This document shows positions 1 through 64,000 of a stretch of DNA of 64,000 bases, one piece after another; within the stretch, counting starts at the first letter, position 1; each line of letters starts with the position of its first letter. Made by a program: the position numbers and the translations under genes. The stretch covers positions 40,236,689 to 40,300,688 of the forward strand of contig NC_030381.2 of the NCBI RefSeq assembly GCF_001625215.2, read 5' to 3'. Under the pieces are notes generated by a model. It did not search any database and was not told the origin of the DNA. It worked only from the letters and a program-made list of their open reading frames with translations. This stretch comes from Daucus carota subsp. sativus. Lineage: Eukaryota > Streptophyta > Magnoliopsida > Apiales > Apiaceae.

Positions 1-957
1 TATGTGATGTACAATTTCATGGCATGTACCTTAAAAAAGTACTGAGCACAATCAATTCAATGTAAAATAAATAACAGCTAGAGACTAGAGGTAGTTTAAT
101 TAAAAACCCATGTAATCTATGACATAGAATCTATGTATTTTTACAGCCAACAGATTCTTATTTATTATGCGCAAGAGTCAGAAGTTACTACATATGAAGA
201 CATTCATTTGTTTAAATTTGCATCACCCAGAAGCTGCCTAGAATGTAAGTATCATAAATAAGCATCAGCCATCAGGTATTTAAGGACTGTCAAATCTCCA
301 AAATTCGAAAACACTCCCAGCATGCAGTATTTGTAATTCTACTATACATATCAAGCAGAACACAGGCTTGACCTTTTACGTTTAAGCATCGATACCAGAC
401 ACAAAAAAACTTTTAAGAAAAAGAATCCTCAAATATGAATATAGGAAGCCTAGTTGTGATTATGTATTATAAACATTCTGGTAACATTAGCCTTTTCTGG
501 ATGCAATGTCTTAGAATATTTAGCGTAATAAACACTGTTGAAGCATCAATACCAGACACAAGAAAAAATTGAAGACAGACTGCCGAATATGAATATATGA
601 AGTCTCGTTGTTATTACATATTATAACATTCCTATAATTTTAACTTTCTTCGGACATGGAATGTTTTAAGACTATTTAGCAGAGTACACACTATTGACCT
701 AAGTATTCTACATTTTCTGGAAATGATGAAGTAAAATATTGTCATGAGCAAGTCAGCATCTCTCTTGTACCACCAAAAAAGATATTTAACGAGTTTCAGT
801 GGGTGATTGCAGACCCCCGAAAGAAAAAAAATTAAGAAATTAACATAGTATAAGACAAGACATATATAGGTTTGAGGAAATAACTGGAGGGAAGGGAAAA
901 ATGCAAAGAGCTAGAAAGCAAATAATATGCTCAGACAGATTAATTCCTTATACATAC

Positions 958-3017
958 CTGGTAAGTAACAGTGCCCCCAGATGACGATGGTTGTTGGAGA
1001 GTTACAGTAGATAAATTACCGCTTGCTGACAGAACGCATACGACTTGTTTGTCAACTTGAGAAAGAGACAACAATTTTGGCTGTACATACTGCAGACACA
1101 ATTTATAATCTCTAGTAAGTAGCTGATATTACTTCATCAAAACGCAGAATTCATATACATCAGAATTGTGATACATTCAATTACCAGAATGTTGCTTCTG
1201 CTTGATAATTACTACAAGTTACTTTTACAATGTCAATAGCACATGGAGGGATCCAGAGTGCTTCATATCATGCATTGATGAGAAAAATATGCCAACAGCT
1301 CCAACAATTTTAAAAAAATAACAACCAGACTACTGTTATGAACCAGTAGCGCCAAGTAACTAAATTTACCAATTATGTTGTGAAACAAGGAACTGCCATG
1401 AAACACGCTCTGGCATAGAGTCAAGCTCAAGGATCAAGATATTTAGTGCATCTAGTCTTAGAGATTCAAAGTTGACCGGTGTATACCTGATAAAATAAAT
1501 TTAAACATGGAAGAATAGAGGATGTTTTAAATTTACCTCTCCACTTCTCACTGTAATGAAATATGGCGTGAATGCAGCCCCAATACTTAATCCTGCACAT
1601 TAAAATTTCAAGGAAATATAAACTATAAAACATAAAAGGATAATATCAAATACAGAATATATAAATCGAAAAAGCTAAATTATGCTCTATGACTTAACCA
1701 TGATATAGGTTTTTATGCAAGAAGGCTATACGAATACTTTTTGAAAAAAGTATAAACTATACTCCCTCTGTCCCATTTAATTCTATATGTTTCTTTTTAA
1801 CTGCTCGACACGCATTTCAATGCTCTTATAAAATATAGTTTCGTAACTTATTTTTGAGATTTGCTTTTTCTGTATAAAAATATAACATCCAAACTTTAAT
1901 TCAGAAAAGAAAATTTTTAAAAAATAGATTGCACAACTACATTTTGCAGGAGCATTAAAGTCCGTGCCGCGTCCCCGTCCCCGTCCCCCAATGTATACTA
2001 CTCAGGGGGGGCGGAGGGAGTATATGTTTTACACAGGAAAAATTATATAAATTTCTATTTGTTAACCTTCACATATAGATATGCTCCTACACGCAAAAGC
2101 TTTATCATATAGATAAATGCAAGTAGATAAATAGATGGCACTAGACAAGCTGAAGCAAATCTAAACAGAGATCTCAGGCAGAATTAATAATTAAATTGCT
2201 AAACACGAACATGAGAAATTTATATACCTGAAATAGCAGGAGAAAGTGTCAGGGAAGAAGGTGCACCAGCTTTGTGTTTTTTACCAGAGCCCGCAGGCCT
2301 TCCTCTGCCCCTTTTCTCCAGAGACTTCGCTTGCAGCGGGGAATTCACCAGGGACGGAGACGCCACAGGGACAGTTGAAGCACCTTCAGTAGTGACCGGG
2401 TACTTTCTTGGCCTTCCCCTCTTTCGCTTCACCGCCTCCCCAACAGCAGCAGAGCCATTGTTCTGATAATTAACAACCTCGGTGTCCTGATTACTAACAG
2501 CACTGGGAGTAACACCAACAACATTTGGGCTAACAAACTGATTGCTATCGATATTACCAAAAGCATTAGGATCATCGTTCTCCGTTACCATCACATCATC
2601 GCTTTCGTTGCCGTTTTTCTCGTCGTTGTTGTTATTAACCACACCAGAAGGCACCGCTTCGGCCAATTCTGAAGCAACAGCTTCAGGCTGATGCGTCAGC
2701 GGCGCGTACACAGCATCCGCGCCATTGTCGATCTTTTGATCATCCATAACCACGTTCGAATTCTCCGGCTGAGTAGTTGCAGGCTCCGTCGGAGGCGCGT
2801 CGGGAGCAATCACGCCGTTATCATCCATAACCACGTTCGAATTCTCCGGCTGAGACACATACGTAGTTGCAGGCTCTGTCTCCGTCGTATTCGGCGGCGC
2901 GTCGGGAGCCGTCACGCCGTTATCATCTCCACCAGTACCGTAATCCATCTGTGCCTCTACCTGTGATTCTGCAATTTCCATATCAGCAGCTACAGTATTC
3001 TCAGGAAACGATGACAT
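958..3017 (-). CDS. AT-hook motif nuclear-localized (AHL) protein, 5' part; gene continues off the left edge
   Basis: AHL proteins bind AT-rich DNA in the nucleus through AT-hooks and multimerise through a PPC/DUF296 domain. Exons visible (complement): 3017-2228, 1592-1537, 1089-958; all borders are GT/AG and phases agree. Exon 1 encodes an acidic, Asn/Pro-rich N-terminus of about 195 residues, then a first AT-hook with core RGRPRKY (about 197-206) and a second with core RGRPAGSGKK (about 238-247). Exons 2 and 3 give the start of the PPC domain, recognisable by AAFTPYFITVRSGE and VCVLSASGNLSTVTLQQP. The rest of the PPC domain must lie left of base 1. The ATG at 3017 is the first in the frame. 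The two-hook plus PPC layout fits the plant AHL family (type II/III); the PPC is rather divergent. Positions 1-957 would be intron; no further exon was recognised there. Confidence 0.88.
1762..2020. mobile_element. Stowaway-like MITE in AHL intron 1
   Basis: The element starts CTCCCTCTGTCCC and ends with the inverse GGCGGAGGGAG, flanked by TA on both sides (1760-1761 and 2021-2022), as expected for Tc1/mariner-derived Stowaway elements. It has a close relative at 39833-40084 that shares the internal sequence and the GC-rich right arm. It lies in the intron between AHL exons 1 and 2 (2227 to 1593). Confidence 0.85.
2739..2921 (-). repeat. Imperfect tandem duplication inside AHL exon 1
   Basis: Two adjacent copies, about 2739-2819 and 2820-2921, share long identical blocks and stay in frame. 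They encode a repeated acidic/Pro-rich segment (DNGV.APDAPP...TEPATT...QPENSNVVMDD) at about residues 32-93. The second genomic copy carries extra codons in its middle. This is length variation in the disordered N-terminus rather than in the DNA-binding part. Confidence 0.85.
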
Positions 3018-3920
3018 AATAATTCAAACTTTAAACCCTAGTAAATTAAATTAAAATTATATATCTGACAAAAACCCTGTAACAATGAGATGCCAATCAA
3101 AACTCGTGTTCAAAACAATTTGATAAAATCAGGTTCTGTGAATTATCTGTATTTATAATATATTGAAAGAAAGATGGTGTTGATAGTTTTTTGCAAAGGA
3201 GCAAGGTGCAGTAGCTTGTGACAATATATCATGTATATGTAGGGTAACTTCGTGCTCTCTCTCAGATTAGGGGTTTGTCCATTTCCTTTCCAAGACCGAC
3301 TCGAAAAGAGGAAACTATCATATCCGATTTCGAATATACTTGTTATTTTCTACAGTATTTTGAATGGGACAAGGGTTCCTTATTTTATTATTATTAATAA
3401 AATGGCAGATATCTCAAAATTTTCACGTGTTTTATTGGATATTAAGTCATTAAAGTGACATCAACCTCAATAATATAATCATTCTAAATTTGAAAATATT
3501 TTTGTGAAAATAATTTGGAATACCAAGCATGGATTTTGATACATGATTCAAAGAATATAAAGTTTATATTCGTTTCAAAGCGGCGTACGATAATTACTCA
3601 TAAATTTTCAAGTAAAATATAATACTCCCTCCATCCCAATTATCTGTTTTGTTTGATTTTTTTATGATCAAATTGACCGAATTTTGACCGACAACCCAAG
3701 CTTTGTAATTGTTCGACATAATAACCTATCTCATTCGATATCACACATCTCTAATTCCTCCTATAAGTTACAACGCTTGGGTTATTTGTTAATCACGAGG
3801 GTTTAAGTTTTTGAGCGATTGTGATGTTACTTATAAGAGGAATTAGAGGGATGTGTGATATCGAAGGAGATAGGTTATTAATGGTGATAAACCCTAACCA
3901 AAATGGGGGGTGTGTGTAGG
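3018..3920. other. AHL upstream region with Stowaway-like end and long hairpin
   Basis: No gene seen. A Stowaway-type end (CTCCCTCCATCCC preceded by TA) begins at 3625, but no matching right end was found. Inside lies an inverted repeat with about 52-bp arms, 3721-3772 and 3825-3878, differing at only a few positions. The AHL promoter should lie in 3018-3600; no convincing element was identified. Confidence 0.5.
3721..3878. repeat. Long near-perfect inverted repeat (hairpin)
   Basis: The arm at 3721-3772 (ATAACCTATCTC...) is repeated in inverse at 3825-3878 (...GAGATAGGTTAT) with a few mismatches, leaving a loop of about 52 bases. A smaller inverted match (AACCCAAG/CTTGGGTT) flanks the left arm and sits in the loop. 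This is probably the core of a fold-back MITE; a small-RNA-producing hairpin is possible. Confidence 0.8.
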
Positions 3921-4580
3921 CTCATTATCAAATAGAAACCACTCTTAAAATTAAAACTAGAAACCAATACGAGTTAGTGATATTCTCAGTATAATTTAAT
4001 GATATTCTCTTTAGGATTTAGTGATCTATGTTGCAAGATTTAGTGAAAATTTGCAAAAAATGCCCAAAATCTCCAGATATGTTTCGAAAACTGCTTAGAA
4101 TCTCTAGATCTGTTCACGTTTTTGATTCAGATGGTGGTGACGGCGGTGGAGATGATGGAGGTGAAGGTGAAGATGGAGGAAGGATGATTGTAGCGGAAGT
4201 CTGGGCGGCTTGAAGTAGGGGGTTGGAGCGTTGCCGGAATAGTGGCCGCGGCGTGAAGTTGAGCCGAGATGGAGAAAGAAGTATGAACGGGGCTGAAGGA
4301 GGTTGAAGCAGCGACCAAGATGGGGCTGGTGAAGATAGAGGTGGAGATTGTGTTGTTAACGGAGGTGGTGGTCATGGAGGGGGCGGGCGGCATGGAGGTG
4401 GTGGTGGTTATGGAGGAGGCGACGACGGAGGTGGTGGCAGTGGCGGATGTGAAAGTGTGGTTGGTGAAGATGGAGGTGGAAATGGGGTTGTTTAAAATTT
4501 AATGGTATTTGCTTTAGGATTTAGTGATATTGTAGATTGGCTTTTAGTTTCTATCGTAAGTAGGTTTCTGTTGGAGTAAG
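3921..4580. mobile_element. GGN-rich repeated element, left copy
   Basis: This stretch has a strongly purine-biased GGA/GGT core (about 4130-4490) and ends GGTTTCTGTTGGAGTAAG just before a short TA repeat. The same sequence, inverted, occurs at 63645-64000, including the flank with 'tagaaactaaaa' and 'tccaa.ggaaacc'. Both ends carry related inverted blocks around AGAAACC, suggesting a non-autonomous transposon. Open frames in the core are artefacts of the GGN composition and differ between the copies. Confidence 0.6.
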
Positions 4581-4599
4581 ACCATATATATATATTTTA

Positions 4600-7500
4600 T
4601 ATATGTATGTATCGAAGGACGTGGTCAGCTAGTCGTTAGATACAAAAACGCCATGTCACTCCTGTTGCTTTATGGATTGTTGCCACGTCAATAGCTCTGT
4701 TAACTTTTTCAAAAGAAGTTAACAATGCGAAATTTAACAATGGATTAGTCTTTTAAATGAGTCATCATGGAGACCTATCTGCCACTTGATACTTTTTGGT
4801 GAGATGAGTGACCTGCTTGATATAAAACTCTAAAAAATAATAATAATTTTTGTGAAATTTGATAATGAAAAGGATTTATATCAAATAGGTCACTCATCTC
4901 GTCAAAATTTAGTGTTTAACCTGTGTTTGGGGACACGATATAAAAAAAAAGCGTATATACATATTTAACAGTGTCTTGATGATCAAACAATGAGACGCTG
5001 AGGTATGGCAAAAAAAATTTGATACACATCTTCATAACGAAAAATTTAAATTAAAATAAAATTTATTAAAGAAATGGAAGTCACTGGGCACACACGAGTA
5101 GATGAATAAATACAATTAATTCGAACCTTTTTTTTAGCAAAAAACGAAAAATGTCTATATTTTAAAGTCTTAGTGAATCCATATCATTATTATTTTAAAA
5201 TTATAAATATTAAAAGCAAGTAATGTACAAATTAAAAAATTTATATTTGTTTAAATATATTATTATATCATACATACCACATATTTTTAAGAATTTACAT
5301 TTAATATATAAAACAAATATTTTATTTATTACTTAAACCGTTTTGACCAATTATTAGTCAAAACTTTACTATGCTCATCCTTGTTTTTGCTTTCCCTGTG
5401 CCCCTGAAATGATTCTTCTGTCCCCGTATCACAAATTATACTTAAAAATAATGTAAAAATTCATGTGACGGAATATATACCCCTGTAATTTAATCTTCCT
5501 TCACATCACTCTATTCTCGTTCTCCCAAAACATGAAACATATAGTACGATATATCTGTATTCAGAAAGGCTGCATGGCTGCAATCACCATCACAAAGATC
5601 TCTGCTGAAATTAAAAACTTTGCATAGCTATAGCAACGTTCAACAAATACACGAGGCCAGACAATTCCTGATAGTCAAATATCTGAACTTTAAACAATTA
5701 TGCAACATAATTATTACAACTAGCTTCACAAAAAAAAAAAAAAAAAAAAAATTATGCACACAGTAGCAAAGGGTATTTTCCTTCCCTTCACTATACACTC
5801 ATCCCATAATTTAGCCAACAGCAGACCACAAAAGGTACGTACAAATTTGACAACTTTTTCAGTGTCAGCCCAAACTTGTGTTAGAAGTGGATTCAGACAA
5901 ATGGAGCACTAAATGAAGAACTAATAAATTCATCAACTATGACATGCAATCGCACAATGTTATTTACTGGTATTGTGATGGTACGAAACGCTATATAATC
6001 AGAACCAGGGTTTAGACCATAAGGTAATCATATGTTGATTCCTTGTGACAAGATTGCAGGAAACCAGATTCCAGCAATCAATTAGATACATACAACACCA
6101 GTTTTTACGAAGACTTCACGGGACACTATTGTTATACAAACTGGTTAAAGAGCAGACGATGCCCTTCCATTTTCTGTACTCTGAGGGGTTCAGAAGAGCA
6201 TTCCTTGGTTTCCTAGGTGACCAAGACCACAGATGACCTGCAAAGACAAAATTGTGGCAAACGTTAGTAACCTATTTTGCGGATCAAATAAAGATTGATC
6301 TATATATAAATGGGAATCTGTTGGGATATATTTTTAGACAATCTGGAGAAAGTAGGAGGGCGTTTGGTTGCTTCAAACAAACTCATTTTTATTCTTAGTC
6401 AAAAATTTGTGTGTAACAAGTAAAAACGTTCTACTAATTTTAAAATTAACAAACTTAAAATCAGACCAAGACCATTGCACCAAGTACCTACTTTGATGAT
6501 TGTACCCCTACTGGGATGACATGACGGTCAAGCATTAATTACAATGGGTAAAAGCTTACATTTAGCTGTCAAGAGAGTCTAGGTATATATTAACTCATGT
6601 AATAGTACATGAACAAAATTAGATCCGGGAAAAGGCCCTTTTTCCCCTTTTGTCAAACATAACTATCCAAATTATCATATTTGATAGTCGCAGCCAAAAT
6701 ATTTCATATAAACTATCTGAATTTGTATCTCAGATAGGCATATGCGGCTGCATGTCTTTTACAGAATATGCTGATAAAAGATGCATATCAAGTGGAGACA
6801 TTTTTTGAGAGTGCATATCAGATGGATACAAAATTCTACCTCATGGTCGCTCATAATTAGGTATCGAACCGGAGATACAAGTCAAAGAGTAGGGTTGTGA
6901 GGTCTTGGTCGGAGAAATCATACATTAAGCATAGGATCTAAAGGGCTTTCTGACAGAAATAGGTCGAAGCGACAAGTTTGTTAGAACAAATGGAAATTAT
7001 ATATGGATGAATTATTGTAGATTTGTGGGTATATACAAGGAAGTTATAACTTATAAGTATTGATTTCTGATGCATTGTACCAGTGCTCGAGAGAGTAAGT
7101 GGCGTAAATTGGAAAAGAGGACAGGAGTAAGGCGTATAACCTAGTATTTGGGGATTTTTAGGTGTACATTATTCCTTTATCATAATCTAGAAAGCAGGGA
7201 TTCTTCAGTACCCAGACAATCCCAGTCTCCACACACCCCATATCGGATACTCAATATACTCATGTAATCTTAACCAAAATTTTTCTTTTCACCATTTGTG
7301 CCACACAAATAGATGATTTGACGTAAATTTGTGTGTGCTTCAGATGATTATATTATGTATTTAATTAAATTCACATTAACTTATTAGTTTTGCTCCGAAA
7401 ATTGTCATTCATAACATCAAATATATATTTATTATATGTTGTATCCCCAACACCCAAATCCCCATATTTTAAATTTGCTTAATCCATTCCTGTGTCCTGC

Positions 7501-8870
7501 AACGCACACCCTGCACCCGCACTCATGCATCTTGGATCATAACGATCAGTTGCAAGTGTACAATAAAGACATGGTGATTGAGAGCAGACTTTGCAACTCA
7601 GATAAGAATAGGACAGTACAACACATTATCACCCAGTGTGCATGGACAGTAAAAACGGGCAATAACCTGAACATGGATAATAATGGCATTGTACACTCAC
7701 TCCACTTATAATAAACTGCTCCTTATTACACTCATTTATGACACTCACTCCCTCTCTTTATATAATCAATATCCATTCTGCCAATGTACACTGCATTTAT
7801 ACTTAACTGCTCCCTGTTATATTCAATATTTGATTGTACACACCAATGATACCCGACTGGAAGCTAATAAGCTATAGTAAGTGTTTTTAGTAGACTTTAT
7901 CAGCATCATGTAATGTTTGTGGTAAATCCATATACCTGTACTTCAGTATTTATTCATTTATTATTTATACATATATTTTTTTTTTATAATATTTGATTTT
8001 GTTGAAAAGATGCAATTGTGGTAATATGTAAGTGTCTTTCACTTACAATAAGTTTTTAGATAATTAGAGTGTTAAAATATGAATGTTTTTGGATGGACAT
8101 GTTCTTATTAGGCCATTTAAAGCAAGTTTCTAATAATTAGTTCTGTCAATATAAATTAAAATATAGATAGACCCAAAAGATGTGTTTAAATTAAAATGAT
8201 CGGAAGCATTTTAACTAGAATAGTGTATGCCGGTATATGTTCTAAAATTTATTATTAAAAAAAAAAAAGTCTTCTACGTCGGCCCAAATACCTAATACCG
8301 ACAAACTAAAAGTTTTAATTTTTCGACTTTAATTCCATGCAGTGTATATGTAACTTTTAATATTTCAATATCAACAATACATAATTTTATATTTCATTTC
8401 ATTTTAGACGTGACTTTAAAATATATCTAAATAAGAAGGGTTACTTTTCATAAATTCATTAAAATATATTCAAATGTAAATACCCATAAGATATGTGTTT
8501 AAATTATATTTCTAAATGTGTTTTATTAGAGTGGAGTAGGACCGTTAAACTATGTTTAAAAAAAAAGAACTATTGAAATGGCCCAAATACCAATGACCAA
8601 TCTCTTCTGTATCAGCTTTAATAGTATAGTAAGTATAGTATGGATGAGTAAGCACTACATAATCTGCATTCCAATATTCACATGAGAACACACAATTACC
8701 TCATAATTGCTACAGTAGTGACTCTCAAGGTCAGATTCAGTCTGTCACTCAAGCAGCAGATGCCCTTAATCCTACACATGTTAAACCATCTTTATTACTG
8801 TCAAACATCTCGTCGGAAAGCAAAGACCTGGACAACTAAACAAACGAGCGTAGGTCAATATTACAAAGTG
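4600..8870. other. Intergenic region and presumed 3' flank of the RRM gene
   Basis: AT-rich; no coding region recognised. A poly-A tract lies at about 5729-5750. A good splice acceptor on the minus strand (TTTGCAG at about 6241-6247) could begin a 3'-UTR exon of the RRM gene, but its coding meaning is unclear. Between 6600 and 8640 I see nothing beyond AT-rich sequence. Confidence 0.4.
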
Positions 8871-8912
8871 TACCTCCAGAAGTAAGCTGTTCCATTCCAA
8901 TCGGCCTACTGT

Positions 8913-11900
8913 TCAGTCAGAACCACTATTTCGAGGGACTTGAGAGAGATTAACAGAACTTATACTCCGTGCCTGACCCATGGATGGGGACATACCTGAG
9001 GAAGTTTAAAGTTAAAACTAATATTAACCAAAAAAAAAACAAATTAACAAGTCACTGAAAACAAAATTCGATTTTGTTGTTATTATCTCTGTTTAGGCTT
9101 AAATCACCATCAACATATATTACATCAAGTCATAATAGCATATAGCTACACGAATGGTTAAATAAACATTTATCTTCTAATTCACAACACATGTATCACA
9201 TAAGTATTATATGGGGGGGCGTATATAACAACTTTTTGGATCAGCAAATATCAGAAATAATGTGAGGTTTATATTCACATATCAAACTACATAACATAGA
9301 AATGTGGTGATCAAACACATCTAAATACACATCTTTACACAAAATACATTTGTATGTTAAAGATATATTAAATACATTGTTTCTGATTAACAAGTATACG
9401 CATGTCCAAACAATTGATGAGATATAATTGCATCTGCTATTACTATCATAATAAAATTTATTTTTTGTATCTTTTTCTCTTCGAAAGCAAAACAAAAGGT
9501 ACAAAAATGAGGCATCTGAAGGCCATTTTATAGCTGTAGTGAAAACACATCTTTAAGTTTATAATAAAACTTGACCTCTTCCTCTTACAAAATAATAATA
9601 TTATCATCACCTTGGCCTTCTATTGTCGAAATTTTCATGAAGTTTCTATACAGATGCTTCATGTCCGTACATATTAACTTATAATATTTGTTTTTGCTTG
9701 TCAAGAACTTCACCTTCTCATATTATAGATTGAAAGGATGCTTCATAAATCTAACGTAATCACAAATACTAGTGATAAAGCCCCTTTTCAGCACTATCTG
9801 GCGATAAGATGCACAAATGAGCAGTAACAAAGAAAAGTCCCTTTGAGGCACCAAAAAACATATTCTAATATTGTGCTATCTTCTTATGGGATTAAACCAA
9901 AATATCATGTTGTTTCAGTAGTTAGAAAGGAGAGTTGAGGTTTGCATGATACAAAGGGCACGTCTAGACCCAGTGTACTAGCATTTTTTGTTATATTGCA
10001 GTGTGTACAGGACACAGACAAACAAGGTGACCCCATGTGTGGGTCCAGTCCAAAAGAAAAGCACAAAACAAAGTTACAGTTCAGCACAAAACAAGTAAGT
10101 ATCATGTCAGTCCAAAATGAAAGTTTGTGCCCTGTCTAATGTTAAAGGAATGTAATTAACACGTTATTGCCGATAATGGAACTTAAATTGTGTTTTTAAT
10201 TATTTTAAATATGTCAACATTTTCTTTTAATAATAATAAATTACATAAAACAATACTCGAGTTTCCGACAAAACATTAGTTGAAATGCAATTTTAAGTGC
10301 CATAAAGACTCATTTTCTGGATTGTGCTGTTTTGGGCCATTTTACTTCATATTGTGCCAAAGGACCGACACCCCAAAACCTAATATAGAATATGAAATTT
10401 TAGCAGAAAACTTGGCATATCTATGTGGCATTGTGGCAGGTCAGGCAGTTAGGATTCTTATGGTTAAAAGCACAAAGATGACTACTTATGCAATAGGAAT
10501 CCAGTCAAAAGATTACAAAATTATCCAAACACAAGTAGATATTACCAGTAAAATAAGGTGCTTGAACTGTGGGGATAGTTTCTGAGATTGCACCACTGAC
10601 ATTCGGTCTGCCATATTGCATCAGATGTGGACCTGGGCCACCTGGCATCACAAAACCCTGTATGGGCCTGTAACCGAGGGTTCCTGGCTGACCTAATTGG
10701 CCGTAGGGAAAGGCATTTGTACCAGCAGCACCTGGTACACTATACATATGTGGCTGAGGATGGCCCATATAAGAGCTATAGAAACCCTGAAAATAAGGAT
10801 CAATAAATACACAAGGAATGTAGGCACGTCATACTGATCAATAAAACTTCACTATTTTAATTCCCAAGAAACAAGGGTTCTGGTTAATAAAAAATTTTAG
10901 TTTTGATCTTATTGACCTGTGGGTACATGTATTCCGGTCCATATGCCGAGTACCTGCCAAACATTTCAGATCATATAAGTCAAATACCTATGGTAAGGCA
11001 CATTCATACATTCACATATCAGCAAGTAATTCATATCACAGTGACCCGATGTATCATCTAGGCATCACATTTTGTACCATATCACTAGAATATTATTGCT
11101 TTAATTCCTTACAAAACACTTGCATACATGGACAACTGCCTCGTGATTTTGGTTGTCTAATAATTTTAAGAAGATTACAGTACATACTACAGAAACTAAT
11201 GGTTTACAGGGAAAGAGACCAATTCTTATATCACAATAAAGAATTTAAACACTATGTCACAATGATATCCCAAGTTTTTTACAACACCAAAAATCATATT
11301 TAATCTTCAGGAAAAATCAATAATAGCTCTAAGTGAATAGAAAGTCATTTTAATTGATAGAGTGATTCTGTTTAATCCAGGTTATTTTGAATAACAATGG
11401 AGCACTTATATCCTCCAAAATTTATTGTTTCAAACATCCTATACGATCAGGCTTAGTTATAGCATGTGGACAATATGAAAACCATGTGGACATGAATGCC
11501 CTCATTCGCCATGTGAAAGAGATTTATGTTACTTGGACTCTTCATTTTGCTTTGAAATACCCATGTCGGACACTCGACACTCTGACATGGAAACTTGGAC
11601 AAGGACACTTATTTTAGGCAGAAAACATGGACATTTTTTAAAATATTACCGAGTTAGACATATGGACACGTATCCATGGCGGACACTTCTAACCGAGTCC
11701 GAGTAACATAGAAAGGGATAAATTCTTTAATGTGAGAGAAATCCACCCAGTCACGGTACTTTCAAACTAAAAAATTAAAATGCCTCAGCTCTTTATTGGA
11801 ACAAGTACAAAAGCCTACAACCCAACTGATGAACTTCAAATCAAAAGTAACAAAAGAAACTCCTGTACATCAAAACCACTCGTAACTCAACTTACCCATA

Positions 11901-14900
11901 TGGAGGATATGGAAATCCAGGCTGGTAACTGTAAGGAACTGGTTGTTGGTAACTAGGACTTCCAGCATTAAGTCGAGGACTTCCAAAATAGGGCACTGCT
12001 GGTCTCAAACGCACTATCATCACCAAAAAAATTAAATAAACAGTTAAAATTCACAGAACCAATAAAACTGGTCGAGTTTTAATTTCATTTTCATTTTTCT
12101 CTACAGCCTATAGTTCTCATATGTGGAGAACATAAAGAAGGCAAGGTATTGAGCACAAATTAAAGTGTGTTTTTTGGATAAAAATGACCTGTGATTGGAG
12201 AAAAGTACCCCCCCCCCCCCCAAAAAAAAAAAAACCATAAATTTACAACAACAAAAAAAAGCACATCAGAACAATTTAAAAGCAAGTAAAAGTGTACAAG
12301 ACAAACAAGTTCGGGTGACGGGTAGCATGTTGTCAGCAGTAGCCAACTTGTCTTCATAACAGTAGGAGAAGCTCGTATACTTGCGACAACAAATATACCT
12401 CATTCTTCTACCATCTTCTAGAAGATTCTCATAATCTTCATTCCTCATCATAGTTCGAACTTTACTACTTTTGTTATTTCAAATTGACAGACAAGATTTG
12501 AAAATCAGTTACATCAGACACTATTTAGCTTAGAACTTGAGAGCAATGTAATAAAAATCATTTAGCGCTTTCTCAAAACTATGACACAGCTTGCTCCTAA
12601 CTTTTCTGTAAAGTGAGGTGATTTTGTCAGACGGAAATAAGACAGCCTGCTACACATTTAAATACATAAGGACCAACGATCTAAAAAAAACAACCCAGCA
12701 GACTTCTAGTTTTTTTAAGTAGTACTCTATAAAACACACATATTAAAAATTCACCACTTTAATGTGCAAATTTGTGTGCCTTCAGTCAATCATGAATTGG
12801 CTTTAGAACATGGAAGTATAATGAAGGCTGTTTGTGGCAGAAGTAACAGAAATGAAATCAATAACATGTGTCTGTACTACATAACGATTTTGTGCATCTA
12901 ACATCTCTTACTTTACTATGAAACCTCTGCAATCTTTGTAATATATAACCATTTCCAAATCATAAATTCAACTTAATGTTATACAATGAGAACTAATAAT
13001 GATTGATCTGCTAGTACTACTAACCTAAATCAGTTTTAGAATTTAAGTCCTGTTGTATTTGTTCAGATGTATAATATAACAGCACACAGCCCATCAACTT
13101 CTATACTAGATAATTTTCTCAGACCAACTTCAATACTATATAATGACAAATGATAATGATCAATATGATACCAACCAAAAGTATTTTTCGTTTATAGCAC
13201 TAGGTTCACCTCGAACTTATTTAAATATAACTTCAGAACATCAATAACTAATTATCGTAGCGCTTATGAATTTATCTTTACCATAGAGTAGGCACTAGGC
13301 AATAGATTATGTGCCACTAAGTATAGTTATGTTATCCCTATTTTTTAGCCTAGTGGGTTCCATCTTCCCACTGCTATCATGATGTTAAAAGTTCTAACCT
13401 CAGCAGAGGTTGTATTTCAACATCTCTAATCAACCATTAAAGAAAATCATGTTGAAGATATAAGAAATGTTTATGCCTAATAAGAAAGAGTAAAAAATGA
13501 TCAAATGCACAATGGCTAATTATTCGAAATAGTGAAAGATGATACCATAAGGCAGCGATGGCTGAGGACGTCCAAGTGAAGCCAAATTACAATTTGCCTT
13601 TCTACCATCTATGACTGGATTTGGATCGACACAAGCCCTCTTTGCAGCTTCAGGATCACTAAATGTCACCTAATCATTAGGTATGAAGTATTAGCTTTTA
13701 CATTTTATTTACAAGAAATTTTAGTTTGCATCTATGTAGTTCCCACTTGGCACCATTTTTTGCTTCAGTTTCACTCTACTTAACGCTTACCTGTTACACA
13801 TCATAACTTATATTTGATTGAACAACAAGCCTCCATCCAAGAGCTACATTTACGTTTATATTTCAAAAGGAATTTGGTCAACAAAGATAGGAACAGCCAT
13901 ATCTTCTTATCCGCAAAAACAAATTATTCTAGCTGGTCCTCCTTCAAGTCGCAAACCCGTGAACTTCTTAATTCTTAGTGGTTCTCTAAAACAAAAATTA
14001 ATTGCCAGACTTGTTGGGTATGTCTTCAACTTATTTTTGTGTCCAATGACTCAAATGTCCACCGCCACTGATGTGAAACAAGTAATAATCAAATTGGTTT
14101 ATATATATAGCACATTGTTATTCACCTGTCCTCTCATTTCAACAATCAATTGAAGAAATGGCCTGTTATCTGTTTTTACTGGAGAACCACAGAGTGCTAG
14201 TTCACAGGGAACTGAGACAACTGAGAAACAGAGGGAAGCTGGGGGTTTTGGGTTATTACTTGATATAATTCTTTGGCCATAAACGCACTAAATCATACAC
14301 AGTATTCATAAAATTCCAAATTATGGATGATGTTAAGTCAAAATGGTACGATTTAGAAGTAGAATGTAACTGCTTAACAAGTGTCAGTAACATAATAATC
14401 AAGCCAAGTTGATAGGTCGTATAACTTGCTCTTTGTTAATTCTAAAAAAATATGCATAACTGTGATTTGAAAGTAATGTTTTTTTACCTTAAAAACACTA
14501 CTGCTACCAAAACCTGATAAGGAAATAGACATAAATTTGAACTTAAATGATGCAAATCGACTTATAATCACTGGAAACGTTTTTTACAAATGTGACACTA
14601 TAAATATATAACTTATTATGTCAATGGGTTCATTAGTTAGCCCCCTTGAATACTCTAATTTTGTATTTTCATGACAATTCAATTAAGGATAACACTAGTC
14701 AGAACATTGTACATGATCAATCTCACATATCTGCTAAAGGCAATAAGCACAAGCTAAATAAAAGGAAGAAAAAGAATCACCAGCTTAAGTAGTCGTTAGT
14801 TAAAACAGCTGCTGACACCTGTACTGTTAATTTGTAATTTGTAATTGGATTGCAAGTGTACTAAGTTAGTACAGAAGTTAGTTGAGAGATAGTGAGTGAT

Positions 14901-14911
14901 GTATACATACA

Positions 14912-14947
<36 letters not shown>

Positions 14948-15877
14948 TAAATTTGATGAGTTGGTTACTTTTATCTTTCCAATCAGCAATTGTAGATTTC
15001 ATCTTTTTCATCATTGGAGCTTAGTTGGAATCAATACATTCTCTCTGCATTTACTATGTTTCTTCAGTTTCTTTCAAATTTTTCTTCGATTATAATCTGT
15101 TTCATTTCCGTTATGTGATATGAGGCATCTATGTATATAGAAATATGTACGAGTATGTATTGCAGTTATGTTCTGTAAATATAAGTTTCTCCTTTGTCGT
15201 CAGTGGTTTAAGGGACATGGCAGTGCAGCTGTATAATGCAGTTAGGAACGAGCTGTAGCTGTATCCATCTGGACAAGTCGGTAGTCAGTGTGAATCAGAT
15301 CAGGTAATTTGTATACATCTTGAAAAATAGAAATTTGTAGCCACAACTTTCCAGAGTAAATAAAATAGGTAGTTTGCATATATCATAATTCATGTGTGCA
15401 TATCGTCATGGGTTTCCGTGTCTACAAAAACTAGGGGATTAGTCACAACCTCATTAGGGCAGCAAGTCTAACACAACCAGATCCTCAGTCACTCAATTAT
15501 CGACATTTTAAAGGCGAAACCTAAAATCCCCTTTCTAGACGCGTAAATTATTCTAATTTATCCACAATTCTATTTGAATTGTTAAAATCACAACTGTGCG
15601 CTCCTAATTCAGAATAAAAAATATAAATGAGTATAAAAAAGAAAGGGAAGAGCAGAGAACTCACGAATCCATAGCCTTTTGATCGTCCGGTGTGCTTATC
15701 AGAGATAACAACAGCTTCGAGAATATCGCCGAACTTTTCGAAGTAGCTGTGAAGTGTCTCGCTCTTTGTTTCCCAGGCCAGGCCTCCCACAAAGACCTTT
15801 GTATAAGTGGTGTCTCCAAATGGGTTGTTCAAGAACTGCAGACCCGACCCGCCGCCCCGAATTGCTTGATATGCCAT
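8913..15877 (-). CDS. RRM RNA-binding protein (RBM24/38-like plant family), six coding exons, 271 aa
   Basis: Single-RRM protein expected to bind mRNA in nucleus or cytoplasm. Coding exons (complement): 15877-15665, 13669-13546, 12013-11896, 10953-10917, 10786-10546, 8995-8913. All introns are GT/AG and the total is 816 nt, in phase throughout. The RRM spans about residues 25-105, with RNP2 KVFVGGL (27-33) and RNP1 KGYGFVTF (67-74, split by intron 1). The remainder is a low-complexity Tyr/Pro/Gly/Gln-rich tail, as in plant members of this family. The start chosen is MAYQ at 15877; an upstream in-frame Met (15928) would add 17 residues without family support. The last exon is the least certain: it was chosen because its acceptor and phase fit and it ends in a stop after 27 codons. 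Intron 1 contains a CATA microsatellite and intron 2 a C-then-A homopolymer tract. Confidence 0.85.
14902..14941. repeat. (ATAC)n microsatellite in RRM intron 1
   Basis: About ten tandem ATAC units run into a short TA repeat. The short open frames on both strands here (HTYI or MYVC repeats) come from the microsatellite and are not genes. Confidence 0.95.
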
Positions 15878-16188
15878 CCAACACGCAACAAATTGATATC
15901 TACAAATTGATGTATTTACAATTATCAATTACTCCAGATGAACAAACCTTGTAAAACCCTAGAGTTGAACAAAGGAAAGAAAAGCAGTGTCAAGTGGGGT
16001 CAATTGGGGAAATGAGTCTACGCCCGAACATTCATCATTTTATTGTAAACGTGGCCTCATGTTCCCATTTTTTTCAACTATTTTTCCCGATTATATAAAA
16101 AACTAGGGAATAAAATCGCGCCGCGTTATGATTTTTTATCAATTTGATTTTATATGAATTAATATTATAATTGCATAAAAATTATTTT

Positions 16189-16650
16189 AAGTCATGTTCC
16201 TGTTAAACATATCATTAATAAAAAAAATTATAATTAATATAAAAATTTGTTTAAGTGACCCTCCTGTCAAACAAAATACTAATTAAAAAAAATTGTTTGA
16301 ACCGCCCTCCCATCAAAGATAATATTAATCAATAATTATTATAATTATGATAAATTAAATATGATAATATTGATAAAAATTAGTTTGAGCCACTCTCTTG
16401 TCAAACACAATACTAATAACAAAAAATTATAATATAGATATTAGTTTGAGTCGCCCTACCGTCAAACACAACACTAATAAAAAATTATTATAATTATGAT
16501 AAAATTAAAAATTATATTTGGATAAAAATTATTTTAAGTCGTGGTCCCATTTTATTAAAAAAAAATACATTATAACTTAACTAAAAAAATTATTATTATT
16601 TAGATAAAATTTAATTTGGGCCGCCCTCCCCTCAAACACAATACTAATCA
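16189..16650. repeat. Degenerate tandem array, about seven units of varying length
   Basis: A roughly 31-bp core resembling 'gagccgccctccc.tcaaacacaatactaat' recurs at about 16189, 16253, 16299, 16387, 16448, 16535 (partial) and 16618. The cores are separated by AT-rich filler ending in 'taattataat' or 'gataaaatt'. Spacing varies from about 46 to 88 bp. It looks like an eroded minisatellite or subterminal repeats of a transposon. Confidence 0.75.
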
Positions 16651-17357
16651 AGAATCTTTTTTAGAAATTTTGATATGAATTAATATTATAGTTGCATAAA
16701 ATTTATTTTGAGATCATTAATACAAAAATATTATAATCAAACCACATATGCGGCATGATTTGCGATTTCAGAAAAAACTCGCACCGCAATCGACGCTAAA
16801 AAAAGTGTACAACTTGATGAAATTGCTTAAAATTCGGATGAATTCATTCACTCTTTTTTTTCAATCTCTCTCGGAGGTCTTCTCTCCCTTCAATCTCTAT
16901 ATTATTCTACATGATACACGGATTATCTCTAATAATGTCCACCAAAAACCTAATATACAAGAGTTTTAATAAATTACAAGGAAAAAATTAATATCCCAAA
17001 ACGAGTTAAATTCTGATGCTGAAATTCGTAAGCCGACTTTCAGGCTTGTTTCTGGGCTATATCACTTGGATTTCTAATGTTGGACCACCTCAGAATAGTA
17101 AATAATTTAATTATCTTTGCGTGGGTTGTAAAAGGTCCAATTCTAATTTCTAGAATTCCAGTTATGGCTCCAAACAAGATTTGTCTCACAGGCTAATCAC
17201 AAATCCAAATTTCTAGCTATTCAAGCCTAGATAAACTCCACTTAATCAAACTGTAGGAATATTTATTTTTCGGTAGTTAACACTTAAAATCAGTTGATAA
17301 TCTCATTATTTACAAAATACTAAAATCATGGGAATAAAATCATATAAAAAATATATA

Positions 17358-17688
17358 GGCCCAGTTTGACAATTAGCTGTTAGCAGATCGAATTAGCTGA
17401 TTTGACTAGCTGATTGAATTAGATGTTTTGACTAGCGGATCGAATTAGTTGTTTCCCATAAAACTGTTTGGTAAATAGCTGATTGATTAGTTTTTTCTGA
17501 CACAAACCAAAAACGCTAATCCAAAAAACTCCTCAAAGTAGCTTTTTCAAAATTAGTTTTTTGGATCCAAACCTCTATTTCAATCCGATAACTACCAAAC
17601 ACTCATATTAGCCTATTTTAGTGGTCAAACCTCTAAAATCTCTCAAACCTCTAATTTTGCCTCAAATCTCTAACTTCCAAACAGGGCC
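17358..17688. mobile_element. MITE with GGCCC-type terminal inverted repeats
   Basis: The left end GGCCCAGTTTGACAATTAG and the inverse of the right end, GGCCCTGTTTGGAAGTTAG, form imperfect terminal inverted repeats. The internal region repeats 'agctgattgaattag' motifs. A 3-bp ATA flanks both sides, in line with a PIF/Harbinger (Tourist-like) element, though the ATA could be chance in this AT-rich DNA. Confidence 0.65.
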
Positions 17689-18968
17689 ATAAATATAAAC
17701 TTTATCACACAACTTGTGCACAGTCCCTGCATACTTCAGTGTAATAATAAACCTCCTACCATCATTATTAAAACCTTTTATGACTTGCCGCCATCGCCTA
17801 AAGCACCAATAGCCACCGCCGCTTAACTTTACCACAATTAGTAATTACTTACCACCATCATCCACATCCTCTCATCAATTATTACCATCATATACCTCCC
17901 GTCGGCTCCCAAAACTTCAACAATAATTCACAGCCAATTATTAACATAAATAAATTTTCTTAATTATGAAGAATAAAAATGATTGATTTTACTGTATCAA
18001 ATAATGATTAATATCGTATCAACTAGTGATTCTTGTAATTGTAAATAATAATTGTGGAACTAGTTTTTAGTTTGTATTTAATATTTGGTTTTTATTTGAT
18101 CACTAGCCTCTAGAGAGTCAATCCCGAATGAACCATTTGGTTCTACTTTAAAATCTTACAATTCTTTTTAAAATTATCCATACTTATGCATAAAAATAAT
18201 TTGAAAATAATTTCCTTTGGTACTTTTTCTAGTAGTTTCTCGTGATTTATATTGACAAAATTAACTGCTAGCACTAAAAAAATAATCAAAAATCAGGTAT
18301 TAAATCATAAAATATCCTTATTTATAATTATAATCTTATATATAATATAATTACTAAAGATTTAAATTTATTGATATTTTTAAAATTCTATATGATAATT
18401 AATATTGATATGTTATTCGGTATATATCCATACTATATATACTATCTATAACATACTATATTATAATAAGTCAGCATGAGTATAATTTGTAGTCCAAAAT
18501 TTTGGTTATATTTTTCGGTTTTTATTTTGAATATCTTTTTTTAATAAGAACCTTCACATAAATCTTTTTAACTCTAACATGTTTTATTTCAATACAAACA
18601 CGAGTCATTACGTAATATCTTTTTTTATACATGCGAAAATATATGAAATATGAAAAAATCCGATTTAAAATTAGTTGAATAATAAATTATCACATATTAA
18701 TAACAAAAAAATATTTATAAATAGATAATAAATAATTACGAGACACAACGTGACAAAATCCGAAAACCATCTGATTGATCCCAAAGTAGAATTTCATTCA
18801 TAAAAAATTTAAAATTTTGATTTTATTCGACTTTAGGTGTTTTTAAACTTAATCTGAAATTGACCCAACGTTGATACGAGGAGATGGCAGAGATGCACGT
18901 TAAGGAGGATTTGTACTTGCCAAATCACAAGCCAAGTGAGAGTTAAGTTTTGTTGCTATGTTTCTCTT

Positions 18969-19017
18969 GTCCCACATCGAGAATATGAAAGAGTAGGGGA
19001 TGGAGAGGAGCTATAAG
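18969..19017 (+). promoter_or_regulatory. USE and TATA box of U1 copy 1
   Basis: GTCCCACATCG at 18969-18979 is an exact plant snRNA upstream sequence element. The TATA box begins at 19012. The 32-nt gap and the TATA-to-start distance of 31 nt match RNA polymerase II snRNA genes of plants. Confidence 0.95.
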
Positions 19018-19042
19018 ATGAGAGGAAGATGCAGCGGATAAG

Positions 19043-19205
19043 GCACTTACCTGGACGGGGTCGATGGCTGATCAAGAAGGGCCATGGCCTAGGTTAGAGG
19101 CTTCCATTGCACTCAGGAAGGGCTCTCGTCTAAGGTCTACCCAAGTGGTGGAGCCTACGTCATAATTTGTGACAGGTGGGGCTTGCGTTCGCGCAGCTCC
19201 ACGCC
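19043..19205 (+). ncRNA. U1 spliceosomal snRNA, copy 1
   Basis: U1 pairs with 5' splice sites. The recognition sequence ACTTACCTG lies at 19045-19053, followed by the stem-loop I region GATCAAGAAGG, the conserved CCATGGCCTAGG, the Sm site AATTTGTG (about 19164-19171) and the 3' stem-loop TTGCGTTCGCGCA. The length of about 163 nt is normal for plants. The first two bases read GC where AT is usual. A plant 3'-end element fitting CA(N)n-AGTNNAA follows at 19204-19218. First gene of the cluster. Confidence 0.96.
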
Positions 19206-19222
19206 AAGTCGAGTTCAACTTT

Positions 19223-19298
19223 GCTTTTGGTTTTTGGTCTTATTTAATTTTAACCAAGAAGCTTTTGGTTTTTGGTCTTATTTAATTTTAACAAAGAA
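19223..19298. repeat. 38-bp tandem duplication downstream of U1 copy 1
   Basis: Units 19223-19260 and 19261-19298 start GCTTTTGGTTTTTGGTC and differ at one position. They lie just beyond the U1 3'-end element. Confidence 0.9.
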
Positions 19299-19399
19299 TA
19301 GGTGATTAGTCGTGAAAAATGAGTAGCAACTAATTTTTCCTTTTGAGTTTCAGCAAGTAGCTAAATCTGTTGATTTTTGGACTTTGTAATTGGAAGAGA

Positions 19400-19449
19400 A
19401 ACCCACATCGCAAGGTTTTCAAAATGACAGACGGACGCTCAGCTATAAG
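19400..19449 (+). promoter_or_regulatory. USE and TATA box of U5
   Basis: AACCCACATCG at 19400-19410 differs from the consensus at one position. TATAAG begins at 19444, leaving a 33-nt gap, the Pol II type spacing. Confidence 0.93.
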
Positions 19450-19474
19450 AGTTCACTAGCCCCCATTAGTAGAA

Positions 19475-19602
19475 GTTACGCAGCCATGTGGTGAGCACAA
19501 AGCGAACTATTCTTTCGCCTTTTACTAAAGAATACCGTGTGCTCGCCACTCACAGTGGCATACGCCTATTTTTGGAGGGCTGTTCCTTTGGAGCAGCTCC
19601 TG
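19475..19602 (+). ncRNA. U5 spliceosomal snRNA
   Basis: U5 aligns exon ends through its invariant loop I. TTTCGCCTTTTACTAAAG lies near 19514-19531, closed by a stem ATTCTTT/AAAGAAT and extended by GGTGAGCAC/GTGCTCGCC. The Sm site ATTTTTGG (about 19568-19575) precedes a 3' hairpin. Start and end are approximate: the start is set from about 31 nt after the TATA box, and the end lies before a CA...AGT..AA-type 3' element at about 19603-19617. Confidence 0.95.
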
Positions 19603-19619
19603 CAATACGAGTCTTAATT

Positions 19620-20850
19620 TTTTACTAGTGGAAAAGATCTATTCTCTTTTTGCTTTGTTGGAACAAAAAAGTCATTCGAAGAGTTGAGTCAGAGAGACGG
19701 AGATCTTGAAGACCTTTAACTATATGTAGACTTTGAAAATTGATCTTCGTCCTGCAATAGAAGGAAAGTAAGAGTATGAAATAATTAAATGTAAATCCTT
19801 GGGAAACTTCATACACTGAGAATCAAGCTCAATGGCATTGGAAAACTTCAGTTTCTTCGGCTTCAAGTAGTGCCAAAGTTTCGGCAATTTTGGGATCGAG
19901 ATCACCCAGAAGTTGGCTACCATCTCCAGCTTCCTAATTATAGAACACATGAGTTCTATATCCTTTATCAACAACTCTACAATAAACTCTGTATCCATTG
20001 TCCCATTGATGTTTCTGCGGTACATGGCAAGCTGATCTGCACTGGTTACCAACACCAACAGCATTCTTCCAAGGACATAAAAAGAAAACACGTCGGAAGG
20101 ATACAATTCTGGAGAAATCTCCGAAAAATATATTTGAACTTGGGAAGAATGAATAATAACCAGTTAAACACCAATTCAAGTTTAAAAATATTTCGATCCT
20201 TAACAAAACTGTAAGAATGATATATTATAATAATGAGCTTGTGTTGTTTTATCGAATGTTCTAATTCACAGTTTTCAGTTTGTCATATACTATACCAGCA
20301 CACTCTGAAATAAATTTGTTAACCATGGGGATCTATCTTAATGTAATTCTACTTGACTTTTAGATAACAATATCAGACGTGATCCACCGTAATTTATGAT
20401 ATGTGAATTGTATTTGAAAATGTCAATCACAATAGATCACAAATGTTATTTTCGGTAAATTGATTGACGTTCGAACTTTCCTTGTACAAATTATTTTCGG
20501 TAAATTGATTGACTTTTTGACATTGTAATTGCAGATGCAAAAAAAGTATAATCATATGAAAATATATCACTTTCATTTGTATTTGTTTTGATTATAAGTA
20601 TTGTATCTGAGTGGCGAAGAACACGAGATAAATGGATAATGAGGTTATGCTTGAACATTAGCTCAGACCGAAGGCTAAATCATGCGAAATGAAGTTTGAG
20701 TTTTTTTACCTTATGATACGGATGGTATAAAGTTATCCATATAAATATGAAAGCTTAACTCTCCATAAAATTTTAATCATTCTGTAGGGTGGCTATGCAT
20801 CTTTTATATATGTATAATGTCTCCTCGACTTATTGTAAACAAGACTAATG
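19620..20850. other. Spacer between U5 and U4, with an unassigned reading frame
   Basis: A minus-strand open frame of 128 codons (20106-19720), extendable upstream without a start, has non-repetitive protein-like composition (for example DTEFIVELLIKDIELM and IPKLPKLWHYLKPKKLKF). I do not recognise the family. No clear splice structure or start is visible; it may be a fragment or pseudogene. A 23-bp direct repeat (TTATTTTCGGTAAATTGATT...) occurs at about 20448 and 20491. Confidence 0.3.
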
Positions 20851-20855
20851 CTTTG

Positions 20856-20903
20856 AACCCACATCGCTTGAGAGTAAAAGATTGTCTAAAACTGATCTAT
20901 AAA
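20856..20903 (+). promoter_or_regulatory. USE and TATA box of U4
   Basis: AACCCACATCG at 20856-20866 and TATAAA from 20898 leave a 31-nt gap. The U4 5' end follows 33 nt after the TATA start. Confidence 0.94.
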
Positions 20904-20930
20904 GACCAAAGAAAGTTGAAGTAGAAAGGC

Positions 20931-21090
20931 ATCTTTGCGCTTGGGGCAATGACGCAGCTAGTGAGGTACTAACCGAGGCGCGTCAATTGCTGGTTGAAAA
21001 CTATTTCCAAACCCCCTCCTTGGCCTTGGTTCTGCCTTGTGCCATCGAGAATTTCTGGAAGGGCTCCCTCTAACCCAGGGTAAAGCCCTA
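20931..21090 (+). ncRNA. U4 spliceosomal snRNA
   Basis: U4 chaperones U6 in the U4/U6 di-snRNP. The 5' end ATCTTTGCGCTTGGGGCAA (U6-pairing stem II), the 5' stem-loop with CTAACCGAGGCGCG, and the single-stranded GCTGGTTGAAAACTATTTCC are diagnostic. The Sm-like site reads AATTTCTGG, with a C interrupting the usual U run. The 3' hairpin is GGGCT...AGCCC. A plant 3'-end element (CA...AGT) follows at about 21091-21105. The end position is approximate. Confidence 0.94.
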
Positions 21091-21309
21091 CAAAACTAGT
21101 CTTCAAATTTTCAACAAATGAAGAACAATTACGCGACTTTTTTAATAACTCGACTCTATGAGATATTTAAAAAGAAAACCTCAAATCTATTGGATTTCAT
21201 CATTTAAACATAATTTGAAGGACCTGCTGGAAAATCTGAAAATGAGTATGGTAGAAATCAATGAATCTGTAAACAAGACACAAGGCAATGCTTCTTCCGT
21301 TGTTAATTT

Positions 21310-21358
21310 GTCCCACATCGCAAGGTATAAGAATAGCTGGTTCCAGTTTTTTATAAAA
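21310..21358 (+). promoter_or_regulatory. USE and TATA box of U2
   Basis: GTCCCACATCG at 21310-21320 is an exact USE. TATAAAA begins at 21352, leaving 31 nt between them; the U2 start is 32 nt further on. Confidence 0.96.
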
Positions 21359-21383
21359 TCTGAGCGGACCTTAGTTGAAAGGC

Positions 21384-21579
21384 ATACCTTTCTCGGCCTT
21401 TTGGCTAAGATCAAGTGTAGTATCTGTTCTTATCAGTTTAATATCTGATATGTGGGCCATTGGCTCACACGATATTAAATTTATTTTTTGAGGGGGAAGT
21501 TCCATCACAGTAGCTTGCTGCTGGGTTCTTCGCGTGTCGCCTTTGCGTTGCACTTCTGCATCGGCCTGGCACACCCCAC
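21384..21579 (+). ncRNA. U2 spliceosomal snRNA
   Basis: U2 pairs with intron branch sites. The 5' end ATACCTTTCTCGGCCTTTTG and the branch-site-pairing GTAGTA (about 21417-21422) are canonical, as are the stem region TTAATATCTGATATGTGGGCC, the Sm site ATTTTTTG (about 21483-21490) and stem-loops III/IV (CATCACAGTAGCTTGCTGCT and GCGTTGCACTTCTGCATCGG). The length of about 196 nt is normal. The 3'-end element CA...AGTCCAA lies at about 21578-21594. Confidence 0.98.
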
Positions 21580-21637
21580 CAAAACTAGTCCAAGTAAGTG
21601 CAACGGCCTGGCACACCTCACCAAAACTAGTCCAAGT
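21562..21637 (+). repeat. Duplicated U2 3' end and 3'-end processing element
   Basis: A 34-bp unit covering the last bases of U2 plus the AGTCCAA element (21562-21595) recurs at 21604-21637 with one mismatch, 8 bp apart. The second copy could act as a back-up 3'-end signal. Confidence 0.92.
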
Positions 21638-21639
21638 TG

Positions 21640-22240
21640 TATTAGCTTAATAAGTGTGACTTGGTCTGAAGAATATCATAAAATGTAAATGATTCTCTCA
21701 TATAACATATACTTTGGATTGCAATTTTTCTTGTATTATTTTAGTACTTGGTTTAATAATTGGAGCATAATACCTTGAGACTGCATCGTCTTGTATTATT
21801 TTGGTACTTGGTTTAATAATCGAAGACTGCATCAACCAATAAGTTCATGTGACTAGTTTCAAAATTTGAGGGTCTATAGCTAATAAGTGTTCACCTATCC
21901 TTATCTACATTCTTATTTGTCCGAGCAATTAAACTTGGTCTGCAACTGAAGGTCTATCCAAGCAATGTACTAGTATGCATCGTAAGTTGGGTTGGGGGAG
22001 CTTGTCTCTGCAGCAGTTGCAATTATAGTGAAATATTGCTTGGTTTATCTTGCTTTCCCTATATTCCGTAATTCACTTGTATGCTTTTACCCGGCCTATG
22101 GCACTACAAAGACATACCAATTAGCGATTTAGCAGTTCGATTTTGATCACTTGAAACTTCAGTTATGGAACTTTACAAGCCAAAAAAGCAATGTGCTTCA
22201 TACTTTTCATTCATAGTTGTATATAATATCACAAGGGAAA
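21640..22240. other. Spacer between U2 and the 7SL-like gene
   Basis: No gene seen. A short direct duplication (CTTGTATTATTTT.GTACTTGG) occurs at about 21730 and 21790. Confidence 0.6.
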
Positions 22241-22242
22241 AC

Positions 22243-22274
22243 GAACCACATCGTCTACATAAATGAATTTATAT
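22243..22274 (+). promoter_or_regulatory. USE-like element and TATA box of the 7SL-like gene
   Basis: GAACCACATCG at 22243-22253 matches the USE except at two positions. TTTATAT begins at 22268. The 14-nt gap is clearly shorter than the 31-33 nt of the Pol II snRNA genes here. Plant Pol III genes of this class usually have about 24 nt, so this is one helical turn tighter still. The elements are assigned partly by context. Confidence 0.6.
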
Positions 22275-22310
22275 CCCTTCATTAGAAGAGAACACAAGGC
22301 TCAGAAGCCA

Positions 22311-22611
22311 GCTGAGCCTGGTAGCGTGGGCTTGTAACTCGAGTGAGAGCTTTAAGATGGCTGGAGTTTGGCTTGGTTCAGAAGGCTGGGCTCTGTTGAA
22401 GTTTGCACAGGCTTGCCCATTCCAAGTATGGAGTTGTGCCTTGGCCACCTAGCGAAGGCTCGGGGGTCAAGGTCACTAAAGCGGAAGGCACAGCGCGAGG
22501 CTGGTTTCACAGAGCAGCGATCACTTCCCTCTCTTGTCGGTGGAAGGATAACAGGCTTGTTCTTGGCAAGTCCATTTAACACCCGATGAGCCACTCAAAT
22601 CAACAACCATC
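22311..22611 (+). ncRNA. 7SL RNA (SRP RNA)-like gene
   Basis: SRP RNA is the scaffold of the signal recognition particle. The 5' domain GGTAGCGTGGGCTTGTAAC followed by TCGAGTGAGAGCTTTAAG matches the conserved start of plant 7SL RNAs (..GCTTGTAACCCGAGTGGGGGC..TTAAG). The middle contains S-domain-like segments, including GGTCACTAAAGCGG and AGAGCAGCGATCACTTCC, that I recall from plant 7SL. The length to the T-rich terminator (TTTTT at 22612, then nine T) is about 300 nt, as expected for a Pol III transcript. The exact 5' end is uncertain: 22299-22311 contains an extra inverted repeat (CTCAG...CTGAG). A covariance-model match is still needed. Confidence 0.75.
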
Positions 22612-22626
22612 TTTTTGTTTTTTTTT
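22612..22626 (+). terminator. Pol III T-tract terminator of the 7SL-like gene
   Basis: Two runs of T (five, then nine) separated by one G directly follow the RNA. The upstream Pol II snRNA genes lack such a tract at their ends and carry a CA...AGTNNAA element instead. Confidence 0.75.
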
Positions 22627-22629
22627 GCA

Positions 22630-23485
22630 CCTTGGTGAGAGTCTGGGTAACTGAGTTAGCCTGTAATATAAGAACTACACATGATCATCCTTTTTCAACA
22701 ATCATAATTATGATAGAATCAACATATGAAACGAAATGCCACAATTGTGTGGAATCAACATACGAGATTTTCGCTATACAAAGGAATGTTTGGTTGCTTG
22801 CGTTATGCGGCTTACTTATCCAACCATAGGTAAAATTGTGTTTTGCATCAGTTAAATGTGTGTTTCTAAGATTTCATTCAAATTGATTTGACCTCTTTTA
22901 TATAAGAGTGCAGGTTCTATAGCTGTTTCAAGGTGATTTTATTGTCTTCGGTGAAATATCAGATCAATAAAAGCTTGTGTTCGTTGAAGGATCAACAAAA
23001 AACTGGGCTTAGGAAACTCTAAACTCTCAAAAGATGGCATAATTATAAATGTCGGATCGAGTCTTTCTATTGCACTTTGAACCAATGTGTTTAAACAGTT
23101 CTTCCGTCTCGGTTAATTGGATACATAGACAAATAATCTCGATGCAATTAGGGATATGATAATCAGTTTACACATCAAAAACTATATCAATAAAAACAAT
23201 TGTCGCAGTTTTGGTACCCGTTGAAGAACAACATCTACATAGTAGAATTTAATAGCCGACACAACTAATTTAACCTAAAATATTCGAGACTAGAAGTTAA
23301 GATAATAAACTTTTTCTGAATGACCAAAGATCTGGCCGGACTTCGATAAAAGAAGTTGATCATTTCAAGTATATACAACACTTTCCGGTTTAGCAGGGGT
23401 TTTAGCCTTAGGTTAGCCTCTTCAAGTTTTGTATAAAGCATGGTTTGTAGAATAGGGGCTTGGTTATATTTGAAAGATATACCAT
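22630..23485. other. Spacer between the 7SL-like gene and U1 copy 2
   Basis: AT-rich; no gene, U6-like sequence or further upstream sequence element was found here. Confidence 0.6.
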
Positions 23486-23489
23486 TCTG

Positions 23490-23539
23490 AACCCACATCG
23501 AAAAGGAACAAAACATCAGCCTAACAGTGACCTATAAAT
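23490..23539 (+). promoter_or_regulatory. USE and TATA box of U1 copy 2
   Basis: AACCCACATCG at 23490-23500 and TATAAATA from 23533 leave a 32-nt gap. The RNA start is 32 nt after the TATA start. Confidence 0.94.
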
Positions 23540-23564
23540 AACGAGGAGGCTGCGAACTTGCAAA

Positions 23565-23727
23565 TTACTTACCTGGACAGGGTCAATGGCTGATCAAGAA
23601 GGGCCATGGCCTAGGTTAGAGGCTTCCATTGCACTCAGGAAGGGCTCTCGCCTAAGGTCTACCCAAGTGGTGGAGCCTATGTCATAATTTGTGACAGGTG
23701 GAGCTTGCGTTCGCGCAGCTCCGCGCC
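23565..23727 (+). ncRNA. U1 spliceosomal snRNA, copy 2
   Basis: Same length as copy 1 (163 nt) and nearly identical, with about eight substitutions by eye (for example CAGGGTCAATGG against CGGGGTCGATGG). The 5'-splice-site recognition sequence ACTTACCTG is intact at 23567-23575; the two bases before it read TT rather than AT. The Sm site AATTTGTG and the 3' stem TTGCGTTCGCGCA are present. The 3'-end element CAATTCTAGTAAAA follows at 23726-23739. It shares no flanking similarity with copy 1 apart from promoter elements. Last gene of the cluster. Confidence 0.96.
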
Positions 23728-24680
23728 AATTCTAGTAAAAATATTTTTTGCATTCATTTTTTTTTTTGCATTCATTTATTTGAAGCTAATGTGAAATTTA
23801 ATTATAGTATTTGGCAATTTATTATTTATAATATTAACCAAGTTGAGATCTATTAAACTATATAGTTTCAGGATTTTATTTGCCTCAAATTTTCGGAAGG
23901 CCCTTAAAAAATGAAGTCATATCATTTGAAAAGAATGTTGAAGTTTTGGTGACACTGAAGAGCAAGGAATGCATAGTAGAATCACAATTCTTGACATGAC
24001 AAGATCAAGGGACATGCGATGATTGACTAGTATAATACGAGCATGATTCACATCTGATGAAACTTTAGCTTGGAAGGATTGTTGCCTTCCTCTTATGGCA
24101 TGATTTATGGCTGAATCAGTTGACAGTTGCAGTCTATTATGGCATAGGCAGGAACTATCTTCTCTCAATGTAAATAGGCAGTATTTGCACAATTTTCACA
24201 AAATCTGGTGCTAGCTTTCTACCTGGTTCTGTTACGGAGCTATTCTTAGCACTTCTCTTTGTGAACCAGGAGCTTGGAGCTCTTTTCCGGTTGCTTGCTA
24301 AATCAAGGACTTTACCAGTGTTTCAAGTCTAACTATACTTTTAAGCTGAAAAATGTTTATTTGTGTAATAAATTAGAAGTACAATTAAAATTAGAAATAA
24401 GTCACATACTGAAAAATTCGTTTTATGTACTCTTTTCTTTATACACTTTATTCAGTTACTTAATTTTTAAATTTTTTTGACAAAATTTACCTTTAAGTTA
24501 TAATTTATCTATAAATCACTTTTATTTTTATCATTATATTTTTAGTAATCCATAAATCATTAATAAATTAAAATTACTCAAACAAATAATTTGAACTCTA
24601 AACTTAAATCATAAATCAAAATATTAAAAACAACCAAATGGTCTCTTAAACATGCGCGCAATATTGTTGCTAATCTATTA

Positions 24681-25404
24681 CTCCCCGTCTCATTTTAAGT
24701 GGAATGTTTTGACTTTCGTCGGTCAAATTGACCAATATTTGATCAAAGATAAAGAATAAATTCATTATTATTTTAAAAAATTAAAAATTACATTTTATAT
24801 TATATTATATGTACTTTATAATGACATAATTTTTTTTACCTTTAAAAAGTATATTATATGTGTAAATCTTACGGGGGTGTATTCGATTGGGATTTTAATG
24901 CATTGTTTTTAGTCTATGGATTTTAATGGATTGTATGGGATTTTGATTTTTTGCGGATTCTTGATGAAATGTCGCAGAGTTGATATGATTTAGGTACAAT
25001 TCTTCGAAATCCCATTAAATTTGGTGGGATTTCAAAAAACTTAAAATACACTGAAGAATGCCACAAAATCCATCATTTTATGAAATGAAAAAAAATCCAT
25101 CAGCATTTGAATACCATCAGATTTTAATGGATTTTAAACAATCCCAATTGAATACCATCGGATTTTAAAGCATAATTTAAAATCCCAATTGAATACCACT
25201 AGATTTTGCAGCATAGTTTAAAATCCCAATTGAATACCTCAAGATATTAATGGATTTCAAACAATCCCAATCGAATACCCTTGGATTTCATGAATGCAAA
25301 AAAATGTTTTAAAATCCCAATCCAATACACCCATCTTTAGTCAAGATTTGGTCAATTTGATCATTTAAAACTCAAACTGGACAATTAAAATGAGACGAGG
25401 TGAG
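24681..25404. mobile_element. Stowaway-like MITE interrupted by another element
   Basis: The left arm (CTCCCCGTCTCATTTTAA...) and right arm (...TTAAAATGAGACGAGGTGAG) are inverse to each other and flanked by TA (24679-24680 and 25405-25406). Inner parts of the arms also pair (GTCAAATTGACCAA.. against ..TTTGGTCAATTTGATC). The arms are separated by the element at 24875-25332. Confidence 0.8.
24875..25332. mobile_element. TIR element with subterminal repeats, nested copy
   Basis: It begins GGGTGTATTCGATTGGG and ends with the inverse, CCCAATCCAATACACCC. Several direct and inverted repeats of 'aaaatcccaattgaatacc' fill the right half. A related, rearranged copy lies at 32151-33249. The superfamily is undetermined; the flanking duplication is unclear (ATCTT on both sides). 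Confidence 0.75.
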
Positions 25405-26229
25405 TATTAAATTGCTGGCTCAATAAGTCATCTCTCTCATGATTTGTTCTGGGTTTGAACTTGTAGCGCACGATCGCAAGAGAAAAGATATTTAATTATA
25501 TATTTTAAATATTATTTTATCAATAATATTTAAAATATTAAAAAACTAGGAAAATAAGAATTAGATTTTCCTACATTTAACAACACTAACAGAAAATTGG
25601 AAAGAGATAGTTAAGTTTTATTAATTTTACCATTTTGAACCAGCCCCCATCGTGTCCTATAAGTCTTTTTTCAGCAAATCGAAAGTCAAGTTTCGGGATT
25701 GCAGAATCACTTAGCCCAGAGCCAGATTTACGTGTATGTAGTTTCTTATACTCGATTTAACACACACAAACACACACTCGTTGCTTGTGTAATATCTCTA
25801 GTTGTATAGATTCCTGAATTCATTGATGTTAGTGCCAGACCTAATTTTACTTTGTAAATACCTTTGAATTTTGATCATACATCTTTGATGCTTTTGTTTC
25901 TAATTTTAGATTCCAGGTCTTAACTTTAATCTTTTGTTTCATAGTCTGCTGAAAGTAATACAACAAGCTGTATTGTCACATGATGAGTAGTTAAGAATGA
26001 AATCGCAACTTCTGTTATGTAATACTAATCAAAGTTTGTTAGGATATTATACTGTTTTAACCATTGTTTGAATTGTTGTTATCAATTTTAGCAACTTATC
26101 GTATTCAGGCTTTCTTACTGTTTTTCTCTCCTCTGACGAGTTGCGGCTTTAAGTCCTTATTAAGATTTTTAACATTGTCCAATCCAAACCCCTTATATTG
26201 TACAGGTAATTGACTGGGCTGATTAAGCA

Positions 26230-31450
<5,221 letters not shown>

Positions 31451-31783
31451 AGCAGATATTGCAAAAAAACTTTTTTCTTCTCACTCTCTCTTTTTTTTTA
31501 TTAGTTTTTTTCGCCAGGTACTGCTAAATGCTGTGTTCCGACAGTGAGGGTAATCTGGTTGGAAAACTCCTAAATTTTGTGTCTGACTAGCTTAAAGATG
31601 AATCATTGAAAGGAGATTGCCTAAATAATGTAATTTCTTAGTTTGCTGATTTTGTTCAACTGGTGTTGGGAGTGACCCGGAGGAAAACAACATATGGAAG
31701 AACTAGAGAATTCCAACCTGTACATGTAATGGTGGGAAAACATCTGTCTGCGAGTGAGAGAAAGAATGTACATAATGTGTATA

Positions 31784-31977
31784 ACGGTTTTCCTATGGTG
31801 TGCCCATGGGCACATGCTAAGCGCGGAAAATTTTGTGCTTGAGAGATTTTGATTGGCTCCTCTCTCTTGATAATGGTGGACCCCCTGCAAATACAGCAAC
31901 CACACCAATCAAAATCTCCCAAATACAAAAATTTCCGCGCTTAGCATGTGCCCATGGGCACACACTAGACAAACCGT
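31784..31977. mobile_element. Short MITE with long terminal inverted repeats
   Basis: The arms (about 75 bp: ACGGTTT, then GTGTGCCCATGGGCACATGC, then AAGCGCGGAAA..) are nearly perfect inverses, with a central stretch of about 45 bp. GTATA flanks both ends (31779-31783 and 31978-31982). The palindrome GTGCCCATGGGCAC lies in each arm. It sits a few hundred bases past the COQ5 stop and could be within or next to its 3'-UTR. Confidence 0.85.
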
Positions 31978-32150
31978 GTATATAATTATTAATATTTTGA
32001 CTTTTCTTTCGTGGACTTTGTTTTGATTGCATATTTAAAAAACTTTTTTTATGAATAAAGATATGATAATAATATTTTTATTCAAAAATGATATTATAAG
32101 TATATGGCTAATTTTTTTGAAAATAGGTATAAGAAAATCAAAAGATTTAC

Positions 32151-33249
32151 GGATGTATTCGATTGAGATTTTAATGGATTATTTTTAGTTTATGGATTTT
32201 AATGGATTGTATGTGATTTTTTTTTTTTTTGAAAAAAAAGGAGATAATTCATTAAATAACAGCCATACGGCATCTATAAAAATGATCGAGTCGAACAAAC
32301 ATAGAACATATTAACACGTCTGTTTTCATACCCAAGATGAGACAAATAAGCGATGTTGAAATTGACGATAGTATATTTATAGAACCTCGCTCTGTGTTCA
32401 CCATCATTTCCAAAATAAATCCGTTTGAGCTATCAACCACAAATGCGATTCCCGGAAGGCTTTTATCAAAATCCAAAACAACTCTCACAAAAGGAGAGAA
32501 AAATCACACACTCTCACCAGGAGAGAAATCAAAATAACACACGAGAGAAAATTCAATTGCAAACTAAAATGATTACATCTGCACCACGAACCCACACTAG
32601 AAGATGATCGATCCACTCACAAATCCAAAAATTCCTCTAGAAACGAATAAGAACGAAAATTCAAAGTTTCGGTGATATAGATCTAGGATAACTTTGCCCA
32701 AAGAGAGAGTTTTATTGAGAAAATCAATGAAACAAACATGAACAACCGGAAAACAAGCAAGTAAACGAAAGGATTCGGGGCTTTCCGCCGAAAAATCGGT
32801 GGAAGCCCCGGGATGAGAAAAGAGTGAGGCGGCTAGTGAAAAGAGAGAAGAAGACTATGGTTTTATTATTTTTTTGACGGATTGTATGTGATTTTGATTT
32901 TTGTGCGGATTCTTAATAAAATGTATATAGGGGTGTATTGGATTGAGATTTTAAATCATTTTTTTTTCATTCATGAAATCTGAGAGTATTCGATTGGAAT
33001 TGTTTGAAATTCATTAAAATCCAGGGGTATTCAATTGGGATTTTAAATTATGATACAAAATCTGGTGGTATTCGATTAAGATTTTAAATTATATTTTAAA
33101 ATCTGATGATATTCAATTGTGATTGTTTAAAATCTGTTGGTATTCAAATGCTGATGGATTTTTTTGAATTTCATAAAATTATGAATTTTGTGACATTTTT
33201 CGGTGTATTTTTAATTTTTTGAAATTCCATCAAAATCCATGCAGGGTCC
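32151..33249. mobile_element. Rearranged copy of the GGGTGTATT element, carrying a retroposon
   Basis: The head (32151-32220 and 32879-32925) matches the start of the element at 24875. The segment 32931-33249 matches the other end of that element in inverted order. A 658-bp insertion interrupts the head. Confidence 0.65.
32221..32878 (-). mobile_element. Poly(A)-tailed non-LTR retroposon with 17-bp target duplication
   Basis: GGATTGTATGTGATTTT occurs on both sides (32204-32220 and 32879-32895). Read on the minus strand the insert ends in a poly(A) tail, with CTCCTTTTTTTTC just before it, as seen at the ends of plant LINEs. It contains a GC-rich hairpin at about 32776-32810 (GGGGCTTTCC.../GGAAGCCCC). 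A minus-strand frame of about 78 codons (32488-32252) is not recognised. It is either a 5'-truncated or deleted LINE or a SINE-like derivative. Confidence 0.75.
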
Positions 33250-33439
33250 TTCATAGTCTTGAGCTATGTATAAACTTAAGTCATCTACAATTTTTTTTAA
33301 TAAGAAAAGTCATCCACAATTAATCAAACAACACGAGAACATAAAAGTTGTAACAAAACATGATCACTAAACTCTGACAAAAAAAAACACATAGATCACT
33401 AAACTATAAATCATATTAAAACACCATATACAAATGTTT

Positions 33440-33822
33440 AGACCATCTCCAACCCATCAAAATCTTTAGCTAAAATTCATTAAATCATATTATGAATAAA
33501 AAATTATCGATAATGTCTGAAATTCGCTCCACTCTAATCACACATAACTCTTATCTAAAAATATAGCCAAACAATTGATGTTGGCTATATTTGGCCAACC
33601 ACTACAGGCCAGACTGTAGCAATATTGTAGTAAGATTTCGTATCATTACCATATAATAATATACATTTTATTTATTACAATTTGAAAGAATAATAACTTA
33701 CTATTTCTGAGATATAGCCAACCAATATAGCCAGTACCATCGAAGCAAAATAACTTACAGCTTCGACAAATTTTATATTAGATCTTATAGGTCTAATTTA
33801 GCCAACACTATTGAAGATGCTC
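33440..33822. mobile_element. Probable MITE with CATCTCCAACC-type ends
   Basis: The left end AGACCATCTCCAACCC and the inverse of the right end (AAGAGCATCTTCAATAG) are similar, as in many plant MITEs. Internal inverse matches involve 'atagccaa' and 'ttggctat'. The exact ends and target duplication were not resolved. Confidence 0.5.
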
Positions 33823-33956
33823 TTAGATATCAAAATGTAGAGTATACGTACTACTCTGCGATCACATTTATCAAAAGCATATTAATTAATACCATTTATC
33901 TAGATGAATATGAAGAATCTCAAACATTAACCATGTTTTATTTTAGAATTAATGAC

Positions 33957-34393
33957 TTTTTAGCCCTTGAAGTATGGGTGGAAGTTCCGATACGGTCTCA
34001 AAATTTAAAAACGTACCTTTCGACCCTCAAAATATCCTTATCGTATCTTTTAGCCTTTTTTAAAAATACCGGTATAAATCGGGGATAAACTTGACGATTC
34101 ATATTCGGAGTAAAGTTTGGGCGTACATTTTAACTCTTAAAGTATACATCTCGTTCCGTTTAACCCCTAAAGAATACATTAAAATACATTAGATTTTCAT
34201 TTTAACCCTTAATGTTTAATTCCCTTTTTAACCTTTGTGAAATGTCAACTTTGTCGACCCCGCTATATACCGGTATACACCATAAAAGCTAAAAGATACG
34301 ATAAAGATACTTTGAGGGTCGAAAGGTACGTTTTTAAATTTCGAGGTCGCATCAGAACTTCCACCCAAACTTAAAGAGATAAAAGGTTAAACC
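33957..34393. mobile_element. Fold-back element with terminal inverted repeats of about 110 bp
   Basis: 33966-34070 (GGGTGGAAGTTCCGATACGG, then AAAAACGTACCTTTCGACCC and so on) is repeated in inverse at about 34270-34385 with few mismatches. The ends are AT-rich (TTTTTAGCCCTT and the inverse-like AAGAGATAAAAGG). Long arms suggest a Mutator-like or fold-back non-autonomous element; no target duplication was established. Confidence 0.7.
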
Positions 34394-34731
34394 TTTATTT
34401 TAACAAAGAAAAATAATCAATGCAGAAGCGGTGAAAGGGATATTGTTGACGGAGATCTAGATAAAGGAAACACTGGTTATCGATGATGATGGTGATATGA
34501 AAATGAAATAATAAAAAATTTGTCGGATATATGAACAAAATATAAAGATAAATAAGAAAGAGCGGATGTACATAATTAAAGTTTGAGTTATTGTTTTTAC
34601 TTACTCTTGTAAATGATGTATTTTTCTCTTTTTCTCTTGAGTTTTTCTCTCAAAAACCGAAACCTAGTTTGTGGGCTATCTTTTCAGGGTCAATATCGTC
34701 TGAACCTTGCTTACTTTTCGGTTACATGGTA

Positions 34732-34980
34732 CTCCCTCCATTTTTTTCTCCCTGTTCCATATGCTGGCATTGTTCATAACATGAGATAAATTACTAATTT
34801 ACGTCTAATAAACTTAAATATAGTTTTGAGTGATCTTGTTGGATTTGTATTCACGAGTACTTTAATACGGTGAAATTTTTATATTAAATAATAATACAAA
34901 ATTAAAAATATTAATGATTAAAAAATATGTGTTGGTAAACGTTAAAGACAAATAGAAAAAATAATAAGAGACGGAGGGAG
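34732..34980. mobile_element. Stowaway-like MITE upstream of DGAT2
   Basis: It starts CTCCCTCCAT and ends GACGGAGGGAG, flanked by TA (34730-34731 and 34981-34982). It ends about 540 bp before the DGAT2 start codon and so lies in its promoter region. Confidence 0.8.
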
Positions 34981-35411
34981 TATTGTTTGATGAACGAAGT
35001 AAACTCTATTCCGTGGAATGTTGTATTCTCGATATTCAGTTTCGATGGAAATTTATTTTCCTTCTTAAAAGCCCGAATTACCGCTGTGCTCGTAACTTCA
35101 TAAATCTATGCAATTCCAATTCCAAATCATAAATTTATGAAACAAATATGATCCAAATTATTTTTTTATCTAAATTTTGGAGACGTTTTTGCTTTCACTC
35201 AGATGAAAGACTTTTTTGTATTTTTGTTCGGGCACACTCGAGAAAGATCTCTTGTAGCATTTGTATAGTAGGGATATTTTTGGTTGGGAGTGGTTTAACA
35301 CCACAGTGATTGGGCTTGGAAAGCTTGAAATTTGGGCATGCTGATTAGCTGTCATGTTTCCAAATTTCCTAATATCATCTGCTTCCCACTGCTTGGCCGG
35401 AATATATTAAT

Positions 35412-35414
<3 letters not shown>

Positions 35415-35447
<33 letters not shown>
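35415..35447. repeat. (CT)n tract in the DGAT2 leader
   Basis: About 16 TC units lie 74 nt before the ATG, probably in the 5'-UTR or core promoter. Such pyrimidine patches are common near plant transcription starts. Confidence 0.9.
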
Positions 35448-35451
<4 letters not shown>

Positions 35452-35520
35452 ACAATACACTTGCACGCGCGCGCGCACATTTATATTGTGTTGTTTCTAC
35501 AACAACTCACTCTCCTGGTG

Positions 35521-35750
35521 ATGGCTCCTCAAGTCGGCGACGGAGTCCCTGAAGCCTCCTCCACGGAGCCAACCATATTCAAACCCAAAGAAACTTCAGC
35601 GTTTCACTCCTATTTAACAATTTTATTGTGGCTCGGATCCATTCATTTCATCGTCTTCCTTATTCTCTTCTCCTTCTTCTTCCTCTCTTTCTCCAAGTCT
35701 CTGCTGTTAGTAATCTCTCTCTCTCTCTCTCTCCCCCTCTCCCTCTCCCT

Positions 35751-35787
<37 letters not shown>

Positions 35788-38700
35788 TCTCCCCCCCCCC
35801 CCCCTCTCCCCAACCAGTCAACCAAATTTGAAGTCTTTATATGAAAATATACTGATTTGGACTTTATTTTTGAATTTGTTTGTTATTCGACAGTGTATAT
35901 GGATTGCTGCTCTTTCTTGCTCTTGTTCCCGTTAATCCTAATAGTCCATGGGGCCGTAATTTAGCGAGGTCTTACAAAAGATTCTACCTTTATATTTCTC
36001 TGTGTGTGGGATTTTGCGTTGATTATGCACTAATCTTCCACTATGTGTAGGTATATATGCAAGCATGTTTGTGGATATTTCCCTTTGACTTTATATGTGG
36101 AAGATATCAACGCATTCTCTCCGGATCAGGCTTATGGTAATAATTAAAATGTTTCTTTTCTTTAATCTTGTAGTAATTCTGATGATATTTGTGTTAAAGA
36201 TGCTGAGTTTGGATTAATTGGAAATTCGTAAACTGGCCCACCTGCCTATTTCCAATTTTGCTTTGGTGTATAAATATCACTCCCATGTAAAGATTTTAAA
36301 TTGCATCAGCGATATTGAATTATGCGACTTAGTTGTCATCTATTGGTTTTGAGCTATAACAAGGTTTATGGTTTTCAATCAGATCTAACACACAACCTGG
36401 GAAAAAAGGTCCAAGTTTAACTTGCTTCTAGGTAGGCAATCTATATGGATTCTGGTCCCCATTGGTAGTACAGTTGGCCTGATAAAGCATATATACTTTT
36501 CAGATGTGAAATTTTATGTTTACTTCTGTATAGTTCTTAAAGCTAAAACTTGTGTATCCAGGTCTCTTTTGGTACACCTTTCTCTTTTATGCTAGCCAGG
36601 TTTGCCTTTTTCAGCTATAATATATTTGGCTTGCTTTATGCAGTTTTCGGCTATGAGCCGCATTCAGTTTTACCAATTGCTTGTGTTGCACTGGCCGACC
36701 TTACAGGCTTCATGCCTCTTCCGAAAATAAAGGTCCTTGCAAGCAGTGCTGTAAGAATCATATCCTTGTAACCTTACATGAGCTAGAGTTGTATGTTAAT
36801 TCATTTCTTCTATTCTCACAATTGGCAATTACATGTAGGTGTTCCACACTCCATTTCTGAGGCATATATGGACTTGGTTGGGACTTGCCGCAGCATCAAG
36901 GAAAAACTTTTATAATTTCTTGTCATCTGGTTATAGCTGCATTGTAGTCCCAGGTGGAGTGCAAGAGACCTTGTACATGGAACATGGTTCTGAGGTTGAC
37001 ACCCTTTGTGTTTATTTTTTGTTATTGCAAAGTACTACAAAATCTTAATATAACCTTTATCCTTCCTATCATGGGTGTCAAGGGCCCTTTGTAGGCTGTG
37101 TATTAATTAACTTTATAAATACATGTTCTGCCTTTTTATCATGCATTATATGATCTTTACATTGATCATGCGTAATATGATTTGTATACGATGTTGATTT
37201 CTGCAAATTACTAGCGTAGTCCCTACTAAACAGCCATATAGATAGATGTAATTGATGTAAAAAAAACTACTTTGACAAAAGAGTGTCATCGCCTACATGT
37301 TTTGCTAATTCTTTGTTCATTATCTCTTATAAGGACCCAGTCGTATTTTCAGTGGTAAAATGTTTCAAACAATACAGGACAAATGCTTAGCTAAAGATCT
37401 CATTTACCTCATTTTGTTTATGTTATTATTCTTTAGCAATTTTTCATTTTGTAGGTTGCTTTTCTTAAAGCAAGAAGAGGATTTGTACGAATAGCAATGG
37501 AGAAGGGATGCCCAATAGTTCCAGTGTTTTGTTTTGGACAGGTACTGCTTTCTCATTCCCTATGTTTTTGTGTATTATATGCTTTTGAGATTTATGGCAT
37601 CTTAAAAACCCGCCACATTCAGCATTCTTATTGGGAATGTAACCTTATTGTATATGTTATATGTACTTTGTCAATCCATAATGTATATAATATGTTGTGA
37701 AACAGCAGTTATATGTTTTCTAGTATAGCTTGGCTGCTTGTTCATAGCATTTCCTACTGCATCTTTCCCTCTCATCTTCAATGTGCAACTTTGTCCTGTA
37801 GAGTTTTTCGTCTCTGCATGCGCTCCCTGTATACATTCAATATTTACATAGTTTTCTTAAATTGCTGCAGACGGAAATCTACAAATGGTGGAAACCTGGT
37901 GGAAAATTGATCTTCCAACTCGCTAGAGCTATAAAGTTTACACCAATAGTTTTCTGGGGTATATATGGGTATGTCTTGAGCATCAACCTCTCCATACTGA
38001 CCATTTTTATGGACCTCATTTATACGCCTTCGTAAAATTGTGGTGCCTACTGGGATATAAGGCACTTAGTAATGATGCAATAATTGCAGGCGTTGAGAAA
38101 TAATTTGGTGTATAATCTTTTGCGTCAACCAGGAAATTAGGTGACATTTAACAGAACTGACAATAGGCCATTGAATCTTTTCATGCAGTTATGTAGAAAT
38201 GCATTCGCACTTGTGCGTGTAGCATTTCATTTTGTCCTTTCCTGTCAGTTATGGACATGCATTTGTTATTATCTGTTTATACCTATAGGTAATGTTTCTT
38301 TTTTGCAGTTCTCCTCTACCCTTCCGCAAACCAATGTATGTGGTGGTCGGTAAACCCATTAAATTCAAGGAAAACCCACAGCCTACCCCTGAAGAGGTAT
38401 GCTCATTTTTTTTATGTATGTGACTTTTGTACCTCCTCATAGCCTTAATTTGTGTTAATTAGCTGGGACTTATACTAGATTAATATATTTAAGGGTTTTC
38501 AGTAGCAAGAGCTGATTAAGTTAAAGTTTATCTTCCCCATAACATTATTAAGCTCATAATTATTAAATTAAAGTAGGTCTTTATAACATAAAGTTGATTA
38601 GAGAACTGGAAGGAAGTTATGTTTGTGTTAATGGGCATAGGAAAGATTAAAAAGCCGAGACAAGATAATATTGGAAAACATAATAGTCGGCTTTGTAACC

Positions 38701-39565
38701 TCCAGCTTTGTCTTTCTCCAGTAAGTAAAATGGCACACATGTTTCCTTTTTTCTCTTCTAGAGTTGGAGTGAATGTGATGTCTGGCAGTACACATCTGGA
38801 AAAGGTCTGAGGGATAACAAATGACCCTGTACAGTATGGATATTCCACCTAAACCACCTCCAAAAATTTACAATCTTACTTCCCACTGCAACAAAAACAG
38901 AAACTTGCTGACAACAAAAAAAACGCTGGAATAGATTCTCCCTTGCATTGACAAGGCAACGTCTGTTAAGTGTTAAGTATAGTAATGTAGTTTCCGAGCA
39001 CAGAGCATTTCCATATATCGTCAGTCATGGATAGTCATAAATTAATAAAGGAACATATAATAGATTAGTGGTAGGTTTTTTCACCTAAAGAGCAAATAGT
39101 AATTATAGTCTCTGTTGATACGAAATATAGCGAGTCCAATGTAATGCTATACTTGATTCTATTTCTATAATTTGGCAACAATGCAAAAAAACTCAACTCC
39201 AAAGGGGTTTCGTTTTTGGATGCCAATATACATGAATGCATCCTTGCCACAAATTATTCACTATAAATGGTGTTGGGTAAAAGTTAAAAGAGTTGGTAAA
39301 ATTTGAAACTAGTTATGCAACTAGCACTGGAGTGCAACTTTTATTTTAGCACCAATAAGTATAGCTATTTTGCATCTAGCATTGGATTTGCTCTTAAAAG
39401 TCTTCCTTATATATTCATGGGTGTGTTGATTTTTCTAATATATGTTTCTTCAACTCCATGTAGGTTGTAGAAGTACAAAATCAATATATCGATGCGCTTA
39501 GGGATCTCTTTGAACGACATAAAGAAAAGGCAGGCCATACTGATCTTCAGTTGAGAATTCTTTGA
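35521..39565 (+). CDS. DGAT2: Diacylglycerol O-acyltransferase 2 (DGAT2), 327 aa, nine exons
   Basis: DGAT2 makes triacylglycerol from diacylglycerol and acyl-CoA in the endoplasmic reticulum. Exons: 35521-35705, 35894-35968, 36051-36136, 36644-36750, 36839-36994, 37455-37541, 37871-37968, 38309-38396, 39464-39565; total 984 nt, in phase. The first donor was set at 35705 (CT|GTTAGT) because it restores the family sequence SLLVYG. Two hydrophobic stretches (about 30-58 and 61-75) form the membrane hairpin. Family motifs are YFP (96-98), EPHS (120-123, the plant counterpart of animal HPHG), [13 protein letters not shown] and [20 protein letters not shown]. The C-terminus matches plant DGAT2 ([17 protein letters not shown]). 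No truncation is visible. Introns are ordinary apart from a pyrimidine tract in intron 1. Confidence 0.96.
35714..35804. repeat. CT/C-rich tract in DGAT2 intron 1
   Basis: A long CT microsatellite interspersed with CCCT runs ends in about 14 C. It starts nine bases after the intron 1 donor. Open frames through it (poly SLSL or ERER) are artefacts. Confidence 0.92.
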
Positions 39566-39832
39566 TAAAAGTACTCAACTTGTTTATATGCCTCGTCATA
39601 TAATTAATTATGAACAGTTTCTATATTCACTTTGGTTATCTTAAAGTGTAATGATGGTGTATTCATTTTGTTTCTCATGAAGTACAATGAAGTGATATAG
39701 CGAACATCTAATAGTAAGCATATGATTATGGTACCAACCCTCCTGCTTTTATGTTTCTATATCTTGCCTGAAAGAAGTGCTTGCCATTGCAGAATGAATC
39801 CTCTTGAGCACTCATTCCTCAGCTAAATAATA

Positions 39833-40084
39833 CTCCCTCTGTCCCATTTAATTCTATATGTTTCTTTTTCACTGCTCGACACGCACTTCAATGCTCTTGT
39901 AAAATATAGTTCTATAACTTATTTTTAAAATTTTCTTTTTCTGAACAAAAAATATAACATTCAAACTTTTATTCAGAAAAGAAAAATCTTAAAAATAAGT
40001 TATAAAACTATACTTTACGGGAGCATTAAAGTCCGTGCCGCGTCCCCGTCCCCCAATGTATACAACTCAGGGGGACGGAGGGAG
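39833..40084. mobile_element. Stowaway-like MITE, sister of the copy at 1762
   Basis: It starts CTCCCTCTGTCCC and ends GGACGGAGGGAG, flanked by TA (39831-39832 and 40085-40086). It is nearly colinear with 1762-2020, including the right arm GTCCGTGCCGCGTCCCCGTC. Confidence 0.88.
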
Positions 40085-40862
40085 TAATCGTCATTTGGAG
40101 TATCCTTTCCCTCTGCACTGTTTCAATGTTGTCACTAAGATATCTTCAGCAACATTAGTTCTCTTACCAGTTACCACTGGTATTGACGTGATATTACTGA
40201 ATCGCATGATTTTTTTTTTTAATAATTATTTTTTTGTTTGGGGGGCGGGGGGAGTTGTTTAGGGAATCTTGGTCTCTACATTTTTTAGAAGTTTCACCTA
40301 ATATGTGGAACCTTCACCCCTCCCAAAATTAGTTTGATGTTCAGACTTCAGACTTGGACAAGTTGTGCGCTGCACAGTAGAATTTCACATAAAGTCGTAG
40401 CTTAGTGTTATAGGATTCTGGCTGTTTTTGTTGAACTGAGTTATTGTATTTACCACCGAAACTTTTAGGGACAAACCTATTAAGTAATAGCACTTGTAGA
40501 AAGCTTGACTACCTGGCAACAGAAAGGTTATGGAAGGAGTTGTTGAACTGTCTAAAGTAACATAATTTTTAGGAATATGATGTACAACACATAAGGAATA
40601 ATTGCCTTCCAAGTAGATTCATCTCCAGGTACACAGGAGTAGTTTCAAAAGCTTGCTACCTTCAAAACTGCTCTGCACAAGATCAAAGTATTCACCACAG
40701 AGTCTGATAGGCCTAGGCCGGTATCAGAAAGGACTGCACCAAGATCTGACTGACAATTTGGTACTCAATCTGGTACACGACACGAAAACTAGACGAGAAC
40801 ATGCCATGAAAAGTTAGTGTTTTGGTTTCAATTTTTGGTACACGAAGGAAGAAACTACATGA

Positions 40863-40967
40863 ACATGAAAGTACATGATGCATTTAGTGTCGGATATGAG
40901 TTTTCACTTTATATACATGAAAGTACACGAATGCATTTAGTCTCAGATGTGAGTTTTCACCTTATAT
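40863..40967. repeat. Tandem duplication of about 52 bp
   Basis: Units 40863-40914 and 40915-40967 start ACATGAAAGTACA and contain GCATTTAGT.TC..AT.TGAG with a few differences. A third unit is started at 40968. Confidence 0.85.
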
Positions 40968-41631
40968 ACATGAATGTACACAATATAAATATATTTTTAA
41001 GTAAAAAAAATATATCCCAACATAATTTTCTCCTCTAATATATCAACAGTTTCTAACTAGAAGTGCCTGGAAGGCTGCAACACAGCTTCCCCTTTAAAAG
41101 ACTTATAATCTGGAAATGTAGCAAGAAAGGCTTGAGGTCCCAGGTAGATTGGTCAGCTGTTTGTGATAATCATTGAATGAGGTATTCCACTTCAGCATCA
41201 TTCTGGAATGGAATAATCCTCCTGGCCCAAGCAACAAGTGGTTATAATGAAGAACGAAAAAAAGAGCAGAGAATCAGGAAGGAATTTCTGATACAACTGG
41301 CAATGGATCATGAAACCGTTTTGAGTTCGGACACATGAAAAACATCATGTGTTTCTGCTGAACTTTATAACTTTAACCTGTAAGAAGCTGAAATTTGCAA
41401 GGGTTTATAGCACAGTACCTGGCTCATGTACAGAAACCTGCTATACGGAATTAACTACAACCAGACCCAGTTCCCTACAGGCTACATCATTTTCTGTACT
41501 TGTGTGTTTGAGCTTTCATTCTGTTTTGGACGATTTTGAGAGCAGAGATCATAACCTCCCTTCTTTGCAGATCTTTATCTACTTGGTTATTAGCAGATTC
41601 TCGAGCTCAATATGGAATGTCACATCACATA

Positions 41632-41870
41632 CTCCATCTCTCACTCATTTTTCTATGTTTTTTCCACTATTCCGCACTTTGATGTTTTTATAAAATATTT
41701 TCTATAATTTTAATTTTAAAATTTTCTTTTTCTGAATAAAAATTTTAATGTTAAACTTTTATTTAGAAAAAAAATCCTGAAAAATTTATTATAAAATTAT
41801 AGTTTACAAAAATGTTAAAGTGTGTATTAATCTCCATCCTGGATGTGTACAATCGAGGGGAGAAAGGGAG
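41632..41870. mobile_element. Stowaway-like MITE upstream of the thioredoxin reductase gene
   Basis: It starts CTCCATCTCTCAC and ends GAGAAAGGGAG, with TA on both sides (41630-41631 and 41871-41872). Internal sequence resembles the copies at 1762 and 39833 (CTTTTTCTGAATAAA and its inverse), but it is more diverged. Confidence 0.75.
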
Positions 41871-42581
41871 TATAATATTTAAATTTGGATTTAATGTGAA
41901 ATTTAGAAGATAGCTGATATTATATTATATTTAAACATTTCAAATAAAATAACATGTAATTTACATGAGTTTGAAATAAAAATTTACCTTCTCAGTTCCA
42001 GTAGAAGTTCGTGCTGATAACGTGTTGTAATATATTAACTATGAAATAACAACACAACTAAAGAGTACTCAATGCACTATATTAGGGATCGGAAAAAATA
42101 AATCTACCTTGAGCTTAAGCCTAGGTAAGCCCTTCAGTAATTACGTCTCTGCTTATAATAATATCATCGTTATTTCTTATGAATAGATTTTTTAACCAAT
42201 TTTTATATATCTGGCGCCACTCAAATTTTGAAATTTTTCGCGTGACAATTTTATAAAAAAATATTTTGATTCGTACGAAAGAATATGGAGTGTAGCATCT
42301 AAGTTTTAAAAAGAACCAAACTTGGAACCTAAAAATCCAAAACTTTTACCAGTAAAACAAATATTCATTTTTGCGTTTCACACATTACTTGTGTAACAGA
42401 CTTGCCTAAATTCCAAATCCCATTGCATTAAATAGCATCAACTGGAACATGTTTATAAGAACAATAGACATTTTTTTTTGTCATACTTGAAAATAAAATA
42501 TTTAAATATAAAATTTATAATTCTCTCCCCAGGCCCCCAATTATACATACAAACCCTTGCCTACACACACAAAGCCCTGAT

Positions 42582-45561
42582 ATGAGAGCCTGTCTTCGCA
42601 ACCTCTTAAAAACAGCTCGCAATTTTCTCCCCCTCACTGCCGGCGCCGCCACTCTCTCCACCACCACTTCCCCCAAGCTCTCCGGCGCCGCCATGGACGA
42701 TCTCCAGACTCTCAAGACTCGTCTCTGTATCATCGGCAGTGGGCCCGCCGCCCACACTGCCGCAATCTACGCTGCCCGAGCTGAACTTAAGCCTATTCTG
42801 TTTGAGGGTTGGATGGCCAATGATATTGCGCCAGGTGGACAGCTGACAACCACCACGGATGTGGAGAACTTTCCGGGTTTTCCCGAGGGGATTCTTGGGA
42901 TGGAGCTGATGGACAAGTGTAGAGCTCAATCGGTTAGGTTTGGTACTCAGATTTATACTGAAACTGTTAATAAAGTTGATTTTAGTAAGACCCCTTTTCG
43001 GGTTTTTACGGATGGTAAATGTGTGGTTGCTGATTCTGTTATTGTGGCTACGGGTGCGGTTGCGAAGAGGTTAAGTTTTCCGGGGTCCGGGGATGGGAAT
43101 GGGGGGTTTTGGAACAGGGGGATTTCGGCTTGCGCTGTGTGTGATGGTGCTGCGCCTATTTTTAGGAATAAGCCTTTGGCTGTTATTGGAGGGGGTGATT
43201 CCGCCATGGAGGAGGCCAATTTTTTGACCAAGTATGGTTCCAAGGTTTATATACTTCATCGGAGGGATGAGTTTAGGGCTTCCAAGATAATGCAGACTAG
43301 GGCATTGAGTAATCCCAAGATTGAGGTCTTGTGGAATTCGACCGTTGTGGAAGCTTATGGGGAAGGGGACAAGGGGAATTTGGGGGGTTTGAAGGTGAAG
43401 AATGTTGTAACGGGGGAGGTTTCAGATTTGAAGGTTAATGGGTTGTTTTTCGCTATAGGGCATGAGCCGGCTACTAAGTTTTTGAATGGGCAGTTGAAGT
43501 TGCATTCGGATGGGTATGTGGCTACTACTCCGGGAACGACTGAGACGAGTGTTAAGGGTGTTTTTGCTGCTGGGGATGTTCAGGATAAGAAGTATAGGCA
43601 GGCTGTTACTGCAGCTGGGTCTGGTATGTCATATGATTTTATCTGTGTATCCCTTTACTATTATACAACAATGCTTAAGTGCTTTATGGAAATGAACTAT
43701 AATAGCATAGGCAGGCTTTATGTTACATCAGTATCATCTTGTAAAAAAGAAACTTTTTGTAGAACAAAGTTTAATTACATACAAGAGGTTTTGTACAACA
43801 GATTATGTGCATCTAATAGTACATGACATTATGCATAATAGGAATTTTTTGTGTAGTTTGTGAATTCTTATGTTCTTGAACCATTGTTTTTTGCTGTTAC
43901 CACTAAATGTTGCATAGAAAGAGAATTGAGTAAAAACTTGTCTGTCCTTACAAGGCATAATGATCAAACATTTCTTAGAACTTCCCCTAATATTCAAAAT
44001 TGCAAATTTTTTAACCTATTTCACAGGTTTTATTTTGGAAGGATATGCGCTTAAAAATTCACTTCATAGTTCTGCACTCCCATATTAAATGTTATTAGTA
44101 ATCGAGCTTCATATATCCAAGAATAGCTGAAATCATACCTAGGCTTGTTTCTAAGGAGATGACTAGATTGCTATTCTTTTTTGGTTTTAGTATTAAAGCT
44201 TTTTGGCAATGGATATTGATGGTGCTTCTTCTATAGTCTTAAGTACTGCTGGATCTGATACAATAAAACCTGGGATATATATATTATTTTTGTATGTGTT
44301 TTGAAGTTAGTATATTTTGATTGCTGACATCCAAGGTTACTGCAATAGACCTTCCAATATTGCAGCAGAGATGAAACCAAAACCTAGTCGTGTTTCTTGC
44401 TCAAAAGATCTACTTGTTGCTAGTCGTGTGTTTCTTTTCAATCAAAATAGATAATAAGAAGAAAAAAAAAACACTCCATGATTAATGGTTAAGAATATTT
44501 GAACAGGCCTTTTTTTTGTGTTGGTTTTTATTAGCACAAAAAAGGGAATAAAATGAGAAGAAAAGGCCTCATTATGAAAATAGAATTTCTTTCGTCAGAT
44601 TTCTATTTAAGTTGGTGTACATGGTAGTATCCTCCTATCGTGCTTTTCTGCTATGTTGCAATGTGTTCTTTTATGAATGGGTTAAATACTACTCCGCCCG
44701 TCCCACCCAATTATATACAATATTTTTGCATTCTTGACACAAACTTTAAGACTTCTATAACTTATTTTTTAAAATTATTGTTTCTGAATAATAATTTAAA
44801 CACTAAATTTTTATTTAGAAGGAAAACAAGTTTAAAATATTTTATGAAAATATATTTTATAAGAGTGTTAAAGTACGTGCCGAGCCGTCCGTCCCAAATG
44901 TATAAAATTAAATGGGACGGAGGTAATACCATTTTTGTGCCCGAAATAGAACTTCTTAGGAATTTTTTTAATGATCAGTGTAAGAATAGCAGGCAATTGT
45001 TTTTGATGTCTTCATTATTATTATTTATTTTACTCGTTTTTTAAGTTTCTTTTTAGCTAGCAATTTTATGAACCTTTTGTCCACGCCAGCTGTATCTCTT
45101 TTTTTCATACAGATATTTTCTCTTTGATCAAAAAAGGTATGTTGGGTGTTAGATGCGTCGTTAAGGTTGTGACTTGCGAGCAGTTAGTTAATTATAAGTG
45201 AGGAGAACAGATGAATTGTTGCCTTGACCGGTCAGGTTTCCTTGTTTTGTTCGATTAGGTGATGTTGACGACATGCCGTCATGAAAATTTCCCCTTGGAC
45301 CTTTTCTTTTCTCTGTAAGAAATTGTTCAAATTCAATTGAGGGCTTCAGATACTGATCACTACAGGATACATAAATTACATTATGTACAACTGATAGTCT
45401 GATACATTATTATTATTTTGTCTTTTCTAGCTTAGGATTTTTATGTGTGGTATTTTTTAAAGAAAAATTATTGACACTTGTGCGATGCAGGATGCATGGC
45501 GGCACTAGAAGCAGAACACTATCTGCAAGAGATTGGAGCACAAGAGGGAAAAAGTGATTGA
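42582..45561 (+). CDS. NADPH-dependent thioredoxin reductase, NTRA/NTRB type, 370 aa
   Basis: A flavoenzyme that reduces h-type and mitochondrial o-type thioredoxins with NADPH. Exons are 42582-43623 and 45491-45561, 1113 nt, in phase, with a GT/AG intron of 1.87 kb. The FAD-binding motif is [17 protein letters not shown] (50-66), the redox-active pair CAVC (184-187), the NADPH-binding motif [12 protein letters not shown] (201-212), then HRRDEFRAS and [17 protein letters not shown]. The C-terminus (EAEHYLQE..) is encoded by the short second exon. Residues 1-37 are basic and Ser/Thr-rich, like a mitochondrial presequence. A second Met (M38, [11 protein letters not shown]) matches the start of the cytosolic form, so dual targeting from two starts is likely, as known for Arabidopsis NTRA/NTRB. 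The coding region is GC-richer than its surroundings. The gene converges on GOS11. Confidence 0.96.
44692..44923. mobile_element. Stowaway-like MITE in the thioredoxin reductase intron
   Basis: It starts CTCCGCCCGTCCC and ends GGGACGGAGG, flanked by TA (44690-44691 and 44924-44925). It shares the internal 'tttctgaataataattt' and 'gttaaagtacgtgccg' segments with the other copies. Confidence 0.82.
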
Positions 45562-46744
45562 TTATCCAACAAAATGCTTGAGAGATCGCAAGGAACCTAA
45601 ATTGAACAAGTAACATCAATAAAAAACAAATCATATCTTCAAGTACAGACTCTGGTCTTACAATTTGACAATTAAGGATTCATTTATGGAACTTAAAAAA
45701 ACATCACTTGTTGCTTTAACTGATTTAAGTTCAAGATTTGTGGTCAAATATTATATATAGCATTCTTGCAACTCTACATTCTACATATCTACTGTCTAGG
45801 CAAGTCACTGGTGCTTTATGGGTGTCTAGTGCCTTCGTATGTATGCAAACCTTTGAAGAAATGTGGGAAGGGAAAAGAATTTTATGCATTAACTTTTCTT
45901 TATGAAGGATGTAACAGCTAGGGATGAAATTTAATATTTGGCCAAACCCCCAACCTGTTCTCCTCATGAAGGCAGTAGAGTGCACCTTTCTCTTATTCAG
46001 ATCAATTGAGGAGATTGTTAGGAGAATTTTAATTTCAAAAATGTTCAATAGAATTGATCCACTAACCACAAATTCTCCGACAATCTCCTCAAGCACGACC
46101 ACAATTAACCACAACCACCATTAAGAGAATATTACCCGAGATACTCAACTCTTGTGAAAGACGATTTTTACAAAGAACTAGTAGAAGAGTATAACATGAT
46201 AAAGTCAATTGCCACATTTCTTACATGTTTAAGTGTGCTCCATTAGATCTCCCTTCCAAGGGAATCTACACCACTAACATGAGATAACCTGGGAATATGA
46301 TACTTCCCTTGCCTTTCACCAGCACTATAAAAGTTCAACAGGATGAGTGTTGACTCACTTGAAGAGTTGAGACGTTTTGGACTTCTTTTGTAATATCATC
46401 TGTGGTTTGTGGTATCTTGAACTATCCGCCATCCGGACACTTGAAATAAAGTCTATATAAACAGAATTACACAGCCACCTACATTTCCTCGAAATTCAAC
46501 CATAACAGAAAGGGGGGCTTCATTTTAGCAAGACCAAAATAACTAATATAATCTGTAATCTTGATTTCTGGGTTGTTTTTTTATACAAGGCATGGTAACT
46601 AGTGCAACAAACCAACAGGGTGTATACAATGCCATCTAATGTAATGGCGAATAGAAAGAATAGCACAACTTAACAAAAAACCAAAAAAGGATGTTTACAA
46701 ACAGTACAGCAGGAGGGGCTCCCATCAGAAATTACATGTACTTT
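45562..46744. other. Convergent 3' flanks of the thioredoxin reductase and GOS11 genes
   Basis: No gene recognised. Both 3'-UTRs and polyadenylation sites should lie here; I see no further feature. Confidence 0.6.
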
Positions 46745-49700
46745 CTATTTGGTCAACCAATAAATTAAAATGAGAAACGTGCAGATGGATGCAACCAACG
46801 AAAGGATAATAGTATCCATGGACTTTTTCTTCTTTATTGCAGAGAGAATACTGTTCACCTGGCAAATAAAATAAAGCAGTAGCTTTTATAAAATTGTCCG
46901 CCTTGCGGTGTACCAAACACAAAGGAATGACAAAAACTTCAAGAAAGCGCTTCAGATTGCTTACCGTTGGAAGACGACTGCTAACATTACTAAGCTTTGA
47001 GTTGATGCCTCCAAATGTTGAACGTTGAAACACAAGTGTACCAAGAGTCTCTTGTGCTTGAGAAATTACCGAGTCCATCTATAACACACAGAAGCAAAAA
47101 CACGAGGAAATTATAAGATATAGGCCAATATAACTGATGTAGATCCTAATGCAACACAAATTTTTCGCAATATGTTCCCGCTATCTAAACTCGACACTGG
47201 GATCTAATAGTGGCAATAAAAAGTTGAATGATAACTAACACAATTTCGATGCCACTGTTAATTACTTAAATAGTAGGCAATAGTCTACAACAAAAAGCAT
47301 TTTTTTTTGCTACAGTTTTAGAGAATACCTAACAGTGAACCATGAATAACTATCTAGTAACTAAAGAGCAAGTCCAACAATAACTTGAGCTTTTCTTCAA
47401 AAATAAATTAGATGTATAGCCTCTTAACTAATTATGATCCAAAAACGTTCATCTTCTCTAACAGTTTTCCTCAAACTCACTCTTTATTTATTCTTTTATA
47501 CTTAAATGTACATGGGCAGAGTCAACAATTTTGAAAAGGTAGACAGTTTTACTTTTAATAATATAAAATGCAACAAGGAGCACAGATATCCTCCTCATTA
47601 AGGAAAGATTTGAAGCTCTTTAAATTTTAGGAGCAATTAAGAGCCGTCGGAGGCCATTTTAGCAGCAACATTTTCATAAAATGGCTAAAGAGGGAGTATG
47701 AAGAAGGTTTTGGTTTGCTCTTTACCCTTATAAACTTTGATTTCTATGATGTTAAATGTATGACATCAATGTCATGACTTGGATAACTGTTATTATAAAA
47801 AAAAAATTACTTGATCAAGAATTATATACAATTACTTTTGTACAGCAATATACTCCTGTAAACATAAATATGAAGCTTACTTCTCACTCATGAGTACATA
47901 TTTTAAACTCATATTTAGCAATAAATAATAGTATTAAAAATCTGTCACATAAATGGTCAACTGGGAAACTTGATCCTGACTACTTACAATATAATGTTGT
48001 CCAGAAATTCATCTAAGAAAATTATACCAGGTCTAGATGAGGTGCAGATACATAAAATTGAATACGGAACACATATAAAGACTGAATACAGCGTTTAACA
48101 GCGCTCCAAGTACAAAACTTTTCAAATTACAACCGTGACAAAATGAATAACTAAGCCGCCTTACAATAACCCCACTAATATGAGAAACTTAATGACATAC
48201 GAAATAAAAGCAACAAAAATCCTAACCTACCTGAATCTTCTCTCTTCAGACTCAGAAGGCTTCCCGTACTCTTCTACTTGTCCAACCATGTTTCCCTTCT
48301 AAAGTGTTAAGGGTAGTACTCCCTCTGTTTTGTTTTATGTCGCTTTGACTATTGACGGACATGTTTAGGGGCTTTGACTGCATAGTAAAAATTATTATTT
48401 TGAATTTTTATTTTTGTGAATAAAAATATATAGTCACTACTTTAATTCACAAAAAGAAGAATTTAAAAATAACAATTTTTGCTATGCGGTCAAAGCTCCT
48501 AACATGTGTGCCAAAAGTCAAAATGACTTATAAAAAAACAGAGGGAGTACTATACTAGCTTAAACAAGTATATACATAAAGTACAAGCATGTCGCCATGC
48601 TCATAATGGCAGAAACCACTCCTATAAATAATAATATTAATAATACTACCTTGGAATTAACACTTTCTTCCTCATGACTTCTATAATCTGGAGAAAAACT
48701 ACATCCACAGTTGCCCAATCAACTTGTTTGAAGTTACAAAAATGAAGCTAACCACAGCATAGGTTTCCACAGAGATATGAGATTCCCCAACTGGATAACC
48801 TCAAATCTATATCTAAATGAATATTACTCGATGCAAAATTATATTAAGCCAGAGCATCTGAAAGTTGTGAAACACATACAGAAGAACCTTGCAGTAAACA
48901 CGTACATTAAATTCTCATGAAGCCACATTATGGATGATGTACAAGAAATCTTCCTAACATACTTAAAAAGGGGTGCTATTTGTGCTATGAAATCAAAGAT
49001 ATATTTCTACATACCTGTCCTGTACCTCTGCTGATAGCTGCTCGCTCCTTGAGTAGAGATGCCTGCTCATAAGATCCACCTTCTTCCAGATCTAATCTTG
49101 CACGGTCGAACTCCCTGAAGTCCTCAAGCAGTGAAGCATGTTCTTTATTGGCTCTAAGGCTAGAACGAAGTCGCATAAACTCCTACAAATGAATCAAGAA
49201 TACAATTTACATTAGCAATGCCATTATAACATTCCCCATCTCTATCTCCTTCTAACTTCTTAGGTACTGTTTGGCATTGTTGTTGCAGACAGCAACAACA
49301 GTTTTTTGCTAAAAAGTAGGTGAAAAACTGTTTGGTAAATTTAAAAACAGCTTTTTCGAACAGCAGCTTCTAGCTGAAAAACTACTTTTAGAATAAGCAG
49401 GTCCTCTCGTACTTTTGAGAAAAGCTGCTTCTCAGCTTTTGCAGAAAGCTGTCACAGATTTCACTATCAAACCTCACCAAAAATATTATTATTTTTATAT
49501 TATAAATTAAAATAAGCAAATATCAAAAAAATTACCAAACAATTATCTGATTTCTACAACACTATTTTAACATCAGTTTTTTCTGACAGCACAACAATTT
49601 TTAACATCACTCTCAAACGGACCCTTAGTCCATCTCAATCAAACCAGCATCACTATTTCATCAAAGTCTTAGTCGAGCACCTAAAGACAAATAAATGATG

Positions 49701-52700
49701 CAAACTCATAGTTTCATGACATGAACACATTTTGCCAACCATAGAACTGTAGAAAATTTATTGTGCCACACAAGCTTGTTAGCAGTAATATTCTTACTAT
49801 ATTATCTCTTAGAAAAGGGACGTTTTAGCATTAATACATGAAACTGTTAAATATCATCACAGCTATCACAGAAGCACAATGACAGCATGGTGATATCACA
49901 AGTGTAGCCTCCATGTATGTTGACATAAGCCATGACATCAACATCACTGTTCAAAGAGCCCTACCAAGTTATCCTGTTGGACCTGTCCTATATAAGAGGC
50001 ACTGCCTCATTGTTACTTATATAAGAAAGTAAGATAGCATATAGAAGTTTTATTAACAGCAGTAACATATAGGTGCTGGATCAAATATATATATTTTTCT
50101 ATTCCCAATTTTTTCCTACATGTTAATCATTACTTATATAAAGTATTAATGTTGCAATAATTGAAAAAACATTACCATTTTATATTTTATATATAAAAAA
50201 AACACATAAGTAAATTGTTTGTTTAACACACTCATAATTGGGGTTCAACATCATGTGTTGAACATTAGTTATCATTGTGTGGAAATTTTATATTTATGTT
50301 TTAATTATCCTTCCGGGGCTCACCAAATTTACCAATATCCAACTAGGGTATAGAAATATAAAATACTGATTATATAATACATTTAACTAGAATTATTATT
50401 ATAAAAATTGTTTATGTAGTAGTTCAAAAGAAGTTAACAGTTGTTCAACAGAGGATGTTGAACTCAAGTTGTATATATTTGAATACTCATCATAAACAAA
50501 ATTCAATTATTCATAAATAATATCACAGATATGTTCCTCCAACGAGTAGAAATCATTTTTCAATCATTTACAAGATTACAACTATTGAAATTATCAAATA
50601 TTCAAAAAGTTTGCAAGTTTGTACCGGAATCCTCCCCGTTACTATATACTCAGATATATATACATTCTTTAACATCAGCTATATATTCGTACATATACAT
50701 TCTGCCCTTTCCTCCTATAATCATTATCTCATATTCTTCAATATATATACGTATACGAATTGTAACACAAACTGAAGCTTCTACTGCTCTTATTAGTTTC
50801 ACAATAAAAAATCTAGAACCAGAAAATTTAGGACCAACTAGAGATATCCCTTCGAAGAGAAAAAATTATGGGAGGAAGAGGAAACAATATCAAATGTAGG
50901 ATTAGTTTTCAATCTTGAAGTCATTGTCCAGTGTGCTCCGGGATTCACTCATACACAGGTCTGGTCAAGAAAACCCAGAAAAAACCAAGTATGAGTATCA
51001 TTACAAAACATACAGATCTTGCAATAGGGTCTGACAAAAAAAATCTGACAGCCTTAAGCTCAAAAGCCTAGAAGGTTAATATTTCATATCAATCCATAAT
51101 TTTAAATGCGTAGAAAGATAAGAATACACTTCTATTCACATAGGATTTAAATTAAAACGATCGTTAAAAAAGTGCTTTTTAGATAAGAAAACATATCGTG
51201 AGAACTATTTTGCTACTACTGTTCTAATGTATATGTAATATGTAAATAAATTAAAAAATGGAAAAAAAATTAATAATCCAAGAAAGAGCATATTAAAATT
51301 GATTTGCTCACAAAAGGCAAATAACAAAAAGATTCAGATTATAAGAACCAAGACAACAGTAATTATGATTTACACATCATCTGGAATCAATTATTGCAGC
51401 AGTTGCTGGTTCACGAGATATGTAAAGAAGGTGATACAACTGCATGGTGAACAGTGATGCTCCATCTGGTAGAGATGTTTGTTTGTGCTAGAGTTGACCA
51501 TTGTTTTTTGGACCTAAAGCTTCAACTACAGAGAGCAAAAGGTGGCCGATGTGGCGATGTCTAGAGTCTAATACCACTCATAGTAGATTAGAGAATTTTA
51601 GATGTAAAGGAGAAATAATTAAGGCCAGAAGCCTCAAAACTAGGTAAGCCGGACTCCGGTGGAACTGCCTAACATTGTCGACATATCAGAGTTAACACTA
51701 GACAATATTTTCAAAAATTTCACATGTTTTTCGTCTAATACAAACTGCAGAATGTCCATACCACGTCAATCGAGTGCTTGATGCAGGTACTTAAGTTGAT
51801 ATAAAATCAGGTGCCACAAGCGTAGACCATAGATCATATTAAGGCTATGCAACAACAGAAACCTTCTAAATGTACAAAGTCTAAACTTTAACATTATCGG
51901 TATGCCGCAAGCGTAGATGTACTACAGATATGTAACAGAACTGATATCAGTGTCTACACGTGGCAACCAGGTTGTGCAACTAAGTTATTTGGTACACAAT
52001 ACTCTTCAAAAACATTTGCTAGTTTACTGCATGAGCACTAGTTCAAGATGTGTTAGTGATCATACCACATTAACCAGTACCCAAAAAATATACTTCTAAC
52101 ATAGCAACAACAATAACTTTAATCGATTCAAATATTGTTTTAATATTTAATATATATATCCCCTTAAAGTCAAAATATAATAAGTTCAATCCACCACACA
52201 AACAAATTCACCACAGGATTCGGTGCAGCATGGTATAACACCAATACCAATTATGCAGTGCATAAACTAGGGCGCTCAAGCCTCTGTAATGGACCCAAAG
52301 AACTCACTCATCAAATATGCAAGGCAGGGGAAACAGAGTAAGGGTACAAAGGTAACTTCGCAGTCGGTCAACGGGGCAGTGAAGTAAAAGAGCATCAGGG
52401 GCAAGAAAGGAAGGGAAAAACAGGAGCGTAGTAAAAGGGCGAGAAAAGGGGGATCTAGGGTTTTTATCGATCATCTATTTTGTAATTGCTGTCTTACTGC
52501 TGGAGAGAATGAACCTCTCGAATTGTTCTTAAACACTTTAGTTCCGTATTATATATATATACATCGTTGCTTGGGGTTGGTGTGTTGCTGTTAACTTACT
52601 ATTATTCAGCTGTGAGCATTACAATTGGTATCAGAGCCACAACGATCGATGGGACCGCCGACTCTCGCACAACGGTTGGAGCAATTAGAGGAGCGACTCA

Positions 52701-55700
52701 CAGATCTGGATGGGTCGGTTGTGGAGATGGTTTCTAAGGCGGTGGAACGCGGGATGGAGGTTATGCGTTCGTCGTTGACGACGATGTTGGTCGAGCACCA
52801 GACGGTGTCGTCTCAGAAGGTTGGGGCTGAGTTCGAAACCCTCACTAGTACGTTGGAAGGGCGACTTCACCGGAGCCGCGAATATCAAGAGTCCCTCATC
52901 AACGCCATTCGCACTGAACAACTCAAGTTTCAGTCTGAGATTAAGGAGATTCTCCACAAGGGCGCTACTCCAGACCCGACGGGTAGTAAAGGACCTAGGG
53001 AGGGTTCTGCATCTAAAGGGTCGATGGTGTTTTTTGGAGGAGGAGCGGAGATTGACGGGTCAAATGGCAGTGGGGGGGGTCCTGGGCCACCACCTGGGGG
53101 TTTTCAGGGCGGTGGAGGTGGGGGTAACTCTAGTCACTGGCGTTATAGGAAGCTGGATATGCCGATTTTTGACGGTAGTGACCCAGATGGTTGGATCCTT
53201 AGGGTGGAGCGTTATTTTGCGTTTTATAGATTGACTGAGGCTGAGATTTTAGAGGCTGTGGCAGTAGCTCTCGAAGGGGATGCCCTCAAGTGGTACCAAT
53301 GGGAAAATAAACGGCACCCCATTCGACGTTGGGATGATATGAAATTGTTTATTCTGAGGCAGTTCCGTGCGATTGGAGGGGGTTCGTTATACGAACAATG
53401 GTTGGCGACAGTCCAAACTGCTACTGTTGAGGAATATCGCAGGAAGTTCATTGAAACCGCGGCTCCACTGGAGAGGGTTTCGGAAGACATTTTGATGGGT
53501 CACTTTGTAAATGGACTGAAGGACGAAATTAAGGCGGAAGTTCGGTTGATGGGTCCCTTATCACTCGAACAAGCAATGGAATGGGCTGTTCGTGTGGAGG
53601 AGAAGCACCGGGTGCTGACAGGGCGGAAACTAGGGATCAGCTCATCCAAGGCTGGATTCTACTCGTCCTATACCAAAGGTACGCCACCCTTGTCCACACA
53701 GACATCATTGGTTAGCCAGTCACAGTCGCATAGTGGGGTTAGTACGGTTTCAGAGTCCCAGTCGTCGGTTTCCCCTTCCAAGGGTGGATCCCAGCACACA
53801 AAAGGGGGGGCGGAAGTTAGGCGTCTCACTGATAAAGAGTTACAAGCTAAGAGGGCTCGAGGGGAGTGTTATCGTTGTGATGAGAAATGGGGGCCTGGAC
53901 ATAGGTGTAAGAAAAAAGAACTCAGTGTGTTACTGATTGATGAAGAAGGGGAGGATGAAGGCAGTGAGCACAGTGAGGTCGTAGCTAATGTGGTGGGGGA
54001 AATAGCATCAGAAGTTTCGTTAAATTCTGTTGTGGGATTGTCGAATCCGAAAACTATGCGGCTTAGAGGGTTGTTGGGCTCTCAGGAAGTCATTGTCTTG
54101 ATCGATCCAGGGGCGACGCATAACTTCTTGTCAGTAGAGTTGATTAAAGCAGCTGGCATTAAGGTCTTACCTACGGGTTCTTTTGGCGTATCACTTGGTA
54201 ACGGGGACGCAATTAAAGGGGAAGGACTGTGTAAGGACGTGATATTGCAGTTAGATGGTGGGGTGGAAGTTCAGGCGGATTTCTTACCACTGGAATTGGG
54301 GAGTTCGGATGTGATATTAGGCGTGCAGTGGTTGGAAACTTTAGGTATGGTTCTCACTAATTGGAAGACACAAGTAATGAAATTCGAGATGAATGGGGCA
54401 CCTATTACACTGATGGGTGATCCTACGTTGGTCAGGGCCAAGGTGTCCCTCAAAGCGATGCTACGTGTATTGCAGAAACAGGGTGAAGGGTTTTGGGTGG
54501 AATGTAGTAAACTGGAAGTGCAGCCGGGAGAAAAACAGGATCAGCCAGCTTCCCAGATTCCACAATTCCTCAAAGGGGTGGTCAACAAATTTCCTCAAGT
54601 TTTCTCTGAACCCCAGGGCCTGCCGCCTAAACGGGGTCACGAGCATGCAATAACACTGAAAGATGGGACTGATCCGATAGGCGTTCGTCCCTTCCGGTAC
54701 CCTCAATCACAGAAGGATGAAATAGAGCGGCTGATCAAGGAAATGTTACAGGCTGGCATCATTAAACCCTCGACAAGTGCATTCTCAAGTCCGGTATTGC
54801 TGGTAAAAAAGAAGGACGGGTCTTGGAGGTTCTGTGTAGACTACCGTGCCCTGAATAAGGAGACAGTTCCTCACAAATATCCGATTCCGGTAATCGACGA
54901 GTTACTCGATGAGTTACATGGTGCTACTGTTTTTTCTAAGCTGGACTTAAAGGCCGGGTATCATCAGATATTGGTTCGACCAGAGGATACACCGAAGACA
55001 GCATTTCGTACCCACGATGGACATTACGAATTTCTCGTAATGCCCTTCGGCCTTTCCAATGCTCCAGCGACATTTCAGTCGCTAATGAACGACATTTTTC
55101 GACCATATCTGAGGAAATTCGTTCTGGTATTCTTTGACGACATATTGGTCTACAGTCGGAGTGAGGAAAATCACCAGGAGCACCTCGAGTTAGTGCTGCA
55201 AACACTGCGGGACAACAGCCTATACGCAAATCTTAAGAAGTGTGAGTTTGGTCAGTCCAGGATCGGGTATTTGGGACATACCATCAGTGGAGACGGGGTT
55301 GGTGCAGAGGACGACAAGATTAAAGCCATCACCGAATGGACTCAACCTCGGAATTTACGCGAGTTAAGGGGGTTTCTGGGCCTTACAGGATATTATAGGA
55401 AGTTCATAGCATCCTACGCGCAATTAGCTCAACCTTTGACAGACCAACTGAAGCGTGATAATTTTGGGTGGTCAGAAGCAGCCACGACTGCCTTTGAGGC
55501 TTTGAAACTGCCATGGTTAAAGCCCCGGTACTGCGTCTCCCAGATTTCGAACAGCCTTTTGTATTGGAGACTGATGCGTCTGGTTATGGAATTGGGGGTG
55601 TCCTGATGCAGCAGAATCAGCCTATAGCCTATTTCAGCAAACTACTTGGACCCAAAACTCAGTTGAAATCAACTTATGAAAAGGAGCTGATTGCCATTTG

Positions 55701-58700
55701 TCTTTCCATCCAGAAGTGGCGACACTATTTAATGGGCCGGCATTTTATAGTAAGATCTGACCAGCAAAGCTTAAGACATTTGATGCAACAACGAGAAGTG
55801 AACAGCAGTTATCAAAAGTGGATTGTCAAACTTTTATGCTATGACTTTGAGGTCCAGTACAAACCAGGGACAGCAAATAGGGTAGCTGACGCCCTATCCC
55901 GGAAAACAGTGGGGGAAGTAACTCTGGAGACATTAGTAGGGCTGAGCAAAACCGAACCGAAACCGAATAACCGAACCGAACCGTGCAATTCTGGTTAGGT
56001 TCGGTTCTTATTTTTCTGAAAATTCCGGTTAATTCGGTTTTCGGTTATTAACCGAATTGTTATTCGGTTCGGTTCGGTTATTAGAATTACAAATACGGTT
56101 ATAACCGAAATAACCGAATTATATATTTATTATTTTTAAATAATATATATATATATACTATATATATAAAATAGAAATCAGATTAGAATTAAACTTGCCC
56201 AGAGCCTCAGACCTAGTTTCTCGTACACAAAACACAATACCTAATCCACAGCCGCCGCTCCGCTTCCGGCCCTCCGCGACTCCGCCTCCGGCCCTCCGCG
56301 ACTCCGCCTCTCCCTCAGGCCTTATCCTGCAGCCGCCGACTTTAAGAATCAAAGATTCAAAGGTGCCCAATCTAATTCGTATCTACTACTGGCTTTCAGA
56401 TGGTGGCCTAGCTGCTGGCTACTGGTTGTGACTTTTGAGTTGGCCGCATTGCAGATTCCACTATTCCAGAATAGTCCAAGCACCTGCTGATGGATCAAAT
56501 GGATTGTTTTGCTAATTGCTATAAGGCTTGAGTGTAATAATTTTTAATTGTTCTTTTGATTTTTCAATATATTGTTTTTTAAAAATCAAAATGAAAAGAA
56601 AATTCGGTTATTTCATAACCGAAACCGAATTAACCGAATTATTTCGGTTCGGTTTCGGTTCGGTTTAATAGCTAATTCGGTTCGGTTCGGTTAAATAAAA
56701 AATCTGCATTTCGGTTTTCGGTTATTTCGGTTCGGTTCGGTTTTGAACCGAACCGACCGAATGCTCAGCCCTAGACATTAGTCTCGTCATACGACATTGA
56801 TTGGGGCCAGTTGAATACAGAAATTGCGAAGGATAAGGATTTATTACTGCTTAAACAAAGAGTGGCTGAGGGGGAAGCTGTAGCTGGGGGATTTCACCTG
56901 AAGGAAGGTAAGCTATTGTACAAAAACAGGCACGTCATTCCGAGAAACTCTACTGTTATTCCTGTGTTGCTGCGCGAATACCATGATTCTGTGGTGGGAG
57001 GTCATACTGGTGAGGTTAAAACTTACCTCCGAATGGCTGTGGATTGGTTCTGGGTGGGAATGCGTGACAGGGTAAAGGACTATGTTCGCGAATGCCATGT
57101 GTGCCAGCAAAATAAATCATCTCAGCAGCTGCCGGCGGGGTTGCTCCAACCATTGCCAGTGCCATCAATGGTGTGGGAGGATTTATCGATGGATTTTATT
57201 GAGGAGTTACCAGTATCAGGTGGCTTTAATACCATACTTGTAGTGGTGGATAGGCTCTCGAAATATGCGCACTTTCTGGGATTACGGCACCCTTTTGATG
57301 CCCGGACAGTGGCCACCGTATTCATTCAGGGGGTAGTTCGGTTACATGGATTTCCTGGCTCTATCGTATCCGACCGGGATCGAATTTTTTTAAGTGGATT
57401 CTGGAAAGAGCTGTTTAAACTCCAGGGGACGGTTTTGAAAAGGAGTACCGCCTACCATCCTCAAACGGATGGGCAGACGGAGAACGTGAATCGAGTCCTC
57501 GAAACATATCTGCGGTGCTTTGTGGGTGGAAATCCGAAAACTTGGGCTAAATGGTTAGGTTGGGCTGAATTTTCCTACAACACATCTCCGCACTGCTCCA
57601 CGAAATGGAGTCCGTTCAAGGTGCTTTATGGCAGAGACCCGCCTCACCTGGTTCCTTTCAAGTCGGGACAGACACCAGTTCAGAGTGTAGAGGAACTGTT
57701 ATTGGACAGGGACGCTATTTTAGCTGACTTGAAATTCAATTTGGTCCGCGCTCAGCAACGGATGAAAGCAGCAGCTGATGGCAAACGCCGAGAGGAATCG
57801 TTTAAGGTGGATGACTGGGTTTACTTGAAACTTCAGCCGTACCGTCAACAATCATTGGCAAGGCGTCGGTATGAGAAGTTATCGCCCCGTTTTTATGGGC
57901 CATTCCAGGTGTTGGAAAGATAGGGAAGGTCGCGTACAAATTGGACTTGCCACCATCGAGTATGATTCACCCTGTGTTTCACGTGTCCCAACTCAAACGC
58001 AGCATTGGGCATGCTCAGGTGGCTACTACGGTTCCTGCTCAGTTGTCTGCGGACTTGGAGTTAGTCGTGGAACCCGACATGGTGCTAGATGTTCGCAGGG
58101 TTAAGTACGGAGGGGACACGAGACTGGAGGCTCTCATACAGTGGAAAAACCTTCCTGCGGATGAGGCTACTTGGGAAGATGTGGGGATGATGCAACAGCA
58201 ATTTCCGTTGTTTCACCTTGAGGACAAGGTGAGTCTTTGGGACCGGGGTAATGTAATGGACCCAAAGAACTCACTCATCAAATATGCAAGGCAGGGGAAA
58301 CAGAGTAAGGGTACAAAGGTAACTTCGCAGTCGGTCAACGGGGCAGTGAAGTAAAAGAGCATCAGGGGCAAGAAAGGAAGGGAAAAACAGGAGCGTAGTA
58401 AAAGGGCGAGAAAAGGGGGATCTAGGGTTTTTATCGATCATCTATTTTGTAATTGCTGTCTTACTGCTGGAGAGAATGAACCTCTCGAATTGTTCTTAAA
58501 CACTTTAGTTCCGTATTATATATATATACATCGTTGCTTGGGGTTGGTGTGTTGCTGTTAACTTACTATTATTCAGCTGTGAGCATTACAGCCTCAAGGT
58601 GGCTTCCATTTATATTGCCATCTCTAGTACTTTGTGTGTTCTAACTTCTAATAAGTTGTTAATCCAAGCAGTGCCACCTCGATCCTACAGAATTCAATAA

Positions 58701-61700
58701 ATACCTCAATGTGTGATTTTACTTTCTTATGAGTTCAATTGTTTGATTCTCTCTAGTACGTCATAACATATTGTACCTGTTTTTCTCAACATTACTAATA
58801 TTTTCAATTTTTATTTCGTATAATCTAGACTTATTCCATCATTGGTGGAATTATGAAACTACAAATGATTTTTCATTAATATATTATAATCCAAATATTT
58901 CATTGCATCTAAGATCTCTAATTTGGGGAACCCTTCTTCAAGAGAGAACAAAATTTACTAATTACCAACATTGAAATAAACTATACCTGATTCAGGTCAT
59001 GAAGAATTTCCTGATGACGTGTCAATGTATGGGAAAAGATTTCTGATCCTCCGGACGACACCCACGCTTGCATCTGTGAATTTACTAATTGAAGTTGTTT
59101 GAGCAGTTGATCTATTTCCGCTTCCAGGTCATTCTCATTACCATTGCCCACATTTTTTGATACTAACTTACGATATAAATGCATTTGATCATCCAACTGA
59201 GCTTCAAGCCTCCTTGCCTAATTACACACAATAAGATCAGATGGCATGATAATAAAACACAAATGCAATGATTATACTCTTTCAAAAAAGACTAAACAGA
59301 ATTTAAAAAATAAGGGTGAACCTATATGCAAACTAGACGAACTTGTAATTCATGGTGATGCAGGACAAAAGAAACGTGAAACTATTTGAGAGAGGTAAAA
59401 GAGGCTGTGGAAGCCTATTTATTTGGTTATAATTTTACTTAGAGTGATATTCTCTATAGTTATTGTTATCTATTAGAATTCAAGTTGTACTAGGGAAGTA
59501 CTTCAGAGTTTTATTATCGGATTAACACATCGGTTTCTTTCACTTTCTTGTGCGAGAGGAGTATCGAGTATTATCAAACCCTAATCCGCCCCATCCTTAT
59601 CAAGTGGTATCAGAGCCGCTTCCTGCCACCGTCAGCACGCCAACAGCATAGGCACCAGCAAGCTGTCAACTGCCAATTTCAGCCCTCTTCCATCACTTAT
59701 AGAACCTGTAACCTGCCTTCATCCATCTGCTACAAAGAGACCCTGTACCTTTTATAAAGTGCAGAACAACCGCTGAACCTTTTATTATTTGCCGAACAGC
59801 CCTAAAAGTTCTGGTAAACTGAAACTCAGCCCACAGATTATCCCAATTCCAAATCATTAATGCTGCAGAACTAAACAGTGATCTTGATGTGCATACTGAA
59901 AAAATAACGAGAGACGACAAAATTTTGAAGATAAAGTTGATGGTTTGAGTCTGCACATGCTTAGTAGTGATAGCCTTCAACAGTTAACTGGTGTACGACC
60001 TCAACCTCAAAGTCGACCTAATGTTGTGAAACTTGAAGTTGCTGAGTTTCATTAAGATCAAGAAACATACGTATTCCTAGATTGGTTGCATATGTTGACA
60101 ACTTATTTCAGTCATTCAGTGGTATAACTTGGCCAAGGATAAGAAAGTTGTTCTCATTGCAGCAAAGTTAGGAGGAATTGCTCATATTTGGAGGGAGCAA
60201 TACAAGAGATCTTAATGTTCATAATATTGCAAGGTGGGAAGACATGAGAGCCTGCAGATTATAAACAACGCCGTTCACTTCAGTTTTCTAATGCAAGGAA
60301 GCAAGTCCGTTGCAGATTACACTCGACAGTTCTTGGGATGAAGATGTTCTTATATCTGTGTATTGTCGATGCTTGCATCATGATATATCAGGTCAAGTAG
60401 CTGGTAGTATATGCTTTCTTTTGAAGGATGCCATTCAGATTGCACATTCAGTTGAGGACGATCTGAAAGGAGAAGCATGGGGAGTTCATTCTCTTGCCCA
60501 TCAAGAAGAGAAATGAATATTTACTACAGATCCTATTCAAGGTTAGCAAATGATCGCCAGCAAATATAGTGGTCCAGTCTCATCATAAGGTAGCAACACT
60601 GGCAGTGGCAGATGCTTTAACAGTTAAGGAATTGGGCATAAGACTTTTAAGTGTCCTTCTCATAAACAAAACCAACCTTCAAGTAGAGGCAAATGTGTTG
60701 GAAAAAGAAAATCTGGATGATTTATACGTGGAGTGATAAAAGAAGACCCAGAAGTGGAGGAACATATAAAGAAAGCTGTTATTCTGGGTGTCATGCAAGC
60801 AACACACGAGGCTGTGAATGATCCACATTTACGAGAAAAACAAATCTTTCACACTAGAATTACATGTCATAAGGCGTGTTCTCTCATCATTCATCATTGA
60901 TACTGGTAGTTGCACAAATGTCATAGCCACTGATGCTGTAGATGATTAAAGACGGAGCTTAAACCAAGTCCTTATAATAATTTTGGATTAATGATGCAAT
61001 GCTTAAGGTTTCTAAAAGCTGCTTGATTAAATTTTCAGTTGGGAAGTTTTATGATGCAGTTATGTGTTATGCTCTTCCGTTGAAGCTTTGTAATTTTATA
61101 ATTGTGCGTCCATGGCTTGTTGATCGGGATGCTCATCATTTTGCACATGCTAACACCTACACGGTTGTCAAGGGTCATTGTCGTTATACTCTTGTTTGTG
61201 ATTGTTCTCATGTGCCAATTATGCCACAGTCTTCGGATCTCTATAATGGTCTATGTAATTTTATTAACTCGACGCAGTTGAGTTTTCGTCAGAGGGAGAG
61301 AATTGATGGGGTGAAACTATTTGGGAGCAGTATATGAGGCTGTGGAAGCCAATTTATTTGGTTACAGTTTAATTTAGAGTGATATTCTCTTATTAGCAAT
61401 TACCTATTAGAAATTATTCTGCACTAGTAAAGTAGCCTAAGTTTATTATGCATAGAATTTAATTTCTATGACTACAGTCCTTTAGGTTTATTATATATAG
61501 AAATCTAAGCTTGTAAGCTATTCAGACTTTTATTAACAGATTAATAAATGGGTTGTTTTTCACTCTCTCTTGCGAGAGGAGTATTATTACACCTAATCAG
61601 CCCCATTCCCATGACATGGTTTCGATGTGGAAGACCATGAGCAGTCACATTGGTTTATTAAATGAACTTAACAATCGAGATGCTAGATCTCAACATGCTG

Positions 61701-62037
61701 TGGTACATCAAGTCCCAGCCTTTACAATCCTATATTCCATTTGGTTTACGAACTTAACACGAGTCTAAAACAAAATTTCATACATATAACAAATACTATA
61801 GAAAGTAAAATTCTACCCATCTCCAAACAAACTATACAATTATTATTCTCTGCTACTAATTGGGGATAATCACAATTCACAAAGACTAAGCTCGCTTTAA
61901 TAAGAAGAAATCCGCAGAGAATGAAATTTGAGCAAATTGATGATACAATCACAAAAAAATGAGCAATTACGAAGACGTAGATACGATGAATATATAACCT
62001 GTTTCCTCAAGGAGTCCCAAGAAGTTGGTGGATCCAT
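46745..62037 (-). CDS. GOS11: Golgi SNARE GOS11 (Qb-SNARE, GS28 family), 221 aa, five exons over 15.3 kb
   Basis: A Qb-SNARE for vesicle fusion within the Golgi. Exons (complement): 62037-61999, 59217-58987, 49182-49015, 47078-46965, 46858-46745; total 666 nt including stop, every exon a multiple of three, all introns GT/AG. The protein starts [13 protein letters not shown] and continues with [12 protein letters not shown] and [12 protein letters not shown], then the SNARE helix ([20 protein letters not shown]) and the basic KKKKS before a C-terminal membrane anchor (about 198-218), ending IYWLTK. Length and order match Arabidopsis GOS11 (223 aa) as I recall it. Intron 2 is 9.8 kb because of nested mobile elements (49263-49624 and 52280-58590), intron 1 holds a decayed retroelement (59377-61616), and intron 3 carries two MITE-like elements. 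No coding damage is seen. Confidence 0.96.
47360..47727. mobile_element. Possible MITE in GOS11 intron 3
   Basis: The left end TAAAGAGCAAGTCC and the inverse of the right end (GGTAAAGAGCAAACC) are similar. Both boundaries are tentative and no target duplication was resolved. Confidence 0.4.
48319..48547. mobile_element. Stowaway-like MITE in GOS11 intron 3
   Basis: It starts CTCCCTCTGTTTTG and ends CAGAGGGAG, flanked by TA (48317-48318 and 48548-48549). The arms continue as inverse matches (TTTGACTGCATAGTAAAAATT against AATTTTTGCTATGCGGTCAAA). It is a different subfamily from the 1762/39833 pair. Confidence 0.85.
49263..49624. mobile_element. Tourist-like MITE in GOS11 intron 2
   Basis: The left end GGTACTGTTTGGCATTGTTG and the inverse of the right end (GGGTCCGTTTGAGAGTGATG) form imperfect terminal repeats. 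TTA flanks both sides (49260-49262 and 49625-49627), the typical PIF/Harbinger target. Internal 'aaaaactgtttggtaaa' and 'cagctttt' repeats are present. Confidence 0.75.
52285..52623 (+). repeat. 5' LTR (339 bp)
   Basis: Begins TG and ends CA, with 7-bp inverted ends TGTAATG/CATTACA. It contains a TATA-like run near 52550-52560. No mismatch to 58252-58590 was seen on direct reading. Confidence 0.95.
52626..52637 (+). other. Primer-binding site, initiator-Met tRNA type
   Basis: TGGTATCAGAGC lies 2 nt after the 5' LTR. It is the common complement of the initiator-Met tRNA 3' end in plant LTR elements. Confidence 0.92.
55937..56773. mobile_element. Non-autonomous hAT-like element nested in the retrotransposon
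   Basis: It has terminal inverted repeats TAGGGCTGAGCA/TGCTCAGCCCTA and an 8-bp target duplication GACATTAG (55929-55936 and 56774-56781), both hallmarks of hAT. Arrays of AACCG/CGGTT motifs fill both subterminal regions, and a 22-bp GC-rich direct repeat occurs near 56261-56305. There is no transposase frame; length is 837 bp. Confidence 0.93.
58239..58251 (+). other. Likely polypurine tract of the retrotransposon
   Basis: GGGACCGGGGTAA lies directly before the 3' LTR at the expected place for plus-strand priming. It is interrupted by pyrimidines, so the assignment rests on position. Confidence 0.55.
58252..58590 (+). repeat. 3' LTR (339 bp)
   Basis: Same length and, by eye, same sequence as 52285-52623. 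The last pol frame runs 100 bases into this LTR, to the stop at 58352-58354. The same codons in the 5' LTR lie upstream of gag and are not joined to it. Confidence 0.95.
59377..61616 (+). mobile_element. Decayed LTR retroelement in GOS11 intron 1
   Basis: Diverged LTRs at about 59377-59602 and 61312-61616 both start TGAAACTATTTG and share GAGGCTGTGGAAGCC, AGAGTGATATTCTCT and GCGAGAGGAGTAT. The left LTR lacks about 80 bp present in the right one. An initiator-Met-type primer site TGGTATCAGAGC lies at 59605-59616. The 1.7-kb interior keeps only fragments: gag-like pieces (about 60050-60500), a protease-like IDTGSCTNV (about 60897-60923) and a segment with [11 protein letters not shown] (about 61109-61141) typical of the Ty3/gypsy protease-RT junction. 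Reverse transcriptase, RNase H and integrase are missing. No clear target duplication was found. Confidence 0.8.
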
Positions 62038-63541
62038 TTCCAGATTTAGGGAACAGGGGTTTCGAGATTGATCAGAGATCAAATATATAAAATTTATTTC
62101 AATCCTATTTATCTACTTTTGCAATCGTATGCATACCCGGATACGGGCTTCCTATTTGGGTAATTGGGTTTGTGTAAACTCATTTATATCTAGGGGCCGT
62201 TTGGCTGGGAATAATTAAGAAAAGGAAGGGAAACACCAAGTCCGATTTCATCTGCATGTGTTTGTTTTGTAAAACTACCATTACTAGCCTTTAACCCGTA
62301 GCGGGTATATAGTTCGTACTTTATTATTTATAACTAGTTGAAAAATCGCGCGTTGCGGCGGCCTATAAAAATTATATTAATAATTCAATGTTAATATTTG
62401 TAGGATAAAATAATTTGATGACTGTCTATAAATAGTATATTAATATTTCAAAATTAATATTTGTAGGACAAAATAAATTTTATATTATAAAAATGTTGAT
62501 GTAATACCAATACTAATATATAAAATTGTAAAATTGGACTATAATTCATGGTGAAAAAATGAAAATAAATTTATACACGTAATTAACAATTTAAAGAACG
62601 ACGAATCTTAATTTTATTTGTGTTTTTTTTTTTTTTTTGAAAAGTAATCATGTTCTTACATTGTCACCTTCCTCCAATTTTTTTGGATTGATTGTGCGCA
62701 AAAACATCTAACTTAAACCCGTGAGATAGCGGTCTATAACTACCCTTGCTTGTAACAACTTTTATTTTTTAATACTGTATAAACAGCCTTAACTTAAAAG
62801 TTGCTTGAACGGAACAAACAGATAATGCATGAATAATTTTTTCCTGTACACAAAGTAAATCATATAAAAATTAACAACAAACATGTCCGATGAACAAAAC
62901 AAATATTATAAAAGTATAACCAACAAACATACATCACTAACAGTTAATTTATTGATATCATCCATCAATATCATGTCAAGACTATATTGTTTTCTCGTGT
63001 TTGGATTTGTCGACATCATTGCAGAAGAAAGCATCACCGAGTTAGAAATCGAGTAAGATAACTATCATCAGAAAGAGGTAGGGTTGTGGTATTGGGAGAG
63101 AGGAGGTTGTGTTTAGATGATCCAAAACCTACAATCTATAAGGGTATTTATAGGTGCAGAGAGACTTGTGTGCTACTCTTTCCCATAATTAAATAATCTG
63201 AAACAAAATCAGATTAAAAATTTCAAGTTACTATATTCCATAAATAATCTGAAACAAAATCAGATTCTGAAACTTGCTTCTAATATACCCGAAACTAAAA
63301 AAGATAATTCTAATTTTTGATATTTTTCATTCAAAAATTCCAGAAAATTAGAAAAACAGAACGGAGCGATGTGAGAGGCGCCACCTACACGCCCCTCGCT
63401 TCTCCTTTATATAAGTATATTGATGATTTAATTTTAACATCATTTTATTAGTATTTTAATATTAATGGATTGGATCTTAATTAAATTATATTATTCGACT
63501 GATTATATTTTCTCCCTATTACTTGAAAATGGACAAATCCT

Positions 63542-63644
<103 letters not shown>

Positions 63645-64000
63645 TTTTACTCCAATGGAAACCTCCTTATTCTAGAAACTAAAAACCAAGCTGGAATATC
63701 ACTAAATTATAAAAAAAACACCACTAAATTCTTAAACAATCCCATCTCCACCTCCATCTTCACCAAACCCACCTCCATCTTCACCAACCCCACCTCTACA
63801 TCCGCCACTGCCACCACCTCCACCATAACCACCACCACCTCTATGTCGCCCGCCCCCTCCATAACCACCACCTCCATCTCCACCTCCATTATTTCTATAA
63901 CAACACAATCTCCACATCTATCTTCACCAGCCCCATCTTGGTCGCTGCTTCAGCCTCCTTCAACCCCGTTCATACTTCTTTCTCCACCTCGGCTCAACTT
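63645..64000. mobile_element. GGN-rich repeated element, right copy (inverted, cut by the window edge)
   Basis: This is the reverse complement of about 4240-4580, including the terminal GTTTCC/TCCAA block, the TAGAAACTAAAA block, the CCACCTCC core and the far segment GTTCATACTTCTTTCTCC. The glycine-rich minus-strand frames in it are not conserved in phase between copies. Confidence 0.75.

Follow-up and report, generated by a model that had tools for sequence, protein, structure and literature searches.

The linkage of plant snRNA genes that we found described consists of pairs. In the part of the Arabidopsis ASRG survey considered here, ten groups are reported, of which seven pair U1 with U4, one pairs U2 with U5 and two are same-class duplications, with 180-300-nt intergenic regions within the U1-U4 pairs (PMC545797). 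The window, i.e. the whole 64-kb stretch of carrot DNA analysed here, resembles these pairs in that adjacent snRNA genes carry an upstream sequence element (USE) and a TATA box and lie at a similar spacing, 278 nt between U1 and U5 and 296 nt between U4 and U2, but it packs four major snRNAs and 7SL within 4.7 kb, and other clusters of this genome add U6, U3, U6atac and the sole U12 match. The gene order in the window, U1-U5-U4-U2-7SL-U1, follows neither Arabidopsis-type pairing (U1 immediately ahead of U4, or U2 beside U5). Judged against that part of the survey, the clustering of small-RNA genes in carrot far exceeds the Arabidopsis level (PMC545797). Genes of the Pol II and Pol III types with a promoter element in common are here repeatedly packed together, and no account of such a mixed plant cluster was found among the top-ranked results of the full-text literature, which include few subscription papers.

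Metazoan snRNA arrays mostly hold one class each and carry a PSE rather than a USE. The human RNU1 and RNU2 arrays are likewise made of repeated snRNA genes, which gather in the nucleus at Cajal bodies; in the part of the source considered, this gathering is shown between chromosomes (PMC4802181). In Euglena, the available portion of the report describes a repeated snoRNA-snRNA gene linkage (U3-U5), thought to have spread by duplication, but comprising two classes only, invariably convergent (PMC2784804). Trypanosomatid tRNA/5S/U-RNA/7SL clusters may also include U1, U3 and 7SL genes; unlike the carrot clusters they are, in the excerpt considered, all transcribed by Pol III, dominated by tRNAs, arranged on mixed strands and without a USE/Pol II system (PMC2695483).

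Gene content of the window

We scanned both strands of the 64-kb window with the Rfam 15 models at their gathering thresholds and obtained six small-RNA genes at 19043-23725, all on the + strand (Table 1). Each match spans the whole model and scores well over the cut-off, which upholds the gene identities and the shared strand proposed in the initial annotation and refutes the alternative it had named, scores at pseudogene level. A permissive scan of the window (E up to 1, 14 matches) revealed no additional snRNA; U6 is thus absent from the cluster, as also proposed. The additional matches, seven to miRNA models and one to ssnA, all fall below the cut-off and were rejected as further hidden small RNAs, and no tRNA was found in the window. 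The real 5′ end of U5 is probably a few nt upstream of its Rfam limit. The first U1 gene (U1a) has an odd 5′ end, with GC in place of AU. A thioredoxin reductase gene neighbours the cluster.

Table 1. Positions of the small-RNA genes and their putative signals in the window
Feature	Position	Strand	Evidence
USE of U1 (a), GTCCCACATCG, exact	18969..18979	+	USE scan
TATA box of U1 (a)	19012..19016	+	promoter scan
U1 snRNA gene (a), 5′ end GCACUUACCUG	19043..19203	+	RF00003, 138.1 bits, cut-off 69.5
3′ box of U1 (a), CA(N)3-10AGTNNAA	19205..19218	+	motif scan
USE of U5, AACCCACATCG, 1 mismatch	19400..19410	+	USE scan
TATA box of U5	19444..19448	+	promoter scan
U5 snRNA gene (Rfam limits)	19482..19598	+	RF00020, 95.4 bits, cut-off 40
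3′-box-like signal of U5, near match	19603..19617	+	motif scan, by eye
USE of U4, AACCCACATCG, 1 mismatch	20856..20866	+	USE scan
TATA box of U4	20898..20902	+	promoter scan
U4 snRNA gene	20931..21087	+	RF00015, 101.3 bits, cut-off 46
3′-box-like signal of U4, near match	21091..21105	+	motif scan, by eye
USE of U2, GTCCCACATCG, exact	21310..21320	+	USE scan
TATA box of U2	21352..21356	+	promoter scan
U2 snRNA gene	21384..21579	+	RF00004, 170.1 bits, cut-off 46
3′ box of U2, exact	21580..21593	+	motif scan
Tandem duplicate (95%) of U2 3′ terminus and 3′ box	21599..21637	+	sequence comparison
USE of 7SL, GAACCACATCG, 2 mismatches	22243..22253	+	57 nt before RNA, Pol III distance
TATA-like TTTATAT of 7SL	22268..22274	+	14 nt past USE
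Degenerate alternative TATA of 7SL, TTCATTAG	22278..22285	+	position as used by U6 genes
7SL / plant SRP RNA gene (Plant_SRP)	22311..22614	+	RF01855, 208.8 bits, cut-off 105, model 1-305
T-run, Pol III terminator of 7SL	22615..22626	+	T-run scan
USE of U1 (b), AACCCACATCG, 1 mismatch	23490..23500	+	USE scan
TATA box of U1 (b)	23533..23537	+	promoter scan
U1 snRNA gene (b)	23565..23725	+	RF00003, 145.8 bits, cut-off 69.5
3′ box of U1 (b)	23727..23740	+	motif scan

Promoter spacing and 3′ ends

Scanning both strands of the 64 kb with the USE consensus RTCCCACATCG, we found five sites with at most one mismatch (two exact, three with one), every one of which precedes a Pol II snRNA by 63-71 nt. 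In these five genes the TATA box starts 31-33 nt past the end of the USE, in agreement with the ~four helical turns that separate the two elements in plant Pol II snRNA genes according to the part of the source considered (PMC9845283). The plant snRNA 3′ box, given as CA(N)3-10AGTNNAA in the available part of its description (PMC5079582), is exact for U1a, U2 and U1b, with near matches for U5 and U4. The proposal that each gene possesses its own USE and TATA box holds for the five Pol II genes but not fully for 7SL, with its two-mismatch USE and uncertain TATA.

The USE-to-RNA distance of 7SL is comparable to that of U6, U6atac and U3 (54-56 nt). For its TATA box we applied the Pol III-type criterion, a position ~three helical turns from the USE. 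The TTTATAT motif lies ~10 nt closer to the USE than the TATA of the U6 genes of this genome, the TATAT offset being 16 nt in the window 7SL and 15 in the copy on contig C2, with three of four U6 genes having 25. Among the four other 7SL copies read, TATAT occurs at about the same place in the C2 copy and is absent from the C8 copy and the two C7 copies; TTCAT is found at the U6-like place in three of the four.

Over 45 genes, 6 from the window and 39 from elsewhere in the genome, the USE-to-RNA distance sorts by polymerase class: 63-65 nt in all 21 U1, U2 and U4 genes, 68-71 nt in eight of nine U5 genes and 54-57 nt in 13 of 15 U6, U6atac, U3 and 7SL genes. The USEs of the three genes that fall outside these ranges have three or four mismatches. 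Outside the window, 39 of 44 matches were read, four U2 matches and one tRNA being left out. The copies keep their USE and most keep their 3′ box. Note that a good USE is no proof of a working gene, because in some of the paralogous C7 clusters degenerate U1-like copies follow USEs that have a single mismatch. We infer that Pol II would make U1, U5, U4, U2 and the second U1, starting ~31-33 nt past the TATA (38 for U5, from the Rfam limits) and terminating at the 3′ box, and that Pol III would make 7SL, its USE being closer to the RNA start by 6-14 nt, with the T-run acting as terminator.

Mixed clusters across the genome

The uniqueness of the cluster implied by the initial annotation is wrong within this genome. 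At least 175 small-RNA genes of eight families score over the cut-off in the 441-Mb assembly, and 146 of the 175 have another class within 5 kb, in groups that cover just 0.065% of the genome. Linking over 10 kb gives 24 groups with at least two classes, 14 of which have at least four, with a maximum of six classes in one group. For six families, 126 of 152 genes have another class within 5 kb, whereas 1000 uniform placements gave 0.43 such genes on average and never more than 6. Another class lies within 10 kb of U1 in 39 of 42 cases, U4 in 7 of 7, U5 in 23 of 24, U6 in 21 of 22, 7SL in 12 of 15, U3 in 16 of 22, U12 in 1 of 1 and U2 in 38 of 42, a U2 count that may include some pseudogenes, since of nine low-scoring matches five have adjacent N and four, which may be diverged copies, do not. 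U6 is found in many of these other clusters, and the sole U12 match is situated 2.3 kb away from a U5-U1-U4-U3 cluster. With six families and 5-kb linking, 24 of the 25 multi-class clusters keep to one strand; U3 is the exception to this rule (14 of 20 adjacent pairs with U3 run in opposite directions), and U12 likewise has the opposite orientation. RNase MRP RNA, USE-driven in plants too, has three genome matches, none of them in a cluster, and the U14 snoRNA taken as control (nine matches, eight over cut-off) is found within no cluster.

Matches below the curated cut-off were dropped before counting (U2 2/44, U6 5/27, 7SL 11/26, U3 6/28). Note that the gene lists are lower bounds, as a U1 on C7 (119 bits) and the U5 copies of the C2:50.16 array (43 bits) are missing from them, and that part of U2 reads N in the genome copies, the window U2 reaching 170 bits in the window scan and 51.5 genome-wide.

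Duplication, conservation and persistence of the clusters

The spacers of the window cluster align with clusters on C7 and C8, tandem units are present on C2 and C5, and gene order is shuffled among paralogous clusters. In the 15 stretches compared, at least three spacer groups, all class-mixed, share little spacer and no long spacer homology. That the two U1 genes arose by tandem duplication in recent times was rejected: their identity is 95% over the RNA, 60% over -80..-1, 56% over the first 60 nt downstream and 49-50% in the further flanks, for a mean of 48% over 20 random pairs, and this near-random flank identity indicates that the duplication is old or converted. The U4 RNA is identical on several chromosomes with differing flanks, and was probably homogenised between loci through gene conversion.

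For U1, U4 and U5, identity to paralogues (gap columns excluded) is 0.92-1.00 in the RNA, 0.76-0.94 in the core promoter and 0.67-0.91 in the upstream flank, with one of 11 comparisons reversed (second U1 versus C7, upstream flank 0.91 above core promoter 0.87). The contrast is weak for 7SL (RNA 0.908 versus flanks 0.85-0.89, core promoter just 0.70 versus the C8 copy). In the 7SL paralogues, 14 of 123 pairs are altered on both sides versus 6.6 in shuffles, none of the 500 shuffles reaching this number. These comparisons suggest that both the RNAs and their core promoters are kept by selection, the case being least clear for 7SL.

Overall, we consider it likely that the window holds six independently transcribed, probably working plant USE-type genes in a duplicated and retained mixed cluster, which would belong to a genome-wide mixed set grown by tandem and block duplication of promoter-gene-spacer stretches. 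The degenerate USE and TATA of 7SL and the unusual 5′ end of U1a are counterpoints to this explanation.

Two further readings are compatible with it, both asking why clustering persists. The first, whose chances we judge to be even, is purely neutral: a chance ancestral snRNA neighbourhood would have been duplicated repeatedly, with selection on the genes and not on their proximity. The block homology among the window, C7 and C8 clusters, the tandem units and the shuffled orders argue for it, but all snRNA classes tested are affected, as counted within 10 kb, and at least three groups are without long spacer homology. In the second, possible but rather doubtful, clustering would be functional, shared local SNAPc/TBP and a Cajal-body-like site coordinating output and selection keeping the classes together, head to tail. 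The recurrence of class mixing in spacer groups that share little spacer, the near-general single strand, the position of the U12 match and the unclustered U14 control are consistent with it, as is the observation, in the part of the source considered, that human Cajal bodies gather snRNA loci and that their loss lowers snRNA output (PMC4802181); however, RNase MRP RNA stays outside every cluster, U3 is often and U12 is on the opposite strand, the same-strand order is explicable by tandem duplication alone, and the clusters are non-independent samples.

A broader and still more speculative proposal, which we regard as unlikely, is that nearly all tested USE/SNAPc-type Pol II and Pol III RNA genes (U1, U2, U4, U5, U6, U3, 7SL, U12 and one U6atac, not RNase MRP RNA) lie in ~24 recurring mixed clusters that would serve as shared sites of transcription and snRNP assembly, mixing being selected for balanced splicing-RNA dosage and copies being homogenised across chromosomes. 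If general in Apiaceae, such clusters would provide a natural experiment on linear clustering as a driver of snRNA co-expression, placement at Cajal bodies and homogenisation between chromosomes. For genome annotation, these loci are compact gene clusters rather than scattered repeats.

The initial annotation also considered the cluster a possible seed for spreading snRNA copies. The C7 and C8 blocks with shared spacers agree with spreading, but promoters and spacers were duplicated as well, which is not RNA-based seeding. The numerous copies, and a U4 RNA identical across several chromosomes despite differing flanks, could come from RNA-derived or mobile-element copies; since RNA-derived copies would be without USE, 3′ boxes and spacers, and here the USE is retained, the 3′ boxes mostly so and the spacers duplicated, we hold this origin to be very improbable. 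Also very improbable are pseudogene relics or an assembly artefact, to which the degenerate copies on C7 could point: a pseudogene array was rejected on the full-length, high covariance scores, the conservation contrast and the compensatory 7SL pair changes, and an artefact looks unlikely because spacers and orders differ between related clusters.

A U2 pattern search gave no match in viral contigs and, in prokaryote genome contigs, matched two (L001 and L002), which are probably eukaryotic contaminants.

The six-gene cluster of the window

Running all Rfam 15 models over the 64-kb window at gathering thresholds gave six matches in total, all of them the U1, U5, U4, U2, 7SL (plant SRP RNA) and U1 genes that the initial annotation had placed on one strand. 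The cluster is real and consists of plant snRNA and 7SL genes of the ordinary kind, separated, in gene order, by 278, 1332, 296, 731 and 950 nt. A permissive Rfam scan and a tRNA scan of the 64 kb yielded no further snRNA, 7SL or tRNA, so that U6 is indeed missing from the cluster, as first proposed.

Small-RNA genes of the window, multi-class clusters elsewhere in the assembly and U1 arrays with a variant upstream element
Feature	Position	Strand	Basis, content or stretches read
U1 (a)	window 19043-19203	+	Rfam 15 match, gathering threshold
U5	window 19482-19598	+	Rfam 15 match, gathering threshold
U4	window 20931-21087	+	Rfam 15 match, gathering threshold
U2	window 21384-21579	+	Rfam 15 match, gathering threshold
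Plant SRP RNA (7SL)	window 22311-22614	+	Rfam 15 match, gathering threshold
U1 (b)	window 23565-23725	+	Rfam 15 match, gathering threshold
Cluster	C2:49.67 Mb		U2-U6-U5-U1-7SL
Cluster	C6:23.33 Mb		U1-U2-U1-U2-U5-U6-(U3, opposite)-7SL
Cluster	C5:12.23 Mb (12226504-12247679)		tandem U5-U6-U1-U2 unit, four copies, ~5.5 kb each
Cluster	C8:17.01 Mb		U5-U1-U4-7SL-U5
Variant-USE U1 arrays	C5:12.23 Mb, C2:50.16-50.18 Mb, C8:33.30 Mb, C9:36.34-36.38 Mb		L017, L025, L028-L032

U1-U4 and U2-U5 pairs are, as the annotation stated, known in plants: an Arabidopsis survey has seven and one, respectively, along with two same-class duplications (PMC545797). Trypanosomatid clusters of tRNA, U1, U3 and 7SL genes are a precedent (PMC2695483), and Euglena has U3-U5 linkages, of which the authors in 2009 knew none elsewhere (PMC2784804). 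For celery, the genome paper puts the number of snRNA genes at 8878, and clusters go unmentioned in the text consulted (PMC6944684). Among the entries listed by full-text searches of open-licence papers, none described a plant cluster of such make-up, in line with the annotation, to which no description of one with four different major snRNAs and 7SL was known.

The first U1 starts with GCACUUACCUG, not AUACUUACCUG (window 19043-19053), as does its C8 paralogue; its C7 relatives are degenerate, and two 38-nt tandem copies (97%) lie directly 3′ of it at 19223-19298. A tandem duplication of the U2 3′ end and 3′ box (21557-21637; 95%, 42-nt period) creates a second 3′ signal. The window also holds a Ty3/gypsy-type retrotransposon (52616-58354), whose gag, protease, reverse transcriptase and integrase each have an open frame of their own, and a thioredoxin reductase gene (42.5 kb) with 95% identity over 84% of the query to a Heracleum sosnowskyi gene, which makes the plant most probably a member of the Apiaceae.

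Promoter and 3′ signals

Taking from PMC9845283 the consensus of the upstream sequence element (USE, RTCCCACATCG) and its spacing to TATA, four turns versus three, and from PMC5079582 the 3′ box definition, we found the USE (at most one mismatch, both strands) five times in the window, once ahead of each Pol II snRNA gene, with a TATA box 31-33 nt past it. The 3′ box is exact after both U1 genes and U2 and only approximate after U5 and U4. The annotated USE and TATA box of each gene stand for these five and are less secure for 7SL, whose USE, 57 nt 5′ of the RNA, has two mismatches and whose TATA is of uncertain identity; a T-run lies 3′ of the RNA. TATAT is found 16 nt past the USE in the window 7SL and 15 nt past it in the C2 copy, but three of four U6 genes have it at 25 nt; neither the C8 copy nor either C7 copy of 7SL has it. 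TTCAT occupies a U6-like position in the window, C8 and both C7 copies but not in the C2 copy. In the two 7SL genes with TATAT 15-16 nt past the USE (window 22243-22285; stretch L039, 9595-9898), it lies ~10 nt nearer than in the same-cluster U6, possibly a 7SL-specific spacing.

Across 45 genes (six in the window and 39 of the 44 matches from other stretches, four U2 and one tRNA being excluded), the USE-to-RNA distance is 63-65 nt in all 21 U1, U2 and U4 genes, 68-71 nt in eight of nine U5 genes, and 54-57 nt in 13 of 15 U6, U6atac, U3 and 7SL genes. The exceptions are a U5, a U3 and a 7SL gene, each with three or four USE mismatches. In several U1 arrays (see table) the place of the USE is taken by a variant, TTCCCTCATCG, TTCCCGCATCG or TTCCCTCATCC, and the C8:11.03 and C9 clusters include three U6 matches of 84 bits rather than 113; these arrays and low-scoring U6 copies may form a diverged second snRNA set under a promoter variant of its own.

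Clustering across the assembly

We searched the 441-Mb assembly (11 contigs), in which the window occupies C1:40236689-40300688, with one model search per family. Above the cut-off are at least 42 U1 (42 of 42 matches), 42 U2 (42 of 44), 15 7SL (15 of 26), 7 U4 (7 of 7), 24 U5 (24 of 24), 22 U6 (22 of 27), 22 U3 (22 of 28) and 1 U12 (1 of 1), all lower bounds, with the U2 count possibly taking in diverged copies. Among the 152 genes of the first six families (U3 and U12 aside), 126 lie no more than 5 kb from a gene of another class, whereas 1000 uniform placements gave 0.43 on average and 6 at most, a weak null since duplication itself creates clusters; for all eight, the figure is 146 of 175. 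Linking the eight families at 10 kb gives 40 groups, 15 of them single genes and 24 with two or more classes (at least three in 18, at least four in 14, at least five in 8), and the groups of at least two genes cover 288 kb, or 0.065% of the assembly. Gene order varies from cluster to cluster. Repeated across the genome and mixing genes of both polymerases, the arrangement is clustered to an unusual degree, and the full-text searches listed no description of it.

With counts inflated by tandem arrays, neighbours up to 5 kb apart share a strand in 108 of 109 cases in the six families and 24 of 25 multi-class clusters are one-stranded; in the eight families, neighbours without U3 are 105 same-strand and 2 opposite, and U3 breaks the rule, since its pairs are 6 same-strand and 14 opposite. 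On stretch L040 (5877-6367), U5 and U3 genes lie ~200 nt apart on the same strand; compare the Euglena linkage.

That all USE-type genes cluster is favoured by the sole U12 match, 2.3 kb off a cluster on the opposite strand, and by a U6atac inside one C5 cluster among the stretches read. RNase MRP RNA, USE-driven in plants, counts against it, with none of its three matches in the assembly in a cluster. The negative control, U14 snoRNA, has nine matches in the assembly, eight above the cut-off and none in clusters. In 140 kb of stretches picked for snRNA genes, Rfam gives 44 matches, all USE-type RNAs except for a single tRNA.

Kinship of clusters and sequence conservation

The window spacers align with the spacers at C8:17.01 Mb and C7:39.73-39.86 Mb. 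In a comparison of 15 stretches with RNA genes masked (threshold 1e-8), the window joins a C7 and C8 group and has no match in the C2 and C5 stretches. The C2 and the C5:35.5 Mb stretches form separate groups, and matches from one group to another are short; in one C8-C5 pair, matches beyond the snRNA part total 1.9 kb and may represent a repeat. Spacer homology means that block duplication accounts for kinship within groups; class mixing is present in at least three spacer groups.

Identity to paralogues (eleven comparisons, gap columns excluded) is 0.95-0.97 for U1, 0.92-0.96 for U5 and 0.99-1.00 for U4 RNA, with 0.76-0.94 in their core promoters and 0.67-0.91 in upstream flanks; in one of the eleven, that of the second U1 with C7, identity is higher in the flank (0.91) than in the core promoter (0.87). 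The contrast is weak for 7SL: 0.90-0.91 in the RNA, 0.70-0.72 in the core promoter, 0.81-0.85 upstream and 0.63-0.89 downstream (+21 to +200). Even so, among five 7SL paralogues both sides changed in 14 of 123 pairs, where shuffles gave 6.6 and slid controls 2-4, the structure coming from the window's Rfam model alignment, which somewhat biases the test towards it.

The window U4 RNA is identical to the C8 and C2 copies over 157 of 157 positions, with differing flanks. Of seven U4 genes (window, L033, L034, L040, L041, L042 and L044; L041 compared by eye), six, across C1, C2, C7 and C8, are identical or one base off, with diverged flanks, and a C5 copy shows the variable part able to change. 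This combination points to homogenisation of U4 by gene conversion. The U4 Sm-type site (window 21050-21058) reads AAUUUCUGG; the C within its U run is present in all seven U4 genes read and so does not signal decay here.

One contig assigned to a bacterial MAG (JAOZOU010000036.1, L001) carries divergent U2 and U1, 5S rRNA and three histone 3′ stem-loops within 5.6 kb, and looks eukaryotic by its gene content.
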